DNA of 64,000 bases. Source: Chitinophagaceae bacterium. Its GTDB lineage: Bacteria > Bacteroidota > Bacteroidia > Chitinophagales > Chitinophagaceae. The position numbers and the translations under genes are program-made. Of this stretch, positions 1-64,000 are shown one piece after another. Below the pieces are notes generated by a model. It was not told where the DNA came from. It saw only the letters and a list, made by a program, of their open reading frames with translations, and ran no database searches. Each line of letters begins with the position of its first letter. Position 1 is the stretch's first letter. The stretch lies in assembly GCA_028288595.1 (NCBI GenBank), contig JAQBNK010000027.1, positions 1 through 64,000 on the forward strand. The letters are read 5' to 3'.

Positions 1-3
1 AAT

Positions 4-36
4 AAAAAACCCGTGGTTAACCACGGGTTTTTTATT
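4..36. terminator. Bidirectional intrinsic terminator after accC
   Basis: A perfect 18-base palindrome (CCCGTGGTTAACCACGGG, positions 10-27) is flanked by A-rich sequence on the left and a run of T on the right. It therefore reads as a rho-independent terminator in both directions. It lies directly after the accC stop codon and should end the accB-accC transcript. Confidence 0.85.
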
Positions 37-1377
37 TTACTGCATTTGAAAACTATCTAAAAATTTGGTGGTAAAATTTCCTTTTCTAAAATCTTCATTT
101 TGCATTAACTGTAAATGAAAAGGAATCGTGGTCTTCACTCCTTCGATCACATATTCACTCAACGCCCTGTACATTGTACCAATAGCTTCTTCCCGTGTTT
201 GCGCAACAGTAATCAATTTACCGATCATGGAATCATAGTATGGCGGAATCGTATAGCCCGCATATACGTGGCTGTCTACTCTAACGCCATGCCCGCCGGG
301 AGTATGCAACACTGTTATTTTTCCCGGTGAGGGACGAAAGTCATTATAAGGATCTTCAGCGTTGATCCTGCATTCGATGGCATGCATTTGCGGCTCATAA
401 TTATTACCCGAGATCCGTTCACCCATCGCAATTTTTATCTGTTCTTTTATCAGGTCATAATTAATCACTTCTTCGGTAACACAATGTTCAACCTGGATAC
501 GGGTATTCATCTCCATAAAATAAAAATTCCTGTGCTTATCTACGAGGAATTCTATAGTACCAACACTTTCATAATTAATTGCAGATGCTGCTTTAATAGC
601 GGCGTCTCCCATTTGCTGCCGCAACTCGGGAGTCATAAAAGGCGATGGCGACTCTTCTACCAGTTTTTGATGACGGCGTTGAATAGAACAATCTCTTTCA
701 CTTAAATGACAAACCGTTCCATACCTGTCGCCGGCAATTTGTATTTCTATATGCCGTGGCTCTTCCACGAATTTCTCCATGTAAATTCCATCATTCTTAA
801 AAGATGCAGCGGCTTCCTGTTTAGCGCTTGCAAATGCTTTTTCCATTTCTGCTTCTTCCCAAACAACCCGCATACCCTTACCACCACCACCGGCAGTGGC
901 TTTAATTATTACAGGATAGCCAACATTATTTTTAGCAAGATCTTTTGCCTGTTCAACACCCTGGAGTAAACCACCACTGCCGGGAACTACCGGAACACCA
1001 GCTTTGATCATGGTTTCTTTTGCAGTGATCTTATCTCCCATCGCATTGATCATAGCAGGAGTTGGACCAATAAACTTAATTCCATGATCACCACAAATCT
1101 GCGAGAACCTTGAGTTCTCCGCTAAAAAACCATAACCCGGATGAATAGCGTCAGCATTGGTGATCTCTGCTGCGGCCATTATATGGGGAATATTTAAATA
1201 AGAATCTGCGCTGGCAGGTTTACCAATGCAAACAGCTTCATCCGCAAATTTTACATGCAGGCTGTCTTTATCTGCAGTAGAGTAGACCGCTACCGTTTTA
1301 ATACCCATTTCGCGGCAGGTTCTTATTACTCTTAATGCAATCTCACCGCGGTTAGCAATTAATATTTTTTTGAACAT
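37..1377 (-). CDS. accC: Acetyl-CoA carboxylase biotin carboxylase subunit
   Basis: This is the ATP-dependent biotin carboxylase, which carboxylates biotin on AccB in the first committed step of fatty acid synthesis in the cytoplasm. The start is placed at the ATG giving [17 protein letters not shown], the usual N-terminus; an upstream in-frame ATG at 1398 would add seven residues. The N-terminal domain, the glycine-rich ATP-grasp loop GGGGKGM (about residue 165) and the catalytic segment MNTRIQVEH (about 290) are present. At 446 aa the length is normal for the family. It follows accB across an 83-base gap that holds a perfect hairpin. The family call is secure. Confidence 0.97.
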
Positions 1378-1399
1378 CTTAGAATTGTCATTTAGCAAT

Positions 1400-1458
1400 G
1401 GTCATTAGGTCAGCAGTCATTAGTCTGCCATGACTAATGACTTATTGACTGGTGACTT
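1400..1458. repeat. Intergenic imperfect repeat with hairpin between accB and accC
   Basis: GTCATTAGTC (1416-1425) and its exact complement GACTAATGAC (1432-1441) form a 10-bp stem with a 6-base loop. Further copies of GTCATTAG-like sequence lie on either side. The element fills most of the accB-accC gap. It could be a repetitive intergenic element or an RNA processing site. It has no T-run, so it is unlikely to be a terminator. Confidence 0.6.
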
Positions 1459-1460
1459 AA

Positions 1461-1946
1461 TCAAGAAGGATCTACAAGGAATAAGGGCTGATCATATTCT
1501 ACAGGGCTCGCATCATCAGCAAGAATTTTTATAATTTTACCGCTCACTTCACTTTCAATTTCATTGAAAAGTTTCATCGCCTCAACTACACAAACTACTT
1601 TGCCCGGAGTTATCTCATCACCGATTTCCACAAAAGATGGTTTGTCTGGTGAGGGCCTGCGGTAAAATGTACCGATCATGGGGCTTTTAACAGTAATGTA
1701 ATTTGATTTCGTTTCTGCAGGCTGGCTCTCGTTGCCTGCTAAGTTAGCACCACTGGCCGGCGCTGGTGAACTTGCCGGTTGCGGCATCTGCGCATATACC
1801 GGCGCCTGCGGCGACGTGAGAAAATTTTGGACAGGTTCTTCTTTCTGTTTGATGGTAATTTTGAATTCTTTTTCCTCTATCGACAGCTCACCAATATTAC
1901 TTTTGTTCACGATCTTTATCAGTTCCTGGATTTGTTTAAAGTCCAT
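1461..1946 (-). CDS. accB: Acetyl-CoA carboxylase biotin carboxyl carrier protein
   Basis: This subunit carries the biotin that shuttles carboxyl groups from AccC to the carboxyltransferase. The 161-aa protein has a charged N-terminal region (FKQIQELIKIVNKS), a Pro/Ala-rich flexible linker (about residues 45-75) and a C-terminal biotinyl domain. That domain contains the canonical EAMKL motif, with the biotinylated lysine near residue 125. Length and domain order are typical. It lies upstream of accC on the same strand and downstream of efp, an arrangement familiar from Bacteroidetes genomes. Confidence 0.97.
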   Translation of the reverse strand: MDFKQIQELIKIVNKSNIGELSIEEKEFKITIKQKEEPVQNFLTSPQAPVYAQMPQPASSPAPASGANLAGNESQPAETKSNYITVKSPMIGTFYRRPSPDKPSFVEIGDEITPGKVVCVVEAMKLFNEIESEVSGKIIKILADDASPVEYDQPLFLVDPS

Positions 1947-2000
1947 ATAAACAGTTTAGATTTTTTGTGATTTCGGACGATTTTAGTCCAAAATGGAGGG

Positions 2001-2034
2001 CAAAGTAGCCATTTTTCGGTAAAAACGGGGCAAA
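2001..2034 (-). promoter_or_regulatory. Possible Bacteroidetes-type promoter for accB
   Basis: On the minus strand a TACTTTG element (2007-2001) is preceded about 23 bases upstream by TTTG (2034-2031). This resembles the Bacteroidetes TTTG / TAnnTTTG promoter, although the -7 element is one base short of consensus. It lies about 55 bases upstream of the accB start. Confidence 0.35.
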
Positions 2035-2074
2035 ATTGGCCAAAATCTCAAAAAGCCAGTTTTCAAAAAAGAAA

Positions 2075-2102
2075 TAAAAAAAGGCAAGTTTTGGGGTCGC
2101 CT
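2075..2102 (-). terminator. Weak intrinsic terminator after efp
   Basis: Read on the minus strand, AGGCGA pairs with TTGCCT (6 bp including one G-U pair) around a loop of about 9 bases, followed by seven T. It starts about 20 bases beyond the efp stop codon. The stem is short, so it may be leaky. Confidence 0.5.
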
Positions 2103-2122
2103 CTATACCAGGTTGGAGAAAT

Positions 2123-2689
2123 TTATTCTTTTACCCTTTCCACGTATTCTCCGGACTTCGTATTGATCCGGATAAGCTCTCCTTCATTTACGAATAATGG
2201 TACCTGCACATTAGCGCCAGTTTCCACCTTAGCCGGCTTCAGTGCCCTTGTAGCGGTATCTCCTCTCAGGCCCGGTTCGCAATAAGTAACCTGCAGCACA
2301 ATCTTTTCAGGAAGTTCTGCTCCGATCGGTTGTTCCGTTTCAGTATTAATAAAAATAAAAACTTCACCACCGTCTTTTAAGAACTGTGGTGCATCAATCA
2401 TTTCTTCAGCCAATGTAATTTGTTCAAAAGTTTCATTATCCATGAAGCTATAGCCGCTTTCATCTTTATATAAATACTGGTAGGCCTTCTTTTCCACTCT
2501 TACAGGAAAAAGACTCTCCCCGCTATTCCATGTTTTTTCGATGGTACGGTTGTTATCCACCCCTTTCAACTTCGCCCATACTTTCGCTGCAGCTCTCGCT
2601 GTTTTGTTTTCTCCAAACTCAACTACTGTATATAAATTCCCTTCAAGTTTAAGGATCATGCCGCGGGTGATATCTGATGTTGTTGCCAT
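2123..2689 (-). CDS. efp: Elongation factor P with an arginine at the tip loop
   Basis: EF-P rescues ribosomes stalled at polyproline stretches. The 188-aa protein has the KOW-like N-terminal domain and two OB domains of the family. In the tip loop the segment NKTARAAAKVWAKLKG aligns with NKSGRNAAVVKMKLKN of Pseudomonas EF-P (recalled from memory), which places Arg at position 32. The lysine of the usual PGKG loop is absent. In known Arg32 EF-Ps this residue is rhamnosylated by EarP. No earP-like gene is visible in this window. It is preceded by a TAnnTTTG element and followed by accB. The family is certain; the modification type is inference. Confidence 0.96.
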   Translation of the reverse strand: MATTSDITRGMILKLEGNLYTVVEFGENKTARAAAKVWAKLKGVDNNRTIEKTWNSGESLFPVRVEKKAYQYLYKDESGYSFMDNETFEQITLAEEMIDAPQFLKDGGEVFIFINTETEQPIGAELPEKIVLQVTYCEPGLRGDTATRALKPAKVETGANVQVPLFVNEGELIRINTKSGEYVERVKE

Positions 2690-2727
2690 ATTATTATTTT
2701 GAATGGTGTCCTGGAAAAACCGGACGC

Positions 2728-2735
2728 CAAAAGTA
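2728..2735 (-). promoter_or_regulatory. Possible -7 element for efp
   Basis: The minus strand reads TACTTTTG, an exact match to the Bacteroidetes -7 consensus TAnnTTTG, about 39 bases upstream of the efp start codon. No convincing TTTG element is visible at the -33 position. Confidence 0.35.
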
Positions 2736-2777
2736 GCAATACGAATTGAATTATGCGCCGGCGAGTTGAACTACGAT

Positions 2778-5060
2778 TTAAAAAGGATATCCTATCGCAA
2801 GGTTCCATACAAGATTACCTATTGAAAACTTTTTAAAATCATAAGTGCCCCCTCTTGGATCATACACGGGCAATGCGACATCAACCCTGAGTACCAAAAA
2901 ATTAAGGTCGAAACGAACACCTACCCCGGCATCTATTGCCATCTGTCTTAAAAAGTTTTTATTAAAAGCGGAACCTGGCCTGGCCGGATCTTCTTTATGT
3001 GTCCATACATTTCCCGCATCGATAAACAAGGCGCCATTAAAAATGGAATATAATTTCATTCTCCATTCTGCATTCATTTCGATTTTTATATCCCCCGGTT
3101 GTTCAGGAATAAAACGCAGCCCGGCTTTATTTGCTTCATTAGGATCGCGATAGGTACCGGGGCCAACAGAACGGGCCCTGAAGCCCCTGAGATCGTTGGT
3201 GCCCCCTGCAAAAAACTCTTTGGTAAAAGGTACCTGGCTGCTGTTGCCATAAGCCCATGCTGAGCCCAGTATTAAACGTGTGGCCAACTGGTTGGCCTTA
3301 TCTCCACCGAGATGGCGGTAATACCGGCCATCACCCTCCAGCCTTGTGTATTGGGAAACCGGTGCGCCAAAGAGATAATTTATTTTTCCTTTTTTATAAT
3401 TGGCGCCTGTCAATAATCCATATAAGTTACCTGACAGATCGATATTTCCATTGAAGTAAAAATTATTCGTTCTTGTATTTTGCAGCGCCTGGCTGTTATA
3501 ATTATAGTTGTAACTGCTACCTAAAATAAATTGTCTTTCTATTGTTCTTCTCAATACAATGTTAGTATCCATACGTGCTTTAAAACTATCCGTAACATGC
3601 AAAGGGTTTACATAATTTATATTGATAAGATTCAGTTGTAATTCTGTTTCCATCGATTGTTTCCATACGTAACCGGCCAGCCCGTGAAAAGAATTGAGCG
3701 TGTATTCCGTGTTACGGTTAAACAACTGGTAGCCGATATTAAATCTTGTCTTCGGTACAAAGCCACCATTTGTATTCAGATTGAAAGGAGCGATGATCCT
3801 TGGTACATAAAGATTAGCGTCAAATCCTGCCCTGTAGGTTGCCACATTATATTGACCAGACACCTGTCTTTCAGCACCAACAGAAGCACTTAGTGTAAAC
3901 AGTTCGGCTCCTCTTAAAAGGTTACGATTCTTCCAGCTTACGGAGATATCGGTACCCGTTGAATTATCCGTCCTCGTTAAACCAGACACCTCCGCCCGTG
4001 CAGACATTGTTGGCAACCGTGTTAAAAAATATTTAGCATTAAGCGAATTACCTAACACCGTGTCTGTTGGCTCGAACCTGACTTTTACAAATTTGTAAAC
4101 ACCTAACGTAGTAAGCCTGCTTAAGGAAAGATTATGATCGTCCCTGCGATAAATATCTCCCGGTTTAAAAATTAATGTGCGGTCGAAAATGATTGGCCTG
4201 AATCTTTTTTGCGGATCTACTATATAAAACCCGGCCTTGGTAACCGTATCTGCTTTTACCGTTATGGTATCATCATTAATTTCATAATCAGCATAAACAA
4301 TAATATCGTGAATATTATAAACCTGTGTTGCTTCAATGGGCGTGTATGGCTTTACAGTCATATACAGGTTCACCCGGTGATCGCCAATTGTCGAATCAAC
4401 ATTTACAATCAAATAATCAGGGCTGAAATAGAAAAATCCTTCATTTTTTAAAGCCGCGTCTATTCTCAATCTTTCATCCCTGATGGTAGCCAGATTATAG
4501 AAATCACCTTTCTTCAATAAGGTTCCTTTTAAATGTGCAGCGATATGTTTACCCACAACAGAAGAATCCGTTGGAAAAGCCACGCTGTCTATTTTATAAC
4601 GGGGACCGGGATCTGCAGTAAAAACAGCAGTAAGCCTTCTTTTTCTTGAAGTGGTATCTGCACTTACAGAGTCTTTAAAAAATCCCCGGTTCTCCAGGTG
4701 ACTTTGCAAAATTTTCCTGTTCTTTTCCAGATTCAGTGAACTTGCGAGTACCGGCGGCTCACCAATTTTTTCCCGTAGCGATTTGCGCAGGAACTTAGGA
4801 AACAGGTTGGCAAAATTATATGCGGTTAACTTAACCCGCATACCCAGTATCGTTGTATTTGGCCTGGGTCTTACCAGTGAGTTTAGTTCTGCGGCAAGCT
4901 TTTTAGATTCTTTTCTCGAGGTACTTCCCCTGTTTTTTATATTCACTCTTGAGCCCACATATAAACTTTCACCCTGTGGTAAATATTTCGTGTTGTCGCA
5001 ACTTTCGAAAAGCAACGACGTTAAAAATAAAAGAATGATATAAAAAGACAGGGTTCTCAT
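2778..5060 (-). CDS. tamL: TamL-type BamA-family outer-membrane lipoprotein
   Basis: This is a 760-aa member of the BamA/TamA (D15) family. It begins with a lipoprotein signal (lipobox FESC, Cys about residue 21), which is the mark of the Bacteroidetes TamL variant. POTRA-like repeats fill roughly residues 30-380 and a 16-strand barrel the C-terminal half. Barrel features include the region around GGTNDLRGF (about 625) and a terminal phenylalanine. Its start codon overlaps the tamB stop by four bases (ATGA), so the two are translationally coupled. With TamB it should assemble outer-membrane proteins or move lipid across the periplasm. The lipoprotein reading is what favours TamL over BamA. 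Confidence 0.9.
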   Translation of the reverse strand: MRTLSFYIILLFLTSLLFESCDNTKYLPQGESLYVGSRVNIKNRGSTSRKESKKLAAELNSLVRPRPNTTILGMRVKLTAYNFANLFPKFLRKSLREKIGEPPVLASSLNLEKNRKILQSHLENRGFFKDSVSADTTSRKRRLTAVFTADPGPRYKIDSVAFPTDSSVVGKHIAAHLKGTLLKKGDFYNLATIRDERLRIDAALKNEGFFYFSPDYLIVNVDSTIGDHRVNLYMTVKPYTPIEATQVYNIHDIIVYADYEINDDTITVKADTVTKAGFYIVDPQKRFRPIIFDRTLIFKPGDIYRRDDHNLSLSRLTTLGVYKFVKVRFEPTDTVLGNSLNAKYFLTRLPTMSARAEVSGLTRTDNSTGTDISVSWKNRNLLRGAELFTLSASVGAERQVSGQYNVATYRAGFDANLYVPRIIAPFNLNTNGGFVPKTRFNIGYQLFNRNTEYTLNSFHGLAGYVWKQSMETELQLNLININYVNPLHVTDSFKARMDTNIVLRRTIERQFILGSSYNYNYNSQALQNTRTNNFYFNGNIDLSGNLYGLLTGANYKKGKINYLFGAPVSQYTRLEGDGRYYRHLGGDKANQLATRLILGSAWAYGNSSQVPFTKEFFAGGTNDLRGFRARSVGPGTYRDPNEANKAGLRFIPEQPGDIKIEMNAEWRMKLYSIFNGALFIDAGNVWTHKEDPARPGSAFNKNFLRQMAIDAGVGVRFDLNFLVLRVDVALPVYDPRGGTYDFKKFSIGNLVWNLAIGYPF

Positions 5061-8000
5061 TGCTGCATCTGCGAGGGTTTCTTTTTTCTGCTTTCAAATA
5101 CTGCCGGGTCGTTCTTTTTCAAAAAGATGTCTTTCACTTTATCAAAGTCTAATGTAAAAATGAATGACAAGCCTGTTTCAATCACCTGGCCCTCAACAAT
5201 AGCTTCATATATATTGCGCCGGTAGGCCCGTAATAAATAACGGCCATCCCGGCTGATCTGGTAATCTATTGAAACATCACCTGCCACACTTGTACTTGCA
5301 GCGTTGGTATTTTTCGGACCTTCCACTTCAAAGCTGCTTCCCACATTCACTCTCAGCCTGTCATTTAAAAAAGCTTTAGACACATTTACCGTAAGATCTG
5401 TACGGTTAGCAAAACTTCCGGTAGAATAATCTTCTGTTGAATTCACTCCAAAATTTATATCCACTCCCTGTATTAAGTTGCCTGCTAAATTGTTAAGCTG
5501 TTCCGTTAATAAACGGCTCACGCTTTCTCTTGCGAATGAAGCAACCAAAGAATTACCACTGCCTGCAGAAGTGGAAAAAGGATTTTCCTGCACAAAACGA
5601 TTGAGGAGCAATAAAGCAAAAACCTGTTTGTTCAATTCAGCTTCATCACGTTTCATTTCCTGCAGTTTATCATCTACATCTTTCCATTGTGAAGCCGTAT
5701 TTTCAGGCAAAGAAATATCAAACTTGATTATTGGTTTTAATAACTCGCCTGTTAAGTTCAATCCCACCTGGAACGGCAATCGTTGTTTATAGTGATTGAT
5801 CTCGGCCGGAGACCGCCCCACTAATTGATTCTGCACTAGATCTACAGAAGCGGTGTTTGCAACATAGACCGCGTTAATATCCAGAATAGCAGTCATTGGA
5901 TCTCCTGTCCAGGTAACTGTACTTCCTCTTATAATATCAAATTTCCGTCTCAGGAAATTAAACGAAAGTTCATACGAACCGCTGTTCAGTTCATATGCAC
6001 CCGTTACACTCACCTTACCGCTTTTATCAATTGATGTAGCAAGATCGGCACGGCCGCGAAGTTTCAGCGCATCACCATTTCTTTCATCCACAACTAAAGT
6101 TAACTGTGCGGCAGTATCTGTTTCAACATTTACAAATACATCAAAACCCTTCAGGTCAGAATAACGAACAATGGAATCTGTGGCCGGTTTTGTTGTACTG
6201 TCCGGGTGATCCATATCCACGAAATTCACCACCCCTTCCCGCGACAATATTTCGGGATCATTCGTAGGCAGAACAAAATAGAAATCCGTGTTCTTATCCA
6301 CTCTTACAAAACCGTCTATGGAAGGATTTTCCGGCGTACCAAAAATTTCAAGATCAGTATCCATGGTTAACTTGCCATAAAAAGTCTGGTTAATTCTTTT
6401 CGGTGTATTCAGTACCATGAAATTTGTCATGGAAACATACAGGTCGAACTGGAAGTTTCCGAAATTCTTCATTTTGATGTCGCCATCCACAACTGCTTTA
6501 TTACCCAGGGAATCTGTTAGTGTGAAATTATTGAAGACTACTCCGCCGGAATTAAAATTCAGATTTTGTTCCGGCAGATTAAATCTTGCGCCCAGAATTG
6601 CGGGCACTATATACGCGTTGGCAAAGTGAATATTTCCGTTTATATCCGGGTTCGCCAATGTCCCTTTTACGGTAGCTGAACCGGTTATGATTCCACCGGC
6701 ATCACGAAGTTGCCCTTGTGTAAATGGCCTGATGGTAGTAAGATCAAACTTTGTAAGATTAGCAGTCATATCCATTGTACCGCTATCGATAAAGTAACGC
6801 CCGGTAAGGGTAACCTGGTTTTTACCTTCTATCCGTATGTTGGCAGCCAGTGTATTCGCCGTTTCATTATTCACCTGCATGATCACATTTCCAATCGTAT
6901 CTCTTTTGTAAAGAAGATTATTAATGGTCAGGTCAGAAGTGAACGTGGGTTTTGTTGTCGCATTTTTTATTACGGCGGTCCCATTAATTGTTCCCTCCAG
7001 TAAAGTAGTGTCCTGCTCCGCAATTCTTGTAATGGTACCGATCTGGAAATTGGTAAAGGTCGCGGTAACGGGTGCGTTCACTGCAAGCGGGTTGCTTTGC
7101 AGGCTCAATCCCTGGTTTTGATTACTTATTGAAAAATTATTTACTAATAAGCCAGCCGAAGTGTACTGAATATAATTACCAGGCGCTACTGCCCAACGCT
7201 GGTAATCGAACATTAAAGAATCCTGTCTTAAGCTGATGCGAAAACCATCGGGCACCTGCTGAAGTATTCCCGCAAGCTGGTATTTCGAAACACCTTTCGG
7301 ATCTTTTACATCTGCGGCGATCGTTGCCTGGTTATTTGCGATCACCCCTTTTATCGAAGTCCGGTTCAGCAAAAATTTCGGCGTCCCGGCCTGCTGAACA
7401 GTTGCACTATAATTTAAACCGTTCGCATCTGTGAAAGCGACAAGGTTTAAACTATCCAGTTTCTGATCGCCATATATTATTTTTTTTGAACGGGCCTGTA
7501 ATTGTAAATTATTTTCAGCACTGTTATAGCGCGTATGAAGAACGATGGAATCACTTCCTTTTAATTGCGGTGCAAACTGCATTACCAACTGTGACGCCGG
7601 ATTAATTACCGCATCAAGTGTCCAGTTCTCCGGCCTGAAATCAGAAGGCTTATACCCGGGAATCGCATAATACTGGTTGATGGTATGCTGAAGTGCGGCG
7701 GCCATTTCTGTTAAGCGATACTGGCCCTCAAGGTGTGCAGTAACGGCGTCGCTGTTTACATCGATAAAATGATTGCCGTTTACCAACCCCGCTTTCAGGC
7801 TAATACTATCTGCATCGTAACGAATGCTGTCGCGGATAATAGTGATATTAGAAATATAAGCAGTACCCTGCAAATTATCGGGGTCGGCAACAGGTATATC
7901 TGCATTTAATTTGGCCCTGATAATAAGATGTTCCTTACTTAAATTAGTCACCGCCAGGTTAAGGTTTCTTAAATTAATTTTTGCTTTGAGCGCAGGATAT

Positions 8001-10069
8001 TTTGAATTGAGGTTGCCGCTTGCAGTAAGATCAAAAGAAGCATTGGGATCTGTTGATGAGGCAATCACATCAAAACTTCCTCTTTTTATTTCACCATTAA
8101 GGTTTACGTTACTATAGGTATAACCGTTATAACCAGCAGATTTTATTTTCGCATTCAATGCAATGGTTGACGTATTGATATCAAACCCGTTTCCTCTTGC
8201 ATCGATAAAGCCTGTAACTTTTCCATACTCTTTTGGCTGCTTCATGATATAACCAAGATCAACACCATAAACATTTCCTCTTATAGAAAAATTTTTTCCA
8301 TAGTTGGTGATGAATGCAGTTCCATCTACATCGCCTTTATCGGTATTCAACTTTATCCTGGTATTATAATTAGCAATGCTTCCGTTAAATGATCCCGATA
8401 AAGCATAACTGTTTGGTATTTGAATATTATCAGGTATGGCAGATTTAGGAAGCAGTTTTAAAAGATCAGTTTTAACTGTTGTAAGCCGTGCAATATTTAA
8501 ATTGTAAACTGCTTTATCAGGATTGGGTAAACCGGTTATTCTGCCCGAAATTTTCAGGCTGGTAGATGACAAGGCATTGGCTTCAAGAGAAGGAATCCTG
8601 AGGTCGCGGATAAAGCCCTGTAGTTTTCCATTCACATAAATAATATCACTTACGTTTCCTTTGAAAGGAGAAACCTTCGCAAGTGCCGGTGCAAATAATG
8701 CCACTTCATTAAATGCGATGGTGCTTTGGTTGATGTTAGCATCGATAGCTAAATTTCCCGGGTTGGCCACAATATCTGCGAGGGATTTAAACTTCAACGC
8801 AATATGATCACGCAGTAAAGTGCGGTCTGTTTTTAATAACAGGTCATTAACTGTGATCTGCCTTTCATCATAAACAAACTTTGCATGAAGCTGCTTTATA
8901 TGCAGGTTGCTTTTTTGCTCTCTTAATGCGAGGCTGTTTATTAATCCCTTATAACCAGAGGGTGTGAAGAGCAGGTTATCAGCGTCGAGTGACAAGCCGG
9001 TCATATCAAAATGCGCATAATCAAAACCACCGGTGCGCGGCATGTTATCATTATCAAATTTGATGTTGTCATTTTTGAGATTAACATTCGCCACCTGTAT
9101 TTTCCATGGATTATCAACCTGCGCTTTTATTTGCTTATTCACTTCTTTAGCTGCAACTGCGGCCTGGGGGCTGTTACCGAAATGAATATTCGCTTTGGTA
9201 TTCTGAAGAGCAAAATCGTTTAAAGCAATATTGAGAGATGGCAGATCTATATTTTTTACAGACGTTACAAACTTTCCCATATTAACCAGGGCCGTAATAT
9301 CTGATACTTCGTTTTTATAATCGAGGTTAAAATTATTTAAGTTGATGCTGCCCAATTTTAGCTGGGTTGAAATAACATCATTGCTTTTTGCTTCCACCAC
9401 TGCCATTGGCTTTGGAATGATAAGCGGCTTATACTGCCTGATACGGGCAACAACATTAGAAGCCGTGAGATCCGGAACAGCATATACCCCTTTATCAGGA
9501 TCAAAAACCGTCACATGCGTTAGCAGGTACCCAACATTTGTATAAGCATCCATACCCGTTTGATCATCCCGGAAGGTGGTTATTACACGGTTTAAAACAA
9601 TGCGGTCGAGCCGGAATTTCATTGCACCGCTAGTATCGGTTTTAGAAGACGTGTTCCCCCCAAAAGCATCCAGTATATACTGGTAATTAAAAACGGTGTC
9701 AGGCTTTATTCTATAAATGTTTGCACGAATGCCGGTAAGTTCGATGTTGCGAATTTCTGTAACACCGCTCATTAATTTAAAAAGGGCTACATCGGCTACA
9801 ATTTTTTCCCCCGCTAATAATGTATCATTTCTTCTGTCACCAAAATAAACTCCTTCGAGAACCACTTTTTTGGGAAAGGTGATGGACAGTTTGCGGATAA
9901 CGACTTTTGTTTTCAGCTTATGTTCAAGATAAGCAACCAGTTTGCCACGGGCAAAATCCTGCACGCCCGGAACCTGTATGAGAATGTATAATAAGAACAT
10001 TAATCCTATTAATCCCACAACGGTCCAGCCAATGATCCTGATTATTTTCCGTGCAATAATGTTGTCCAA
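5057..10069 (-). CDS. tamB: Translocation and assembly module protein TamB (DUF490)
   Basis: This very large protein (1670 aa) has one N-terminal inner-membrane helix (about residues 10-33). A long stretch of repetitive beta-strand sequence follows, as expected for the AsmA/TamB beta-taco that spans the periplasm. The C-terminal 400 residues carry the DUF490-type domain, with a region rich in FNFLRRKFDIIRGSTVTW-like strand sequence. It precedes and overlaps tamL, which supports a TamB-TamL complex. Size is in the range seen in Bacteroidetes. Many antisense ORFs lie inside it but look like shadows. Confidence 0.93.
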   Translation of the reverse strand: MDNIIARKIIRIIGWTVVGLIGLMFLLYILIQVPGVQDFARGKLVAYLEHKLKTKVVIRKLSITFPKKVVLEGVYFGDRRNDTLLAGEKIVADVALFKLMSGVTEIRNIELTGIRANIYRIKPDTVFNYQYILDAFGGNTSSKTDTSGAMKFRLDRIVLNRVITTFRDDQTGMDAYTNVGYLLTHVTVFDPDKGVYAVPDLTASNVVARIRQYKPLIIPKPMAVVEAKSNDVISTQLKLGSINLNNFNLDYKNEVSDITALVNMGKFVTSVKNIDLPSLNIALNDFALQNTKANIHFGNSPQAAVAAKEVNKQIKAQVDNPWKIQVANVNLKNDNIKFDNDNMPRTGGFDYAHFDMTGLSLDADNLLFTPSGYKGLINSLALREQKSNLHIKQLHAKFVYDERQITVNDLLLKTDRTLLRDHIALKFKSLADIVANPGNLAIDANINQSTIAFNEVALFAPALAKVSPFKGNVSDIIYVNGKLQGFIRDLRIPSLEANALSSTSLKISGRITGLPNPDKAVYNLNIARLTTVKTDLLKLLPKSAIPDNIQIPNSYALSGSFNGSIANYNTRIKLNTDKGDVDGTAFITNYGKNFSIRGNVYGVDLGYIMKQPKEYGKVTGFIDARGNGFDINTSTIALNAKIKSAGYNGYTYSNVNLNGEIKRGSFDVIASSTDPNASFDLTASGNLNSKYPALKAKINLRNLNLAVTNLSKEHLIIRAKLNADIPVADPDNLQGTAYISNITIIRDSIRYDADSISLKAGLVNGNHFIDVNSDAVTAHLEGQYRLTEMAAALQHTINQYYAIPGYKPSDFRPENWTLDAVINPASQLVMQFAPQLKGSDSIVLHTRYNSAENNLQLQARSKKIIYGDQKLDSLNLVAFTDANGLNYSATVQQAGTPKFLLNRTSIKGVIANNQATIAADVKDPKGVSKYQLAGILQQVPDGFRISLRQDSLMFDYQRWAVAPGNYIQYTSAGLLVNNFSISNQNQGLSLQSNPLAVNAPVTATFTNFQIGTITRIAEQDTTLLEGTINGTAVIKNATTKPTFTSDLTINNLLYKRDTIGNVIMQVNNETANTLAANIRIEGKNQVTLTGRYFIDSGTMDMTANLTKFDLTTIRPFTQGQLRDAGGIITGSATVKGTLANPDINGNIHFANAYIVPAILGARFNLPEQNLNFNSGGVVFNNFTLTDSLGNKAVVDGDIKMKNFGNFQFDLYVSMTNFMVLNTPKRINQTFYGKLTMDTDLEIFGTPENPSIDGFVRVDKNTDFYFVLPTNDPEILSREGVVNFVDMDHPDSTTKPATDSIVRYSDLKGFDVFVNVETDTAAQLTLVVDERNGDALKLRGRADLATSIDKSGKVSVTGAYELNSGSYELSFNFLRRKFDIIRGSTVTWTGDPMTAILDINAVYVANTASVDLVQNQLVGRSPAEINHYKQRLPFQVGLNLTGELLKPIIKFDISLPENTASQWKDVDDKLQEMKRDEAELNKQVFALLLLNRFVQENPFSTSAGSGNSLVASFARESVSRLLTEQLNNLAGNLIQGVDINFGVNSTEDYSTGSFANRTDLTVNVSKAFLNDRLRVNVGSSFEVEGPKNTNAASTSVAGDVSIDYQISRDGRYLLRAYRRNIYEAIVEGQVIETGLSFIFTLDFDKVKDIFLKKNDPAVFESRKKKPSQMQQ

Positions 10070-10090
10070 GGCCAGCGGTATTTTGTCTTA

Positions 10091-10453
10091 TTATTTCTTA
10101 TTTGTTTGCCCGGTAAATTTTTTAAACAAAGCAGTGATAGCAGTGAAAACACTGAAAGTCTTAGTATTTTTTATTAAAGCTTCTTTCGTATGCTCTTCCC
10201 TGTTCTTTTGTTTTGATTTAAATACTAACCTGAGCAGTTGCTTAATAATACCAAAACCACTTCCGGCAATTTTCTTTGCGAGAAATGCGAAGGTGATGGT
10301 CTTAAGCAGTTTTTTCAGCGCTTCGCCTGGTAAAAACACCAGTTGTGCAGCCAGGCGGTCTTCTCTTTCACAGATGCGGGTTCGCAGGCGTGAAATAGCC
10401 ACGTCAAGTGATTGACGGTTCTCGATGCTGATATTTAAATTATCATTTGCCAC
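10091..10453 (-). CDS. Hypothetical protein upstream of tamB
   Basis: I do not recognise this 120-aa protein as a named family. It has a polar N-terminus with a possible coiled coil (ENRQSLDVAISRLRTRICERED), a central hydrophobic stretch (about residues 45-80) and a lysine-rich C-terminus. Its start overlaps the end of the holin-like gene by 11 bases and it ends 22 bases before tamB. It therefore forms the third gene of a small envelope trio (YtxH, holin-like, this one) and is probably a membrane-associated accessory protein. Confidence 0.75.
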   Translation of the reverse strand: MANDNLNISIENRQSLDVAISRLRTRICEREDRLAAQLVFLPGEALKKLLKTITFAFLAKKIAGSGFGIIKQLLRLVFKSKQKNREEHTKEALIKNTKTFSVFTAITALFKKFTGQTNKK

Positions 10454-10820
10454 TTTCTATATCCATTCGCTTGTAATTGGGTATGATGATATCGATTACT
10501 TTCTTTGCTACCCAATTGGTGAAAAATTTTTTCTTCAATTTAAAACACACCCATACCAGCAGCAGGTAAAACACAATTACAATAGCAAAGCCTGCTACGG
10601 TACTACCGATCAGTACTGCCAGGTAATATCCGAGGGCAAAACCCGAAAAAAGCAAAATGAAAAATGAAAGAAACACCAGCACTGCAAGAATGGCTATTGC
10701 CGATGCAGCCCTGGTGGCTCCTTTCACTCCCTGTAATTTTACCAGTTCCAGGCGATCACCCAGGTAACCTTTTAATTCTGTTTTTAAACTTGTAAAGTAA
10801 GTTTCCTGCTGTTTTTCCAT
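10443..10820 (-). CDS. Phage-holin-family / DUF1469-like membrane protein
   Basis: This 125-aa protein has an amphipathic N-terminal region (YFTSLKTELKGYLGDRLELVKLQGVKG). Two adjacent transmembrane segments follow (about residues 36-60 and 65-92), and the C-terminus is basic. This matches the YqjE/DUF1469 family, often labelled phage holin family although it is not phage-derived. It sits between a YtxH protein and the 120-aa gene, with a 3-residue-level overlap downstream, a common stress/envelope gene grouping. Its molecular role is unknown. Confidence 0.8.
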   Translation of the reverse strand: MEKQQETYFTSLKTELKGYLGDRLELVKLQGVKGATRAASAIAILAVLVFLSFFILLFSGFALGYYLAVLIGSTVAGFAIVIVFYLLLVWVCFKLKKKFFTNWVAKKVIDIIIPNYKRMDIESGK

Positions 10821-10828
10821 AAACTACT

Positions 10829-11044
10829 CTAAGCTGTAACGTCTTCAAATTTTCGTGCATTCTCTTCTACAGCATTTTTACCCTTATTAAAAAGGTTAGT
10901 CACTTCATCAGTTGCTTTTTCAGCCATTTCTTTCACATTGTCCAGCAGCTCCTGTCCTTTTTCACTTTGCAGCAGTAAGGCGATGGAGGCACCGGCGGCG
11001 GCACCGAGAAGCAGACCTGTCAGGAATTTTCCATTGGTAGACAT
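10829..11044 (-). CDS. YtxH domain-containing protein
   Basis: This 71-aa protein starts with a glycine/alanine-rich transmembrane segment (FLTGLLLGAAAGASIALLL). A charged helical tail with EKGQELLDNVKEMAEKA follows, the hallmark of the YtxH family. It is the first gene of the run leading to tamB and lies 8 bases upstream of the holin-like gene. Members are thought to be envelope stress proteins, but the function is not established. Confidence 0.85.
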   Translation of the reverse strand: MSTNGKFLTGLLLGAAAGASIALLLQSEKGQELLDNVKEMAEKATDEVTNLFNKGKNAVEENARKFEDVTA

Positions 11045-11152
11045 AATTTAAAGTTTGAGTTTGAATGAATGATATTTCAACCCATATCTAATCAAGCATT
11101 ATACCATTCTGCCGGAGAAGCGACGGTAAATAGATTTTTCCCTATGAAGATT

Positions 11153-12367
11153 TTAAGATCCGCCGTGAGAATCAGCCACAGCACTATCTATGGCATTCAA
11201 AATTATTTTGGCTGCCGTGGATAATTGTTCGGCTGAAATGATAAGCGGCGGCCCGATACGAAGACACTGTGGAGCAAAAAGGAACCAGTCAGTTATTAAA
11301 CCATTGGCAATGCAGTGATCAATCACCTTTTTATTAAAATTGAAATCCGAAAATTCTATTGCCATCCAGAGGCCAGCGGAACGGATGGTCTTAATAGCGG
11401 CATGTTTCAGCTGATCCAGTAAAAACCTTCCTTTTACGACTGCCTGTTCAGCCAGCTTCTCATTTAATAAAACCTCGAATGCAGCTTTTCCGGCGGCACA
11501 GCTTACGGGGTGGCCTCCGAATGTGGTGATATGACCAAGGACCGGGTTTATCGTCAGGGCCTGCATTATTTTTCTATCGGCGATAAAAGCGCCCAGCGGC
11601 ATGCCGCCCCCCAGTGCTTTACCCAGCAACAGCATATCAGGAACAATTTTATTTTTTTCAAATGCCCATAAATTACCGGTGCGGCCGAAACCTGTTTGAA
11701 TTTCATCAAAGACCAGTAAGGCACCCCTCTCATTACAGCGTCTTCTTAAATTTTGCAGCCATCCTTCAGGCGGAACGATCACACCGCTTTCTGCCTGCAC
11801 CGGTTCAACAAAAACACAGGCTGTATTTTCATTGATCTCATTAAAAACCTTATCACTTCCATAATCAAAATGCATAACACCCGGCAATAGCGGCCGGTAA
11901 GCATTCCGCCAGTATTCATCCCCGATTAAACTCAACGCACCCTGGGTACTTCCATGATAACTTTTATTAAATGAAATAATATTGGTGCGGTTGGTAAAAC
12001 GTTTGGCAAGTTTCATGGCGCCTTCGGTGGCTTCAGCGCCGCTGTTGGTAAAATAGACGGTGTTTAAAGTTGAGGGTAAATGATCTGACAGCAATTTCGC
12101 GTATGATACCTGCGGGCTCTCCACAAATTCGCCGTAAACCATCACGTGCATATATTTTTCAGCCTGCCCGTGAACGGCTTTTACCACCGCAGGGTGACAA
12201 TGCCCTACATTACAAACACTAATGCCTGCAACCAGATCGATATATTCTTTTCCTGAAACATCCGTCAGGATAACGCCGCCAGCTTTTTGCACCTCTATAC
12301 TCATGGGCGCTCCAGAGGTCTGTGCCACGTGCTGTAAAAACATTTGCCTGTTAGAAATTCCTGCCAT
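11153..12367 (-). CDS. Class III PLP-dependent aminotransferase
   Basis: This 404-aa protein is in the acetylornithine/ornithine aminotransferase fold. It has the substrate/cofactor segments YFTNSGAEATEGA (about residue 105), the LVFDEIQTGFGRTG segment (about 220) and the PLP lysine in LLGKALGGGMPLGA (about 250). It transfers an amino group from an amino acid donor; the true substrate cannot be told from sequence. No arginine-pathway gene is beside it, so argD is not assigned. It is transcribed divergently from the carbonic anhydrase gene, with only 45 bases between the two starts. Confidence 0.9.
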   Translation of the reverse strand: MAGISNRQMFLQHVAQTSGAPMSIEVQKAGGVILTDVSGKEYIDLVAGISVCNVGHCHPAVVKAVHGQAEKYMHVMVYGEFVESPQVSYAKLLSDHLPSTLNTVYFTNSGAEATEGAMKLAKRFTNRTNIISFNKSYHGSTQGALSLIGDEYWRNAYRPLLPGVMHFDYGSDKVFNEINENTACVFVEPVQAESGVIVPPEGWLQNLRRRCNERGALLVFDEIQTGFGRTGNLWAFEKNKIVPDMLLLGKALGGGMPLGAFIADRKIMQALTINPVLGHITTFGGHPVSCAAGKAAFEVLLNEKLAEQAVVKGRFLLDQLKHAAIKTIRSAGLWMAIEFSDFNFNKKVIDHCIANGLITDWFLFAPQCLRIGPPLIISAEQLSTAAKIILNAIDSAVADSHGGS

Positions 12368-12412
12368 TTTAAATTTTAACTTGGTTCAAAATTCAGTAAT
12401 AAAATCTCTTTT

Positions 12413-12943
12413 ATGGCAACAATATTACCGGTGAATGGCAAGCATCCGCAATTTGGCGCTAATTGTTTTATCGCTCCCAACGCTACCATCGTGGGAGAAG
12501 TAGAAATGGGCGATGAATGCAGTACCTGGTTTAATGCCGTAATAAGGGGTGATGTGAATTTTATTAAGATTGGCAATAAGGTGAACATCCAGGATAATGC
12601 TGTCATTCACTGCACCTACCAGAAAAGCCCGACAATCATTGGTAACAATGTTTCGATAGGTCATAATGCCATCGTGCATGGCTGTACCGTTCATGATAAT
12701 GTGCTGATAGGGATGGGTGCCATTATCATGGACCGCTGCGTAATTCACAGTAATTCAATTATAGCGGCCGGCGCAGTAGTCCTGGAAGATACCGTAGTAG
12801 AAGCCGGGACTATTTATGCCGGTGTTCCGGCAAAAAAAGTGAAAAATATTCCCGAAGAACTTATTGGCGGGGAAATCCACAGGATCGCTAACAATTATTT
12901 AAAATACTCTTCCTGGTTCGAGGAATTCAATGCAGCGAAATAA
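12413..12943 (+). CDS. Gamma-type carbonic anhydrase family protein
   Basis: This 176-aa protein is built from hexapeptide repeats (left-handed beta helix). The three expected metal-binding histidines occur in IHCTYQ (about residue 65), GHNAIVHGC (about 85-90) and nearby. The fold matches the YrdA/gamma carbonic anhydrase family, which forms trimers and may hydrate CO2. Some members are inactive, so activity is inferred. It has its own promoter region, shared with the divergent aminotransferase. Confidence 0.92.
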   Translation: MATILPVNGKHPQFGANCFIAPNATIVGEVEMGDECSTWFNAVIRGDVNFIKIGNKVNIQDNAVIHCTYQKSPTIIGNNVSIGHNAIVHGCTVHDNVLIGMGAIIMDRCVIHSNSIIAAGAVVLEDTVVEAGTIYAGVPAKKVKNIPEELIGGEIHRIANNYLKYSSWFEEFNAAK

Positions 12944-13015
12944 TAACCCACTCTGTCTGTGTTAGAGAAGGATAGTTCCGGGCTGCAAGTAAAACTAACT
13001 GCTTAACTGATTTAT

Positions 13016-13198
13016 ATGCGACCCTTTTCCAGGACTATCCTTTTCTTTTTTATTCTTAGCACACTGTTTGCCTGTAAAGTAAAATCAGGTTGTCCGAGCA
13101 CAGGATCGAATGTGGGAGCAGAAAAGATTGCAAGTGGTGACCCCCGCGCCGTTAAACAACTAAACAAAGCTGGAAAATATAAACTTAATAAATTTTAA
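13016..13198 (+). CDS. Small lipoprotein
   Basis: This 60-aa protein has a short lipoprotein signal ending at LFACKVKSGC, with the lipidated Cys near residue 20. The mature tail is basic, of about 40 residues (PSTGSNVGAEKIASGD followed by KQLNKAGKYK). I do not recognise the family. It ends 11 bases before the next small gene, which has a good ribosome site, so the two are probably co-transcribed. Confidence 0.7.
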   Translation: MRPFSRTILFFFILSTLFACKVKSGCPSTGSNVGAEKIASGDPRAVKQLNKAGKYKLNKF

Positions 13199-13209
13199 AA
13201 GGGGGACCT

Positions 13210-13488
13210 ATGTTTACCGGGAATCCAGGCGGAGAGATGGCCATCATTAACGAGTATGGAAGCCTGCAGCAGTTTTATTGTATGACTGCTACTCTATCCA
13301 ATCACAGGAAAGTAAAGTTTGTCAGTAAAGAAGACGATGCTGACAGTATCGAGTGGAACTTTAAATATCGTGGTAAGGCGCTTACGCTTTTATATGATAT
13401 TTATAACGGGGTGTCTTTGCTCACCACTAATCCTGCTCATAAACCCGCCGTGACAGAGCTTGCTGTATTACTTAGAAACGGTTGTTAA
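13210..13488 (+). CDS. Hypothetical 92-aa protein
   Basis: The start ATG is preceded by AAAAGGGGGACCT, an unusually clear Shine-Dalgarno for this genome. The protein has no signal or membrane segment and looks like a small cytoplasmic alpha/beta domain. Its stop codon TAA abuts the stop of the convergent rsgA gene (TAATTA at 13486-13491), leaving no terminator between them. No family was recognised. Confidence 0.7.
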   Translation: MFTGNPGGEMAIINEYGSLQQFYCMTATLSNHRKVKFVSKEDDADSIEWNFKYRGKALTLLYDIYNGVSLLTTNPAHKPAVTELAVLLRNGC

Positions 13489-14415
13489 TTAGTAAGCCTC
13501 ATCCATCGAAGTTAGAATATTATAATAGCTAACATAACGGTCTTCCGCTATTTTTCCTTCAGCCACCGCATCTTTTACTGCACAGTCCGGCTCATTTATA
13601 TGCAAACAATTATTGAACTGGCAACCGGGCAAAACTTTTCGCATTTCCGGGAAATAATGAGACAACTCCGGTTTCTCAATATCTATTACACCAAATTCCC
13701 TGATGCCCGGTGTATCAATAATTTTTCCACCCGCGGGTATATCAAACATTTCGGCAAATGTTGTTGTATGCAATCCCTTACCACTCCACCCGCTCACTTC
13801 CTGCGTTTTTAAATTTATTTCCGGGAAAATCGCATTAATAAAACTAGACTTTCCTACCCCGCTGTGGCCACTTAAAAGCGTGGTCTTTCCAATCAGCAAT
13901 TCTTTTACTTCATCCATCCCGGTACTGTCTTTTACACTGGATAAAATAATACGATAACCGATCGCAGAATAAACTTTATTAATCCGTTCGAATAATTTTA
14001 TTTCTTTTTCGCGGTAGATATCTGCTTTATTAAAAACGATCACCGGCGGAACATGATATGCTTCAGCAGCCACCAGGAAACGATCGAGAAAGCCAGTTGA
14101 GGTTTTAGGATCTTTTAACGTGGCAAATAAAATAACCTGGTCCAGGTTGGATGCAATGATGTGATGCTGCATCTTATGCTTTGGCGAACTGCGGGCAATG
14201 TAATTTTTTCTATCAGCGATAAAATTAATAACAGCGGTTTTTCCGTTGGTATCATCTTCAAACTCAATTTCTACATGATCGCCTACAGCAAGCGGGTTAG
14301 TGGAATGTAGTTCACCGATCTTGAAAATGCCTTTTATTCTTGCATTGAATGTTTCTCCCCCGGCAGTTTTTACTACATACCAGCTACCGGTTGATTTATA
14401 TACAAGCGCATTCAT
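13489..14415 (-). CDS. rsgA: Ribosome small subunit-dependent GTPase RsgA
   Basis: This is a circularly permuted GTPase that helps mature the 30S subunit. It has an N-terminal OB domain, then G4 (FNKAD, about residue 130), G1 (GHSGVGKSS, about 185) and G3 (DTPG, about 230). The C-terminal zinc-binding segment reads CQFNNCLHINEPDC. The ATG giving MNALVYKS is chosen; a GTG ten codons upstream (14445) is also in frame. The 308-aa length is normal. It is convergent with the 92-aa gene. Confidence 0.95.
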   Translation of the reverse strand: MNALVYKSTGSWYVVKTAGGETFNARIKGIFKIGELHSTNPLAVGDHVEIEFEDDTNGKTAVINFIADRKNYIARSSPKHKMQHHIIASNLDQVILFATLKDPKTSTGFLDRFLVAAEAYHVPPVIVFNKADIYREKEIKLFERINKVYSAIGYRIILSSVKDSTGMDEVKELLIGKTTLLSGHSGVGKSSFINAIFPEINLKTQEVSGWSGKGLHTTTFAEMFDIPAGGKIIDTPGIREFGVIDIEKPELSHYFPEMRKVLPGCQFNNCLHINEPDCAVKDAVAEGKIAEDRYVSYYNILTSMDEAY

Positions 14416-14442
14416 TATTGCGAAGATAATTTGATTCTTTAC

Positions 14443-14497
14443 CACATAGGCACATCAGGCACATAGAAAGTTTAAGTTATTCTATGTGTCTTATGTG
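14443..14497. repeat. Intergenic inverted repeat, CACATAGG/CTATGTG type
   Basis: CACATAGGCACATCAGGC and CACATAGAA (14443-14468) face their imperfect complement TTCTATGTGTCTTATGTG (14480-14497) across 11 bases. It lies between batA and rsgA. The low-complexity reiteration of ACATAG/CTATGT suggests a member of an interspersed repeat family, not a designed terminator. Confidence 0.6.
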
Positions 14498-14506
14498 ATA
14501 AAACTT

Positions 14507-15514
14507 TTACGGAAATTTCCTGAACACAGATAATCGCAGCACCATTTCTAAAAACAAAAAGATAAGTCCTGCCAGCAGTGGCCAAAAGAATTGATCAGTA
14601 AACCGCGGGAAAGTTGTTGTTTTAATTTTAGACTTTTCTAACTGATCTATACTCGCATAAATTTTTTGCAAGGCGCCCTTATCAGTCGCATGAAAATATT
14701 GCCCGTGTGTTTCTTTCGCTAAACTTTGAAGTAATCCTTCGTTATATTCCAGTTTCTTTTTTTGCGAAACCGGGCCCATGGGCGTATTCACTACTTCATC
14801 AATTTCTCTTTCTGAGCCGATACCGATGGTGTAAACGCGGATGTTATACAGCTTGGCCATATCTTTTGCAATATCCGGGGGAATCACGCCACCAAAGTCA
14901 ACACCATCAGTCAAAAGAATTACGATCTTAGTTTTAGCTGCACTGTGCCTTAGCCTGTCTACACTTGTGGCAAGACCCGATCCTATGGCCGTTCCTTCAT
15001 CCTGCAAATACCCACTATGAATATTGTTGATTTGTGAGACCACAGCATTGTGATCTATTGTTACAGGACAGAGTGTAAAGCTCTGGTTGCTAAAAATGAC
15101 TATTCCAATCCTGTCGCCAGGCCTGCCATTTACAAATTGAATTCCTACTTCTTTGGCGGCTTCGAGGCGATTGGGGTCAAAATCTTTTTCCGTCATACTG
15201 CCGCTGATGTCGAAGCACATCACAATATCAATTCCCTCTCCTTCCGTTTGCTGCTCTGTAAATCTTGTTCTAGGACCAGCCAGTGCAATGATCAAACAAA
15301 AGATAGCAAGACAGCGAAACCAGAAAGGGACATGCCTGAAATAAATCCGATAGCTACTTACATCATCCAAAAAATGAGTAGTCGTAACCAGCATGGCTGA
15401 TTGCATCTTTTTTCTTCTCCCGTAATATTCAAAAATTAAAACCGGGAGCAGCAATAAAAAGCCCAACACCCAGGGATATGCAAATTCAATATGTTGATAC
15501 CATTTACTCAGCAT
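14507..15514 (-). CDS. batA: BatA-like VWA-domain membrane protein
   Basis: This 335-aa protein has N-terminal membrane segments (about residues 12-30 and 60-80), a von Willebrand A domain and a last transmembrane helix near residues 308-330. The domain shows the MIDAS motif DISGSM (about residue 101), then a conserved Thr and the TDG motif (about 205). This layout defines BatA of the Bat aerotolerance cluster. It starts 3 bases after the BatD-like gene. Expected BatB, BatC and BatE genes do not follow; rsgA does. Confidence 0.88.
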   Translation of the reverse strand: MLSKWYQHIEFAYPWVLGFLLLLPVLIFEYYGRRKKMQSAMLVTTTHFLDDVSSYRIYFRHVPFWFRCLAIFCLIIALAGPRTRFTEQQTEGEGIDIVMCFDISGSMTEKDFDPNRLEAAKEVGIQFVNGRPGDRIGIVIFSNQSFTLCPVTIDHNAVVSQINNIHSGYLQDEGTAIGSGLATSVDRLRHSAAKTKIVILLTDGVDFGGVIPPDIAKDMAKLYNIRVYTIGIGSEREIDEVVNTPMGPVSQKKKLEYNEGLLQSLAKETHGQYFHATDKGALQKIYASIDQLEKSKIKTTTFPRFTDQFFWPLLAGLIFLFLEMVLRLSVFRKFP

Positions 15515-15517
15515 TCA

Positions 15518-16432
15518 TTATTTTTTATTCGCTGCCATGTACTGAATTGTTTCTCTTACAACAGGAAGCGCGGCGGAGGTTGTCTGAGCAGATGCATTAA
15601 ACTTTGCAAACTTAACAGCAGCCATTAATCTTAACACCTGGAAAAATTGTGTTCTAATAGTTTCTGCGGGTAAAGTATTAAGGCTTATCATCAATTCATC
15701 TGTAGTTTGATGTAATGCCGGTATGCCTTGCGTTTGTTCGATATAAGTGCGGACAATAATATCGAGTTTTATTAAGAACATTCTTATCTCTCCGGCAGTC
15801 TGAAGAGATGATCTTTCCAGCTCCCGCAAATCTTCCAGTGCAGTTTGTAAAGCATCCCGGGGATTAACGACTGGTTTTGCCCTGGGTTTTTTCTTTCTTT
15901 TTAATATCAGCCAGAGTAAGATCAGTAATAATAATCCTGCCGCTATATAAATAAATAATGTCCAGTCAAATTGTTTTTCAACTTCAAGAATATCTTTTAT
16001 ATCGTGATAATCTTTCAGATCGGATACATTAACGGGCAATACAGATAACGGTAAAGGCTGGCTGGAAAGTGTGGTTATTTTCCCTGATTGCCTGTCGGTA
16101 ATCTTAATCGCGATAGCGGGGAATTCCCACCCGCCCGAATCAAAAGAAGTAACGGCAAATTGCTGAATGAAAGTTTGCGTTCCACCGATTACCACTGTGT
16201 CGAGCGGTAATCGTTTCACTATCTCGAGATGATTAACAGAATCAGGAAGCCGCCAAAGTTCAAACATTTGCAGGGATGGGTCGAAGCTTTCCAGTTTAAC
16301 CGATAAGATAACCTGCTCACCGATCAATATTTTTCCGCGGTCGAAAGCTGCCGTAAAAGTTTGTGCAAATGACGATGAAGCAAATAAACAAAAGACAATA
16401 AAAAGATAGTATGGATTTCTTTTGATATTCAC
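15518..16432 (-). CDS. BatD-like / hypothetical membrane protein of the Bat cluster
   Basis: This 304-aa protein has a signal peptide (about residues 1-23). An Ig-like extracytoplasmic domain follows (about 25-145), then one transmembrane helix (about 155-178) followed by KRKKK, and a cytoplasmic helical domain. It starts with GTG overlapping the DUF58 stop by one base. Position between DUF58 and BatA, plus topology, suggest the BatD/oxygen-tolerance group, but it is shorter than classical BatD, so the name is tentative. Confidence 0.75.
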   Translation of the reverse strand: MNIKRNPYYLFIVFCLFASSSFAQTFTAAFDRGKILIGEQVILSVKLESFDPSLQMFELWRLPDSVNHLEIVKRLPLDTVVIGGTQTFIQQFAVTSFDSGGWEFPAIAIKITDRQSGKITTLSSQPLPLSVLPVNVSDLKDYHDIKDILEVEKQFDWTLFIYIAAGLLLLILLWLILKRKKKPRAKPVVNPRDALQTALEDLRELERSSLQTAGEIRMFLIKLDIIVRTYIEQTQGIPALHQTTDELMISLNTLPAETIRTQFFQVLRLMAAVKFAKFNASAQTTSAALPVVRETIQYMAANKK

Positions 16433-17298
16433 TATGCCCTCCTGATAAAAAATTGCTGCAATTGTTTAACGTAATCGTCACCGGTCGCTATTTGTAATAG
16501 ATCCGCTCCTGCAGATTTAAACGTTTCTTTGGCATCATTAATAATTCTTTGAAACTGTTGCTGGTAGCGCTGTCTTGTAAACCCGTCATTTGTATCCAGC
16601 CATGCAAGAGCGCCTGTTTCTGCGTCGCTCACCTGTATAATCCCTGCCCTGGGCAACTGCTCGTCCCGCTTATCATATACCTGCACGCCGATCACGTCAT
16701 GCCTGCGTGCAACCACTTTTAAAACATCTTTATAACCCGCATCTGCAAAATCGCTTAGAATAAAAACGATGCTTTTATGCCGGCTTACACTATTTAAAAA
16801 ACCAATGGCTTTAATAATATTTGTCTGGTTTGATGCCGGCTGAAAGCTCAGCATTTCCCGCACCATATATAAAACATGATCCTTTCCTTTTTTTGCAGGA
16901 ATGTGTTTCTCAACCTCATCACTAAAAAAGATCAATCCTGCTTTGTCATTATTACTGATCGCTGAAAAAGATAAAACAGCGGCGATCTCTGTCATCAGAT
17001 CTTTTTTGGTTTGCCTGAATGTTCCGAATAAACTGCTTGCGCTAACGTCAATTAATAAATAAACAGACAGCTCTCTTTCTTCTTCAAACACTTTACTGTA
17101 AGTGGCGCCCATTCTTGCAGAAACGTTCCATTCAATAAACCGCACATCATCACCTGCAGCATATTCACGCACTTCTTTAAATGACATACCCCGGCCCTTA
17201 AATGCGCTATGATATTCACCCGTAAAAAGATGATTCGTGATCTTCTTGCTTTTTATTTCAAGCTCACGGACTTTTTTTAATATTTCGGATTGAGTCAT
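16432..17298 (-). CDS. DUF58 domain-containing protein
   Basis: This 288-aa protein carries the DUF58 signature GRGMSFKEVREYAAGDDVRFIEWNV (in parts) at about residues 35-60 and a degenerate VWA-like fold (LLIDVSASS, about 88). It always travels with MoxR ATPases and BatA-type proteins and is thought to be a client or adaptor of them. It follows moxR by 27 bases, a gap holding two copies of CGATGTACG. Confidence 0.92.
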   Translation of the reverse strand: MTQSEILKKVRELEIKSKKITNHLFTGEYHSAFKGRGMSFKEVREYAAGDDVRFIEWNVSARMGATYSKVFEEERELSVYLLIDVSASSLFGTFRQTKKDLMTEIAAVLSFSAISNNDKAGLIFFSDEVEKHIPAKKGKDHVLYMVREMLSFQPASNQTNIIKAIGFLNSVSRHKSIVFILSDFADAGYKDVLKVVARRHDVIGVQVYDKRDEQLPRAGIIQVSDAETGALAWLDTNDGFTRQRYQQQFQRIINDAKETFKSAGADLLQIATGDDYVKQLQQFFIRRA

Positions 17299-17299
17299 T

Positions 17300-17322
17300 C
17301 GATGTACGGTTTACGATGTACG
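17300..17322. repeat. Short direct repeat CGATGTACG
   Basis: CGATGTACG occurs at 17300-17308 and again at 17314-17322, separated by GTTTA. The element fills the moxR-DUF58 gap. It resembles the other low-complexity intergenic elements in this window. Confidence 0.5.
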
Positions 17323-17325
17323 ACA

Positions 17326-18324
17326 CTATGGTACCTGCACAGTTCTTAAAATATCATCAACCATCGTTTCTGTTGTTACATTCTCGGCTTCTGCCTCGTA
17401 AGTAAGACCGATCCTATGTCGAAGTACATCTTTGGCGATCGCTTTTATATCGTCTGGAATTACATAGGCTCTCTGTTGCATAAATGCATGTGCTTTCGAT
17501 GCGAGAGCGAGGTTAATACTTGCTCTTGGTGAGCCTCCATAACTGATCAAAGGTTTTAACCTGGTAAGTCCAAACTGGTCAGGATAACGGGTAGCGAAAA
17601 CTATGTCAACAATGTATTTCTCTATTTTTTCATCCATATAAACCTGCCTTACCAGATTGCGGGCTTCCATCACCTGCGGACCTGTAATAACGGGTTGAAT
17701 GGATGGTAAACTTCCACCCTGCACCTGTTGACGAATGATCTGCTGCTCTTCTGATTTTGAAGGATAACCTACAATTACTTTCAGCATAAAACGGTCTACC
17801 TGTGCTTCCGGTAATGGGTATGTTCCCTCCTGCTCCAAAGGATTCTGTGTAGCGAGAACCAAAAAAGGTTCATCCAGTTTATAAGATGTTTCACCAATTG
17901 TTACCTGCTTTTCCTGCATCGCTTCCAGTAAGGCACTTTGCACTTTTGCAGGCGCACGGTTAATTTCATCTGCCAGAATAAAGTTGGCGAAGACCGGGCC
18001 TTTGCGAACAAAAAATTCGTTTTTGCCCTGGTTATATATCATTGTACCAATTACATCTGCAGGTAAAAGATCCGGGGTGAACTGGATGCGGCTGAACTTC
18101 GCATGAATGGCTTCTGCCAGCGAACGGATGGTTAAGGTTTTTGCAAGACCCGGAACACCTTCGAGTAAAACATGGCCATTACTTAACAGCCCGATCATTA
18201 ACCGATCCAGCATATATTGCTGCCCAACGATCACTTTATTTAATTCTTGCTGAACCAGGTTAATTGATCTGGATGTCTGTTGAATTTTATCATTCAAAAC
18301 CTGGAGGTCTTCTCCTGTCTGCAT
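17326..18324 (-). CDS. MoxR-family AAA+ ATPase
   Basis: This 332-aa ATPase has Walker A GVPGLAKT (about residue 50), Walker B ILADEINRAP (about 110), and sensor residues in the ATQNPLEQEGTYPLPEAQ segment (about 150), all typical of MoxR/RavA. The ATG giving MQTGEDLQ is taken as the start; the upstream frame opens only with TTG. It heads the MoxR-DUF58-BatD-like-BatA operon and probably acts as a chaperone for VWA proteins. Confidence 0.95.
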   Translation of the reverse strand: MQTGEDLQVLNDKIQQTSRSINLVQQELNKVIVGQQYMLDRLMIGLLSNGHVLLEGVPGLAKTLTIRSLAEAIHAKFSRIQFTPDLLPADVIGTMIYNQGKNEFFVRKGPVFANFILADEINRAPAKVQSALLEAMQEKQVTIGETSYKLDEPFLVLATQNPLEQEGTYPLPEAQVDRFMLKVIVGYPSKSEEQQIIRQQVQGGSLPSIQPVITGPQVMEARNLVRQVYMDEKIEKYIVDIVFATRYPDQFGLTRLKPLISYGGSPRASINLALASKAHAFMQQRAYVIPDDIKAIAKDVLRHRIGLTYEAEAENVTTETMVDDILRTVQVP

Positions 18325-18393
18325 ACCTGGAATTTTTGAAGCGTGAATGTACAAAGGAAAAAAGCAATAACTATGCGGGGATGTGTTAAGAAA

Positions 18394-18618
18394 GTTGATA
18401 GTTGGCGAGGAAAGAGTTAGCAGTTGGCGGTTGATAGTTGGCGGTTGATAGTTGGCAATTGGCGGTTGATAGTTGGCAGTTGGTAAAGATGCCCATAGAT
18501 ATAGTGTCGAACGGATTGCGACGCAAGGGACGATGCTATGAAAATATTAGCTGGTATTATAATTTCTACTATCAACATCAAGTGCCAACTATCAACCGCC
18601 AACGGCCGCCAACTATTT
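18394..18618. repeat. Large imperfect inverted repeat, GTTGGCGGTTGATAGTTGGC type
   Basis: The left arm (18394-18483) is four to five reiterations of GTTGGCGGTTGATA. The right arm (about 18578-18616) reads GTGCCAACTATCAACCGCC followed by further GCCAAC units, the reverse complement of the left. About 95 bases lie between them. It fills the gap between moxR and ubiE. Related sequence flanks 29281-29401. Confidence 0.75.
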
Positions 18619-18639
18619 CCCAAAACGTATCTTCGCATT

Positions 18640-19380
18640 ATGACCAGTTTTGAACATGATACAGTGGTGCCTTACCAGGAAAGCAGCAGTAAGAAACAGC
18701 AGGTTCAAAAAATGTTTGACAGCATTGCTTTTCGCTATGATTTCCTGAACCGATTTCTAAGCGCCGGGATTGATACAGGATGGCGGAAAAAAGCAATCCG
18801 GGAACTGAAAATGACTGATCCTAAATTAATACTGGATGTTGCCACAGGAACCGCTGATGTGGCCATCATGTGCCATAGCCTGCTAAACCCGGAAAAAATT
18901 ACCGGTATCGACATTTCTGAAGGCATGCTAGCACTGGGCAGGCAAAAAATTTCGAAGCTGGGTTTGACTGGTAAAATCGAGCTTTTACCCGGCGACAGTG
19001 AAACAATAAATTTTCCTGATAATACGTTTGATGCATTAACAGTTGCTTTTGGCGTACGCAATTTTGAAAACCTGGAAAGAGGATTGATGGAAATGAAAAG
19101 AGTTTTAAAGCCGGGAGGTAAAATGGTGATCCTCGAATTTTCAAAACCTTCCCTGCCTGTTATCAGCCAGCTTTACCAGTTTTATATGAATGTGTTTTGC
19201 CCGCTTATCGGTAAGTTATTTGCAAAAGATAAAAAAGCCTACCAGTACCTGAACGAATCGGTTAAGGCTTTTCCTTCAACAAAAAAATTTACGGAACTGG
19301 TTATAGCAACCGGATTTAATAACGTTTATCATAAACCGCTCACATTGGGAGTATGCACCATTTACTGCGGAAGCAAATAA
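18640..19380 (+). CDS. ubiE: Demethylmenaquinone methyltransferase
   Basis: This SAM-dependent enzyme makes the last methylation in menaquinone biosynthesis (menG in quinone-naming terms). The ATG giving MTSFEHDTVV is chosen: the upstream reading frame runs through the intergenic repeat and is not real coding. The 246-aa protein shows MFDSIAFRYDFLNRFLS (about residue 25), motif I DVATGTADVA (about 70) and the late motif EFSKPSLPV. The start of porT overlaps its last 28 bases. Confidence 0.95.
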   Translation: MTSFEHDTVVPYQESSSKKQQVQKMFDSIAFRYDFLNRFLSAGIDTGWRKKAIRELKMTDPKLILDVATGTADVAIMCHSLLNPEKITGIDISEGMLALGRQKISKLGLTGKIELLPGDSETINFPDNTFDALTVAFGVRNFENLERGLMEMKRVLKPGGKMVILEFSKPSLPVISQLYQFYMNVFCPLIGKLFAKDKKAYQYLNESVKAFPSTKKFTELVIATGFNNVYHKPLTLGVCTIYCGSK

Positions 19381-20072
19381 TATTATTCATCATCCTGCTT
19401 GGAACAGGTTCGGTACTAAAGGCGCAAAAAGAAATTTACCGGGAGGACCACGATCAGTGGCCCTATTATTTTGGGCTAACACTGGCTTACAATAAAGCAT
19501 CTCTGCATACAACAAAACACGAAGCATTTTTACTGAACGATTCTATCCAGTCGGTTGAACCAGGGGCCAGCGGCGGTATCGCACTCGGACTTTTAGCCAC
19601 TTTAAGAATGAATCCATATATACAGTTGCGTGCTAATCCGCAGTTGATTCTTGGCGGCGCTAAATATTTTACTTACTATCTAAAATATCCCGACACGGGA
19701 GAACAGGACGTAGAGAAAAAAACACTTCCCTCATCGATTGTAAGTTTTCCTTTCCAGTTAAAATTTAATTCTGACCGCATTAATAATTTCAGGGTATATA
19801 TGATGGGTGGCGTTAAATATGATATTGATCTTGCCAGTAATTCGCAGGCCCGTAATGCACAGGACCTGGTGAAATTAAAAAAGTTTGATTTTGGCATAGA
19901 AGGAGGAATTGGTTTTAATTTTTATTTGCCCTTCGTAACCGTATCACCTGAAATAAAATTCTCTAACGGGCTCACCAATATTCATAGCCGCGATCCCTAT
20001 TTGAAATATTCCAGCATATTTGATAAGATACAATCCCGGATGATCGTTTTTTCTATTCACCTCGAAGATTAA
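19353..20072 (+). CDS. porT: PorT-family outer-membrane protein of type IX secretion
   Basis: This 239-aa protein has a signal peptide (about residues 1-24, ending VLKAQ). An 8-stranded outer-membrane barrel of the PorT/SprT type follows. It contains a WPYYFGLTLAYNKA strand (about 37-50), QLRANPQLILGG (about 90) and a terminal strand. PorT is needed for type IX secretion of gingipain-like cargo. The overlap with ubiE is an arrangement I recall as common in Bacteroidetes. It complements the gldKLMN cluster elsewhere in the window. Confidence 0.88.
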   Translation: MHHLLRKQIILFIILLGTGSVLKAQKEIYREDHDQWPYYFGLTLAYNKASLHTTKHEAFLLNDSIQSVEPGASGGIALGLLATLRMNPYIQLRANPQLILGGAKYFTYYLKYPDTGEQDVEKKTLPSSIVSFPFQLKFNSDRINNFRVYMMGGVKYDIDLASNSQARNAQDLVKLKKFDFGIEGGIGFNFYLPFVTVSPEIKFSNGLTNIHSRDPYLKYSSIFDKIQSRMIVFSIHLED

Positions 20073-20142
20073 AAAACAAATTCCCCCCGCCCCGAATTCA
20101 TTAACCATTTTGATTCATACCTTTCATTTCCAAAACAGGTCG

Positions 20143-21480
20143 ATGAATTACGTTATCAGGAACGCACACATCATTAATGAAAACAATATTTCTGTGGGGG
20201 ATGTGCTTATCAAAAACGGGCGAATTGAGAAAATCGGGCAAAACCTGCAAGCGTTATTCGACGTAAAAGAGATCAACGGAAACGGAAAATATTTAATGCC
20301 TGGTGTGATAGATGACCAGGTTCATTTTCGTGAACCCGGGCTAACGCATAAAGCTAACATCTATACAGAGTCAAAAGCTGCAGTAGCAGGTGGTGTTACC
20401 AGTTTTATGGAGATGCCTAATACGGTACCTCCCGCATTAACTGCAGATCTTTTGGAAGATAAATATGCAACAGCAGCCAGAACTTCACTTGGTAATTATT
20501 CATTCTTCATGGGCACGTCGAACGACAACGCTGAAGAGGTGTTAAAAATAAACAAGATAAAAAATGATGTGTGCGGGGTAAAAATATTCATGGGTTCATC
20601 AACCGGAAATTTATTAGTCAATAGCCCGTTAGCATTAGATAAAATTTTCGCTGAGACAGAATTGCTCATCGCTACGCATTGCGAAGATGAAGCCATCATT
20701 AATGCAAACAGGGAAAAGTTAAAAAAAGAAAAGGCGGAATTAACCCCTTCAGATCACCCGGTAATACGAAACGAGGAAGCCTGCTTCGAATCTTCTTTCA
20801 GAGCCATCCAGTTTGCCAAAAAATATAACAGCCGGTTACACATCCTGCACATTTCAACTGAAAAAGAATTACAGTTATTTACTAATCTCATTCCTTTAAA
20901 AGATAAAAGGATCACTGCCGAAGTATGTGTTCATCATTTACATTTTACAAGCGATGATTATAACAGGCTGGGTAATTTGATAAAATGCAACCCCGCTATT
21001 AAGGCACCCCACAATAAAGAAGCTTTGTGGAAAGGGTTGAACGATGACAGGCTGGATGTGATTGCTACCGATCACGCGCCTCATACATGGGAGGAAAAAA
21101 ATGAACCCTATGAAAAAGCACATGCGGGTTTGCCCCTTGTTCAGCATTCATTGCAACTGATGCTTCATTATGTGAAAGAAGGAAGATTAACATTGGAGAA
21201 AATGGTTGAAAAAATGTGCCATGCAGTTGCTGATTGTTTTTCTATAGCGGACCGCGGATACATTCGTGAAGGATACTATGCCGATCTCGTTTTGTTTGAC
21301 CTGAATAAATCTTATACTGTTACAAAAGATAATATCCTGTATAAATGTGCCTGGAGCCCGCTTGATGGCCTTAGTTTCCCTGCCACCATCACGCACACTT
21401 TCGTAAATGGTCACCTGGTTTATGGAAATAACCAATTTGATGAATCTAAGAAAGGAATGCGCCTGAAATTTAACCGGTGA
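20143..21480 (+). CDS. Dihydroorotase-type amidohydrolase
   Basis: This 445-aa amidohydrolase is annotated as dihydroorotase in Bacteroidetes; the ATG at 20143 is preferred over an upstream TTG (20110). It shows GVIDDQVHFREPG (about residue 58), GVKIFMGSSTG (about 150), ATHCEDE (about 180), LHILHIST (about 235) and ATDHAPH (about 310). The usual first metal-binding His of the HxH pair is Gln (DQVHF). That is common in this lineage but may alter the metal site, so the specific reaction is a family-level inference. It is followed at 62 bases by the MutS-type gene. Confidence 0.85.
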   Translation: MNYVIRNAHIINENNISVGDVLIKNGRIEKIGQNLQALFDVKEINGNGKYLMPGVIDDQVHFREPGLTHKANIYTESKAAVAGGVTSFMEMPNTVPPALTADLLEDKYATAARTSLGNYSFFMGTSNDNAEEVLKINKIKNDVCGVKIFMGSSTGNLLVNSPLALDKIFAETELLIATHCEDEAIINANREKLKKEKAELTPSDHPVIRNEEACFESSFRAIQFAKKYNSRLHILHISTEKELQLFTNLIPLKDKRITAEVCVHHLHFTSDDYNRLGNLIKCNPAIKAPHNKEALWKGLNDDRLDVIATDHAPHTWEEKNEPYEKAHAGLPLVQHSLQLMLHYVKEGRLTLEKMVEKMCHAVADCFSIADRGYIREGYYADLVLFDLNKSYTVTKDNILYKCAWSPLDGLSFPATITHTFVNGHLVYGNNQFDESKKGMRLKFNR

Positions 21481-21542
21481 ATGTTTCTCCTGGGAAAGCG
21501 CTGCGTAATCGCCATTTCCGCGAGAATATATAAATTCATACA

Positions 21543-22859
21543 ATGCAAGTTGATAAAACCACGCTGGAGGATATTTCTATTTTTCATAAGGAAGAAGAAC
21601 TATCTGTTTTGCATCATTTAAATTTTACAAGAACCGCCGGCGGAAAAGAATGGTTAAGGTTATTACTGGGAAGACCACTGAATGATTTTCAACAGGTATT
21701 ACAAACGCAGCAGCTTATCCAAAATATTATTTCCATTCATGACCAATGGCCGGAGACAATCTCCAACGGAACCATCATGGTAATGGAAAGGTTTTATGAA
21801 ACCCAGCTTGAACCTATTCCTGCTCATCCCAATCCATTCAACAGCATTAGCTATAAAATTATTAACGGACCCGATTTTTCTTTACTTAAATATTCTGTTG
21901 AACACTTCATTAGTTTTTTAAAAGGTATTCATGAAATAAGCCATCTTCTATCATCACCGGATCAGCCGCTTTTTATGCAAACAATTATGGAGCGGATGAA
22001 GCACATACTGAATAAAGAATGGATGAATGAGGCCCTGTCTGTCCGGGATCCAAAATCTTTAAATACAAGACAGATCTTACAAATTGGTAACTGGTTCAGG
22101 CGGCATTTTAAAAATGATACTTTCGAACTGATAGACCTTTATACCAGGCTCGATGCTTATTACAGCCTTGCAACTGCATGCAAAAAATATAATTTGCAAT
22201 TTCCAAAGTTTATTGACTGCGATGTTCCGCATTTTGATGCAAAACAGTTATATCACTTACTACTGCCTTCTCCTGTTGCCTACGATGTAACCTTAAATAA
22301 AGAAAAAAACTTTCTTTTCTTAACCGGTGCAAATATGGCCGGCAAAAGCACTTTCATAAAAGCGGTTGGTGTTGCTGCATATATGGCGCATATAGGAATG
22401 GGCGTGCCAGCGGCATCGTTAGAACTAACGCTTTATGATGGGTTGCTTAGTAATATTCATGTTGAGGATAATCTCATGAAAGGAGAAAGTTATTTTTTTA
22501 ACGAGGTGCAGCGCATCCGTAAAACAGTGGAAAAGATAAGTGACGGAAGAAAATGGATGATCCTTATTGATGAATTATTCAAAGGCACCAATGTTGAAGA
22601 TGCAATGAAATGCAGCACGGTAGTGATCGAAGGTTTGAGAAAAATAAAACACACTTCATTTATTTTATCCACCCATTTATACGAGATCGGGCAGGTGCTC
22701 CGGCAATACCCCAATATCCAGTTCAGGTATTTTCAAACTGATATAGAAGATGAGCAGCTTATTTTTAATTACCAGCTCCATGAAGGAATAAGCAAAGACC
22801 GCATTGGTTATCTTATATTAAAGAGAGAAGGGGTGGTGAAAATGCTGAACGAATTATAG
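21543..22859 (+). CDS. MutS-type ATPase, short form
   Basis: This 438-aa protein has the MutS core and ATPase domains only. Walker A is TGANMAGKST (about residue 260) and Walker B is MILIDELFKGTN (about 340). A signature ENLMKGESYFFNEVQRI-like segment (about 308) is followed by a STHLYEIG motif. The mismatch-recognition N-terminal domain of real MutS is absent, so it is a MutS-related (MutS-III core) protein, common in Bacteroidetes. A role in recombination or repair is inferred. Confidence 0.88.
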   Translation: MQVDKTTLEDISIFHKEEELSVLHHLNFTRTAGGKEWLRLLLGRPLNDFQQVLQTQQLIQNIISIHDQWPETISNGTIMVMERFYETQLEPIPAHPNPFNSISYKIINGPDFSLLKYSVEHFISFLKGIHEISHLLSSPDQPLFMQTIMERMKHILNKEWMNEALSVRDPKSLNTRQILQIGNWFRRHFKNDTFELIDLYTRLDAYYSLATACKKYNLQFPKFIDCDVPHFDAKQLYHLLLPSPVAYDVTLNKEKNFLFLTGANMAGKSTFIKAVGVAAYMAHIGMGVPAASLELTLYDGLLSNIHVEDNLMKGESYFFNEVQRIRKTVEKISDGRKWMILIDELFKGTNVEDAMKCSTVVIEGLRKIKHTSFILSTHLYEIGQVLRQYPNIQFRYFQTDIEDEQLIFNYQLHEGISKDRIGYLILKREGVVKMLNEL

Positions 22860-22970
22860 CTTATGATGAATGTTGAAGTTTAAAAGTTTCAAACTTGTAT
22901 TCGCCTACGAACATTAGCAATGTAGGCTTTTCCTCGCCTTTTATATGCCAGGTGTGAGTCGGGTAAAGTT

Positions 22971-23591
22971 CTACAAAGTGGGTGACTGGGTTTTTTGAAA
23001 TATAACCGGGTACAATTTGTAAACCCCCGGGGCATACTCATACAAGATAACGCAATGGGGAGCTCGTTCAATACGTTTTCGCATTACTGAATAGTCTTTA
23101 TCAGTATGAATTTCATCCCAGACAAAGATCTCATAGTGGTTATAACTTCTGGAGAAAGGCGGAGGTGCCGGTGAATACTGTTCGGTTAGTTGCTCTAATC
23201 TTTTTTGTTTCTCTTTGCTCAAATTATCTGCTTCTCTTTTTGTAATCACCAATCGGATAGAGTCGTTATTATACGCCTTCATTACAGCATCCTTGCGAAC
23301 CAAATCTTCAAATTGCAATTGGCTCATCGAGGAATGATAAAACACAAGCGAATTTTGTGGTTCGACTTTACCTGACAGTTTACCTTCCTGCTGTAAGCTG
23401 ATACTTTTTTCGGATCGGTAGAATAAACTTATTATAACCGGTTTTCTTATACCCGTATGAATATTGACAGTACTCCCGCTATCCAACGTTTTGTTTGGTG
23501 AACTAAATCTTACAAGGATCATCGCGTCATGTGACTGTGAGAAGCAATTACACCAGGAAAATAATAAAATTAGAATGTTTAACCCTTTCAT
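22971..23591 (-). CDS. Secreted hypothetical protein
   Basis: This 206-aa protein has a clear signal peptide (MKGLNILILLFSWCNCFSQ). The mature part is mixed alpha/beta, with a charged helix near residues 120-145 (KEKQKRLEQLTEQ) and no known motif. The start is taken at the ATG (23591-23589) that overlaps, as ATGA, the stop of a broken upstream reading frame. This suggests it was the second gene of a coupled pair. No family was recognised. It marks the left edge of the accessory island. Confidence 0.7.
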   Translation of the reverse strand: MKGLNILILLFSWCNCFSQSHDAMILVRFSSPNKTLDSGSTVNIHTGIRKPVIISLFYRSEKSISLQQEGKLSGKVEPQNSLVFYHSSMSQLQFEDLVRKDAVMKAYNNDSIRLVITKREADNLSKEKQKRLEQLTEQYSPAPPPFSRSYNHYEIFVWDEIHTDKDYSVMRKRIERAPHCVILYEYAPGVYKLYPVIFQKTQSPTL

Positions 23592-24052
23592 GGGCAAGAT
23601 TTGGATGCAAGAAATAAAAGACCTTTTACTACAGAAAGCTTATAACTATCCATTCCCGTATAGGAAAATGCTAAAGTTCTATCAAGTCCTATCCACGAAA
23701 TATACTGCAAAGCTAAATTTTGCCAATTGGAGCCTAATAAAGTAGATAGCTGCCCGGTAAGAATCTGATTTTGCTGAGAAAGATCAAAATGTAATTTTAA
23801 TGCATTTTGAATTTCTAACACATAAGGTGATAAATTTAAATCATTAGTCTGAAATAATTCATGCGTCTATTCTCCAGGTTGAAGATTTGGATCAGTTGCG
23901 CAAGCAGTATTGTAAGCAAGAATAAGCTTAGCGAGACAATCTGCTTCGCTTAATCCGTCAAGATTCGTTTTTAAAGCGTTAATTGAAACTTCAGGACTTC
24001 CATCTAAGCGTAAAGAAAAGGCAAAAAAAAATAGTGGTCAAGCGTAGTTTTA
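23588..24052 (-). pseudogene. Broken ORF upstream of the secreted protein
   Basis: A single minus-strand frame of about 150 codons reads through from a 9-T run (24023-24031) to the ATGA overlap with the next gene. It is interrupted by one in-frame TAG at 23867-23869. The part before the TAG reads FSLRLDGSPEVSINAL and on through LILAYNTACATDPNLQPGE. The part after continues LNLSPYVLEIQNALKLHFDLS. Both halves look like real coding sequence. No known domain was seen. A sequencing error or a recoded stop are alternatives. Confidence 0.5.
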
Positions 24053-24214
24053 CGCAATTATTAGTCTTTCCTGGAAGCCTGTTTGGTCTCCACCTACCCG
24101 ATCTCTATCCATTATATCTATTAATGAGACCGCAACTATGCTTTGGTATCCTCACTCAATCAGGACTTGTGTATGATGTAAAGCAGACATTTAATCATTA
24201 GAACATGTTTCATG

Positions 24215-24378
24215 TTGTAATAATATTTAATTAGTAATCGACTAGTTGACCATTTTGTTCCACTTCCTTAACAAGGATAGTTATGCAATTTTATTAGCAT
24301 AAAATATGTAACCTATTGGGCTTTTTTGCTATTAAAAAAGAATGGATCAACTTTTCTTCTCCAAGATTCTGATTGAAG
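24215..24378 (-). pseudogene. Degenerate duplicate of the 25.2-25.7 kb lipoprotein gene
   Basis: The minus-strand sequence is recognisably homologous to the middle of the lipoprotein gene (about 25300-25480). Shared words include KLIHSFLIAKKP versus GLVNSFLVAKKP, and NCITILVKEVEQNGQLVDY versus KCITILIKEAEENGQIVDY. The copy has several stop codons and at least two small indels, so it is a pseudogene. It is joined directly to the resolvase fragment at about 24375. Confidence 0.75.
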
Positions 24379-24671
24379 TCCCTACTGTATTGATTGGCCG
24401 ATCCGAATTCTACCGCCATCAATACAGCGTTTTCATGTGGATAGTAAATTTTAGTCGGCGTAATGATCGCTCGAATAATTCCTTGCTGCAAAAGATCAAT
24501 GACTTCCCCTCCATCTACCATGTTTCGCGCAAGGCGATCCAGCTTCCAACATATGAGTGAATTGACTTTACCACGTTTTATGTCTTTAAGCATGCGGTCA
24601 AATACAGGGCGGCACCTTGATGCTTTAGCAGACTTAGCTTCTTCATAAAATTCTAGTGGGATTACAACGAT
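24294..24671 (-). pseudogene. Serine recombinase (resolvase) fragment
   Basis: The frame encodes FYEEAKSAKASRCRPVFDRM, then KDIKRGKVNSLICWKLDRLARN and EVIDLLQQGIIRAIITPTK. This matches the central part of the resolvase catalytic domain of large serine recombinases. The N-terminal beta strand with the catalytic serine and the whole DNA-binding half are missing. The last 26 codons run into the broken lipoprotein duplicate. It is the remains of a mobile element and cannot be active. Confidence 0.8.
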
Positions 24672-24846
24672 TTATAATCAAATAAATGCTCTCATTAAAG
24701 CAGAAGAAAATTCTATTTATAAATTAGAAAGAATGATTGACATTGTAAAAGTATTCGCAAGACGCTATGGGGGGTATTTAGCAGTCGCCTATTCGGTATA
24801 CGAAACAAGCGTATGCATGGGGTGCTGGGGTTCCATTTTTGATTAA
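24649..24846 (+). pseudogene. C-terminal remnant of an unknown small protein
   Basis: An open plus-strand frame with no start codon near its beginning encodes about 65 residues. It includes YNQINALIKAEENSIYKLER and ends YETSVCMGCWGSIFD. It begins where the resolvase fragment ends, so its 5' part was probably lost when that element inserted. The pair of cysteines near the C-terminus (CMGC) is notable. No family was recognised, and the coding status is uncertain. Confidence 0.4.
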
Positions 24847-24868
24847 ATTTATTTAATTAAACCTTTTT

Positions 24869-25087
24869 ATGAAATACATAACTGTCGCCATAGTTGGGTA
24901 TTGTTTAATAATTCAAATCCTGAGAATCATTAAACTTTTTTTAAACCCCAAATTTTTGCAGCGTAAAATATTTTCTGCCCCCGGGAAAATAGAAATGTTG
25001 TTTTATTATTTAGCCATGATTTGCGTATTGGCTTTAACCATTTTATTCAGACTTAACATTATGCATCTTACTGACAAACCGGAATAA
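24869..25087 (+). CDS. Small two-helix membrane protein
   Basis: This 72-aa protein has two predicted transmembrane segments (about residues 4-26 and 43-62) joined by a basic loop (PKFLQRKIFSAPGK). It starts 22 bases after the CMGC remnant and is followed by a good terminator at 25115. No family was recognised. It may be an immunity- or transport-type companion of the neighbouring small ORFs, but that is a guess from context. Confidence 0.55.
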   Translation: MKYITVAIVGYCLIIQILRIIKLFLNPKFLQRKIFSAPGKIEMLFYYLAMICVLALTILFRLNIMHLTDKPE

Positions 25088-25114
25088 CTTGAGGTTAATC
25101 TATAGAAGCATTAA

Positions 25115-25140
25115 GGCTGCGAAATTAGCAGCCGTTTTTA
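25115..25140 (+). terminator. Intrinsic terminator
   Basis: GGCTGC (25115-25120) pairs with GCAGCC (25128-25133) around a 7-base loop and is followed by GTTTTTATTT. It lies 28 bases after the 72-aa membrane protein gene. Confidence 0.8.
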
Positions 25141-25157
25141 TTTGATCAATAGATAAG

Positions 25158-25730
25158 TTATAATCCTGTATCCTTTGCATGTGTCACTTTAATCAAAGTA
25201 TAACTGGCATCGATATTTTCCACTTCAATTTTCAACTTTGTGATATTTTCATTTTGATTTACATTATATAATTGATTTACTCCGCAAAGCATATCATTCA
25301 GGTTGTAATAGAATGTGATTAAATAATCCACTATTTGACCATTCTCCTCCGCCTCCTTAATCAGTATAGTTATGCACTTTTTATTCGATAAAAATATATG
25401 ACCTATTGGTTTTTTGGCTACTAAAAAGGAATTGACTAATCCTTCCTGTTTTAAGATTTTGATTGATTGCGTCAAGTTTTTACAAAAGCCATTAGAATAA
25501 CAGGAGACTGAATCTATTTCCATAAAAGCATTGTCTCTGATGCCTTTTGTACTATTTGCTAATGTCTCAAGCACGCAAAAATATTCACTCCGATGCTTTT
25601 TTGCTGAGCTCAGAATTGGATCTTCAAAAAACATACATGAACAACAAAGAAGAATCACAAAAAACAGCAATAATATTTTCAATGTGCTAAAGGTTATGAT
25701 GTGATGAATATGGAGCTTTTTGGTGGGCAT
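25158..25730 (-). CDS. Hypothetical lipoprotein
   Basis: This 190-aa protein has a long signal (about residues 15-32) ending in the lipobox LLCCSC. A soluble domain with scattered cysteines (YFC, SCYSNGFCKN, KKCIT) follows. It has no recognised family. A broken partial copy lies 1 kb to the left, joined to a resolvase fragment. That indicates past local duplication. The 5' end overlaps on the opposite strand a small plus-strand ORF. Confidence 0.65.
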   Translation of the reverse strand: MPTKKLHIHHIITFSTLKILLLFFVILLCCSCMFFEDPILSSAKKHRSEYFCVLETLANSTKGIRDNAFMEIDSVSCYSNGFCKNLTQSIKILKQEGLVNSFLVAKKPIGHIFLSNKKCITILIKEAEENGQIVDYLITFYYNLNDMLCGVNQLYNVNQNENITKLKIEVENIDASYTLIKVTHAKDTGL

Positions 25731-25934
25731 TTTTTATTTTTCCTTTTGTGGTTGCACTTTTTTGGCAATTTTGCAAGTTTGTTTTTTATCAGATTAAATA
25801 CTAATATTATTCTTTTAGAGTCATTTTCACCTGGTGGATTTACGGTTGGAAAAGTTAACGATTACCATATAAACTATACTGTAAATCCTACTACCTGTAT
25901 GGCAACTGTTGCACATTCGTATGGACCTTGTTAA
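25701..25934 (+). CDS. Small ORF with hydrophobic N-terminus and cysteine-containing tail
   Basis: The frame can start at GTG 25701 or ATG 25704 or 25710. It encodes up to 77 residues: a hydrophobic stretch (FLFFLLWLHFFGNFASLFF), then a polar tail ending NPTTCMATVAHSYGPC. The start overlaps the divergent lipoprotein gene by up to 30 bases. No family was recognised. The hydrophobic N-terminus and two-Cys tail would fit a small secreted peptide, but it may also be non-coding. Confidence 0.35.
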   Translation: MMNMELFGGHFLFFLLWLHFFGNFASLFFIRLNTNIILLESFSPGGFTVGKVNDYHINYTVNPTTCMATVAHSYGPC

Positions 25935-25949
25935 TTTAAAAGAAACCAT

Positions 25950-26090
25950 ATGTCAAGAAAAAAGAAAGTTATTGTAGGTATTGTAAGTATACTGACTATT
26001 GTCATTGTTTTAATGATCATTGAGGCAATCAGCATGAGTTCTCATCAAGGGAAAAGCGAGACCGTACAGTTGCAAGATGTAAAGAAATAA
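25950..26090 (+). CDS. Small single-pass membrane peptide (46 aa)
   Basis: ATG at 25950, preceded by AAAAGAAACC, opens a 46-codon frame. It has a basic start (MSRKKK), one transmembrane segment (VIVGIVSILTIVIVLMIIEA) and a polar tail ending QLQDVKK. It starts 15 bases after the previous small ORF. No family was recognised. Confidence 0.45.
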   Translation: MSRKKKVIVGIVSILTIVIVLMIIEAISMSSHQGKSETVQLQDVKK

Positions 26091-26115
26091 ACGGTAAAAA
26101 TTCCGTGATGGGTAT

Positions 26116-26351
26116 TGATTGGAAATTCAGAAAGTTTACAAAATAGTTTCTAAACTAAAAGACTTCCTATCAGCGTAATATCGGTGGCACTAAATCCCCA
26201 TTCTGAAGTTTTGGAAGAGTTTGAAGAAAAGAGACCAGTGAAACAGCTTGCGGATTTCTTTATACAATCTCAGTCGATCTTATAATTGCTGATAAACCAA
26301 GAAAAAATCTAAATCTTAAAATGGAATTTGCTTGGGTACTGCGTTTTTGAT
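26116..26351 (+). pseudogene. Frameshifted remnant of an unknown protein
   Basis: Three consecutive plus-strand frames join into coding-like sequence: LEIQKVYKIVSKLKDFLSA, then PISVISVALNPHSEVLEEFE and KRPVKQLADFFIQSQS, then LIIADKPRKNLNLKMEFAWV. Two one-base frameshifts separate them (near 26179 and 26280). No start codon or family could be recognised. The rest of 26352-26577 shows nothing coding. Confidence 0.5.
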
Positions 26352-26577
26352 CTCTGCTTTGTCATTACAGTAAAGCCTTTACCCAGGAGCGGTTTTGTCA
26401 TTTTATTAATTTTGATCGGTAAGTATTTTAAAATTCTTTTTCTCTATATTTTCCCTTGCAAGTAATGCAAATGTTAAGGCCATTGGGAGCAACATACTGA
26501 AGATTGAAACCTTGCCGAATTTTATGTTATAGAGAGGGTGTAGGAGAATATCCTAAGTTTGCACCAGATTTCCTTCC

Positions 26578-27450
26578 ATGAAAGTAACCGGCTTCACGTT
26601 TATAAAAAATGCAATAAAATACGACTTCCCCGTTGTTGAATCTATCCGTTCAATTCTTCCTTTATGCGATGAAGTTGTGGCAGCCGTTGGCGACTGCGAT
26701 GATAACACCAGAGAAATAATCGCATCCATCGATCCAAAAATAAAAATCATCGATACCGTTTGGGATAATCATTTAAGAGAAGGCGGAAAAGTACTTGCAG
26801 AAGAAACCAACAAGACTTTTAAAGCCATTAATGATAACAGTGACTGGTGCTTTTACATCCAGGGTGATGAAGTGCTTCATGAAAAGCATCATCTGCACGT
26901 ATATGAAGAAATGCAAAAGTGGAAGGATCATAAAAAAGTAGACGGCTTTCTTTTTAAGTACCGGCATTTTTATGGTTCTTACGATTATATAGGCGCCTCT
27001 TCCAAATGGTACAGGAACGAGATCAGGATCATCCGCAACGATAAATCGTTTTACTCTTATCGTGATGCGCAAGGCTTTAGGAAAGCAAACAATGAAAAAT
27101 TAAATGTTAAGGCGCTGGATGCTTATATTTATCATTACGGTTGGGTGAGAGAGCCTTCTGCCATGATGGCCAAGCTGGATAATTCGAGCCAGTTCTGGGG
27201 AGAAGACAAACCGTCTGAGAAAAACAAAACTATCTTTTCCGGCAGTTTCGATTATTCGCAGATAGACGCACTCGAAAAGTTTACCGGCTCACACCCCGCT
27301 GTGATGCTGCCGCGCATTCAAAAAGCTAACTGGCAATTTGATTACGATATCAGCTACAACAATTTAAAATGGAAGGACCGTTTAAAGAACACGATAGAAA
27401 AAATTACCGGCAAACGACCTTTCGATTATAAAAATTATAAACTGATCTGA
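26578..27450 (+). CDS. Family 2-type glycosyltransferase
   Basis: This 290-aa protein begins MKVTGFTFIKNAIKYDFPVV and continues with the nucleotide-sugar fold (CDEVVAAVGDCDDNT, about residue 35). An acidic GDEVLHE segment near residue 98 may be the metal-binding DxD equivalent. Substrate is unknown. It marks the return to conserved chromosome after the decayed island and precedes an ABC exporter by 32 bases on the same strand. Confidence 0.85.
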   Translation: MKVTGFTFIKNAIKYDFPVVESIRSILPLCDEVVAAVGDCDDNTREIIASIDPKIKIIDTVWDNHLREGGKVLAEETNKTFKAINDNSDWCFYIQGDEVLHEKHHLHVYEEMQKWKDHKKVDGFLFKYRHFYGSYDYIGASSKWYRNEIRIIRNDKSFYSYRDAQGFRKANNEKLNVKALDAYIYHYGWVREPSAMMAKLDNSSQFWGEDKPSEKNKTIFSGSFDYSQIDALEKFTGSHPAVMLPRIQKANWQFDYDISYNNLKWKDRLKNTIEKITGKRPFDYKNYKLI

Positions 27451-27482
27451 CCAGGTCATAGGCCTTAAAATATTATATCTAA

Positions 27483-29282
27483 ATGAAACTTCTTTTACAA
27501 TATCTGAAACCTTACAAAGCCTTAATAGCAGTAGCACTTTTGCTGGCAGCTATTAACCAGACCTTTTCCATGTTCGACCCCATGATCTTTGGAAAACTGA
27601 TCGATTATTTTGCGAACAATCCACACGTAGATAAAATAACGGGGAAGCCAAGAAATGAACATGAATTCATTATGGGTGTGATGGTGTACCTGGGCTTCCT
27701 GGTAGGCACCGCAATGATCAGCCGCGTGGCGAAAGCTTTCCAGGACTACACGGTGAATGTTGTAATACAGAAATTTGGCGCCAAGATTTTTACAGACGGG
27801 TTAAGACACAGCATGCGCCTGCCTTATGAAGATTTCGAAGATCAGCGCAGCGGTGAAACATTATCCATTCTTACAAAAGTGCGCTCTGATACAGAGCGTT
27901 TCATCAGCAGTTTCATCAATGTACTTTTCGGTGTACTGGTTGCTATTGTATTTATCAGTATTTATGCTACTCAAAGACACTGGTCCATTGTTCCGATCTA
28001 TTTAGTCGGAACCTTTTTAATCGGCATTGTAACAAGTGTATTAAGCCGTAAGATCAAAGTGATTCAAAAAAATATTGTAAAAGAAACCACCTCTCTTGCA
28101 GGCACAACAACCGAATCGTTAAGAAATATTGAACTCGTAAAAAGCCTGGGATTAACTGACCAGGAAATTAATCGTCTAAACAACAATACTTATAAAATTC
28201 TCGGACTGGAATTACGGAAAGTAAAAAGTATCCGTACGCTTAGTTTCATCCAGGGAACAATGGTAAACCTGTTGAGGCAGGTGATCACTTTTACTTTGAT
28301 GTGGCTGATCTTTAAAAATGTACTCACCACCGGTGAACTGATCGCATTACAGTTTTACAGCTTTTTTATTTTTGGCCCGCTGCAGGAGATCGGAAATATT
28401 ATTCTTGCATACCGTGAAGCAGAGGCTTCATTAAATAACTTTCATAACCTGATGGAAAAGAAAGTAGATCCGGTTCCTTTAAAGCCAAGAGCTGTGGGTA
28501 TGATAGAGGAACTTGAATTCGAAGGCATTTCTTTTCAGCATCGCACTGCACAGTTTAAGGCCCTTGATAATATTTCGTTCAATGTAACAAAAGGAGAAAC
28601 CATTGCATTTGTTGGCCCCTCGGGCTCCGGTAAAAGCACACTCGTAAAACTGCTGGTGGGATTATACAGGGCACAAGAGGGAAATATTTTTTATAACGGT
28701 ATTAAAGGAAATGAAATAAGTTTTGATGAATTGCGGGAACAGATCGGCTTCGTAACACAGGACACACAATTGTTTGCCGGCACTATAAAAGAAAATTTAT
28801 TGTTCGTTGCTCCGGGCGCTACCGATGATGAAGTTACAGACGCACTCTATAAAGCTAGTTGCCAGAATTTGCTGAGCCGTGCCGGAAAAGGCATCGAGTC
28901 GCTTATTGGCGAGGGCGGACTAAAACTAAGCGGTGGAGAAAAACAGCGCCTTAGTATTGCCCGTTCTTTACTTCGTCATCCGCATCTTTTAATTTTCGAT
29001 GAAGCCACTTCCTCACTCGATTCAATTACCGAAGAAGAAATTACGAGTACAATAAAAAATATTTCTGCAGCAAAAGAACAGATCACTGTTTTAATTGCGC
29101 ATCGCTTAAGCACTATCATGCATGCAGATCGCATCTACGTGTTAGAGCGTGGGCGTGTAATTGAAACCGGAACACATTACTCGCTACTCGAAGAAAAAGG
29201 ATTGTATTACGCTATGTGGCGCCAGCAAATAGGCGAACGCAAGTTTGCTGCGCAGGCAGTAGCAGCGCCATCGTCGAATTAG
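27483..29282 (+). CDS. ABC exporter, fused permease and ATPase
   Basis: This 599-aa half-transporter has six N-terminal transmembrane helices (about residues 1-310) and a C-terminal nucleotide-binding domain. That domain contains Walker A GPSGSGKST (about 380), signature LSGGEKQR (about 482), Walker B LLIFDEATSSLDS (about 505) and the switch His in IAHRLST. It works as a dimer and exports lipid, peptide or drug; the substrate cannot be told. It follows the glycosyltransferase, suggesting an envelope polysaccharide or lipid role. Confidence 0.94.
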   Translation: MKLLLQYLKPYKALIAVALLLAAINQTFSMFDPMIFGKLIDYFANNPHVDKITGKPRNEHEFIMGVMVYLGFLVGTAMISRVAKAFQDYTVNVVIQKFGAKIFTDGLRHSMRLPYEDFEDQRSGETLSILTKVRSDTERFISSFINVLFGVLVAIVFISIYATQRHWSIVPIYLVGTFLIGIVTSVLSRKIKVIQKNIVKETTSLAGTTTESLRNIELVKSLGLTDQEINRLNNNTYKILGLELRKVKSIRTLSFIQGTMVNLLRQVITFTLMWLIFKNVLTTGELIALQFYSFFIFGPLQEIGNIILAYREAEASLNNFHNLMEKKVDPVPLKPRAVGMIEELEFEGISFQHRTAQFKALDNISFNVTKGETIAFVGPSGSGKSTLVKLLVGLYRAQEGNIFYNGIKGNEISFDELREQIGFVTQDTQLFAGTIKENLLFVAPGATDDEVTDALYKASCQNLLSRAGKGIESLIGEGGLKLSGGEKQRLSIARSLLRHPHLLIFDEATSSLDSITEEEITSTIKNISAAKEQITVLIAHRLSTIMHADRIYVLERGRVIETGTHYSLLEEKGLYYAMWRQQIGERKFAAQAVAAPSSN

Positions 29283-29401
29283 TTGGCGGTTGGTAGTTGG
29301 CGAATACAAATTCCCTATTTATAAAAGATGCCATGAAAGATAATATACAAGCATTATCCTTCGTGGCATCTTCTTCATTGGCCAACTGTCAACGGCCAAC
29401 T
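29281..29401. repeat. Nested inverted repeat between two converging genes
   Basis: The outer arms carry AGTTGGCGGTTGGTAGTTGGC (in part, 29281-29301) and GGCCAACTGTCAACGGCCAAC (in part, 29380-29400), the family seen at 18.4 kb. The inner hairpin pairs AAGATGCCATGAAAGATAAT (29325-29344) with ATTATCCTTCGTGGCATCTT (29353-29372), a near-perfect 20-bp stem. It probably also acts as a bidirectional terminator, since the ABC exporter and the TonB receptor end here. Confidence 0.75.
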
Positions 29402-31823
29402 AACGCTTATGAAACACCATCGGCACATGCACTTTAAAACTGATATTCCGGCCCATATTAAAAACGCCCTGGCGACCGGTCCTGTTATTTACATCCGTAT
29501 ATTTTAACCTGCTTAAATGGTTTTGATAAGCCACATCTGTCAGATTATTTCCTGCAATATGAATGCTGAAAATGGTTTTTCCTTTTGATGTGATATCTGT
29601 ACCTACTGCAGCGTTCATCACCCAGTAGGAAGGAGTTGCAGTTTCTGTATTGTAACCTGTGAAGGGACGCGTTTGAGCGAAAGTGTAATCACTCTGCAAA
29701 CTGAAATATAAATTTCTCATACCATTGCCCCTCGGCAAAAAATTTCCTTTTAATTCACCAATATACCTTGCTGCGGGAATCAACGGTAAATTTTCAGAGC
29801 CGCCTATAGGCCCGGTAAATTGCGCATGTGTATAAGAAAAAATGTTTTGGAAATGCAGCCAGTCTAAGGGATGCGGATGAATATCAAAGTTTGCTTCTAT
29901 CCCATAAAGATTAGCGGTATGCTGCGCAAAACGAAATACATTAAATGCATCGCCGGTGGCAGGATCAACCAAAATAGAATCAGCGCCTGCTTTGTTGAGT
30001 ACATTTTGATAAAAAAGAAAATTACTGATGTGATTATAGTATGCGGTTGCTAAAAAGCTAACATGTTCAGAAATAATTTCTACACCCGCATCGAACTGTG
30101 TACTCGTTTCAGATTTCAGATTCCGGTTTCCTACTTCATAACGGTTTGTTCCTTCATGCGCACCATTGCTTCCTAACTCTGCCAGATTAGGTGCACGAAA
30201 ACCTCTTGCGAGGTTTGCTTTCAAAGTTACATTTTGAGAAGCCTGGTAACTAATACCAGCGCTACCGGAAACATTAGAAAAATCTTTCTGAAAAGCAGTG
30301 AATTTTACATCAGTGCCCTCCATCATCTGGTGACTGTTAACATGACGATTATCAAAGCGAATACCGCCGCTGATAGTAGTCTTAGGATTACTATACTGGG
30401 TGAAAACAAATCCCCCGATATCAAAAAGATCATAATTGGGAATAATGGCTTCGTCGGTTCTGTTTGTATTCGATTGAGCCATTCCTGATAAACCGATACT
30501 TGTTTTCCAGTAAAGTTTTACCGGCAAATGATAGATCGCATCGTAGTTAAAAGTTTTCAGGTCGAAGAAGGCAGTCGGATCATCGCTATTGGCAGCATCA
30601 CCAAATTCCTGTCTCCTGTTTCTCTGATAACCTGCCGTTATATCCAGCCGCGTTTTTTCAAAATTGAAAGTATTCTCCAAGCCAATCTTAAAATGCCTGA
30701 TACGCTGGTAAGGTACCATCGGATCGCTTGAATTAAAATCAGCAGTAGTTGCCACACTTTCGGTGCCATTTGCATTTTGTTTTAAAAATGCGCCTGTAAC
30801 AGAATCCCTTGCTCCTTCCACTATTCCAAGATGCTGATCGAAACTGCTCACGATTAAATTGCTATGTCCCCAGCTACCATTATAACCCATCATTCCTGCA
30901 ACATCAAAATTTTTGAATTTAGAATTAAAAACACGGCCATCATATTTATTCTTATAATCTGCTGCTGCTTTATAACTGCCATTCAATCCCCAGGTAAAAC
31001 CATTATGAGTCGAAGCTACATCGCCATAAAAAGCCCTTAATTTATTATTGGTTTGGTACTCGCTGATAATATTAGCATTGGTCGTTCCTTCAGCTACCGG
31101 TGCGAATTGCTGTATGTTGATAACACCCGCGAGTGCATCACTTCCATAAATAAGTGATGCAGGACCTTTCAGTACTTCAATACGCTTCACACTATAATCA
31201 TCTATTTCAATTCCATGTTCATCTCCCCATTGTTGACCTTCCAGCCTTAATCCATCACTAATTGTAACAACCCGGTTATATCCCAGTCCGCGAATAAAAG
31301 GTTTGGAAATGGCAGGTCCTGTTGTCACCGCATTCACACCGGGAACTGTTTTAGTTAATGCATCTATTACATTGGTTGAAGAAACATTCAGTAGGTCTGT
31401 CCTTTTTACAACTGTTACGGGCTGTGGTGATCTTCTTGAACTGATTGCACTGGTAACACCGGTAACAATAACTGCTTCCTGTTCAACCACGCTTTGTTGC
31501 AATGCAAAATCATGCGTTGTATTACCAGTTACTTCCACTGTTTCTACAAGCGTCTTATACCCTGAATAAGAAACCTCGATAGTGTATTTACCATTTTTAA
31601 GCAAAGGCGTTGCAAACCTGCCATCGTTATTAGCAATTGCTCCTGTTTTCAGATCATGGATATAAATGGTAGCGCCTCCCAAAGGGAGAGCCGTTTTAGC
31701 ATCGGTAACGGTACCCGATAAAATGCCATTTTCAATATCTTTTTTAGCTGATTTATCCGATGAATAAGCCCGTAGCTGGGTGAAAACAACGAAAAGAAGT
31801 AAAAGGGGGTATATCTTTTTCAT
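29400..31823 (-). CDS. TonB-dependent outer-membrane receptor
   Basis: This 807-aa receptor has a signal peptide (ending near residue 19), a carboxypeptidase-regulatory-like domain (about 33-110) and a plug with RSPQPVTVVKRTDLL (about 130). The plug continues through RGLGYNRVVTISDG to GPASLIYGSDALAGVINI (about 218-235), and then a 22-strand barrel. The substrate is not certain. Two related inverted GCAAC/GTTGC motifs overlap its promoter. These resemble Fur-family (possibly Zur) sites, which would fit a metal receptor. The ORF is complete. Confidence 0.93.
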   Translation of the reverse strand: MKKIYPLLLLFVVFTQLRAYSSDKSAKKDIENGILSGTVTDAKTALPLGGATIYIHDLKTGAIANNDGRFATPLLKNGKYTIEVSYSGYKTLVETVEVTGNTTHDFALQQSVVEQEAVIVTGVTSAISSRRSPQPVTVVKRTDLLNVSSTNVIDALTKTVPGVNAVTTGPAISKPFIRGLGYNRVVTISDGLRLEGQQWGDEHGIEIDDYSVKRIEVLKGPASLIYGSDALAGVINIQQFAPVAEGTTNANIISEYQTNNKLRAFYGDVASTHNGFTWGLNGSYKAAADYKNKYDGRVFNSKFKNFDVAGMMGYNGSWGHSNLIVSSFDQHLGIVEGARDSVTGAFLKQNANGTESVATTADFNSSDPMVPYQRIRHFKIGLENTFNFEKTRLDITAGYQRNRRQEFGDAANSDDPTAFFDLKTFNYDAIYHLPVKLYWKTSIGLSGMAQSNTNRTDEAIIPNYDLFDIGGFVFTQYSNPKTTISGGIRFDNRHVNSHQMMEGTDVKFTAFQKDFSNVSGSAGISYQASQNVTLKANLARGFRAPNLAELGSNGAHEGTNRYEVGNRNLKSETSTQFDAGVEIISEHVSFLATAYYNHISNFLFYQNVLNKAGADSILVDPATGDAFNVFRFAQHTANLYGIEANFDIHPHPLDWLHFQNIFSYTHAQFTGPIGGSENLPLIPAARYIGELKGNFLPRGNGMRNLYFSLQSDYTFAQTRPFTGYNTETATPSYWVMNAAVGTDITSKGKTIFSIHIAGNNLTDVAYQNHLSRLKYTDVNNRTGRQGVFNMGRNISFKVHVPMVFHKR

Positions 31824-31828
31824 AATTT

Positions 31829-31881
31829 GTTACGCTGTTGCAAATATATAACCATAAAATCAAAATATGCAACAGTATTGC
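31829..31881 (-). promoter_or_regulatory. Promoter with paired operator-like motifs
   Basis: The minus strand shows TATATTTG (31848-31841), a match to the TAnnTTTG -7 consensus, about 18 bases upstream of the receptor start. Two copies of one word in opposite orientation, GTTACGCTGTTGC (31829-31841) and GCAACAGTATTGC (31869-31881), overlap the -7 and -33 areas. The second is itself a GCAA...TTGC palindrome. A metal-responsive repressor is the simplest reading; this is inferred, not shown. Confidence 0.5.
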
Positions 31882-31978
31882 AAAAATTTTTTTCTGGTTA
31901 TAACAATAAAGAAGTGCAGCAATTAGGCGAAAAAATTGTCTAACTTTAGAGGTAACACCTAAAAGTATTACCTGATAA

Positions 31979-32557
31979 ATGACTGAAGAAGCCTTGATAA
32001 CCGGCTGTCTGCAAAACGATCCGTCCGCACAAAGGGAATTATACAACCGGTATAGTCCTAAAATGCTTTCGGTATGCTATCGTTTTTCGCAGAGTCGTGA
32101 AGATGCGGAAGATATGTTGCAGGAAGGGTTTATCAAAGTTTTCACCCAGATGCATTCTTTTCAAAATAAGGGTGCATTCGAGGGCTGGATAAGAAGAATT
32201 GTTGTGCACACCTGTATTAACCAGTTGAAGAAGCACAAGAAATTCAATGAGAACGTAGATCTGGAATATGCGACGAATGTTTATGTGAGAGAAGATGCCG
32301 TTCCGGCGCTTATGCAAGCCAAGCAAGTAATAGAATGCATAAGACTGCTGCCAGTAGGTTACAGGACTGTTTTAAACCTTTACGCAATTGAAGGTTACAG
32401 TCATAAAGAGATTGGTGACATGCTTGATATAGAAGAAAGTACCAGCAGAAGCCAATATACCAGGGCCAAAGCGATGTTGGAAAGTATATTGATCAGGAAG
32501 AGGATAATCGAAAAACCTAAAACTGATTTCCAATGGATGGCTGCCTTGAAAAGATAA
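31979..32557 (+). CDS. ECF-type RNA polymerase sigma factor
   Basis: This 192-aa sigma-70-family protein has region 2 (LYNRYSPKMLSVCYRFSQSR, about residue 22, and AEDMLQEGFIKVF, about 45). Region 4 follows (LPVGYRTVLNLYAIEGYSHKEIG, in parts, about 120-150). It is typical of the Bacteroidetes ECF group. It is 16 bases upstream of a membrane/barrel protein and divergent from the TonB receptor, although the receptor promoter does not show an obvious ECF site. Confidence 0.93.
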   Translation: MTEEALITGCLQNDPSAQRELYNRYSPKMLSVCYRFSQSREDAEDMLQEGFIKVFTQMHSFQNKGAFEGWIRRIVVHTCINQLKKHKKFNENVDLEYATNVYVREDAVPALMQAKQVIECIRLLPVGYRTVLNLYAIEGYSHKEIGDMLDIEESTSRSQYTRAKAMLESILIRKRIIEKPKTDFQWMAALKR

Positions 32558-32572
32558 CCGAATTAACAGACA

Positions 32573-33946
32573 ATGAGGAACCGGCAAAATACAGATGAAT
32601 TTGAGGACTACCTGCAGCGACAGGCTGAGCATCACAGGATGTATCCTTCCGGTTTTTTGTGGAACAATATCCGCGAATCGCTTCATGGAAAACCCAAATG
32701 GCCTGCACTAACTTATATTGCTTTATCTATTATTGTCACGCTGATTGTTACTACCATTTTGCTTGATCCTAATAAAAATCCATTACAAACATCTTCCCGC
32801 AACATTTCAAAAAATGTTTCACCCAAAGGCTCACTTGAAGAACATATTTCTGCAGCCTATCTAACCCGCAGCACTATCAATAAAGTGAATTATTCACAGG
32901 CTGTCGCCGCTGTAAATGCTGTTAATATTCAACCCCAGCAATTTCTCCAGGAAACAATTGTTGCCAGGCCCTCCTCAAAAAATACTTTCCAGGATAATAG
33001 TCTTTCTTTTGTTGCTGCGTCAGCATTAAAACCCAACCTGATCTTCATGCAGGGTACTGAAGCAGTTGTACACAAGGATGAAGCTGCTGCGATAAATGAT
33101 CTCACACTTGCAGTAAAAGAAGTGCAAAACGAATCAGGAAATGGTGGTTTAAAGCAAATTACTGAAGAAGAGAAAATGACCTATTTCCCTGTTGTAGTCC
33201 TTACAAACAGAAAGAAAACTTCGCGCTGGGAATGGCAGGCACATATAACACCTTCAGCTAGTTATAGAAGGCTGGTTGATGAAAATCATAGCACTCCCAA
33301 GACATATGTAACAGCAGTGCCTGTTTCAGCTAATTATTCAATTGATGTAAACGATGTTGTCCGCCATAAACCAGGCATTGGAATGGAAGCGGGACTATCT
33401 GCAGGATTTCATCTGACCGAACAATTAATTATCAATGCAGGTCTTCAGTATAACGCTCACGGCTATGATATTGAAGCTTTCGCATATAAAACGGAACCTA
33501 CTGCAGTTACCCTTACAGGCGCAACTACCCAGACATTAATGAGCTTTTCACAATACAGGTTAACGGCCCTGGGTTATCCTATTCTTCTGAAAAACAGGTA
33601 TCATGAAATATCAATACCGGTTGGTGTAGAGTGGAGAGGAAATTTCAACAAAAGATTCGCATGGGGAATAGGCGCATCGGTTCAGCCTACTTATGTATTT
33701 AATAAAACTCCGTTTATCGTTACAACAAATTATAAGAGTTATACTGAAGGCACTAACCTGCTTCAAAATTTCAACATCAACACCAGTATCGAAACTTATC
33801 TAAGCTATAAAACCGGCAACCTTCGCTGGCAAATCGGACCCCAATTCCGCTATCAGCAATCTCCAACCTTTTCAAACAAATACCCTATCAGGGAATACCT
33901 GATGGATTATGGAGTTAAATTAGGTGTTACTAAAAGCTTCCGTTAA
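32573..33946 (+). CDS. Membrane protein with C-terminal barrel, sigma-factor partner
   Basis: This 457-aa protein has a short polar N-terminus (about residues 1-42), one transmembrane helix (about 43-65), a periplasmic linker to about 220 and a C-terminal region. The C-terminal region has outer-membrane barrel-like strands and a final KSFR. It is directly downstream of the sigma factor and is the likely anti-sigma/sensor partner. The combination of an inner-membrane helix and a barrel-type domain is unusual in general but recurs in Bacteroidetes. Function is inferred from context. Confidence 0.8.
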   Translation: MRNRQNTDEFEDYLQRQAEHHRMYPSGFLWNNIRESLHGKPKWPALTYIALSIIVTLIVTTILLDPNKNPLQTSSRNISKNVSPKGSLEEHISAAYLTRSTINKVNYSQAVAAVNAVNIQPQQFLQETIVARPSSKNTFQDNSLSFVAASALKPNLIFMQGTEAVVHKDEAAAINDLTLAVKEVQNESGNGGLKQITEEEKMTYFPVVVLTNRKKTSRWEWQAHITPSASYRRLVDENHSTPKTYVTAVPVSANYSIDVNDVVRHKPGIGMEAGLSAGFHLTEQLIINAGLQYNAHGYDIEAFAYKTEPTAVTLTGATTQTLMSFSQYRLTALGYPILLKNRYHEISIPVGVEWRGNFNKRFAWGIGASVQPTYVFNKTPFIVTTNYKSYTEGTNLLQNFNINTSIETYLSYKTGNLRWQIGPQFRYQQSPTFSNKYPIREYLMDYGVKLGVTKSFR

Positions 33947-34011
33947 CCTTTTGTTTCATTAGTTCTGAATATTTTTGAGCAATGAAACCGAATTCCGGAA
34001 GCTCCATCCCA

Positions 34012-34581
34012 ATGAAAAATATGCTTCTGCTGACAGTTTGTTTTATGGCAAGCTGCCATGAAAAAATTAAGAGCCGCACATTTAATAATGACACCACTCT
34101 ATTTTATCCTGCCTCTTCTTTTATCGAAAATGAGATAAAGGATGTTAATGCAACGCCTTATTTCATTTACAAAGTCATTAAGCAAAATAATATCATCGAC
34201 TCTACCCCAGTCACGCTTATGACCTTTAATACCTTTGCGAAAAAATTTGTGTCGGTTAATATTACCGACCCGCACATAAAAAAATATTATAAAGAAACCA
34301 TTTTTCATGATGGCTCTACCGCCAGTATTATTTTTAGCTATGCTACTGATAACCCGGATCTTCCTGTTCAATCGGAAACTATCATGCTCAATGATGTGTC
34401 CCAACAGGTAAAACGTCTTTTCATCAACAAAAAACTTATTGCAGGAGACTCCGTAATTTTTGAAAAACTTTCATGGAAAGCAAACGAAAGTTTTTTAATT
34501 AATCGTATCATTCATGCCCGGGGAATAGAAAGAACAGAAGAAACAATGATCATCTGGAATAATAAAAATGATAAAAGATGA
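34012..34581 (+). CDS. Hypothetical lipoprotein
   Basis: This is a 189-aa lipoprotein (signal MKNMLLLTVCFMASC, with the Cys at about residue 15) followed by a beta-rich soluble domain. An upstream ATG at 33982 adds ten residues without any signal function; the one chosen has a GGAAG sequence about 12 bases upstream. Its stop codon overlaps the uvrC start by four bases (ATGA). No family was recognised. It forms an apparent operon with the sigma factor and uvrC. Confidence 0.75.
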   Translation: MKNMLLLTVCFMASCHEKIKSRTFNNDTTLFYPASSFIENEIKDVNATPYFIYKVIKQNNIIDSTPVTLMTFNTFAKKFVSVNITDPHIKKYYKETIFHDGSTASIIFSYATDNPDLPVQSETIMLNDVSQQVKRLFINKKLIAGDSVIFEKLSWKANESFLINRIIHARGIERTEETMIIWNNKNDKR

Positions 34582-36392
34582 CCCCGGAACAGTTTCAAAA
34601 GATAGCAGGCACTATTCCACCTGATGCAGGCATTTATAAATATTTTGACTCTGAAAACCAATTGCTGTACGTTGGTAAAGCTAAAAATCTCCGCAAGCGA
34701 GTAAGCTCCTATTTCAATAAAACATTTACCAATTATAAAACCCATGAACTTGTACAAAGAATACACAGGATAGAATTTACAATTGTGAATTCTGAACAGG
34801 ATGCTTTTCTTCTTGAAAACTCGCTGATCAAACAGTTTCAGCCAAGATTCAATATCAACCTCAAGGATGATAAAAGTTATCCGTTTATTGTCATCAAAAA
34901 CGAACCCTTCCCAAGAGTATTTTTAACAAGAAATAAAATAGATGACGGCTCCGAATACCTGGGACCTTTTACTTCCGCAGGCAAGGTGCGTGAGTTAATT
35001 AATTTTATTCGCCAATATATTCCGCTTCGAACCTGCAAGCTAAATCTTACTGAAACAAATATTTCAAAAGGGAAATTCAAGGTTTGCCTGGAATACCATT
35101 TGGGAAATTGCAAAGGGCCTTGTGAGGCCATACAATCTGCGCAAGACTATGCAGAGGGTCTACAGCAAATAAAACAAATGCTAAAGGGAAATCTCCAACC
35201 TGTTATTCATCGCTATAAAGTGCAAATGCAGCAATATGTTAGCAGCATGGAATTTGAAAAAGCTGAAGCGATCAAAAAAAAATTAGATCATCTTGAAAAT
35301 TACCAGGCCAGGTCAGTTGTTGTCAGCAGGCATCTTAGTAATGTTGACGTGTTTTCTATTTTCAAAGAACATACATATGCTTATGTAAATTATTTAAGGG
35401 TTGAAAACGGCACTATTGTTCAAACGCATACTGTAGAATTGGAAACACCCCTTGAAGAAGATGAAAAACAAGTTTTATCCTTTGCCATTATTTCTTTGAG
35501 AAGTGATTTTAATAGCAATTCAAACGAGATCATTGTTCCTGTTGAAATAGAATTGCCGCTACCCGGTATTACTGTAACCATACCTAAGGGGGGAGATAAA
35601 AAAAAGCTATTAGAATTGTCTGAAAGAAATGTTGAATATTTCAGACAGGAACTGCAGAAACAAAAAATTCTGAGATTGGAAACAAAATCAGATACAGAGA
35701 AAAAATCGGTTTTAAAACAACTTCAAAAAGATTTACAACTTAAAGAGGTACCCCTGCACATAGAGTGTTTCGATAATTCAAACTTCCAGGGTAGTTTCCC
35801 AGTATCAGCAATGGTTTGTTTTCAAAATGGTATCCCCAACAAAAACGAATACAGGCGCTTCAATGTAAAAACAGTAGATGGGATCAATGACTTTGCAACC
35901 ATGAAAGAGGTTGTTTACAGGCGATATAAGCGCCTTAGTGAAGAAAGCAAACCGCTTCCTGAATTAGTTATTATCGATGGCGGCAAGGGGCAATTAAGTG
36001 CTGCGGTAGAAAGTATAAATGAATTACACCTGCAAGGAAAAATGACATTGGTAGGACTGGCCAAAAACGAAGAAGAAATATTTTTTCCGGGTGATTCCCA
36101 GTCAATTAAACTTCCCTGGGATAGCGAAAGCCTGAAATTAATCAGGAGAATAAGGGATGAGGTACACCGCTTCGGCATTACTTTCCATAGAAACCAACGT
36201 TCAAGAGGTGTGTTCACAAATGAACTGGAAGGTATTGCCGGAATTGGAAAACAAACAGTCACGCAGTTGCTAAAAATTTTCAAATCTGTAAAAAATATCA
36301 GGCTTCAGTCAGAAGAAGAGCTAGCAAAGGTGATAGGGAAAGATAAAGCGATGAAAATACAGGCGTATTTGAAACAGCAAAATACCGGGTAA
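34578..36392 (+). CDS. uvrC: Excinuclease ABC subunit C
   Basis: This is the 604-aa UvrC of nucleotide excision repair. It has the N-terminal GIY-YIG nuclease (AGIYKYFDSENQLLYVGKAK, about residues 14-33) and a UVR motif (SMEFEKAEAIKKKLDHLE, about 215). The RNase H-like second nuclease shows IECFDNSNFQGS (about 395) and VIIDGGKGQ (about 465), and a C-terminal helix-hairpin-helix shows GIAGIGKQTV. Length and order are normal. It is coupled to the upstream lipoprotein gene. Confidence 0.97.
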   Translation: MTPEQFQKIAGTIPPDAGIYKYFDSENQLLYVGKAKNLRKRVSSYFNKTFTNYKTHELVQRIHRIEFTIVNSEQDAFLLENSLIKQFQPRFNINLKDDKSYPFIVIKNEPFPRVFLTRNKIDDGSEYLGPFTSAGKVRELINFIRQYIPLRTCKLNLTETNISKGKFKVCLEYHLGNCKGPCEAIQSAQDYAEGLQQIKQMLKGNLQPVIHRYKVQMQQYVSSMEFEKAEAIKKKLDHLENYQARSVVVSRHLSNVDVFSIFKEHTYAYVNYLRVENGTIVQTHTVELETPLEEDEKQVLSFAIISLRSDFNSNSNEIIVPVEIELPLPGITVTIPKGGDKKKLLELSERNVEYFRQELQKQKILRLETKSDTEKKSVLKQLQKDLQLKEVPLHIECFDNSNFQGSFPVSAMVCFQNGIPNKNEYRRFNVKTVDGINDFATMKEVVYRRYKRLSEESKPLPELVIIDGGKGQLSAAVESINELHLQGKMTLVGLAKNEEEIFFPGDSQSIKLPWDSESLKLIRRIRDEVHRFGITFHRNQRSRGVFTNELEGIAGIGKQTVTQLLKIFKSVKNIRLQSEEELAKVIGKDKAMKIQAYLKQQNTG

Positions 36393-36426
36393 AAAAAAGG
36401 GGCCTGGATGAAAATCCTGCCCCGTT
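36391..36426. terminator. Bidirectional terminator between uvrC and gldN
   Basis: AAAAAAAGGGGCCTGGAT pairs with ATCCTGCCCCGTTTT around GAAA; the GGGGC/GCCCC core and ATCC/GGAT arms form the stem. It lies immediately after the uvrC stop and upstream of the end of gldN, so it can serve both converging genes. Confidence 0.8.
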
Positions 36427-36553
36427 TTAAAATCCAATATCCTATGAAAAACCGAAGCGAAGTTAACCAAATTATAATAATCGGCAACTTTTCGCTAAGA
36501 ATTTTATAAAACTGTCTAACTAGCCAATAAAAACACCAGATACCGGGGCTTTT

Positions 36554-37690
36554 TTAGTATGACCAGAGATTCTGTTCGTAATTGAAAATTTTCTCTTTAA
36601 TATTTTCTCCTTCAAGCAACCTGAATAAAGGATCTTTTATATATCCTGCCAGTGTTACGTCATTGGGATTATCCATGGTTGACTTTGTAATATAACTGCT
36701 AAACATGCGGCTCTCAAAAAGCTCTTCCCAGGTCATCCTGGCGCCATAATTTTTTGAGTTATAGACCTCTGCTTTGGACAATGCTGTTCTTAAGTCAGGG
36801 TAATATACCCAGAAAAGAGGCCTTTCGCTGTTTGGAACGGTTTCACCTGTTGATAATTTAAAACCCATTACCGGCGCAATACCCAATATTCTTACAAACA
36901 TTCTGCTGGATTCTTTATCGAAAACCCACTCCTCTTTAATCCGGAACTTATAGATGGAATCGGGGTCCACCGCTTTAGGCCGAACCTGGTATCCCGACAC
37001 ATTACCTTCCATGTCATACTTCTTCGATGTATCCAGTCCTCCTCCAAAAGAAGCAATAGCCTGCTCCGGTGTAATAGGGGTAGTAAACCTGTCATCTTCC
37101 CCACTGAAAGCCATTACACTGTCTTCTTTCAGCGCTCTTAACAAGATGGAAATAAACCTTTGATTCCCGTTATCTTCCGTAGCAGCATAACGAAAAGGCT
37201 GATTCATTTTTTCCCTCGTATCTATTTCACGCCATATCCTTACACGAAAAACGGCATCATCTTCCCTGATGTTCTCATATTCCAGCGGTCTGCGGTCTTT
37301 AACAAGATTGCGTTCTATGGATGCGTCGTTGCGTAAAGATCTTTTTACGGTATCAATTAATCCACCACTGGTGCTTTTTACTACTTCTATAGGTAACGTA
37401 TCGGTTCTGGGTCTATTGGTATTAGCTGTATTACCAGCGGCTCCATTGTTACCTGTTGCACCATTATTACCGTTACTATAATTACTCCGTCCTGTAGTGT
37501 TCGGAGTAGTTGTGCCAGGCGCAGGCTTAGATGTTGTATTAGGTGCAGGCTTATTGGCAGGTGCGCCTCCGTAATTACTCCGCTGAGTAGAAGTACGCGG
37601 ATTTGCCTGCGGTTTACGCTGGGCATTTACCTGCACTGCCACACTAAGCACCGCGGTAATCAATAACAAAGAAAAAAACTTCTGCCTCAT
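36554..37690 (-). CDS. gldN: Gliding motility / type IX secretion protein GldN
   Basis: This 378-aa periplasmic protein has a signal peptide (MRQKFFSLLLITAVLSVAVQVNAQ). A low-complexity Asn/Pro/Thr/Gly linker follows (about residues 25-95) and then the conserved GldN/PorN domain. The domain contains REIDTREKMNQPF (about 155) and MEGNVSGYQVRPKAVD (about 235). The inner ATG giving MRQKF is chosen over one two codons upstream. It is the last gene of gldKLMN and follows gldM by ten bases. GldN forms the periplasmic ring with GldK. Confidence 0.94.
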   Translation of the reverse strand: MRQKFFSLLLITAVLSVAVQVNAQRKPQANPRTSTQRSNYGGAPANKPAPNTTSKPAPGTTTPNTTGRSNYSNGNNGATGNNGAAGNTANTNRPRTDTLPIEVVKSTSGGLIDTVKRSLRNDASIERNLVKDRRPLEYENIREDDAVFRVRIWREIDTREKMNQPFRYAATEDNGNQRFISILLRALKEDSVMAFSGEDDRFTTPITPEQAIASFGGGLDTSKKYDMEGNVSGYQVRPKAVDPDSIYKFRIKEEWVFDKESSRMFVRILGIAPVMGFKLSTGETVPNSERPLFWVYYPDLRTALSKAEVYNSKNYGARMTWEELFESRMFSSYITKSTMDNPNDVTLAGYIKDPLFRLLEGENIKEKIFNYEQNLWSY

Positions 37691-37700
37691 AAACATTTTA

Positions 37701-39230
37701 TTAATAGAGGTTAAAAATAATTGGTGGTAAATTTCTTTTTCCGCCCGGACCTGATGCCTCGATATTGTCTATTGTAACAGAGGTGCCCGGTTTAACTCTT
37801 TCTATCAGATCTCTTACACTATTAAACGAAAAACCATTTACATCTCTATAAGCAAGTTCCGGAAATCCGGCCCCTGTAAATACCATTGTAAATCCTGTTA
37901 CGGTAAATTTGACGCCCTCGAAAACAAAATTTTCAAGATCGGCTCTTACACCAGCCTGGGCTTTGAAATCATTTACACGCATTCTGCCCCCTTTGCTAGC
38001 GCCCACTTTGGCTAATGGATCGGGAACGCTTCGTACCCTAAAAGTAAAAGGAGTCGTTTTTCCTTCGGTACTCACATTTATGGTCGTGGTGCCGGGGGTC
38101 GTTACCCGTGCAATGTATTGACCGTTCCCTTTATTTTGAAGAGAGCCACCACCACCGGAAATACCTACCTGCACCGCTTCAGCCCCTTTACCACCACCAC
38201 CAGTTATTGTAAGCGGATTATCAAGATCAATATAAAGAACTTTAACGGCGTCAGCACTTACCGAAGCACCGGTTGGGGCGCCTACTGTATACTGAACCGT
38301 TTTAGGGATAGAAGCTTTTGTTCCATCTGGTTTAGTAAACGAAATATTAACAATTTTAGTATAAGTGCCAGGGCCTCCAACGATCGTTTTATATGCAGCC
38401 ACACCCTCAGCATTTAGCGAAACCACTGACCCATCGACTGTAACAGTTGGCTGGGCCGCTTTACTAAAAGCACCCACGCCTGCAGTGATTTCCAGCTGCT
38501 GTCCCGGCATCAGGTATTGAGAATTAGTCCCGGCAAAAGCCTGAAACTCGTTATACACCAGAATAACCTCTCCCACTTTCCGGTGACAAAAATCAACAAC
38601 CTGGGCCTCTGAATTTTTTACATCGTTCTGGAACTTGCTTAATATCGTAATTGCTGCAATTGTAGGCGTCATATGAAAATATGCCGTAGACCAGTCTTTA
38701 CGGCTTGCCTCATTATTGCTTTTCGGCATTCTTAAATCTATAGGAAGCGACCTGTCGAATTCAGCTTTTATATCAGGATGAATCGATAAGATATCATTCC
38801 TGAATTTTTCTAACCTGCTTTTTAATTCTTTTCCTCTCGGACCATCAACAAGTACCCTTGTTGCAGCTTCCAGATCATCCTCTTTATAAGTGGTATCTTT
38901 TGGTGGATTAAATCCAGCTGCTTTTTTCAGTTCAAGTTTTAATCCATCAATGTAAGTATACAGTTCATCCGACATTTGCTTGGCATGTTCTGCACGCGGA
39001 TACCATTCTTTAGCCCGTTCAGCAGTTTTCGGGTCATTTAATTTCTGCTGAAAAGATTTGAATATATCTACATTCTTACTTTCAATAGTGTTATTAGCAT
39101 TTTGTAAACTTCCGTCAACAGTTTTAAAGGCATTCAGAATTTCAGCAGATACATTTAGTGCCAGCAATGCTGTCAGCACCAAATACATCAGGTTGATCAT
39201 CTTTTGCCGTGGCTCTTTGGGTAGTGCCAT
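37701..39230 (-). CDS. gldM: Gliding motility / type IX secretion protein GldM
   Basis: This 509-aa protein begins with a short cytoplasmic tail and one transmembrane helix (NLMYLVLTALLALNVSA, about residues 13-29). Long periplasmic helical and beta domains follow, with a glycine-rich stretch (ITGGGGKGAEAVQVGISGGG, about 338-357). With GldL it forms the proton-driven motor of type IX secretion. It follows gldL by 42 bases. Length is close to that of PorM. Confidence 0.95.
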   Translation of the reverse strand: MALPKEPRQKMINLMYLVLTALLALNVSAEILNAFKTVDGSLQNANNTIESKNVDIFKSFQQKLNDPKTAERAKEWYPRAEHAKQMSDELYTYIDGLKLELKKAAGFNPPKDTTYKEDDLEAATRVLVDGPRGKELKSRLEKFRNDILSIHPDIKAEFDRSLPIDLRMPKSNNEASRKDWSTAYFHMTPTIAAITILSKFQNDVKNSEAQVVDFCHRKVGEVILVYNEFQAFAGTNSQYLMPGQQLEITAGVGAFSKAAQPTVTVDGSVVSLNAEGVAAYKTIVGGPGTYTKIVNISFTKPDGTKASIPKTVQYTVGAPTGASVSADAVKVLYIDLDNPLTITGGGGKGAEAVQVGISGGGGSLQNKGNGQYIARVTTPGTTTINVSTEGKTTPFTFRVRSVPDPLAKVGASKGGRMRVNDFKAQAGVRADLENFVFEGVKFTVTGFTMVFTGAGFPELAYRDVNGFSFNSVRDLIERVKPGTSVTIDNIEASGPGGKRNLPPIIFNLY

Positions 39231-39272
39231 AATTTATTCTGACTTTTTAATTTTTTGAATGAATATGATCAA

Positions 39273-40043
39273 TTATCTGTTACCCTGCATAGCACTTAGC
39301 ATATTACCATAAATATTATTCAGCTTAGCCAAATTGCTTGCAAGAGCGGCAATCTGCTGCTGCGCTTTCATCGCATCATCAGCACTATTTTGCATAGCAG
39401 CAGAAGCTTCAGCGAGTTTACCATAAAACTGGTTAAGCGATTTAAGGTGATTATTACTCTCCTGCAATTCTAATTCGTAAATAGTATTAAGAGAAGATAG
39501 ATTTTTAGTGAGCACCTGCACTTGATCATTATATACTTTGGTGCTTTCCCCAGCGGCGCTAAAAGCACCCATAGCAGTTGCAGCAGTGGTATAAGAAGTG
39601 GTTACCGATGTAAGTGCCTGTGCAGCTTCGCGGGTTTTCTGCGTATATTCTCCCGTTGCTGCGACTGCATCACCAATGCTCCCCATATTTTCTACAGTAG
39701 TGCCTAATTTTTGAAATCCAGCACTCAATTTAGAAAGATTAGCCGGGGTAATATCTGCCTCCTGAAGCATTTTTTCCATGCTTTTTAAGGCCGTGTTAGT
39801 TTTATCTTTTTCCGGAACTATTACCGCATCCATATGCGGATCGCTCACCGCCGGAAAATACAGGTATAATAAACCATAAACAAGGAATACGATCGCCTCT
39901 GTAGTAAGACCAATTTTTAACCACATATCAGCATCCGAGGTATGAAGAATTTTTCTCAATGCGCCCCAAATAACTATCGCTGCGGCGATCGACACAAAAA
40001 TATCTACTACTTTACTTACTTTGGATGGAATAGCAACTGCCAT
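39273..40043 (-). CDS. gldL: Gliding motility / type IX secretion protein GldL
   Basis: This 256-aa inner-membrane protein has two N-terminal transmembrane helices (about residues 10-27 and 42-62). A long helical cytoplasmic domain rich in Ala/Gln/Ser follows (about 90-256). This is the PorL/GldL layout, and the protein is the motor partner of GldM. It is separated from gldK by 99 bases that contain a strong hairpin. Confidence 0.94.
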   Translation of the reverse strand: MAVAIPSKVSKVVDIFVSIAAAIVIWGALRKILHTSDADMWLKIGLTTEAIVFLVYGLLYLYFPAVSDPHMDAVIVPEKDKTNTALKSMEKMLQEADITPANLSKLSAGFQKLGTTVENMGSIGDAVAATGEYTQKTREAAQALTSVTTSYTTAATAMGAFSAAGESTKVYNDQVQVLTKNLSSLNTIYELELQESNNHLKSLNQFYGKLAEASAAMQNSADDAMKAQQQIAALASNLAKLNNIYGNMLSAMQGNR

Positions 40044-40088
40044 AAAACGAATTTGATATTAATTGAAAATTAATGTTGATGTTTAGAT

Positions 40089-40131
40089 ATAAGAACAGGG
40101 ACAACTTGTATTGAAGTTATCCCTGTTCAAT
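40089..40131 (-). terminator. Strong hairpin between gldK and gldL
   Basis: GAACAGGGATAACTTC pairs with GAAGTTGTCCCTGTTC-like sequence in the complementary arm (one mismatch) around a short ATAC-type loop. The stem is about 15 bp, but the T-run after it on the minus strand is weak (TTCTTATATCT). It may attenuate or process the gldKLMN transcript and not end it fully. Confidence 0.6.
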
Positions 40132-40142
40132 TTTTAATATGT

Positions 40143-41426
40143 TTATTTTCTTTTTAATTGAGCAGGTAAATCAATCACACAACGGAACCCTATATAAGAT
40201 TTTGCAGAGTCCTGGTACTCATAATTACGGCTACTGTTCTGCAAGTAAAAACCTACGTCTTTCCAGCTTCCGCCTCTTAACACTTTTCTTTTCATCCTGG
40301 GAGGATCATTATCTTTTGCATTATATCTTATATCCGGATTCATGTCATGCTGAAAATTGTAAGCGCCTTCATAGAAATAAGAAGAGGTCCATTCAGCAAC
40401 ATTACCCGCCATGTTATAAAGACCAAAATCATTTGGCCAATAGGCATCCGCTCTTACAGTATAAAAACCTCCGTCTTCCGGATAGTTGCCACGACCGGGT
40501 TTAAAGTTGGCCAGTAAGCATCCTTTTTTATTTCTCAGGTAAGGGTTACCCCATGGAAACATAGATTGCGTGCGGCCGCCACGTGCTGCATATTCCCATT
40601 CTGCTTCTGTAGGAAGGCGGAAATCGCTTTCCTGTGCTTTTTTCTTTGCTTCAAGAAAACTGTTCAGGTAGTTAGTGCGCCAATTACAGAAAGCATTAGC
40701 CTGTTTCCAGGTTACACCCACTACAGGATAGTTACCATAGGAAGGATGGGCATAATATTTTTTTGTCATCGGCTCGTTATAAGAGTAAGAGAAGTCCCTC
40801 ATCCAAACGAGTGTATCCGGGTAAACCTGTTGATTGTACCGGTAGATGAAATCTTTTGCCGGACGGCCTGCATTTTCCCTTCGTGCCGCTTCTTTCAGAT
40901 CGTATTCCTGTACATTGTAAACAATTTTTGAAGGATCAAGATCCATCCGGTTATGAATCCGGTTATCAGGTGCAAGTATCAGCTTGGTCAGCCTTTCCAT
41001 AGTAGCCCTGTCACCCCATTTAATCGTTGGCGTTTTCTTCCAGTCAACAGCAGTATCACCGTTTGAACTTGTTTTTATAAAGCCAAGTTCAATTGCAGCC
41101 AATGAATCGCGGGTCCAGTTTACAAACTGGCGATAATCATTGTTCGTAATTTCTGTTGCATCCATCCAGAAACCATTGATGGAGACTTGCTTATTACGGG
41201 CCGTAAAATTGTAGTTGATGTCTTCATCGCTCGGTCCCATATGGAAGGTTCCCGGTGGCACATAGACCATCCCAAGTGGTTTCCCCATACTTGACCGCGT
41301 TGCAGGAGCTACCCCATGCAGTTGCCCGTCATTGGGTATACCTTTGACCTTACCTTTTTTGTTACAGCTAACTGTACACAAGGATAAAGCAGTTAATGCG
41401 CTAAGCGCTAGTAATTGGATTTTCAT
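40143..41426 (-). CDS. gldK: Gliding motility lipoprotein GldK
   Basis: This 427-aa protein has a lipoprotein signal (MKIQLLALSALTALSLCTVSC) and a formylglycine-generating-enzyme/sulfatase-modifying fold. Fold signatures include MVYVPPGTFHMGPS (about residue 56), FRLPTEAEWEYAARGG (about 278) and MAGNVAEWTSS (about 345), with the C-terminal LRGGSW. GldK/PorK keeps the fold but serves as an outer-membrane ring component. The ATG giving MKIQLL is preferred to one four codons upstream. It is the first gene of gldKLMN. Confidence 0.94.
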   Translation of the reverse strand: MKIQLLALSALTALSLCTVSCNKKGKVKGIPNDGQLHGVAPATRSSMGKPLGMVYVPPGTFHMGPSDEDINYNFTARNKQVSINGFWMDATEITNNDYRQFVNWTRDSLAAIELGFIKTSSNGDTAVDWKKTPTIKWGDRATMERLTKLILAPDNRIHNRMDLDPSKIVYNVQEYDLKEAARRENAGRPAKDFIYRYNQQVYPDTLVWMRDFSYSYNEPMTKKYYAHPSYGNYPVVGVTWKQANAFCNWRTNYLNSFLEAKKKAQESDFRLPTEAEWEYAARGGRTQSMFPWGNPYLRNKKGCLLANFKPGRGNYPEDGGFYTVRADAYWPNDFGLYNMAGNVAEWTSSYFYEGAYNFQHDMNPDIRYNAKDNDPPRMKRKVLRGGSWKDVGFYLQNSSRNYEYQDSAKSYIGFRCVIDLPAQLKRK

Positions 41427-41581
41427 TCTACTATACATCTTTATAAGGGCAGCACTAAAGCAAATGTAATGTTATTTTCTTTTTATTATAACCGAATGGA
41501 ACTAACATAAATGTGTTAACCATGCAGTTGCATAAACTATATAAACGGTTAAATTTTGAACAAATTGCGTTTAATACTTTT

Positions 41582-43612
41582 TTAATTCTGAAGGAGCTCT
41601 ACCAGTTTTGTTATGCTGTCAACTGGCTGTTTGCAAGAATACAGCTTACACAGATATATTAATGTCTGATGAGCCTGAAACTTGTCTTTTAGAAGGGTAA
41701 AAGTGTCGTTTTCGGTTTCGCTAAACATTAAAACCCTGTCCGGGATATATAAACGATTAATTTCTTCATTTAGTTGTATCGCTGTTTTTCCCACTACAGC
41801 AATTTCCCTGATACCCATTATTAAAGACTGGTACAGGCTGGCCCAATAACCAAATGAAGCAGGATATTTTGTAATTGCGCTCCGGAGGTTAGCGACCATT
41901 TGTACTGATCTTTCCATCCACTCACTTTTATCAAAAACGATTGAAAGATAAGCCAGGTTAAAGGCCATAACGCCATTGGGTGATGGAATGGCCCCATCAT
42001 GAAGCTCTTTTTTTCGTGCGATAACATCTGTCTGGTCTCTACGGGTATAATAAAAATACGCTTCATTTTCATCGGCGTAATTTTCATTGATGATTTTGGT
42101 TAATGCCTCCGCCTTCACCAATAATTCGTGATCTCCGGATATTTCCTGCAGCGCAATATAGGCCTGAACGAGATAGGCAAGGTCGTCCAGGAATGCCGGC
42201 TGTTTCGGTTGTCCTTTTTGAACAGAATGAAACCATTGATCTTTCTGAAAAAAGTTTTTTTCAATAAATTCAATTGTTCTGGCAGCTGTCTGCATCATAG
42301 ATGTGTCACTTAGCGCACCAGCCGCTTTACTTAGCGCAGTTACCAGTAAGGCATTCCATCCCAGTAGAATTTTATCATCAAGCCCTGGCTTCACTCTTTT
42401 AGTTCTTGCCTTAAGCAATAACTCTTTGCACCGGCCTATTGTTTCATCAAATGATTCAGGTGTTAAGTTATTTTCTTTAGCTATCCCGGCACGGTCCAGG
42501 GGCATCCAGAGGATATTCGTATGCTCCCAATTTCCTTTATCCGTAATATCGAAGGTTCGGCAGAATATATCCGCGTCCTTGCCAAGCAATTCCATGATCT
42601 CCTGTTTGGCCCAGGTATAATATTTCCCTTCCACTCCCTCACTATCCGCATCATAGGCACTGTAAAAGGCGCCGTCATTATCCCTCATTTCCGTTTGCAA
42701 AAATGAAACTGTCTCTTTTATACAATCCGCATAATGCTTTTTTCCTGTGAGCTGAAAAGCTTCTGCCATTACTGAAATCAGCAATGCATTATCATAAAGC
42801 ATCTTTTCAAAATGCGGGGCCAGCCATTTCTCATCGGTACTATACCGGGCAAAGCCACCACCCAACTGGTCATATATACCACCGGATATCATTTTATCAA
42901 GACTTAGCAGTGCTTGTTTTTTTGCTTCTTCATTTTTAGCATAATATGCATGGCGTAAAAGAAACTGGATCGAAAATGTTTGTGGAAACTTTGGCGCATT
43001 ACCAAAACCACCCCACTGTTTATCAGCTGATGCCAGCATTTTTTCGCTGATCATATCCAAATCTTCCATCTTAATTTCCTGCTTAACAGGTTGAAAAAAA
43101 ACACCGTTAGACTGATTAATATGGGCCGTTAATGCTTCGGCCTGATCAGTCACTTCTTTTTGCCTGTTTTGCCACGCGTCATTGACCGCCAATAAAACTT
43201 CTGTCCAGCTCATCCGGTTAAAAGCCCGCTTCGGCGGAAAATAAGTTCCTCCATAAAAAGGCTTTTTTTCCGGTGTAAGGAAAACATTTAAGGGCCATCC
43301 GCCACTCCCACTCATTGCCTGAACTGCATCCATATAAATATGATCAAGATCGGGTCGTTCCTCACGATCTATTTTTATGTTGATGAAGTGCTGGTTCATT
43401 ACTGCGGCCGTTGCCTCATCTTCAAAACTTTCCCTTTCCATTACATGACACCAATGGCAGGCTGCATAACCAATACTTACAAGAATGGGTTTATGTTCTG
43501 CCACTGCTTTATTTAATGCTTCATCACCCCAGGAATACCAGTCAACAGGATTATGGGCATGTTGTAATAAATACGGACTGGTTTCCTTTGCAAGCCGGTT
43601 GGTAAATTTCAT
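41582..43612 (-). CDS. DUF255/thioredoxin-domain protein (YyaL type)
   Basis: This 676-aa protein has an N-terminal thioredoxin-like domain with the diagnostic CHWCHVM motif (about residue 51) and [15 protein letters not shown] (about 80). [11 protein letters not shown] (about 103) also matches. An alpha/alpha-toroid domain like that of N-acylglucosamine epimerases follows. The family is also known as spermatogenesis-associated protein 20. The biochemical role is not established. It lies upstream of gldK with no clear operon link, and a strong terminator separates it from hemD. Confidence 0.9.
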
Positions 43613-43640
43613 TAGTGCATCATTTTACCGCGTTTCACTG

Positions 43641-43666
43641 AAAAAAAAATCCCGCAAATTGCGGGA
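43641..43666 (-). terminator. Intrinsic terminator after hemD
   Basis: Read on the minus strand, ATCCCGCAA pairs with TTGCGGGAT almost without a loop and is followed by nine T. It starts about 20 bases past the hemD stop, and ends the DUF4271-hemD transcript. Confidence 0.9.
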
Positions 43667-43686
43667 TCGGGTATAGGTCAAATTTA

Positions 43687-44484
43687 CTATTTCTTTTTGG
43701 AGAGCGAAGATAAATACTGGTCAATTGCCGCGACCATACTTGGAGACTGCGGAGCAGGAGCTTTGATCTCCAGTTTCAGACCGGCTTCCTCTAGTGCTTT
43801 AGCAGTATTATTTCCAAAAGCTCCCATCGTAGTACCATTTTGCTGATAGCCGGGGTAATTATCAAAAAGACTTTTCACGCCGCTTGGTGTGAAAAAACAA
43901 ATGAGGTCGAATGTTTCTTTATCAAGGACCGGTTTTATATCATTACTAACTGTTCTGTACATAAATGCCAGCTCGTATTCGCATTTATTTGTTTTCAGCC
44001 AGTTTACAATTTCATTATCCTGCTGGTTTTCGCTGCAGACATATAAAAAACGCTCATTTTCTTTGTGCCTGTTGATCACATCAAAAAGACTTTTATTTGT
44101 TCCATCTGCCCCGTAAAATACTTTCCGTTTCCTGTACAGTATAAATTTTTGCAGGTAGAGTGCCACAGCTTCGGTAATACAGAAATACTTAGTATCCTGG
44201 CCTATAACAATTTTCATTTCTTCACACATCCTGAAGAAGTGATCAATGGCATTACGGCTGGTAAGAATAACGGCAGAATAAGCAGCGATATCTATTTTTT
44301 GTTTACGAAAATCCCGGGCGGCAATCGGCTCCAGTTTAATAAAAGGATGAAAAGCAAGCTCAAGATTATGCTTTTTAGCCAGCTCGAAATAAGGCGATTT
44401 ATCACTATCCGGCCTCGGCTGGGTTATCAGAATCTTCCTGGCAAGTTTAGAACTGCTTCCGTTTTTGGCCCCGTTTTTAACCAT
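43687..44484 (-). CDS. hemD: Uroporphyrinogen-III synthase
   Basis: This 265-aa protein is the HemD-type alpha/beta two-domain enzyme that cyclises hydroxymethylbilane in haem and B12 synthesis. Conserved features are AVILTSRNAIDHFFR (about residue 65), the KVFYGADGTNKS segment (about 120) and FFTPSGVKSLF (about 200). The family is very divergent, so the call rests on these and on its neighbour DUF4271, with which it is commonly paired in Bacteroidetes. Confidence 0.85.
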   Translation of the reverse strand: MVKNGAKNGSSSKLARKILITQPRPDSDKSPYFELAKKHNLELAFHPFIKLEPIAARDFRKQKIDIAAYSAVILTSRNAIDHFFRMCEEMKIVIGQDTKYFCITEAVALYLQKFILYRKRKVFYGADGTNKSLFDVINRHKENERFLYVCSENQQDNEIVNWLKTNKCEYELAFMYRTVSNDIKPVLDKETFDLICFFTPSGVKSLFDNYPGYQQNGTTMGAFGNNTAKALEEAGLKLEIKAPAPQSPSMVAAIDQYLSSLSKKK

Positions 44485-44510
44485 TTCTACAGCGTCTGTA
44501 TGTTACAAAT

Positions 44511-45467
44511 TTAAATACTTCCGCCTAACTGGTCTCTAAACAACTTATAAATAACCAGCAAGGGAGCAATTTCAACGGCGCAAAGGTAAATAAAAAAATG
44601 TAAGGCATTTACGTGGAGATCGTACCTGAGGCTGCTAAAGGAAACGATATACCTGTAAATAAACATCAGAACAACAATTGCAACTGCCACCGTAGCAGCA
44701 ACACCCGATAATGCAGGCGTTGAGAAAGCCATTAGCAAAAGGCAGGGAATCAGTGCGATACCCACAATTTTATTAATAAAAAACACAATAAAAGAATAAA
44801 TTCCTGCTACTTCTCTCACATGAAATACCCAACCAGCGAACAACAGAAATAAATATTTGGTTAAATAAATTGATGCCAGGATGATGACTGCTTTCCCGGC
44901 TAATTTCCAAAAATCCTCCTCCATCCAATTTTTTTCAACACTTAAAAGGGCTATAAATAATCCTCCGGCAACGATAAAAAGCAGGTTGAACAATAAAGAA
45001 GGCAAAAAATCCTGGGATAATTGTTCTCTTGTTTGCCTTTGCCTGAAAGAACTCTGGCTAAACAACCGGAAAATGCTTTGAAAATAACGGGGAAATATCA
45101 GACGAAGGAACCCGATAAATATCAGCAGGCTGGCAAAAGCATAAAAAAGATAATCTTTTGATTGAAACTGCTTTTCTTTTTCCAGGAGATAAACTGCGGG
45201 TTTATTGAAGAGCTGACCTTTAAATATCTTTTGAAAAAGACTGTCATCTCTCCAGGTTAATTTCCTTGCAACCGGCGCAGGAGCAATAACCACTACAGAA
45301 TCTTTATGAAGTGAATCTCTAAAAATGGAATCCTGTTGTACGGTGGTGGAATCATGCGAGGCGGGAAGCCCCTGCTTTACCGTGGTATCTGACTGGCTAA
45401 AAGCGGTGACATTAAAAAAAAGAAATAATATGATTGCCTGCAACTTCACTATGGCAAAAATATCCAT
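44511..45467 (-). CDS. DUF4271 membrane protein
   Basis: This 318-aa protein has a signal-like N-terminus (ending FNVTAFSQ). A Ser/Thr/Asp-rich outer segment with KLTWRDDSLFQKIF (about 80) follows, and then five to six transmembrane helices (about residues 105-315). This is the DUF4271 layout. The ATG giving MDIFAIV is preferred over an upstream TTG (45485). It precedes hemD by 26 bases and probably shares a transcript. Function is unknown. Confidence 0.8.
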   Translation of the reverse strand: MDIFAIVKLQAIILFLFFNVTAFSQSDTTVKQGLPASHDSTTVQQDSIFRDSLHKDSVVVIAPAPVARKLTWRDDSLFQKIFKGQLFNKPAVYLLEKEKQFQSKDYLFYAFASLLIFIGFLRLIFPRYFQSIFRLFSQSSFRQRQTREQLSQDFLPSLLFNLLFIVAGGLFIALLSVEKNWMEEDFWKLAGKAVIILASIYLTKYLFLLFAGWVFHVREVAGIYSFIVFFINKIVGIALIPCLLLMAFSTPALSGVAATVAVAIVVLMFIYRYIVSFSSLRYDLHVNALHFFIYLCAVEIAPLLVIYKLFRDQLGGSI

Positions 45468-45622
45468 CCCTGCACCAACTGTCAAAATAATGCTGAATAT
45501 GCCATATGAATTTTTGATTGATTAAAATTCAGCGGCTGCCCGTTTGTGGTTCCCATTGCATAGGTCAGTAAAAAAATCAAACAATAATATTGAGCTAAGT
45601 TTGCGTTCTTCATATTTTTTCT

Positions 45623-46747
45623 ATGGCTGGCCTTTATATTCATATTCCCTTTTGCCGTAAGGCCTGTCATTATTGTAATTTTCATTTTTCCACCACGCTT
45701 AACCAGAAAGATGAATTGGTAAATTGCCTGGGCCGTGAAATCAGATTGCAAAGCGGCTACCTGCAAGACCGAATTAACAGTATCTATTTTGGCGGAGGAA
45801 CGCCATCACTGCTAACTATCCCTCAAATCCATCAATTACTCGATACCATAAAAAAAATATTTGTGGTCGATGATGATGCGGAGATCAGTTTTGAGTGTAA
45901 TCCTGATGATATAAGTGGAGAACTACTGGCCGGATGGAAATTTTCCGGCATTAACAGGCTCAGTATAGGAACGCAATCTTTTTTTGATAAACATCTCCAA
46001 TGGATGAACAGGGCACATAATTCTAACCAGGCAAAAACTGCAATTGAACTGGCCCGTCAAATCGGTTTTGAAAATCTTACAATCGATCTTATATATGGTG
46101 TACCCGGAATGAGCGATGAGGAGTGGAAAGAAAATGTAGCCACTGCAATTAATTTAAATGTTCCGCATTTATCCTGTTATGCACTCACCATTGAAGAAGG
46201 CACAGCGCTTCATAAACTGATAGGAAAGGGAGAAAAAGAAAACATTCATCAGGATGTTCAGAGTCATCAATTCGAATTACTTACCGGGTGGTTAAAGGAA
46301 GCCGGTTATGAACACTACGAAATATCAAATTTTGCAAAACCAGGATGCAGGAGCCGGCATAACAGCAGCTACTGGAAAGCACAACCTTACCTCGGAATCG
46401 GCCCTTCTGCTCATTCTTATAACGGCCATAGCCGTCAATGGAATGTAAGTAATAACAGCCTCTATATTCAAAGCTTAAAAAATAATATTATTCCTTTTGA
46501 AAAGGAGGAGCTTACCGAACAACAACGCTTCAATGAAAAATTAATGACATCCCTGAGAACGATGGAAGGCTTGTCGTTGCAGGAAGTATCCGCCCAGTTT
46601 GATCATCAAAAACTTAAACAATTATTATCAGGAGCTTCTAAATTTATCTCTGATAAAATGATGATCAACCAGGATGAAAGATTAGTACTTACAGAAAAGG
46701 GGAAATTATTTGCAGATGGAATAGCAGCAGCGTTATTCCTTGTTTAA
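45623..46747 (+). CDS. hemW: Radical SAM haem chaperone HemW
   Basis: This 374-aa protein opens MAGLYIHIPFCRKACHYCNF, with the CxxxCxxC iron-sulfur motif of radical SAM enzymes within 20 residues. It continues with YFGGGTPSLL (about 52), RLSIGTQSF (about 110) and the C-terminal HemW domain. HemW inserts or delivers haem; it is not the oxygen-independent CPO despite similarity. It overlaps a possible 33-aa ORF on the other strand by four bases. Confidence 0.94.
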   Translation: MAGLYIHIPFCRKACHYCNFHFSTTLNQKDELVNCLGREIRLQSGYLQDRINSIYFGGGTPSLLTIPQIHQLLDTIKKIFVVDDDAEISFECNPDDISGELLAGWKFSGINRLSIGTQSFFDKHLQWMNRAHNSNQAKTAIELARQIGFENLTIDLIYGVPGMSDEEWKENVATAINLNVPHLSCYALTIEEGTALHKLIGKGEKENIHQDVQSHQFELLTGWLKEAGYEHYEISNFAKPGCRSRHNSSYWKAQPYLGIGPSAHSYNGHSRQWNVSNNSLYIQSLKNNIIPFEKEELTEQQRFNEKLMTSLRTMEGLSLQEVSAQFDHQKLKQLLSGASKFISDKMMINQDERLVLTEKGKLFADGIAAALFLV

Positions 46748-46845
46748 TGGCTGTGCCTTTTCAACCATTTGTGTAAATAATCGATTGCAATGATGGCAAC
46801 CATTGCTACAAGAAAAGCACCATATGTCGTTATGGAAACAGGCAT
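46744..46845 (-). CDS. Very small single-pass membrane protein (33 aa)
   Basis: A 33-codon frame encodes MPVSITTYGAFLVAMVAIIA followed by DYLHKWLKRHSH, one membrane helix with a basic C-terminal tail. It lies in the gap between gpsA and hemW and overlaps the hemW stop. The positive tail and hydrophobic core look non-random, but nothing was recognised and no clear ribosome site is seen. Confidence 0.35.
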   Translation of the reverse strand: MPVSITTYGAFLVAMVAIIAIDYLHKWLKRHSH

Positions 46846-46864
46846 GTTTAAAGTTACGAGTTAA

Positions 46865-47881
46865 TCAGGTTAATAAATTCTCAATTCGCTTAAATCCTTC
46901 TTCTGCAGATTGGTTTTCCCAGAGAATCCGGAAAATAGTATCTGCAAATGGCAGCTCAGCCTGTACTTTAATATTGGTCTTATGAATACATTTTGCCGCA
47001 TAAAAACCTTCGGCAACCATATTTAATTCTAGCTGGGCTGCTTTAACGGAATATCCCTTACCGATCATATTTCCGAACATGCGATTGCGGCTGTATAAGG
47101 AGTAACAGGTAACCAGCAAATCGCCAAGATAAACGGAAGATGCATATTTTAAAGGCTCTTTTTCTTCCGGATAATGATCAAGTATTTTACGAAGGAACTC
47201 AATCATTTCATGCGTACAATTGGCTATGTACACGCTTAAGAAATTGTCCCCATATTCCAGTCCGTGTGCAATGCCTGCGCCCAATGCGTAAATATTTTTT
47301 AGGATCGCGGCGTACTGAACACCCAGCACATCATGATTGACCACTGTATTCATATAAGCATTATTGAAATGCACAGCGATCTTTTTTACTTCTTCTTCAT
47401 TCAAACCGGAAAACGTGAGGTAGGATAATTTTTCAGCGGCCACTTCTTCCGCATGACAAGGACCCAGCACAGTAAAATATTGATCAAGACTAACGTCAAA
47501 GGTGTCCTGTAAAAATTCATTCAGCAACTGGTTTGTTTCAGGCACGATGCCCTTTATCGCTGAAACTATTTTTTTATTTTGAAATGCATCAGCCGGCAAC
47601 TGTTTTAAAGCATCTGATACATAAGCAGAAGGAACTGCAATAATTACCACATCAGATTCTTTAATCACCTCTGTTATATGATGACTCAATTTTAAAAGGG
47701 ACGTATCGAAATATGCCGAAGAAAGATAGTGGGGATTATGATGCCTTCTGAGAATATGCTGCACCGTTTGTTCATTCCTGATCCACCAGTTGATCAAATG
47801 ATTATTATCAGTTAATATTTTAGCCAATGCTGTTGCCCAGCTGCCCCCGCCTATAATGCCGAATTTTATGTTTTGTTCCAT
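46865..47881 (-). CDS. gpsA: NAD(P)-dependent glycerol-3-phosphate dehydrogenase
   Basis: This 338-aa enzyme reduces dihydroxyacetone phosphate to glycerol-3-phosphate for phospholipid synthesis. It has the Rossmann motif GIIGGGSWATALAK (about residue 9), AIKGIVPE (about 105) and the catalytic Lys region in VQYAAILKNIYALGAGIA (about 190). The ATG giving MEQNIKFG is preferred over an ATG five codons upstream. It lies downstream of a strong terminator that ends the efflux adaptor gene. Confidence 0.95.
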   Translation of the reverse strand: MEQNIKFGIIGGGSWATALAKILTDNNHLINWWIRNEQTVQHILRRHHNPHYLSSAYFDTSLLKLSHHITEVIKESDVVIIAVPSAYVSDALKQLPADAFQNKKIVSAIKGIVPETNQLLNEFLQDTFDVSLDQYFTVLGPCHAEEVAAEKLSYLTFSGLNEEEVKKIAVHFNNAYMNTVVNHDVLGVQYAAILKNIYALGAGIAHGLEYGDNFLSVYIANCTHEMIEFLRKILDHYPEEKEPLKYASSVYLGDLLVTCYSLYSRNRMFGNMIGKGYSVKAAQLELNMVAEGFYAAKCIHKTNIKVQAELPFADTIFRILWENQSAEEGFKRIENLLT

Positions 47882-47905
47882 AGAAACAGCAAACATACAA
47901 ACAAT

Positions 47906-47934
47906 AAAAAAGGGAAGACCAGCTTCCCTTTTTT
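47906..47934 (-). terminator. Intrinsic terminator after the efflux adaptor
   Basis: AAAAAAGGGAAG (47906-47917) pairs with CTTCCCTTTTTT (47923-47934) around a 5-base loop. It lies 5 bases past the adaptor stop codon and is symmetric, so it could terminate in both directions. Confidence 0.88.
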
Positions 47935-47938
47935 CTAA

Positions 47939-49315
47939 TTATTTCTTGATGTCTTTGGCTAACTGATCCTTCGGAACCACTTTTACTTTTGCGGCATCTT
48001 TAAGTCGTTTACTAACCAGATCGTACGGACCTGTAACAACCTGGTCGCCTTCTTTTAACCCGGAAATCACTTCTATATAATTCAGGTCCTGGATACCGGT
48101 CGTTACCAGGTATTTTTTTACAGTGTTATCTTTTTGCAACACAAAAACAACTTCCTGTAAGTCATCAGCCGATGTATTCACTTCGCCTTCATTTGAAGAA
48201 GAGCTTGAAGCCGTGGTATTATCCGCAGATTTTTTTCCTTTATCTGCCGGTTTATCTGCATTCTTATCCCTTGTTGTCACTGCATTCAGCGGCACAGCTA
48301 ATACACCGGCCTGGGTTTTTGTCTGGATGTCTGCACTTGCCGTCATATTTGGTCTGAACGGAAATGGTTTGCCGCTTCCCATCAGATCGGCATATGTTTC
48401 AGGAAGCAGGCGAATATGCACTTCATAATTTGTTACAGTAGTAGTAGAACCTATTGATCCCTGCGAGGTAACCGGGTTAGCGATCTTATATACTATTCCT
48501 TTAAACTTCCTGTTATTATACGCATCGATCTGTACCAGTGCACTATCACCCACTTTCACTTTAGGAATATCATTCTCTCCTACCTGCACCTGGGCTTCTA
48601 TGCTATTCAGGTCCGCGATACGCATCATCTCTGTTCCTGCCATCTGCGCGGTACCTACAACACGCTCTCCTCTTTTTACAGCAAGTAAACTTACTACACC
48701 ACTCATAGGTGCCAGGATGGTAGCCCGGTTAACATCTTTATTAGCCCGGTTCAAACTGGCCATGGCACTTTGCACCGCGGCCTGGTTTGCTTTAATCCCC
48801 TGCTGGGCTGCACTATAATTTGCTTTTGCAGAAAGATAGGTTTGCTCTGCCTGCTCAAATTCTGCACGGGAAATTACTTTCTGATCCATTAATTTTTTCT
48901 GACGATTGTAATTACTTTCAGCCTGGTCCAGTGCTGCTTTTAAAGACCCTAATTGTGCTGACACGTTTGCAACCTGTGCCTGCGTTTGGGACACGCCTGC
49001 CGCAGCCTGGTCCCGCTGGGAGGAATATATGTCCGCGTATATCCTTGCCAGTACCTGGCCCTTTCGAACAGTATCGCCTTCCTGTACGTTCAGATCAACT
49101 ACTTCCCCCGAAATATCAGGACTCACTTTTACTTCTACTTCAGGATATATTTTACCACTTGCATTTACTGTTTCAATAATTGTTTTCCGGGTTGTCTTTT
49201 CTACAGACACCTTGGTTCCTTCATCTTTTCCAAATGCACCTGCCTTACTTAAAATGATAAGTAATACAACCACCAAACCCAGGCTTATCAGCACCCATTT
49301 CATTTTCTTGTTCAT
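47939..49315 (-). CDS. Efflux periplasmic adaptor (MFP/HlyD family)
   Basis: This 458-aa protein has one N-terminal membrane anchor (about residues 5-24). A biotinyl-lipoyl-like and beta-barrel fold with a long coiled-coil hairpin follows (about 90-190, rich in Ala/Gln). Conserved adaptor elements are GEVVDLNVQEGDTVRKGQ (about 70) and ILAPMSGVVSLLAVKRGERV (about 197). A Ser/Thr-rich insertion (about 345-380) is unusual. It is the MacA-like partner of the TolC-family gene upstream. No permease gene is adjacent. Confidence 0.9.
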   Translation of the reverse strand: MNKKMKWVLISLGLVVVLLIILSKAGAFGKDEGTKVSVEKTTRKTIIETVNASGKIYPEVEVKVSPDISGEVVDLNVQEGDTVRKGQVLARIYADIYSSQRDQAAAGVSQTQAQVANVSAQLGSLKAALDQAESNYNRQKKLMDQKVISRAEFEQAEQTYLSAKANYSAAQQGIKANQAAVQSAMASLNRANKDVNRATILAPMSGVVSLLAVKRGERVVGTAQMAGTEMMRIADLNSIEAQVQVGENDIPKVKVGDSALVQIDAYNNRKFKGIVYKIANPVTSQGSIGSTTTVTNYEVHIRLLPETYADLMGSGKPFPFRPNMTASADIQTKTQAGVLAVPLNAVTTRDKNADKPADKGKKSADNTTASSSSSNEGEVNTSADDLQEVVFVLQKDNTVKKYLVTTGIQDLNYIEVISGLKEGDQVVTGPYDLVSKRLKDAAKVKVVPKDQLAKDIKK

Positions 49316-49402
49316 TGCGCAATTTTTGTTTTTTAAGGTCTGAAAGAATTTACATTATCAATTCCTTCCAGATTTGTATTTCAACATTTAAATCATTACT
49401 TA

Positions 49403-50857
49403 CTATAACTTCAACCCTTGTCCTTTGTAAAATTCCAGCAACTTCATTCTGAAAACATATTCAAACTGGCTGTTGAGCTGCTGCAGTTTAGCAGTTAATA
49501 AATTATTCTGGCTCGTTATCAGATCGATCGTACTCAACAATCCTACTTCATATCGCTTGCTTGCAAAATCATAAGCCTTCTGCGCGGCTTCAACTGACTT
49601 CCTGCCCGCGTTGAATTTTTCCATCGCTGTTATGGCATTATTATAAGCGGTATAGATGTCCAGTTTTAATTGACGGGCTGATTGCTCTTTTTGCAGCTCA
49701 TAACTTTTAAGATCCAGTTTCGATCTTTCATAATTAATCCTGTAACTGCCGTTATTAAATATGGGAACGTTTATACTGAAGCCAACAGACTGCCTGAAAT
49801 TGTGCGTTACCTGGTTTCCGTAACCATCCCACACATTAAAAATATTACGGTGCACATCAGAATAAGTCACGTTAGGTTGAAGTACATTATAATTTGTTCC
49901 GTTAATGGTAGTGATCAGCCCGCTGGATTTATATCCATTAAGCTGCGGGTTAGCAAAATCAACTCCTTTAAAAGAATTAGAAAAACTGGTTCCTAAATTA
50001 TACCCGACAGAAATACTTGGATAAAGTTGCGCTCTTGCGACCTGGATATTCGTTTCCGCCATTTTTATCCGCAGGTCATTTGCCCTTAACTGAGGGAAAC
50101 TTTGGGAAGCAACAACATACACAGCTTCCGGTTGCAAAGTCATTATATCTTCCAGGGGAACCTGTTCAATCGGGGGAGTTTCGATCTCGAAAGAAGTTGC
50201 CGGATCGAGACTTAAAGCTCCCTTCAAGGCTAAAAGATTCTGCCTGTATGTTGATTGAGCGGTTATGAAATTAGAGCTGTCTGTAGCAAGCTGCGCCTCG
50301 GTCTGTGCCAGGTTAAGTTCTGGCAATGAGCCGGCATTTACTTTATTGCGTGTAACGGATAACTGCGAAAGTGTTTGTGCTATCTGGATCTGTACAATGT
50401 CAATCTGCTGCCTTGCAGCGAGTGCCTGTAAATAATATGTCGCTACCGTCAATGCAATATCGTTAGCTGATTTTTCTATATCAGCCAGCGCGGCCCGTGC
50501 ATTAAAACCTGCCGCGGACCTCAGGTTTTTCAGACGTCCCCAGTTAAACACTTCCACCCCGCCGTTCAATCCAAAACTATTGTAAATCAATTGGGTAGTG
50601 GTAAACTGGTTGGTTGTGGGATCGATAGAGCGACCCAGTTGCAAACCTATATTACTTGATAAACTGGCATTTGGATATTGATTCAACTGAGCCTGTTTAA
50701 CCTGTAAGGCGGCAATCCTGGCCTGTATATCTGCCTGCCGCACAGATACATTATTTTTCATGGCGTATTCAACACACCGGCGCAGATCCCATTTATCCTG
50801 TGCAAAAAGGCAGAATGGCAATGCTGAAAATAGCAAAACCAGTAGTCGTTTTCTCAT
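49403..50857 (-). CDS. TolC-family outer-membrane efflux protein
   Basis: This 484-aa protein has a signal peptide (ending CLFAQ) and two OEP repeats forming the TolC helical barrel. Repeats with VRQADIQARIAALQVKQAQL (about residue 35) and YELQKEQSARQLKLD (about 385) match. The ATG giving MRKRLLVLL is chosen over one seven codons upstream. It precedes the adaptor gene by 87 bases. The transporter for this pair lies outside the window or elsewhere. Confidence 0.92.
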   Translation of the reverse strand: MRKRLLVLLFSALPFCLFAQDKWDLRRCVEYAMKNNVSVRQADIQARIAALQVKQAQLNQYPNASLSSNIGLQLGRSIDPTTNQFTTTQLIYNSFGLNGGVEVFNWGRLKNLRSAAGFNARAALADIEKSANDIALTVATYYLQALAARQQIDIVQIQIAQTLSQLSVTRNKVNAGSLPELNLAQTEAQLATDSSNFITAQSTYRQNLLALKGALSLDPATSFEIETPPIEQVPLEDIMTLQPEAVYVVASQSFPQLRANDLRIKMAETNIQVARAQLYPSISVGYNLGTSFSNSFKGVDFANPQLNGYKSSGLITTINGTNYNVLQPNVTYSDVHRNIFNVWDGYGNQVTHNFRQSVGFSINVPIFNNGSYRINYERSKLDLKSYELQKEQSARQLKLDIYTAYNNAITAMEKFNAGRKSVEAAQKAYDFASKRYEVGLLSTIDLITSQNNLLTAKLQQLNSQFEYVFRMKLLEFYKGQGLKL

Positions 50858-51031
50858 ATTAACAAAAATAATGAACACCGGCAGTTCCGGTAATAAATTT
50901 AGATGAACGGAAAAATAAACTATTCACCTGATAATTGTATCTCAAAGCCGGCAGCGTTTCGGTAGTTGTTGATTTCAAGGCCTTATGGCCGTTAAGATCG
51001 TCAAAGACTGTGCTTTCCTGCCCCCTATTTA

Positions 51032-52363
51032 TTAAGCTTGAACATGAGTGCTTGTTTTTCGGCGAAATAAAAAATAAATGATCATGAATGCAGATAATAC
51101 CCCGATACCTGTTGCTGCTGTTGACCAGTCCTTTATCGCGATACTAATCCCGACAAAAGCATAGGCGGCAATAAAAATGAGCGGGAACAAAGGGAACAAT
51201 TTCATTTTATAAATACCGGTATTATCCAGGTGCTTCGTACGCTTTCTTAAAATGAAAATGGTGGCACTGCTTGCTACCATACCGAAGCAGTCAAGAAAAA
51301 TGGTGAAGTTTAATATTTTATCAAAGGTCTGTGCAAAAAATAAAATAATTATACACATGGCCGCAAAGACTGTTAAGGATACCGTTTGCACATTTGTTCT
51401 TTCATTGTGCTTTAAAAATATTTTCGGGAGCGTACCCTCATCACTCATTGCGTACATAACCCTCGGGTTGCTCATTAGTAAAGCATTTACATAAGCCAAC
51501 ACGCCGAAGAACAAAAAGAAAGAAAAAATATCAGCACTCTGTTTACCAAAAACTTTATTGATCACTACGTAAGCAATTTCTTTTTCACCCTTCATGTTAT
51601 TGAAGCCAACAATATTGTAGTAGCTCATATTCACCAGGAGATACAGCAGGATAATAATGGTGATCCCAATGAAAATGCCTCTTGGAATATTCCGGGCGGG
51701 TTTGGTTACTTCATTGCCGAAATTAATCGTCTGCTGGTACCCGCCATAAGTAAATGAAACAGCAATAAGGCTAATGCCCAGGCTTTGTATCCAGTCCACC
51801 GGGTTTGCGGTAGTCGTTACCGCTTGCTGAACCGCATAATGTTGCGGAAAGAAAAGAGCCGATATCAAAACGACGATCATCCCGATCTTAATGATCATTA
51901 AAAAGTTTTGTGCCTTTGCACTCATCTTCAATCCCATCAGGTTAATAAAATAGAAAATTAAGATGGCTACACAGCTGATCAGCGCTTTATGAACGTCGTT
52001 TAATCCATAAGAAGGAAATAATTTAGTGATATACCCGCTTCCTATCAGGGCGACTGCACTTAAACTCGCAGCATTACTAATAAGAATAATGCAATTAATT
52101 CCAAATGCAATGCTGGGATGATAAGCGTAGGAAAACACTTTATAATATCCACCCGTTACAGGATAACGGCTCCCTATTTCAGCATAAGTCAGCGCGCCGC
52201 ACAGCGCAACGAATCCGCCAAGTAACCAGCCAGTGAAATATACAGAAGGTGCAATGGCATCTTTAGCGCTTGTTGCTGCTGTTCTAAAAATTCCCATTCC
52301 TATCACCAGTCCCACAACGATCATGGTGAAAGAAAACAGGTTCAGCTTTTGGGTTGATTTCAT
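51032..52363 (-). CDS. APC-family amino acid permease
   Basis: This 443-aa protein has 12 transmembrane helices and the APC-type N-terminal motif GLVIGMGIFRTAA (about residue 18), with TGGYYKVFSYAYHP (about 70). It belongs to the amino acid/polyamine/organocation superfamily, close to the LAT-like exchangers. Substrate is not known. It is divergent from the B12 receptor gene, with a riboswitch between them. Confidence 0.9.
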   Translation of the reverse strand: MKSTQKLNLFSFTMIVVGLVIGMGIFRTAATSAKDAIAPSVYFTGWLLGGFVALCGALTYAEIGSRYPVTGGYYKVFSYAYHPSIAFGINCIILISNAASLSAVALIGSGYITKLFPSYGLNDVHKALISCVAILIFYFINLMGLKMSAKAQNFLMIIKIGMIVVLISALFFPQHYAVQQAVTTTANPVDWIQSLGISLIAVSFTYGGYQQTINFGNEVTKPARNIPRGIFIGITIIILLYLLVNMSYYNIVGFNNMKGEKEIAYVVINKVFGKQSADIFSFFLFFGVLAYVNALLMSNPRVMYAMSDEGTLPKIFLKHNERTNVQTVSLTVFAAMCIIILFFAQTFDKILNFTIFLDCFGMVASSATIFILRKRTKHLDNTGIYKMKLFPLFPLIFIAAYAFVGISIAIKDWSTAATGIGVLSAFMIIYFLFRRKTSTHVQA

Positions 52364-52481
52364 TCGGGCATTTTATTTCTTAACGGTCACATTGTATTTC
52401 GCTGCATTTGGATTTACCCGGGGAAGATAAAATAAATGAGTCGCCTTTATTCAGGGGTAAAAAAATAAAGTGCATAAAAAG

Positions 52482-52514
52482 TTTAGCTAAACAATCCTGT
52501 TACTAATATTTTTG
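52482..52514 (+). promoter_or_regulatory. Promoter of the B12 receptor leader
   Basis: TATTTTTG (52507-52514) matches the TAnnTTTG -7 consensus, and TTTA (52482-52485) lies 21 bases upstream as a -33 element. Transcription would begin just before the cobalamin riboswitch. Confidence 0.55.
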
Positions 52515-52690
52515 CCCCGGAATTGGTTCCCGCCCTCAGGACGGGATTAAAAGGGAAGTCCGGTGTAATTCCGGCGCTATCCCCGTAGCTGTAGATTCTT
52601 TACGTGAAATTTTCACGGCTGCTGATTTTCATCGCCACTGTTTAACGACGGGAAGGCATCAGTAAGTGAACGAGCCAGAAGACCTGCCAA
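52515..52690 (+). ncRNA. Cobalamin riboswitch
   Basis: The leader carries the class features in order: AAAAGGGAAG (52548-52557), CGGTGTAATTCCGGCGC (about 52561-52577), ATCCCCG (about 52579) and GCCACTG (52634-52640). GGGAAGGC (52650-52657) and GAGCCAGAAGACCTGCC (52672-52688) complete the set. The last element is the 3' end of the B12 box. It precedes a BtuB-like receptor, so B12 should repress that gene. The aptamer edges are approximate. Confidence 0.93.
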
Positions 52691-52711
52691 TACCATATTT
52701 ATTTAATCACT

Positions 52712-52797
52712 GAGCTTTCGGGTGAAAAGCCGGAGATGCAAATGGTCTTTGCGTTCACGAAGTCATTTCATTTCTGAATCATCATTATCGAAAGCTC
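52712..52797 (+). promoter_or_regulatory. Expression-platform inverted repeat
   Basis: GAGCTTTCG (52712-52720) and CGAAAGCTC (52789-52797) are exact complements that would form a 9-bp stem. The second arm ends 13 bases before the receptor start codon. It could help hide the ribosome site when B12 is bound. This role is inferred. Confidence 0.4.
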
Positions 52798-52810
52798 GTA
52801 ATCAAAAAAA

Positions 52811-54757
52811 ATGATTATGAGCAAAACAATCACACTGGCAGTGTCCATACTGGCTGCCACGATCACGTTCGCACAAAGCGACACGATGCAGGGAAAAATT
52901 CCCGATCCTCTTATCGTTACCGCAAACAAATACCCGCAAAAGCAAAGCACCACGGGTAAGGTTATCACGGTAATCACAAAAGAACAACTTGAAAAAAGCG
53001 CTGGTAAAACGGTTGCACAGGTTTTAAATGAACAGGCAGGTCTTGTTGTAAATGGCGCTTACAATAATGCGGGCAGTGTACAAACCGTTTACATGCGGGG
53101 AGCATCGTCTGGAAGAACATTAATATTGATGGATGGAATTCCTGTCAGTGACCCTTCGATGATTAATAATGAATTTGACGTGAATCTTTTTTCTCTCGAC
53201 AACGTGGAAAGAATTGAGATCTGTAAAGGCGCCCAGTCAACATTATATGGTTCTGATGCTATTGCAGGCGTTGTGAATATTATTACCATCAAACAAAATA
53301 TTCAAAAACCCGTGAATGTCCAGGCTACTGTTAGTGCTGGCAACTACGGGACACTTAAATCTAATTTACAGTTGTATGGCAAAAAAAATAAGCTGACCTA
53401 CACTGCCAGGTATGCACGATTGCATACAGGCGGGTTCTCTTCTGCATATGACAGTACCGGGAAAAATAATTTTGATAATGACTCCTACGATGGTGATGTG
53501 CTAAATGGTCAATTAGTTTACCAGGCAACAACTGCGCTTAGTTTTAAAACCTTCGCTCTTTTCAGCAAGTATAAAGCAGGTATTGATGCAGGCATTTTTA
53601 AAGATGATCGTGATTATAACATCAACAATAAAATGTTTACATCAGGAGCCGGATTTATTTTTAAAAAAGCTCATTTTACTATTAATGGAAACTATCAACA
53701 CAATGAATTATCCAGGCATTACCTGAACGACAGTATTCATAAAACCAGCACCTGGTTCGAGGATAATGAATACTTCGGTAAGAGCCAGTTTGCTGAATTA
53801 TATGGTAATGCAAACCTCGGGACAGGAATGATATTAATTGCGGGAATTGATTACAGGTATTCAGATTATAACCAGCGATATTTCTCTGTAAGTTCATTTG
53901 GTCCATACAAACCGCCTCCCTTCCCAACAACATCACTTAATCAAAAAGCAGTTTATGCTTCTGTCATTTTTAAATTGCTAAATGAAAAATTAAATATTGA
54001 AGCTGGCGGAAGAATAAACAAACATTCCGTGTATGGAACTAACAGCACATTTACGTTTAATCCTTCTTACTTGTTTTCCGAGCATGCCAGAATTTTCGGA
54101 AGTATCTCCAGCGGGTTTAAAGCGCCAAGCATCTTCCAGGTATATGACCAGTACAGTGGCAACAAGGATCTTAAAGCAGAAACATCGTTGAATTATGAGG
54201 CAGGTATTTCGCTTCAAAATAAAAAGATAAACACACGGCTTGTTTTATTTGACAGGAAAATTGATAATGGGATTGATTACAATTACTCGACTTTCAAATA
54301 CTTCAATTATATCAAACAAAAAGTAAAGGGGATTGAACTGGAAGCAAATGCCCGGCTAACAAATGCCATCAGTGTTAATGCTAATTATACCTGGTTATCA
54401 CCGAAAGAGACTAATCAAAATCGTGCGACAAACAAAGACACGATTACATACAACTATCTTTTGCGAAGACCGGCACATAATATCAATTTTACTGTTGTGG
54501 TTCAACCCCTGCCATCTTTATCTTTTTCAATCTCGGCAAAATATGTAAGCAGCCGTTATGACGTTGGAGGATATCTAAGACCCGATATCAAACTGGATAG
54601 TTATTTTATTTTGAATGGGTACGGAGAATATATCTATAACAGCAACCTGAAATTTTTTGCTAACCTTCAAAATATAACTAACACGAAATTCTTTGACATC
54701 AGGGGATACAACAGCATTCCTTTTATCATAAATGCAGGATTGTCGGTTAACTTTTAA
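52811..54757 (+). CDS. BtuB-like vitamin B12 TonB-dependent receptor
   Basis: This 648-aa protein has a signal peptide (about residues 1-22), a TonB-box-like PLIVTANKYP (about 35) and a plug with TVYMRGASSGRTLILMDGIP (about 92). DNVERIEICKGAQSTLYGSDA (in parts, about 136) leads to a 22-strand barrel that ends NF. It lacks the carboxypeptidase-like domain of the other receptor. The upstream cobalamin riboswitch supports B12 (or corrinoid) import. Confidence 0.92.
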   Translation: MIMSKTITLAVSILAATITFAQSDTMQGKIPDPLIVTANKYPQKQSTTGKVITVITKEQLEKSAGKTVAQVLNEQAGLVVNGAYNNAGSVQTVYMRGASSGRTLILMDGIPVSDPSMINNEFDVNLFSLDNVERIEICKGAQSTLYGSDAIAGVVNIITIKQNIQKPVNVQATVSAGNYGTLKSNLQLYGKKNKLTYTARYARLHTGGFSSAYDSTGKNNFDNDSYDGDVLNGQLVYQATTALSFKTFALFSKYKAGIDAGIFKDDRDYNINNKMFTSGAGFIFKKAHFTINGNYQHNELSRHYLNDSIHKTSTWFEDNEYFGKSQFAELYGNANLGTGMILIAGIDYRYSDYNQRYFSVSSFGPYKPPPFPTTSLNQKAVYASVIFKLLNEKLNIEAGGRINKHSVYGTNSTFTFNPSYLFSEHARIFGSISSGFKAPSIFQVYDQYSGNKDLKAETSLNYEAGISLQNKKINTRLVLFDRKIDNGIDYNYSTFKYFNYIKQKVKGIELEANARLTNAISVNANYTWLSPKETNQNRATNKDTITYNYLLRRPAHNINFTVVVQPLPSLSFSISAKYVSSRYDVGGYLRPDIKLDSYFILNGYGEYIYNSNLKFFANLQNITNTKFFDIRGYNSIPFIINAGLSVNF

Positions 54758-54760
54758 AGA

Positions 54761-54885
54761 GAAGAAAATATTGAATAAGGAACACGGAATTTTGACTGTC
54801 GAATTGAGAGTCTCCATATATTGGTATCCCATTCGTTATTAAAAATTCCTTGTTCAATATTCTTCCCTTCCTTGTTTCATATTCT
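54761..54885. repeat. Intergenic inverted repeat, GAATATTGAAxAAGGAA type
   Basis: GAAAATATTGAATAAGGAAC and GGAATTTT (54763-54792) face AAAAATTCCTTGTTCAATATTCTT (in parts, 54841-54864), their near complement, across about 48 bases; a second AAGGAA/TTCCTT unit lies to the right. It lies between the B12 receptor and marC. Its arrangement suggests a repetitive intergenic element. Confidence 0.65.
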
Positions 54886-54909
54886 TTTTCTTTGCATTAA
54901 ACACCACCA

Positions 54910-55488
54910 ATGAACTGGGAACTGAAAGAATTACTTACAGTTAGTTTTACGCTATTCGCCGTTATCGATATTATTGGCTCTATCCCTTTACTTATTTCTC
55001 TTAAAACCAGGATGGGCGATTTCAGTTCGCTCCAGGCAACTTTAATATCAGGGGGATTAATGATCGTTTTTCTTTTTATTGGAAAAGAATTCCTTAATAT
55101 TTTAGGACTGGATATAAAATCGTTTGCTGTTGGCGGGTCTGTCGTAATTTTTTTACTAGGTCTTGAAATGGTACTGGGTCATGAAATATTTAAGGGCGAA
55201 AAAGGAACAACATCCGGAGCAATGGTGCCCATCGCTTTTCCCATCATTGCAGGCAGCGGAACCCTAACTACGATCATGTCTTTAAAAGCAAATTATGATG
55301 AGGGCTATATTTTAGCCGGTATACTTATTAACCTCGTCATTGTTTACGCAGTTCTACGGTTGCTAAGGCAAATTGAACGTTTGCTTGGCCAGGGCGGGCT
55401 GATTGCTGTAAGAAAATTTTTCGGCGTGATCCTGCTTGCCATCGCAGTAAAGATCTTCAGCAGTAACATAAGTTCGTTTGGCAGCTAA
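54910..55488 (+). CDS. MarC-family membrane protein
   Basis: This 192-aa protein has six transmembrane helices and the MarC signatures FAVIDIIGSIPLLISL (about residue 17) and PIAFPIIAGSGTLTTIMSL (about 102). Most MarC proteins have no proven role, and the old link to multidrug resistance is not supported. It stands alone between the repeat element and the tRNA gene. Confidence 0.9.
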   Translation: MNWELKELLTVSFTLFAVIDIIGSIPLLISLKTRMGDFSSLQATLISGGLMIVFLFIGKEFLNILGLDIKSFAVGGSVVIFLLGLEMVLGHEIFKGEKGTTSGAMVPIAFPIIAGSGTLTTIMSLKANYDEGYILAGILINLVIVYAVLRLLRQIERLLGQGGLIAVRKFFGVILLAIAVKIFSSNISSFGS

Positions 55489-55521
55489 ACATTACATTTG
55501 CAGCCCCCATTCGGGTATCAC

Positions 55522-55593
55522 GGTCTCGTAGTACAATGGATAGTATAAGGGTCTCCGAAGCCCTGGATTCAGGTTCGATTCCTGACGAGACCA
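55522..55593 (+). tRNA. tRNA-Arg (anticodon CCG)
   Basis: A 72-base cloverleaf with acceptor GGTCTCG/CGAGACC and an anticodon stem AGGGT/GCCCT around the loop CTCCGAA, which gives anticodon CCG. The T-loop is GGTTCGATTCC. The discriminator is A and CCA is not encoded. A hipBA module begins about 160 bases downstream on the opposite strand. Confidence 0.95.
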
Positions 55594-55751
55594 CTTAATA
55601 TAATTATTACATACTGCTGTTCAGTACAAAGGATTAAACTAAATAATCATGGTGTCTTTAAGAGTGTCTCAACCTGAAAAGGCATCGAGTCAGAAATATC
55701 AATAAGGATTAAAGTTATGGCCGCCGATATAGCCTATCCTATCATTTGAAC

Positions 55752-57011
55752 CTAGACACTCAACCGAAAAGCATATTCCATTCTTTCTTGCTCTGCTTTC
55801 GAAATCTTATAGTGAATCGCTCTTTTTCTCCATGTAGCTATAACTTTTTGTATCCCGGTTATTATGCTTTTTGCTTCCTCCTGTTTTAGTCTGCAGTAGT
55901 CAGCTATTTCCAAAGCAAGATCGAGATCAAGAGCGTTATTATCCCCTGTTATGTTCAAACATAATTCAACACCATATTCATTGGGATTGATGTCATAAGC
56001 TGGGGATAAAATCCACCCATTTGATGTTAAGATAAAGCCATGGTTTCTTAGATGGTCATCCGTATTGCTGACACAAATGCTGAAAACGATCCTGCGCCAT
56101 AATTCATGAAGATCTTCTTGTGCCTGTGCACCATGTTTTGTTATAAATTCTATTATTTCAAGATAACCAGCTGCACCAGCATCTTCTCCATCTTTATGTC
56201 CTAAAAGTGTCATAGCAGATGCGAAGTGAATTCTTTCACCATTGACACGATCGAATCTTTTTGTAAGGTAGGTATGGTATTTATTATTGAACTTTTTTAC
56301 CGTTCCTTCTGCTACCCGGATGCCAGCCATACTTCCTAATTCGTTTACTACCATTTCCCATGCCGCTACATCTTTCTCATCATTCTTACTTGGGAACTTC
56401 GCAATCCACAGGCCATTGTTCTTATCTATTACACTTGCTTTAGGTCTTGCACCTCCCAGTGAAGAACCAGGAGCAATGAGCATGTTCAGCCATTTGAGGT
56501 ATTCTGGATCATCTGTGTTATCTTCTTCAAACTTTATACTGGCTTGTCCCAATTCGGAAAGTGAAGTCCATGGTGGTGATGCCATCTCTTTATTATCGTT
56601 CAGATAAGGACCATCAGCATCTACTTTAAAACGTAATGCACCCATCCGGTGAGAGTCAAAGACACCCAATAAAAAATCAGACTCCAGTAGTTTTTTTGGA
56701 GGACGGTTTTCTTGTTTAGCTATCACGGCTTCTCTTCGTTGCATCAAAATTCTACCCCACCTGTCGGGACAAGAATCGAGAAACACACCGAAGTTCGTTT
56801 TATCATCTCTTGGATAATAAGCACCTGAATACATCTGCAGATCAGCATCGATCATTTGTGAAAAACCTGACTTTAACCAGTCCTCCATATATTCAAAAGC
56901 AAAAGTTTCCTTACCCTTAGCTGAAGTGGCAGTAAGCTTACCCATTTCTTTAGGCCCATCCAAGCCTTGCCAATGGGCAAAAACCCGTATTTCTTTTTTA
57001 GTATTCGCCAT
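55752..57011 (-). CDS. hipA: HipA-family Ser/Thr kinase toxin
   Basis: This 419-aa protein has the HipA kinase layout. The N-terminal segment shows DSCPDRWGRILM (about 80), and the SSLGGARPKASV loop near residue 185 carries the likely autophosphorylated serine. The catalytic SNTDDHLRNHGF is about residue 315 and the metal-binding AYDINP about 338. It phosphorylates a target such as a tRNA synthetase in known members. It is two bases downstream of the HipB-like gene, completing a type II toxin-antitoxin pair. Confidence 0.92.
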   Translation of the reverse strand: MANTKKEIRVFAHWQGLDGPKEMGKLTATSAKGKETFAFEYMEDWLKSGFSQMIDADLQMYSGAYYPRDDKTNFGVFLDSCPDRWGRILMQRREAVIAKQENRPPKKLLESDFLLGVFDSHRMGALRFKVDADGPYLNDNKEMASPPWTSLSELGQASIKFEEDNTDDPEYLKWLNMLIAPGSSLGGARPKASVIDKNNGLWIAKFPSKNDEKDVAAWEMVVNELGSMAGIRVAEGTVKKFNNKYHTYLTKRFDRVNGERIHFASAMTLLGHKDGEDAGAAGYLEIIEFITKHGAQAQEDLHELWRRIVFSICVSNTDDHLRNHGFILTSNGWILSPAYDINPNEYGVELCLNITGDNNALDLDLALEIADYCRLKQEEAKSIITGIQKVIATWRKRAIHYKISKAEQERMEYAFRLSV

Positions 57012-57013
57012 GG

Positions 57014-57331
57014 CTATTTTTCTTTCTTTGGTGCCCTTTCTTTAACTACCAATTCAGCATCCTGAAGCTTTCTGCCTAATGCATCATCAATTCCTAATTG
57101 TAAGAGATCTTTTTCTAAACCCAGGACAAATAATACCCTGGCATAAGCACCCATGGCAACCCCCGGAGTTCCTTTCTCTATAGAAAGCAAGGTAGGGCGA
57201 CTAATATTGGCTCTTTCTGCTACTTGCTCTGCCGATAGCTTTCTGCGCAGCCGGGCCAGTTTTATATTCTCCCCCAATTCTTCTAAAATCTTTTTTAGAG
57301 AAGGTATGAGCCTTCCTTTTTTGTCAGTCAT
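57014..57331 (-). CDS. hipB: HipB-like HTH antitoxin
   Basis: This 105-aa Xre-type DNA-binding protein has the helix-turn-helix LARLRRKLSAEQVAERANIS followed by RPTLLSIEKG (about residues 21-50). It sits just before hipA, as antitoxins of this kind do, and should repress its own promoter. Inverted TTTACA/TGTAAA sites lie directly upstream. Confidence 0.9.
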   Translation of the reverse strand: MTDKKGRLIPSLKKILEELGENIKLARLRRKLSAEQVAERANISRPTLLSIEKGTPGVAMGAYARVLFVLGLEKDLLQLGIDDALGRKLQDAELVVKERAPKKEK

Positions 57332-57346
57332 AATGATAAATATAAT

Positions 57347-57384
57347 TTACAAATATAGGCAAAAATGTAAATAATATTTTACAT
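57347..57384 (-). promoter_or_regulatory. HipB operator region and promoter
   Basis: A perfect 20-base inverted repeat ATGTAAATAATATTTTACAT (57365-57384) and a further TTTACA half-site (57347-57352) lie upstream of hipB. On the minus strand TATATTTG (57358-57351) overlaps the half-site and matches the TAnnTTTG promoter element. An autorepressing operator is the natural reading. Confidence 0.6.
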
Positions 57385-57575
57385 TATATTAAACTTAACA
57401 TAGAAGGTCCATAAGCAAACTTCACAAAAAATGACTCATGGTTAAGAGATACAATGAAGAGAACAGCCCAGCCTGGCTAACTGATCCCGTTTAAAAAAGT
57501 CTTCCGGCACATTCAATTCATAGAATCGTTTGAGGCAGTCAGTCCCGTGACAGTTATGTAATTTCTAATTGAGTT

Positions 57576-59633
57576 TTAATAAACAACTTCAATTTTTTCC
57601 ATGTTACTATACCCTGCCGTTTTATAGATCGCTTTGATATAATAGGTGTAGACTGAATTTAGCTTTACATCGTTGTCGTCAAATATTTTTTTATCAGCGG
57701 GTATTGTAGCAATTAAGCTGACATCCTGATCATTATTATTTACGGAACGATAGATTATATATTCCTGTATATCTGTTTTAGTAACACTCCAATTTAATTC
57801 GATGTATTGTTTGTCATGAGACACATAGGCATTAAGGTTGTTGATTGCTTTATTTTTAGCATCTGCTTTTGCGACCTTTACATTGAATGGGGCTGAAAAA
57901 TTGCTTTTCAGGTTTCCAAAATCAACCGCCTGAATTTTATAGGCATAATCAGTAGCGCCCTGTATGTTTTTATCTAAATAGCTAGTGTCTCCGTTACTTA
58001 ACTCCACCAATTGTTTCCACGCTGATGAACTGTCTGTTCCATCTTTCCTGAATAACAAATAATTTTTTACATCAGAACTAAAGCTTTTTGCCCAATTGAC
58101 CTGTATTGATTTGTTTTCAACTACGGCGATATTTTTAATACTGGCTGGTGCTGGTGGTATCGTATCCGGCCTGTTTATATGGATCGAATCAGACTGGGCA
58201 GATTCATTAAATCGATTATCAAGAGCGACAATCCTGTAGTACACATTTGAATTCAGCTGGTTTAAAGAAAGTGTGTCTTTGAAACCCGTTGTAGCAAAAG
58301 GCGTCCCGTTTAAAACCGCATAACTTTTGCGGTTGGTAAATGAGCGGAAAATCCGATACCCTAAAAAATCGGGTTCGGTATTCATTTTCCATTTTAATGT
58401 CACCACTCCTTTGTTATCAACTGTTCCAATTAATCCTTTTGGAACAGCTGGTGGAATAGAATCCTTCAACTGATACAGATAAGGAGCAGATTCCATTACC
58501 TGATCCCGTTTAACTCCCATTGCTTTAATGACGAAATAATTCGAAGGGTCAGGCTTATAATCAAACACTGCCCTCAGATCTGTTCTGACCGGGAATTCAA
58601 GGACTTTATGATAAGAAGAATCCAGGTTTGTTTTTGACACCCATATCTCATACCCGCGAACAAGTTTCTTTACCGAATCGGGCATTGACCAGGCTAGTAT
58701 GAATTTCTTTTCAAGCGTATCAACAGTAAGTATGGTTGGTACTGCGCTTAAATCATTTGAACATGAACCGGATACTACAGCACCGGGGGGACTTTCTATC
58801 CCGAACATATTGGTCCCTTTTATTCTGTAATAATACACCTGATCGTTTTCCAGGCCCTTATCCTGGTATCGCATTATTTTCTTGGAAGGATCAGGCTCTT
58901 TAGTGTTGCCATCTTGTAAACTAGATATTAAGGGGTGATCGGTTAACGGGGTAAAATTGACGCTATCTTCAGAACGTTCTACTATCACTGCAAAATAATC
59001 ACCCATCACCGGTTTTATATCCCATTTCAGATTGGCTACCCGGTTACCAAAGTCTACTTGTAAAGCAGGCATCACAGGCATATTATTGGGTTCCTGAACA
59101 GAATATACAGCCAGTTTTTGTTTTATGGCATCAACATTTGCTACACTAACGCGGTAAGTATATTTTACTCCGCTTACTATTGTTGAATCTACAAACAAGG
59201 ATCCGGCAAGTATTGCATTTTCTCTTTTGTAAGATGATTGCACGATAAACATCGTATATAAAGCGTCCTCTGACTTTTCGGCATCAGGTTGTGAATAATC
59301 AGGTTGATGGTTTACAAAGAGCATTGTTTGATAGGCCGAACTTTTCTTATCATATTTATCTGCCTCTGTTTCGGAAATAGGTTTAATAGGTTCATTATTT
59401 AGCTTTACAAAACTACCATTAATGCCTCCCGCTCTTTCAATATTAAAGCCCAGTTTATTTGCCGAATGCCACTGAGTAGCATTTCCTAAAAACCAGCGCA
59501 GGTAAACTTTATTATTTACCTTAAAGGCTATCAGTTTAACTTCAAAATTATCCTTCCCGGTTTGTGCAAAACCTGAAAGAACAAAACATAGACAGAGTAC
59601 AGAAAGTATAACCCTGCCATAATTTTTATTCAT
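57576..59633 (-). CDS. Secreted protein with fibronectin-type-III-like domains
   Basis: This 685-aa protein has a signal peptide (MNKNYGRVILSVLCLCFVLSG, with cleavage near residue 25). Several Fn3-like domains follow, recognised by repeated Y(T/Y)Y-(R/K)I or Y-Y-I-K segments (VYYRIKG, VYYRIVA, YAYKIQAVD, YTYYIKA). The ATG giving MNKNYG is preferred over one 15 codons upstream. No C-terminal type IX sorting domain is evident. It begins 51 bases after the very large protein on the same strand, so the two are probably co-expressed. Confidence 0.8.
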   Translation of the reverse strand: MNKNYGRVILSVLCLCFVLSGFAQTGKDNFEVKLIAFKVNNKVYLRWFLGNATQWHSANKLGFNIERAGGINGSFVKLNNEPIKPISETEADKYDKKSSAYQTMLFVNHQPDYSQPDAEKSEDALYTMFIVQSSYKRENAILAGSLFVDSTIVSGVKYTYRVSVANVDAIKQKLAVYSVQEPNNMPVMPALQVDFGNRVANLKWDIKPVMGDYFAVIVERSEDSVNFTPLTDHPLISSLQDGNTKEPDPSKKIMRYQDKGLENDQVYYYRIKGTNMFGIESPPGAVVSGSCSNDLSAVPTILTVDTLEKKFILAWSMPDSVKKLVRGYEIWVSKTNLDSSYHKVLEFPVRTDLRAVFDYKPDPSNYFVIKAMGVKRDQVMESAPYLYQLKDSIPPAVPKGLIGTVDNKGVVTLKWKMNTEPDFLGYRIFRSFTNRKSYAVLNGTPFATTGFKDTLSLNQLNSNVYYRIVALDNRFNESAQSDSIHINRPDTIPPAPASIKNIAVVENKSIQVNWAKSFSSDVKNYLLFRKDGTDSSSAWKQLVELSNGDTSYLDKNIQGATDYAYKIQAVDFGNLKSNFSAPFNVKVAKADAKNKAINNLNAYVSHDKQYIELNWSVTKTDIQEYIIYRSVNNNDQDVSLIATIPADKKIFDDNDVKLNSVYTYYIKAIYKTAGYSNMEKIEVVY

Positions 59634-59683
59634 ACAATAGCTGGGAACGCGAATTATGATTTCATTTAGTGCTCTCATTATTA

Positions 59684-62600
59684 TTATTTATCGTCCAATG
59701 AACAATACGTCCCGGTTTCCATATTTACATCGAAGGAACCATTCCACGATAACCCGCAACAACCAACACTATATTTTACATTCAAAGCTCCTTTAAAATA
59801 TATAGGATTAGGGGCTCTCACTTCAAGGTTTGCAGTGATACTACCGCTTATTACAGAAAATGAAACGTTCTGACCAAAAACTGTAAACTTAATACCAGCT
59901 TCAGCTGCCAGATATGCCGATAAATTACCTTTCCCATACCAGCCATACAGACCTGCTGGTTGGTTAGTAGAGCTACAGATAAATCCATCTTTGTGTTTAA
60001 TCGTAATATCATAGGCAAGCCCACCACCAATTGATGCATACGCCCCGCCACCAGACCAGTCTAACTGTACTTTCACCCCAAAGCCATGTTTTACAACGAT
60101 ATCAGAACCATCGCTTTGAAGTGCATTCGTTGCCTGGAAATAAGTAGTAGCTCTCCCGGTAATAGGCCCCATATTCATGGTCAAAGCCATGGGATTATCT
60201 TTCGTTCCCAGGTTTATATACCAGGTTTTCTTCGAGTAATATATTTCTCCCGAACCGTCCCTTTTATTTTCATTTCCACCTTCAAACAATGTAGTACTGC
60301 CGGTTTCAAGAGAAGCATATACATCCATGTTAAAACTGAGCACCTCATTTGCGAGGTCTACCTTGGCTAAAAAATTACCCCAGAATGGCGGGCTTCCGTC
60401 GGGCCTCGTTCCAACAGGCATTACGGCATTGCGCTTTTCCGGTGGCTGCGCTTTTTCAATTGAATCAAGCTTGGCAACATCGGCTTCGTCTAACCATTCT
60501 TTTGCTTTCTTTAAAGCCTCTGCATCTGCTTTAACAGCATCTAACTTATCCTGGCCGGGTTGCGCCAAATAGGTATACTTTCCGTTTTGATACTCCGGGC
60601 CATATAGAGTTATCACCCGTGGCTCTGATTCTGACTTGTGGTTATATATTTTCAGAGACGCAGCATCCGGATTGTTAACCATAAAAAATGCTGCGGGCAG
60701 TGTACTTCCCGAAGGTGCAGCAGAGACAGTAGTAGTATATTTTTTATTAACGTAATAGCGCTGTTCGGGTGTTACCGTAATAACAGGTCCGCCATTGTTA
60801 GAAAGGATATTTTCTGAAATCAAAGCACTGTCCTGCCTGAACACTGAGCTGTCCTGTTGTAACTGCGCAGTAAACGCCTCCAGGTTTGTTTGGGCATTTT
60901 TCTGTAATTGCAAAGCGTCTTTATACTCCTGTGAATTAGGATTTGATTTTAGCTGGGCAACTTTGGCATTGGCAGCGGTTAAAGCGCTTGACATGGCAGA
61001 TTTGACGGCCGTATCCTGTTTTATTTTCTCTGCCGACTCTGCGAGGGCCAGTTTATTGAGGTTATCCTGTAAAGTAGCAGCCAATGCATTAAGTGAATCG
61101 GAAGATTTTATCAATGCCTTTTCCGCTGCAGTAAGTACAACCCCGGTTGCCAGTTTAACCCTCGGTCCCTTAGCCTTTTGAGCAGTACTTGCGGCTTCGC
61201 TGATTGTGACGAGGTTATTGAATTTGGTGAGTACGGTATTATAGGTACTCAATTTTTCATTGTATATAGCTGTCTTACTGGTAGCGATATTATCCAAAGG
61301 CGTTGCTACATTTTTAGAATACCTGTCTAATGAATCAACCAAATTGTTTCTTTTATTGGCTATTTCATTATAATAAATCATTTCAGTCTTTATGCTGCTG
61401 ATCAAATTACTCTTACCCTTTTTTGCAATATCCCATTGATCGCTCAGTATATCATAGACATCATAAATTAAATTAGCGCTATCACTCAACTTGGTAAGCC
61501 TTTCTTCCAAAACCGCTAAAACAGCAGTCAGGCTATCCCTTTTCTTTTTCCAGTCATTAATCATAACCCTGTTCTTAGCTGTATCCGTACCAATTTTGCA
61601 TCTCACCATGTTTGAATACGGGTGTTCGGCGCAAAGCTTACAATCCTTATATAATGTAGAAGTAATTTTAAGTTCATTCGTTTCTTTTCTGACTGGGATC
61701 GTAAGCAGTAATGCCGCATTTTTATCAGCAAAAACAGAATCTTTTACTTTTTGTATCCGGGTAGCTGTAGGTATACTGTAGTTGCCTTTTTTCGTACTGG
61801 TAATATCAATGGTATTATAGGGAATATTGAGTATTTCGCAAACCTTTGGCCATGCAACTTTATCAGCATCATTCAGGTAACTTCTGAAAATGTTATGATT
61901 TTGTACCGGGATATTCTGATAGTTACCATCGCCGCTCGATTGCGTATTATGTATGATTTCCGTGAGAAGAGCCACCAAAGAATCGGGTCCATGTTGATTT
62001 TTAAGCGCAATTTTTCTTTCTCTATCTGCGGTTTCCATGTCTTGTTTGGCAATTAACAATTGCTGGGAAACATCAGTAAGTTCAGCATTATCACCTTCTT
62101 CCAGGACATCGGAAATTTCATTCGTTAGCTCATCTGCCGCATTAGGTTTGTCAGCTTCTACTTCAGGATCATCCCCACTTCCTTCAACATATTCCAGTTC
62201 ATCATCATCATCTTCTTTTTCTTCTTCTACTTCGCCCTGTTTTTTAGTTTTGTTTTTTACTTTATATTTTATAACCGGGTTTCCTTTTTTATCCAATATG
62301 AGATTACCCTTTTTATCTTTTAAAACTTTCGGTTGAATCAGTTGTACTTGGGTTTCAAAAGTGGCGTTGCCCTTATCATCCAGTACAGGTTTACCTTTGT
62401 CGTCCAGAACAGGAATAGTGACTGTTTTACGGGTTGTGTTAACCATGATAGGGTCACCGGACGGATCCAATATTGGTTTACCGGATTTCGTTGTAGCAGC
62501 ACGGCTTGTAGTCTTGGTGGCCGTAGTTGTTTGAATCGCTTTCCCGTTTTTGTCTAACAGGGCTTTTCCTGATTTGTCTTTAAATGCAGTTGCCGTGGTT

Positions 62601-64000
62601 TTCTCCGTGGTTTTAGAAACCAGCGGCTTGCCTTTTTTGGTAGTAAGCGGTTTACCGGTTTTATCTACTAAGGGTTTGGATGTAATTTTAGGCGCTGCTG
62701 CTGTAACTGTTTGTGCCGGCTTTACTGTTTTAACAGTTTTTACAGGAGGTGCTTTTGCAGCAGCATCTGCAAGGCGGGATGCCTGCGTTGTTTTGTTACC
62801 TTTTGTTAGCGGAGTAATTTTGTTTTTTTCACTCTTCTCATCTACACCGGTTGAAAAGAACTGCGCATTCCCGCTGATAGAAAATTCATCTACGCCCCAG
62901 TTCTTATTAAATACAATTTCAATGCCTCCCCAACCAGACACAACGGTTTTTGTTACGAGTGCCAGAAATACACCGGCCCGCAGCCTCAAAAATGAGCTTT
63001 CATTTGGAATATAAGAAACGCCGGATGCGGTAATCGGATGTTCGTTATCGGGTGGAACAGGATCCATTCTATAGGTGGCGCCCCCACTGAAACCCTGTAT
63101 TTCGATAATGTTAAACAGTTTGATGTTTAGTCCCTTCGCATACGCATCAACATTCCAGTATGAAAACGAAGACCCGTCACTGTTGTATTTATTGCCGAAC
63201 ATTGCACCAGCCTTCACTTCTATAGTAGATACTTTCAATTTCACTACCCCATTAAAGCCCTTTCCATAAATGGAATCGTTCATGAAATCCAGGGTGCCGT
63301 CAAAGGAAACTTTACCAAATTCGGCATTGATCTTTATCTGGGTTAATTTGTATGAATCATATTTCCATTCACGTTTTGCCGTATCGTACCTGCTATAAAT
63401 ATCAAAGCCTGTTCCTCCTCCTATTTTACCATCCATTAGCTGCACATTTGCATCGAAATGCAAACAGGAATATTCTGCGTTGGCGTCATTTTTTACAGGC
63501 CGCTTAGCCTGGTATTCCACACTCACATCTGCACTAAAGCCCCCTATCTGCAATTGAGAAGCAGCACCCATTGACTTAACCGCCATGAATGGAGCTTCCG
63601 TTTGTAAAACCAATTCTTCAAAACTGGCATCGTCTATTGCAAAACTGACTTTGGATTTTTTAGCCTCCTCTTTCTTAGGAATGGGATCTAGTTTACCCCC
63701 GTTAAAAGAAAAACTGAATTTTCCCGACAAGTTAACTTTTGGCAGGAGTTTATTATCCTTGACAATTAATGTGAGATCAAAGGCAGGATCCACTAACAGA
63801 TATCCTTTCCACATATCTGCCTTGATACCATTGATCTCCCCGTGGGTTACATCAAAACCGCCGTCACTGTTCAGGGAGGCGGTATAGCCTATGCCTGATT
63901 GGTCACTGGTCTTATCTTCTATCGGCAGTACAAGTTTCCCCGAAAAATTTCCCTTTGCAATGACACCTTTCTGTATGTCCAGTTCGAATTTGTCAATACT
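59684..64000 (-). CDS. Very large secreted protein, C-terminal part (partial)
   Basis: The frame is open to the right edge, so at least 1,438 residues are encoded here and the N-terminus lies outside. Upstream of the first internal ATG the frame continues without a stop. From left to right in the protein there is a beta-rich region, then a repeat array built on D-K-x-G-K-P-(L/I) (about ten copies). An acidic, low-complexity stretch, a coiled-coil region and a Cys-containing beta domain ending GTYCSLDDK follow. No known family was recognised. It is probably a surface or secreted structural protein, a guess based on composition. Confidence 0.8.
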   Translation of the reverse strand, partial: SIDKFELDIQKGVIAKGNFSGKLVLPIEDKTSDQSGIGYTASLNSDGGFDVTHGEINGIKADMWKGYLLVDPAFDLTLIVKDNKLLPKVNLSGKFSFSFNGGKLDPIPKKEEAKKSKVSFAIDDASFEELVLQTEAPFMAVKSMGAASQLQIGGFSADVSVEYQAKRPVKNDANAEYSCLHFDANVQLMDGKIGGGTGFDIYSRYDTAKREWKYDSYKLTQIKINAEFGKVSFDGTLDFMNDSIYGKGFNGVVKLKVSTIEVKAGAMFGNKYNSDGSSFSYWNVDAYAKGLNIKLFNIIEIQGFSGGATYRMDPVPPDNEHPITASGVSYIPNESSFLRLRAGVFLALVTKTVVSGWGGIEIVFNKNWGVDEFSISGNAQFFSTGVDEKSEKNKITPLTKGNKTTQASRLADAAAKAPPVKTVKTVKPAQTVTAAAPKITSKPLVDKTGKPLTTKKGKPLVSKTTEKTTATAFKDKSGKALLDKNGKAIQTTTATKTTSRAATTKSGKPILDPSGDPIMVNTTRKTVTIPVLDDKGKPVLDDKGNATFETQVQLIQPKVLKDKKGNLILDKKGNPVIKYKVKNKTKKQGEVEEEKEDDDDELEYVEGSGDDPEVEADKPNAADELTNEISDVLEEGDNAELTDVSQQLLIAKQDMETADRERKIALKNQHGPDSLVALLTEIIHNTQSSGDGNYQNIPVQNHNIFRSYLNDADKVAWPKVCEILNIPYNTIDITSTKKGNYSIPTATRIQKVKDSVFADKNAALLLTIPVRKETNELKITSTLYKDCKLCAEHPYSNMVRCKIGTDTAKNRVMINDWKKKRDSLTAVLAVLEERLTKLSDSANLIYDVYDILSDQWDIAKKGKSNLISSIKTEMIYYNEIANKRNNLVDSLDRYSKNVATPLDNIATSKTAIYNEKLSTYNTVLTKFNNLVTISEAASTAQKAKGPRVKLATGVVLTAAEKALIKSSDSLNALAATLQDNLNKLALAESAEKIKQDTAVKSAMSSALTAANAKVAQLKSNPNSQEYKDALQLQKNAQTNLEAFTAQLQQDSSVFRQDSALISENILSNNGGPVITVTPEQRYYVNKKYTTTVSAAPSGSTLPAAFFMVNNPDAASLKIYNHKSESEPRVITLYGPEYQNGKYTYLAQPGQDKLDAVKADAEALKKAKEWLDEADVAKLDSIEKAQPPEKRNAVMPVGTRPDGSPPFWGNFLAKVDLANEVLSFNMDVYASLETGSTTLFEGGNENKRDGSGEIYYSKKTWYINLGTKDNPMALTMNMGPITGRATTYFQATNALQSDGSDIVVKHGFGVKVQLDWSGGGAYASIGGGLAYDITIKHKDGFICSSTNQPAGLYGWYGKGNLSAYLAAEAGIKFTVFGQNVSFSVISGSITANLEVRAPNPIYFKGALNVKYSVGCCGLSWNGSFDVNMETGTYCSLDDK

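What the first reader, a model, noticed from the sequence alone, without database searches (positions are those of the whole stretch)
62150..62700. Repeat array D-K-x-G-K-P-L in the large terminal protein
Within the large secreted protein about ten units match (D/K)-x-x-G-(K/N/D)-(P/A)-(L/I/V). They are spaced unevenly between Thr/Lys/Ala-rich segments, and are followed by a run of Asp/Glu. It could be a cell-wall- or calcium-binding low-complexity linker, and I know no named family for it.
Basis: partly seen in the sequence, partly recalled or inferred. Interest (0 to 1): 0.5.

Follow-up and report, generated by a model that had tools for sequence, protein, structure and literature searches.

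The report
Strict 29-residue repeat in giant protein
A large bacterial protein that is probably exported carries five equal-length copies of a 29-residue, turn-rich, positively charged repeat followed by a negatively charged stretch, set between two conserved parts of the protein, where it most likely acts as a structured spacer.

Summary
The repeat is real but strictly periodic, not uneven. On the minus strand, five copies of a 29-residue unit (window 62231-62665) each carry two 8-residue turns D-K-x-G-K-P-(I/L/V). All 20 turn glycines are kept in this protein and its one close orthologue (L003). Copies within a protein share only 21-45% identity, yet none has an insertion or deletion. The array evolves as slowly as the conserved N-terminal domain (dN 0.14 against 0.12), about half as fast as the helical-looking region behind it (0.29). 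A tract of net charge -23 follows the +19 array. Of 30 other relatives examined, 0 have the turn pair, and 0 have a 50-residue window below -10. The 1815-residue protein lies in a tight operon (barrel, fn486, this protein, Fn3-type protein). fn486 resembles, through homologues, the N-terminal region of TANFOR proteins, a described class of polymorphic toxins; all TANFOR matches are below the curated cut-off, and no toxin domain was found here. No Pfam, NCBIfam or PDB sequence family covers the array; calcium loops are disfavoured. Best reading: a structured, beta-turn-rich, charge-balanced spacer. AlphaFold2 gives a 29-periodic beta model of low confidence. A similar doublet array occurs in Helicobacter ComB10.

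The parts
62231..62665 (-). Repeat array: five 29-residue units (protein residues 823-967). Unit 1 62579-62665, unit 2 62492-62578, unit 3 62405-62491, unit 4 62318-62404, unit 5 62231-62317; each = two 8-residue turns (DKxGKP-hydrophobic) plus a 13-residue Thr/Lys-rich stretch
62666..62776 (-). Thr/Lys/Ala/Pro-rich basic lead-in (residues 786-822, net charge +6)
62069..62230 (-). Acidic tract (residues 968-1021; net charge -23 over residues 968-1020)
60419..62068 (-). Helical-looking insert region (residues 1022-1571); among 32 giants examined, matched otherwise only in L003 (full) and L056 and L059 (in part)
   Evidence: helicity judged from the sequence, not predicted
59684..60418 (-). Conserved C-terminal domain of the family (residues 1572-1815) and stop codon
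62855..64000 (-). Conserved N-terminal domain (residues 92-759; its first part lies beyond the window, to contig position 64858)
59684..64000 (-). Whole gene as far as it lies in the window; start codon at contig C65 position 65131, 1815 aa in all
57576..59678 (-). Downstream operon gene, 700 aa, companion of Fn3 type (5 bases after the large gene); homologues in 27 of 29 relative loci
   Evidence: Pfam fn3 above cut-off in the orthologue, but no Pfam family at E 0.001 or better in this copy

Best explanation
The array is a structured, beta-turn-rich spacer. Each 29-residue unit makes two tight Gly turns 8 residues apart and one longer Thr/Lys-rich extended stretch, so five units give a rod or small sheet of fixed length. 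With the acidic tract behind it, which balances its charge, it separates the conserved N-terminal body from the helical-looking and C-terminal parts of an exported giant protein. That protein works with its operon partners (an outer-membrane-barrel-like protein, fn486 with its TANFOR-like relatives, and an Fn3-type protein) in a surface system of the type described for TANFOR polymorphic toxins. Shown: the period, its conservation, the low dN, the insert position, the charge pairing and the gene order. Inferred: beta structure, export, that the partners form one system, the spacer role, and electrostatic contact between array and acidic tract.
For: Exact 29-residue period in five of five units and in the orthologue; unit i matches unit i of L003 at 69-90% but other units at 21-52%, so the array predates the split. 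dN 0.139, dS 1.38, no indel in 145 residues, against dN 0.124 for the N domain, 0.287 for the helical-looking region and 0.295 for the acidic tract. Position: 812 aa lie between the N and C domains; 27 of 31 giants have 60 aa or fewer there. L056 and L059 share the helical-looking insert but have linkers of 59 and 72 aa without array or acidic tract; the four form one clade, support 1.0. 0 of 30 other relatives have the turn pair, and their most acidic 50-residue windows are -5 to -10 against -22 here. Charge: array +19 in both species; acidic tract -23 and -22 although only 55% identical. AlphaFold2: the array is the only long stretch of a 936-residue model above pLDDT 50 (10-residue means 51-69), with 29-periodic strands. 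Gene order: tight operon; fn486 matches 9 proteins that hit the TANFOR model.
Against: The structure model has low confidence and only two rows; AlphaFold2 is reported to over-predict beta-solenoids for repeats (abstract of PMC11795689). Alternation of hydrophobic and polar residues in the long stretch is not significant (p 0.11-0.28). Only two species are known to carry the array, so the selection estimate rests on one pair with high dS. None of the four genomes of this clade has a direct TANFOR hit. No partner or ligand is known. Export is inferred from the look of the N-terminus only.
Confidence: 0.5

Rival explanations
1. A flexible, disordered, charge-patterned linker whose repeats arose by duplication and have no fold of their own.
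For: Rich in Lys, Thr, Pro and Gly; followed by an acidic tract; AlphaFold2 confidence is low and the method is biased towards solenoids; no significant strand alternation.
Against: Exact unit length kept at 21-45% identity between units, all 20 turn Gly kept, dN as low as the conserved N domain.
Confidence: 0.27
2. A polyanion-binding module: the lysine-rich repeat binds lipopolysaccharide, capsule, wall polymer or nucleic acid, and the acidic tract masks it until release.
For: Net charge +19 on 145 residues next to -23 on 53, in much the same numbers in both species.
Against: No wall- or polymer-binding family above cut-off; no ligand tested.
Confidence: 0.15
3. A calcium-binding repeat of the EF-hand, dockerin or RTX kind.
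For: DKDG and DKNG look like the start of an EF-hand loop (recalled).
Against: 0 of 20 turns have D/N at positions 1, 3 and 5; position 6 is Gly in 0 of 20; position 5 is Lys in 12 of 20.
Confidence: 0.03

Closest known systems
TANFOR-domain polymorphic toxins of Bacteroidetes (Jana, Salomon and Bosis 2020, PMC7073777; NCBIfam TIGR02542)
   Same: Gene neighbourhood of a similar type: fn486, which matches the N-terminal regions of TANFOR-hit proteins; an Fn3-type gene; in L003 an upstream repeat protein with a weak T9SS sorting tail; T9SS core protein SprA in the genome.
   Different: TIGR02542 does not hit this protein, this genome or the other three genomes of its clade, and the hits in relatives are all under the curated cut-off. 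The giant ends at its conserved C domain; no toxin family was found in it.
Linker of plasmid-borne ComB10 of Helicobacter cinaedi (WP_197557873.1, annotated as a DNA type IV secretion protein)
   Same: Doublets of the same turn 8 residues apart (for example LDKAGKPILDKNGKPI), followed by a charged, helical-looking segment; the two arrays score 57 and 52 bits against a best of 24.6 in 1000 shuffles.
   Different: Unrelated host protein and phylum; doublets 38, 32 and 32 residues apart, not 29. I did not test it for an acidic tract. Common origin and convergence cannot be told apart here.
Beta-solenoid repeats of bacterial adhesins (recalled class)
   Same: Fixed coil-sized period, Gly turns, Thr-rich stretches; low-confidence model with 29-periodic strands.
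   Different: Parallel stacking is not shown; the model is too weak to decide.

Membership tests
TANFOR polymorphic toxin (the giant itself) | N-terminal TANFOR domain (TIGR02542) in the same polypeptide | tested here: not met
   NCBIfam scans of the window part and of the full orthologue show no TIGR02542 at E 0.5 or better; no hit in G000 or G712. A region homologous to TANFOR-hit proteins is encoded by the separate upstream gene fn486, which itself has no direct hit.
TANFOR polymorphic toxin (the giant itself) | C-terminal toxin domain, or a toxin and immunity pair next door | tested here: inconclusive
   No toxin family in the giant, but unknown toxins would not show. Downstream lie the Fn3-type gene and then a HipA/HTH pair, which by recall is an intracellular toxin-antitoxin type; L003 has a Fic gene near there instead.
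TANFOR-type gene neighbourhood | T9SS substrate and Fn3 genes close by | tested here: inconclusive
   fn691 of L003 has fn3 above cut-off, fn486 of L003 only below it, fn691 of the window none at E 0.001. TIGR04183 in L003:1-3078 is below cut-off (17.9 against 23 bits) and absent from the L059 counterpart. The window's contig ends before this place.
TANFOR-type gene neighbourhood | Genome carries T9SS | tested here: met
   SprA (TIGR04189) above cut-off in 4 of 4 genomes: G000, G712, G104, G184
EF-hand, dockerin or RTX calcium repeat | D/N ligands at loop positions 1, 3 and 5, Gly at 6 (recalled) | tested here: not met
   0 of 20 turns; 1 of 20 if E and S are counted as ligands
Cell-wall-binding repeats (LysM, choline-binding, PASTA and similar) | Match to a family model above its cut-off | tested here: not met
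   No Pfam or NCBIfam match above its cut-off for the array
Beta-solenoid | Parallel beta coils of constant length stacked on each other | tested here: inconclusive
   29-periodic model at 10-residue mean pLDDT 51-69; method reported to be biased; fold comparisons undecided

The most novel reading that the evidence does not exclude
The 8+21-residue double-turn array is an undescribed spacer module of bacterial envelope machines. It appears in unrelated proteins (this giant of a TANFOR-like operon and ComB10 of a type IV secretion system), works as a rod of defined length between a membrane-side body and a helical arm, and here carries its own acidic counter-tract as an electrostatic latch.
Probability: 0.17. 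Interest if true: 0.6.

Novelty: new variant of a known kind. Interest (0 to 1): 0.4.

Why it matters
It shows that an apparently low-complexity patch is a length-exact, conserved repeat with a charge-balancing partner tract. It also links a protein family without a Pfam or NCBIfam match (34 of 294 family genomes, this one included) to operons with TANFOR-like proteins, for which the paper only speculates about the export route. If the giant is the body of that system, the array is a handle for testing its geometry.

Tried and rejected
Calcium binding: disfavoured on ligand positions. Known family: Pfam and NCBIfam gave only short matches to the array, none above a curated cut-off; PHROGs, which has no cut-offs, gave short matches to the turns, best E 7e-6, to phage tail assembly chaperones. 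PDB sequence searches with the orthologue and with profiles of the N domain and C domain gave no match at E 1 or better; the array profile gave 12 at E 10 or better, best E 0.58. Recent DNA duplication: Tandem Repeats Finder sees no 87-base array; short direct repeats at 87- and 174-base spacing remain. Amphipathic strand test: not significant. C-domain model: mean pLDDT 34, unusable. Fold searches of the low-confidence model: no Foldseek match at E 0.001 or better; VIA best Z 5.5 (rmsd 5.0, 84 aligned) lies in the N-domain part; of the 50 rows shown, 12 are confined to the array part, 10 of them outer-membrane barrel chains (best Z 5.1: rmsd 6.1 over 121, 5.1 over 104, 4.7 over 123) and 2 urate oxidase; this shows neither a known nor a new fold. 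Array elsewhere: besides the window's own, one weak hit in 294 family genomes (G054, E 6e-4), which reads as the N-terminal 'VLDKNGQAVEGA' region of a TonB-receptor-like gene (receptor type recalled), so my notebook entry calling it antisense is wrong; none besides itself in 395 phylum genomes; only L003's own genome in 101 genomes drawn around it as its genus; weak partial unit hits in 6 other genomes of 294; none in phages at E 0.001. The genome-contig scan with six peptides of the window protein found only L003; its peptides were not taken from the array, so further carriers may exist. Toxin search in relatives: of 9 TANFOR-like proteins, 7 were scanned with Pfam or NCBIfam, and 7 downstream genes; at E 0.01 they gave Fn3-type matches, TANFOR below cut-off, other matches below cut-off, and one luciferase-like monooxygenase. 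Paper searches: 'TANFOR' gave one relevant paper; one search was for AlphaFold and beta-solenoids; two combined-term searches, for giant Fn3 outer-membrane proteins and for ComB10/VirB10 repeats, listed no title describing this array (listings only).
Full report
What is there. The finding lies in a minus-strand gene that begins outside the window: contig C65 continues to 68354, and the gene runs from 65131 down to 59684, 1815 residues. The N-terminus (MKPLFIKIVLVQILLTCFCNAFG) looks like a Sec signal and holds the six most hydrophobic 19-residue windows of the protein; that it is exported is inference.

The repeat. Turn motifs start at residues 823/831, 852/860, 881/889, 910/918 and 939/947: ten 8-residue turns in five 29-residue units, with an exact period. 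Lag 29 gives the best self-score (1.09; maximum over lags 3-99 in 2000 shuffles 0.43) and lag 58 the next. Over this protein and L003, Gly is kept in 20 of 20 turns, Asp at position 1 in 16 of 20, Pro at position 6 in 13 of 20, and I/L/V/M at position 7 in 18 of 20. Units of one protein share 21-45% identity, units at the same place in the two species 69-90%, and units at different places across the species 21-52%, so the array was complete before the two lineages parted and its copies are not being homogenised. Between the two species the array has dN 0.139, dS 1.38 and no indel in 145 residues; the N domain has dN 0.124, the C domain 0.177, the acidic tract 0.295, the helical-looking region 0.287. 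This is one pair of species, with dS of 0.7 to 2.2 by region, so the ratios are rough.

Charge. The array has net charge +19 in both species, the lead-in +6, and the 53 residues behind it -23 and -22. The acidic tract is only 54.7% identical yet keeps its charge. Among 30 other relatives, 0 have the turn pair and the most acidic 50-residue window of each protein is between -5 and -10, against -22 in both carriers. The array and the acidic tract thus occur together or not at all in the 32 proteins compared.

Where it sits. A profile of the protein finds matches in 34 of 294 genomes of the family, this one included. I examined 31 giants in detail (this one and L003 among them), and L059 later. 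All have both an N domain, about 660 residues or somewhat longer (L020 starts inside it), and a C domain of about 250 (L025 longer, L054 partial). In 27 of 31 the two are 60 residues or fewer apart, in L054 126, and in this protein, L003 and L056 812, 813 and 684 apart; L059 has about 700. This protein, L003, L056 and L059 form a clade with support 1.0 in a tree of 31 sequences, L020 left out. Within it, L056 and L059 have 59 and 72 residues where this protein has 250 between the end of the N part and the helical-looking region. So by parsimony the helical-looking insert came first and the array with its acidic tract later, in the ancestor of this genome and L003, unless it was lost in the other pair. 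A motif scan of all loci then held found the turn pair only in this gene and L003. In 27 of 31 giants the C domain is followed by 215-706 residues; in this protein, L003, L056 and L019 it ends the chain.

The operon. The order is barrel-like gene (about 580 aa), fn486, giant, fn691, with gaps of 1, 22 and 5 bases by the ORF coordinates. 'Barrel' is my reading of the sequence; no Pfam family was found for it in L003. fn691 homologues lie in 27 of 29 relative loci and barrel homologues in 22 of 29 (some loci are cut by contig ends). fn486 matches proteins that hit the TANFOR model TIGR02542 at 9 of 10 loci (the six alignments seen cover nearly all of fn486 and about the first 500 residues of the open frames), and 9 full genes at E 1.8e-12 to 1.7e-49. 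TIGR02542 hits occur in 18 of 30 giant-bearing genomes at E 0.1 or better, none above the curated cut-off of 67 bits. By coordinates, of the 27 rows listed 9 lie inside a giant, 10 near one on the same contig, and 8 elsewhere. None lies in the four genomes of this clade, and fn486 itself gives no direct hit, so 'TANFOR-like' rests on the link through homologues. The paper on TANFOR toxins (PMC7073777; I read the outline and sections 6, 9 and 20) reports SprB, Por secretion tail, PKD and Fn3 domains enriched next to TANFOR genes and T9SS in over 95% of carrier genomes. Here L003 has upstream a repeat protein with a weak Por tail (17.9 bits, cut-off 23); its counterpart in L059 showed none. SprA is above cut-off in 4 of 4 genomes tested, this one included. 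I found no toxin domain in the giant, and among the relatives' TANFOR-like proteins and downstream genes scanned no toxin family either; a toxin function of this operon is not shown.

Structure. AlphaFold2 on L003 residues 90-1025 with the window sequence as second row gave mean pLDDT 34. The only long stretch above 50 is the array (model residues about 733-880, 10-residue means 51-69), with a 29-periodic strand pattern. This is weak: two rows only, and AlphaFold2 tends to fold repeats into unrealistic solenoids (abstract of PMC11795689). An alternation test in the long stretch was not significant. Beta structure is therefore plausible from the turn motif (general knowledge of Gly turns) but not shown. 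Fold comparisons are told under Tried and rejected.

A look-alike. In 72,556 plasmid records the L003 array matches one protein at E 1e-5 or better, ComB10 of Helicobacter cinaedi (E 1e-7). Its linker has the same doublets, 8 residues apart, at distances of 38, 32 and 32 residues. Against 1000 shuffles of the L003 array (best 24.6 bits) the real arrays score 57 and 52. A second H. cinaedi plasmid has a related stretch, 68% identical. VirB10-type proteins span the periplasm (recalled), which fits a spacer role by analogy; descent from a common repeat is not shown.

Conclusion. Most likely the array is a structured, charge-balanced spacer in a probable surface protein of a TANFOR-like operon (0.5), with a disordered linker as main rival (0.27).

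Noticed in passing
window 55752-57331, minus strand: HipA-type gene (HipA_C) with an upstream HTH gene, a HipBA-like pair just downstream of the operon; the L003 locus has a Fic-family gene near there instead.
   Followed up: partly
L003:1-3078 and L059:8797-12888: Upstream of the barrel-like gene lies a long repeat protein, with a weak (below cut-off) T9SS sorting tail in L003 and none found in L059; the window's own contig ends before this place.
   Followed up: partly
L082-L090: Relatives with a split operon carry TANFOR-like proteins of 1057-1978 aa near the giant (L086 on another contig), several followed by genes of 300-370 aa; those scanned had no family except one luciferase-like monooxygenase.
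   Followed up: partly
L019:12319-18001: A protein of at least 1894 aa with an fn486-like N-terminus follows the Fn3-type gene; no Pfam (E 0.01) or NCBIfam (E 1) family.
   Followed up: no
L093: ComB10 of Helicobacter cinaedi plasmids has a doublet-turn repeat in its linker; a second plasmid copy is 68% identical there.
   Followed up: partly
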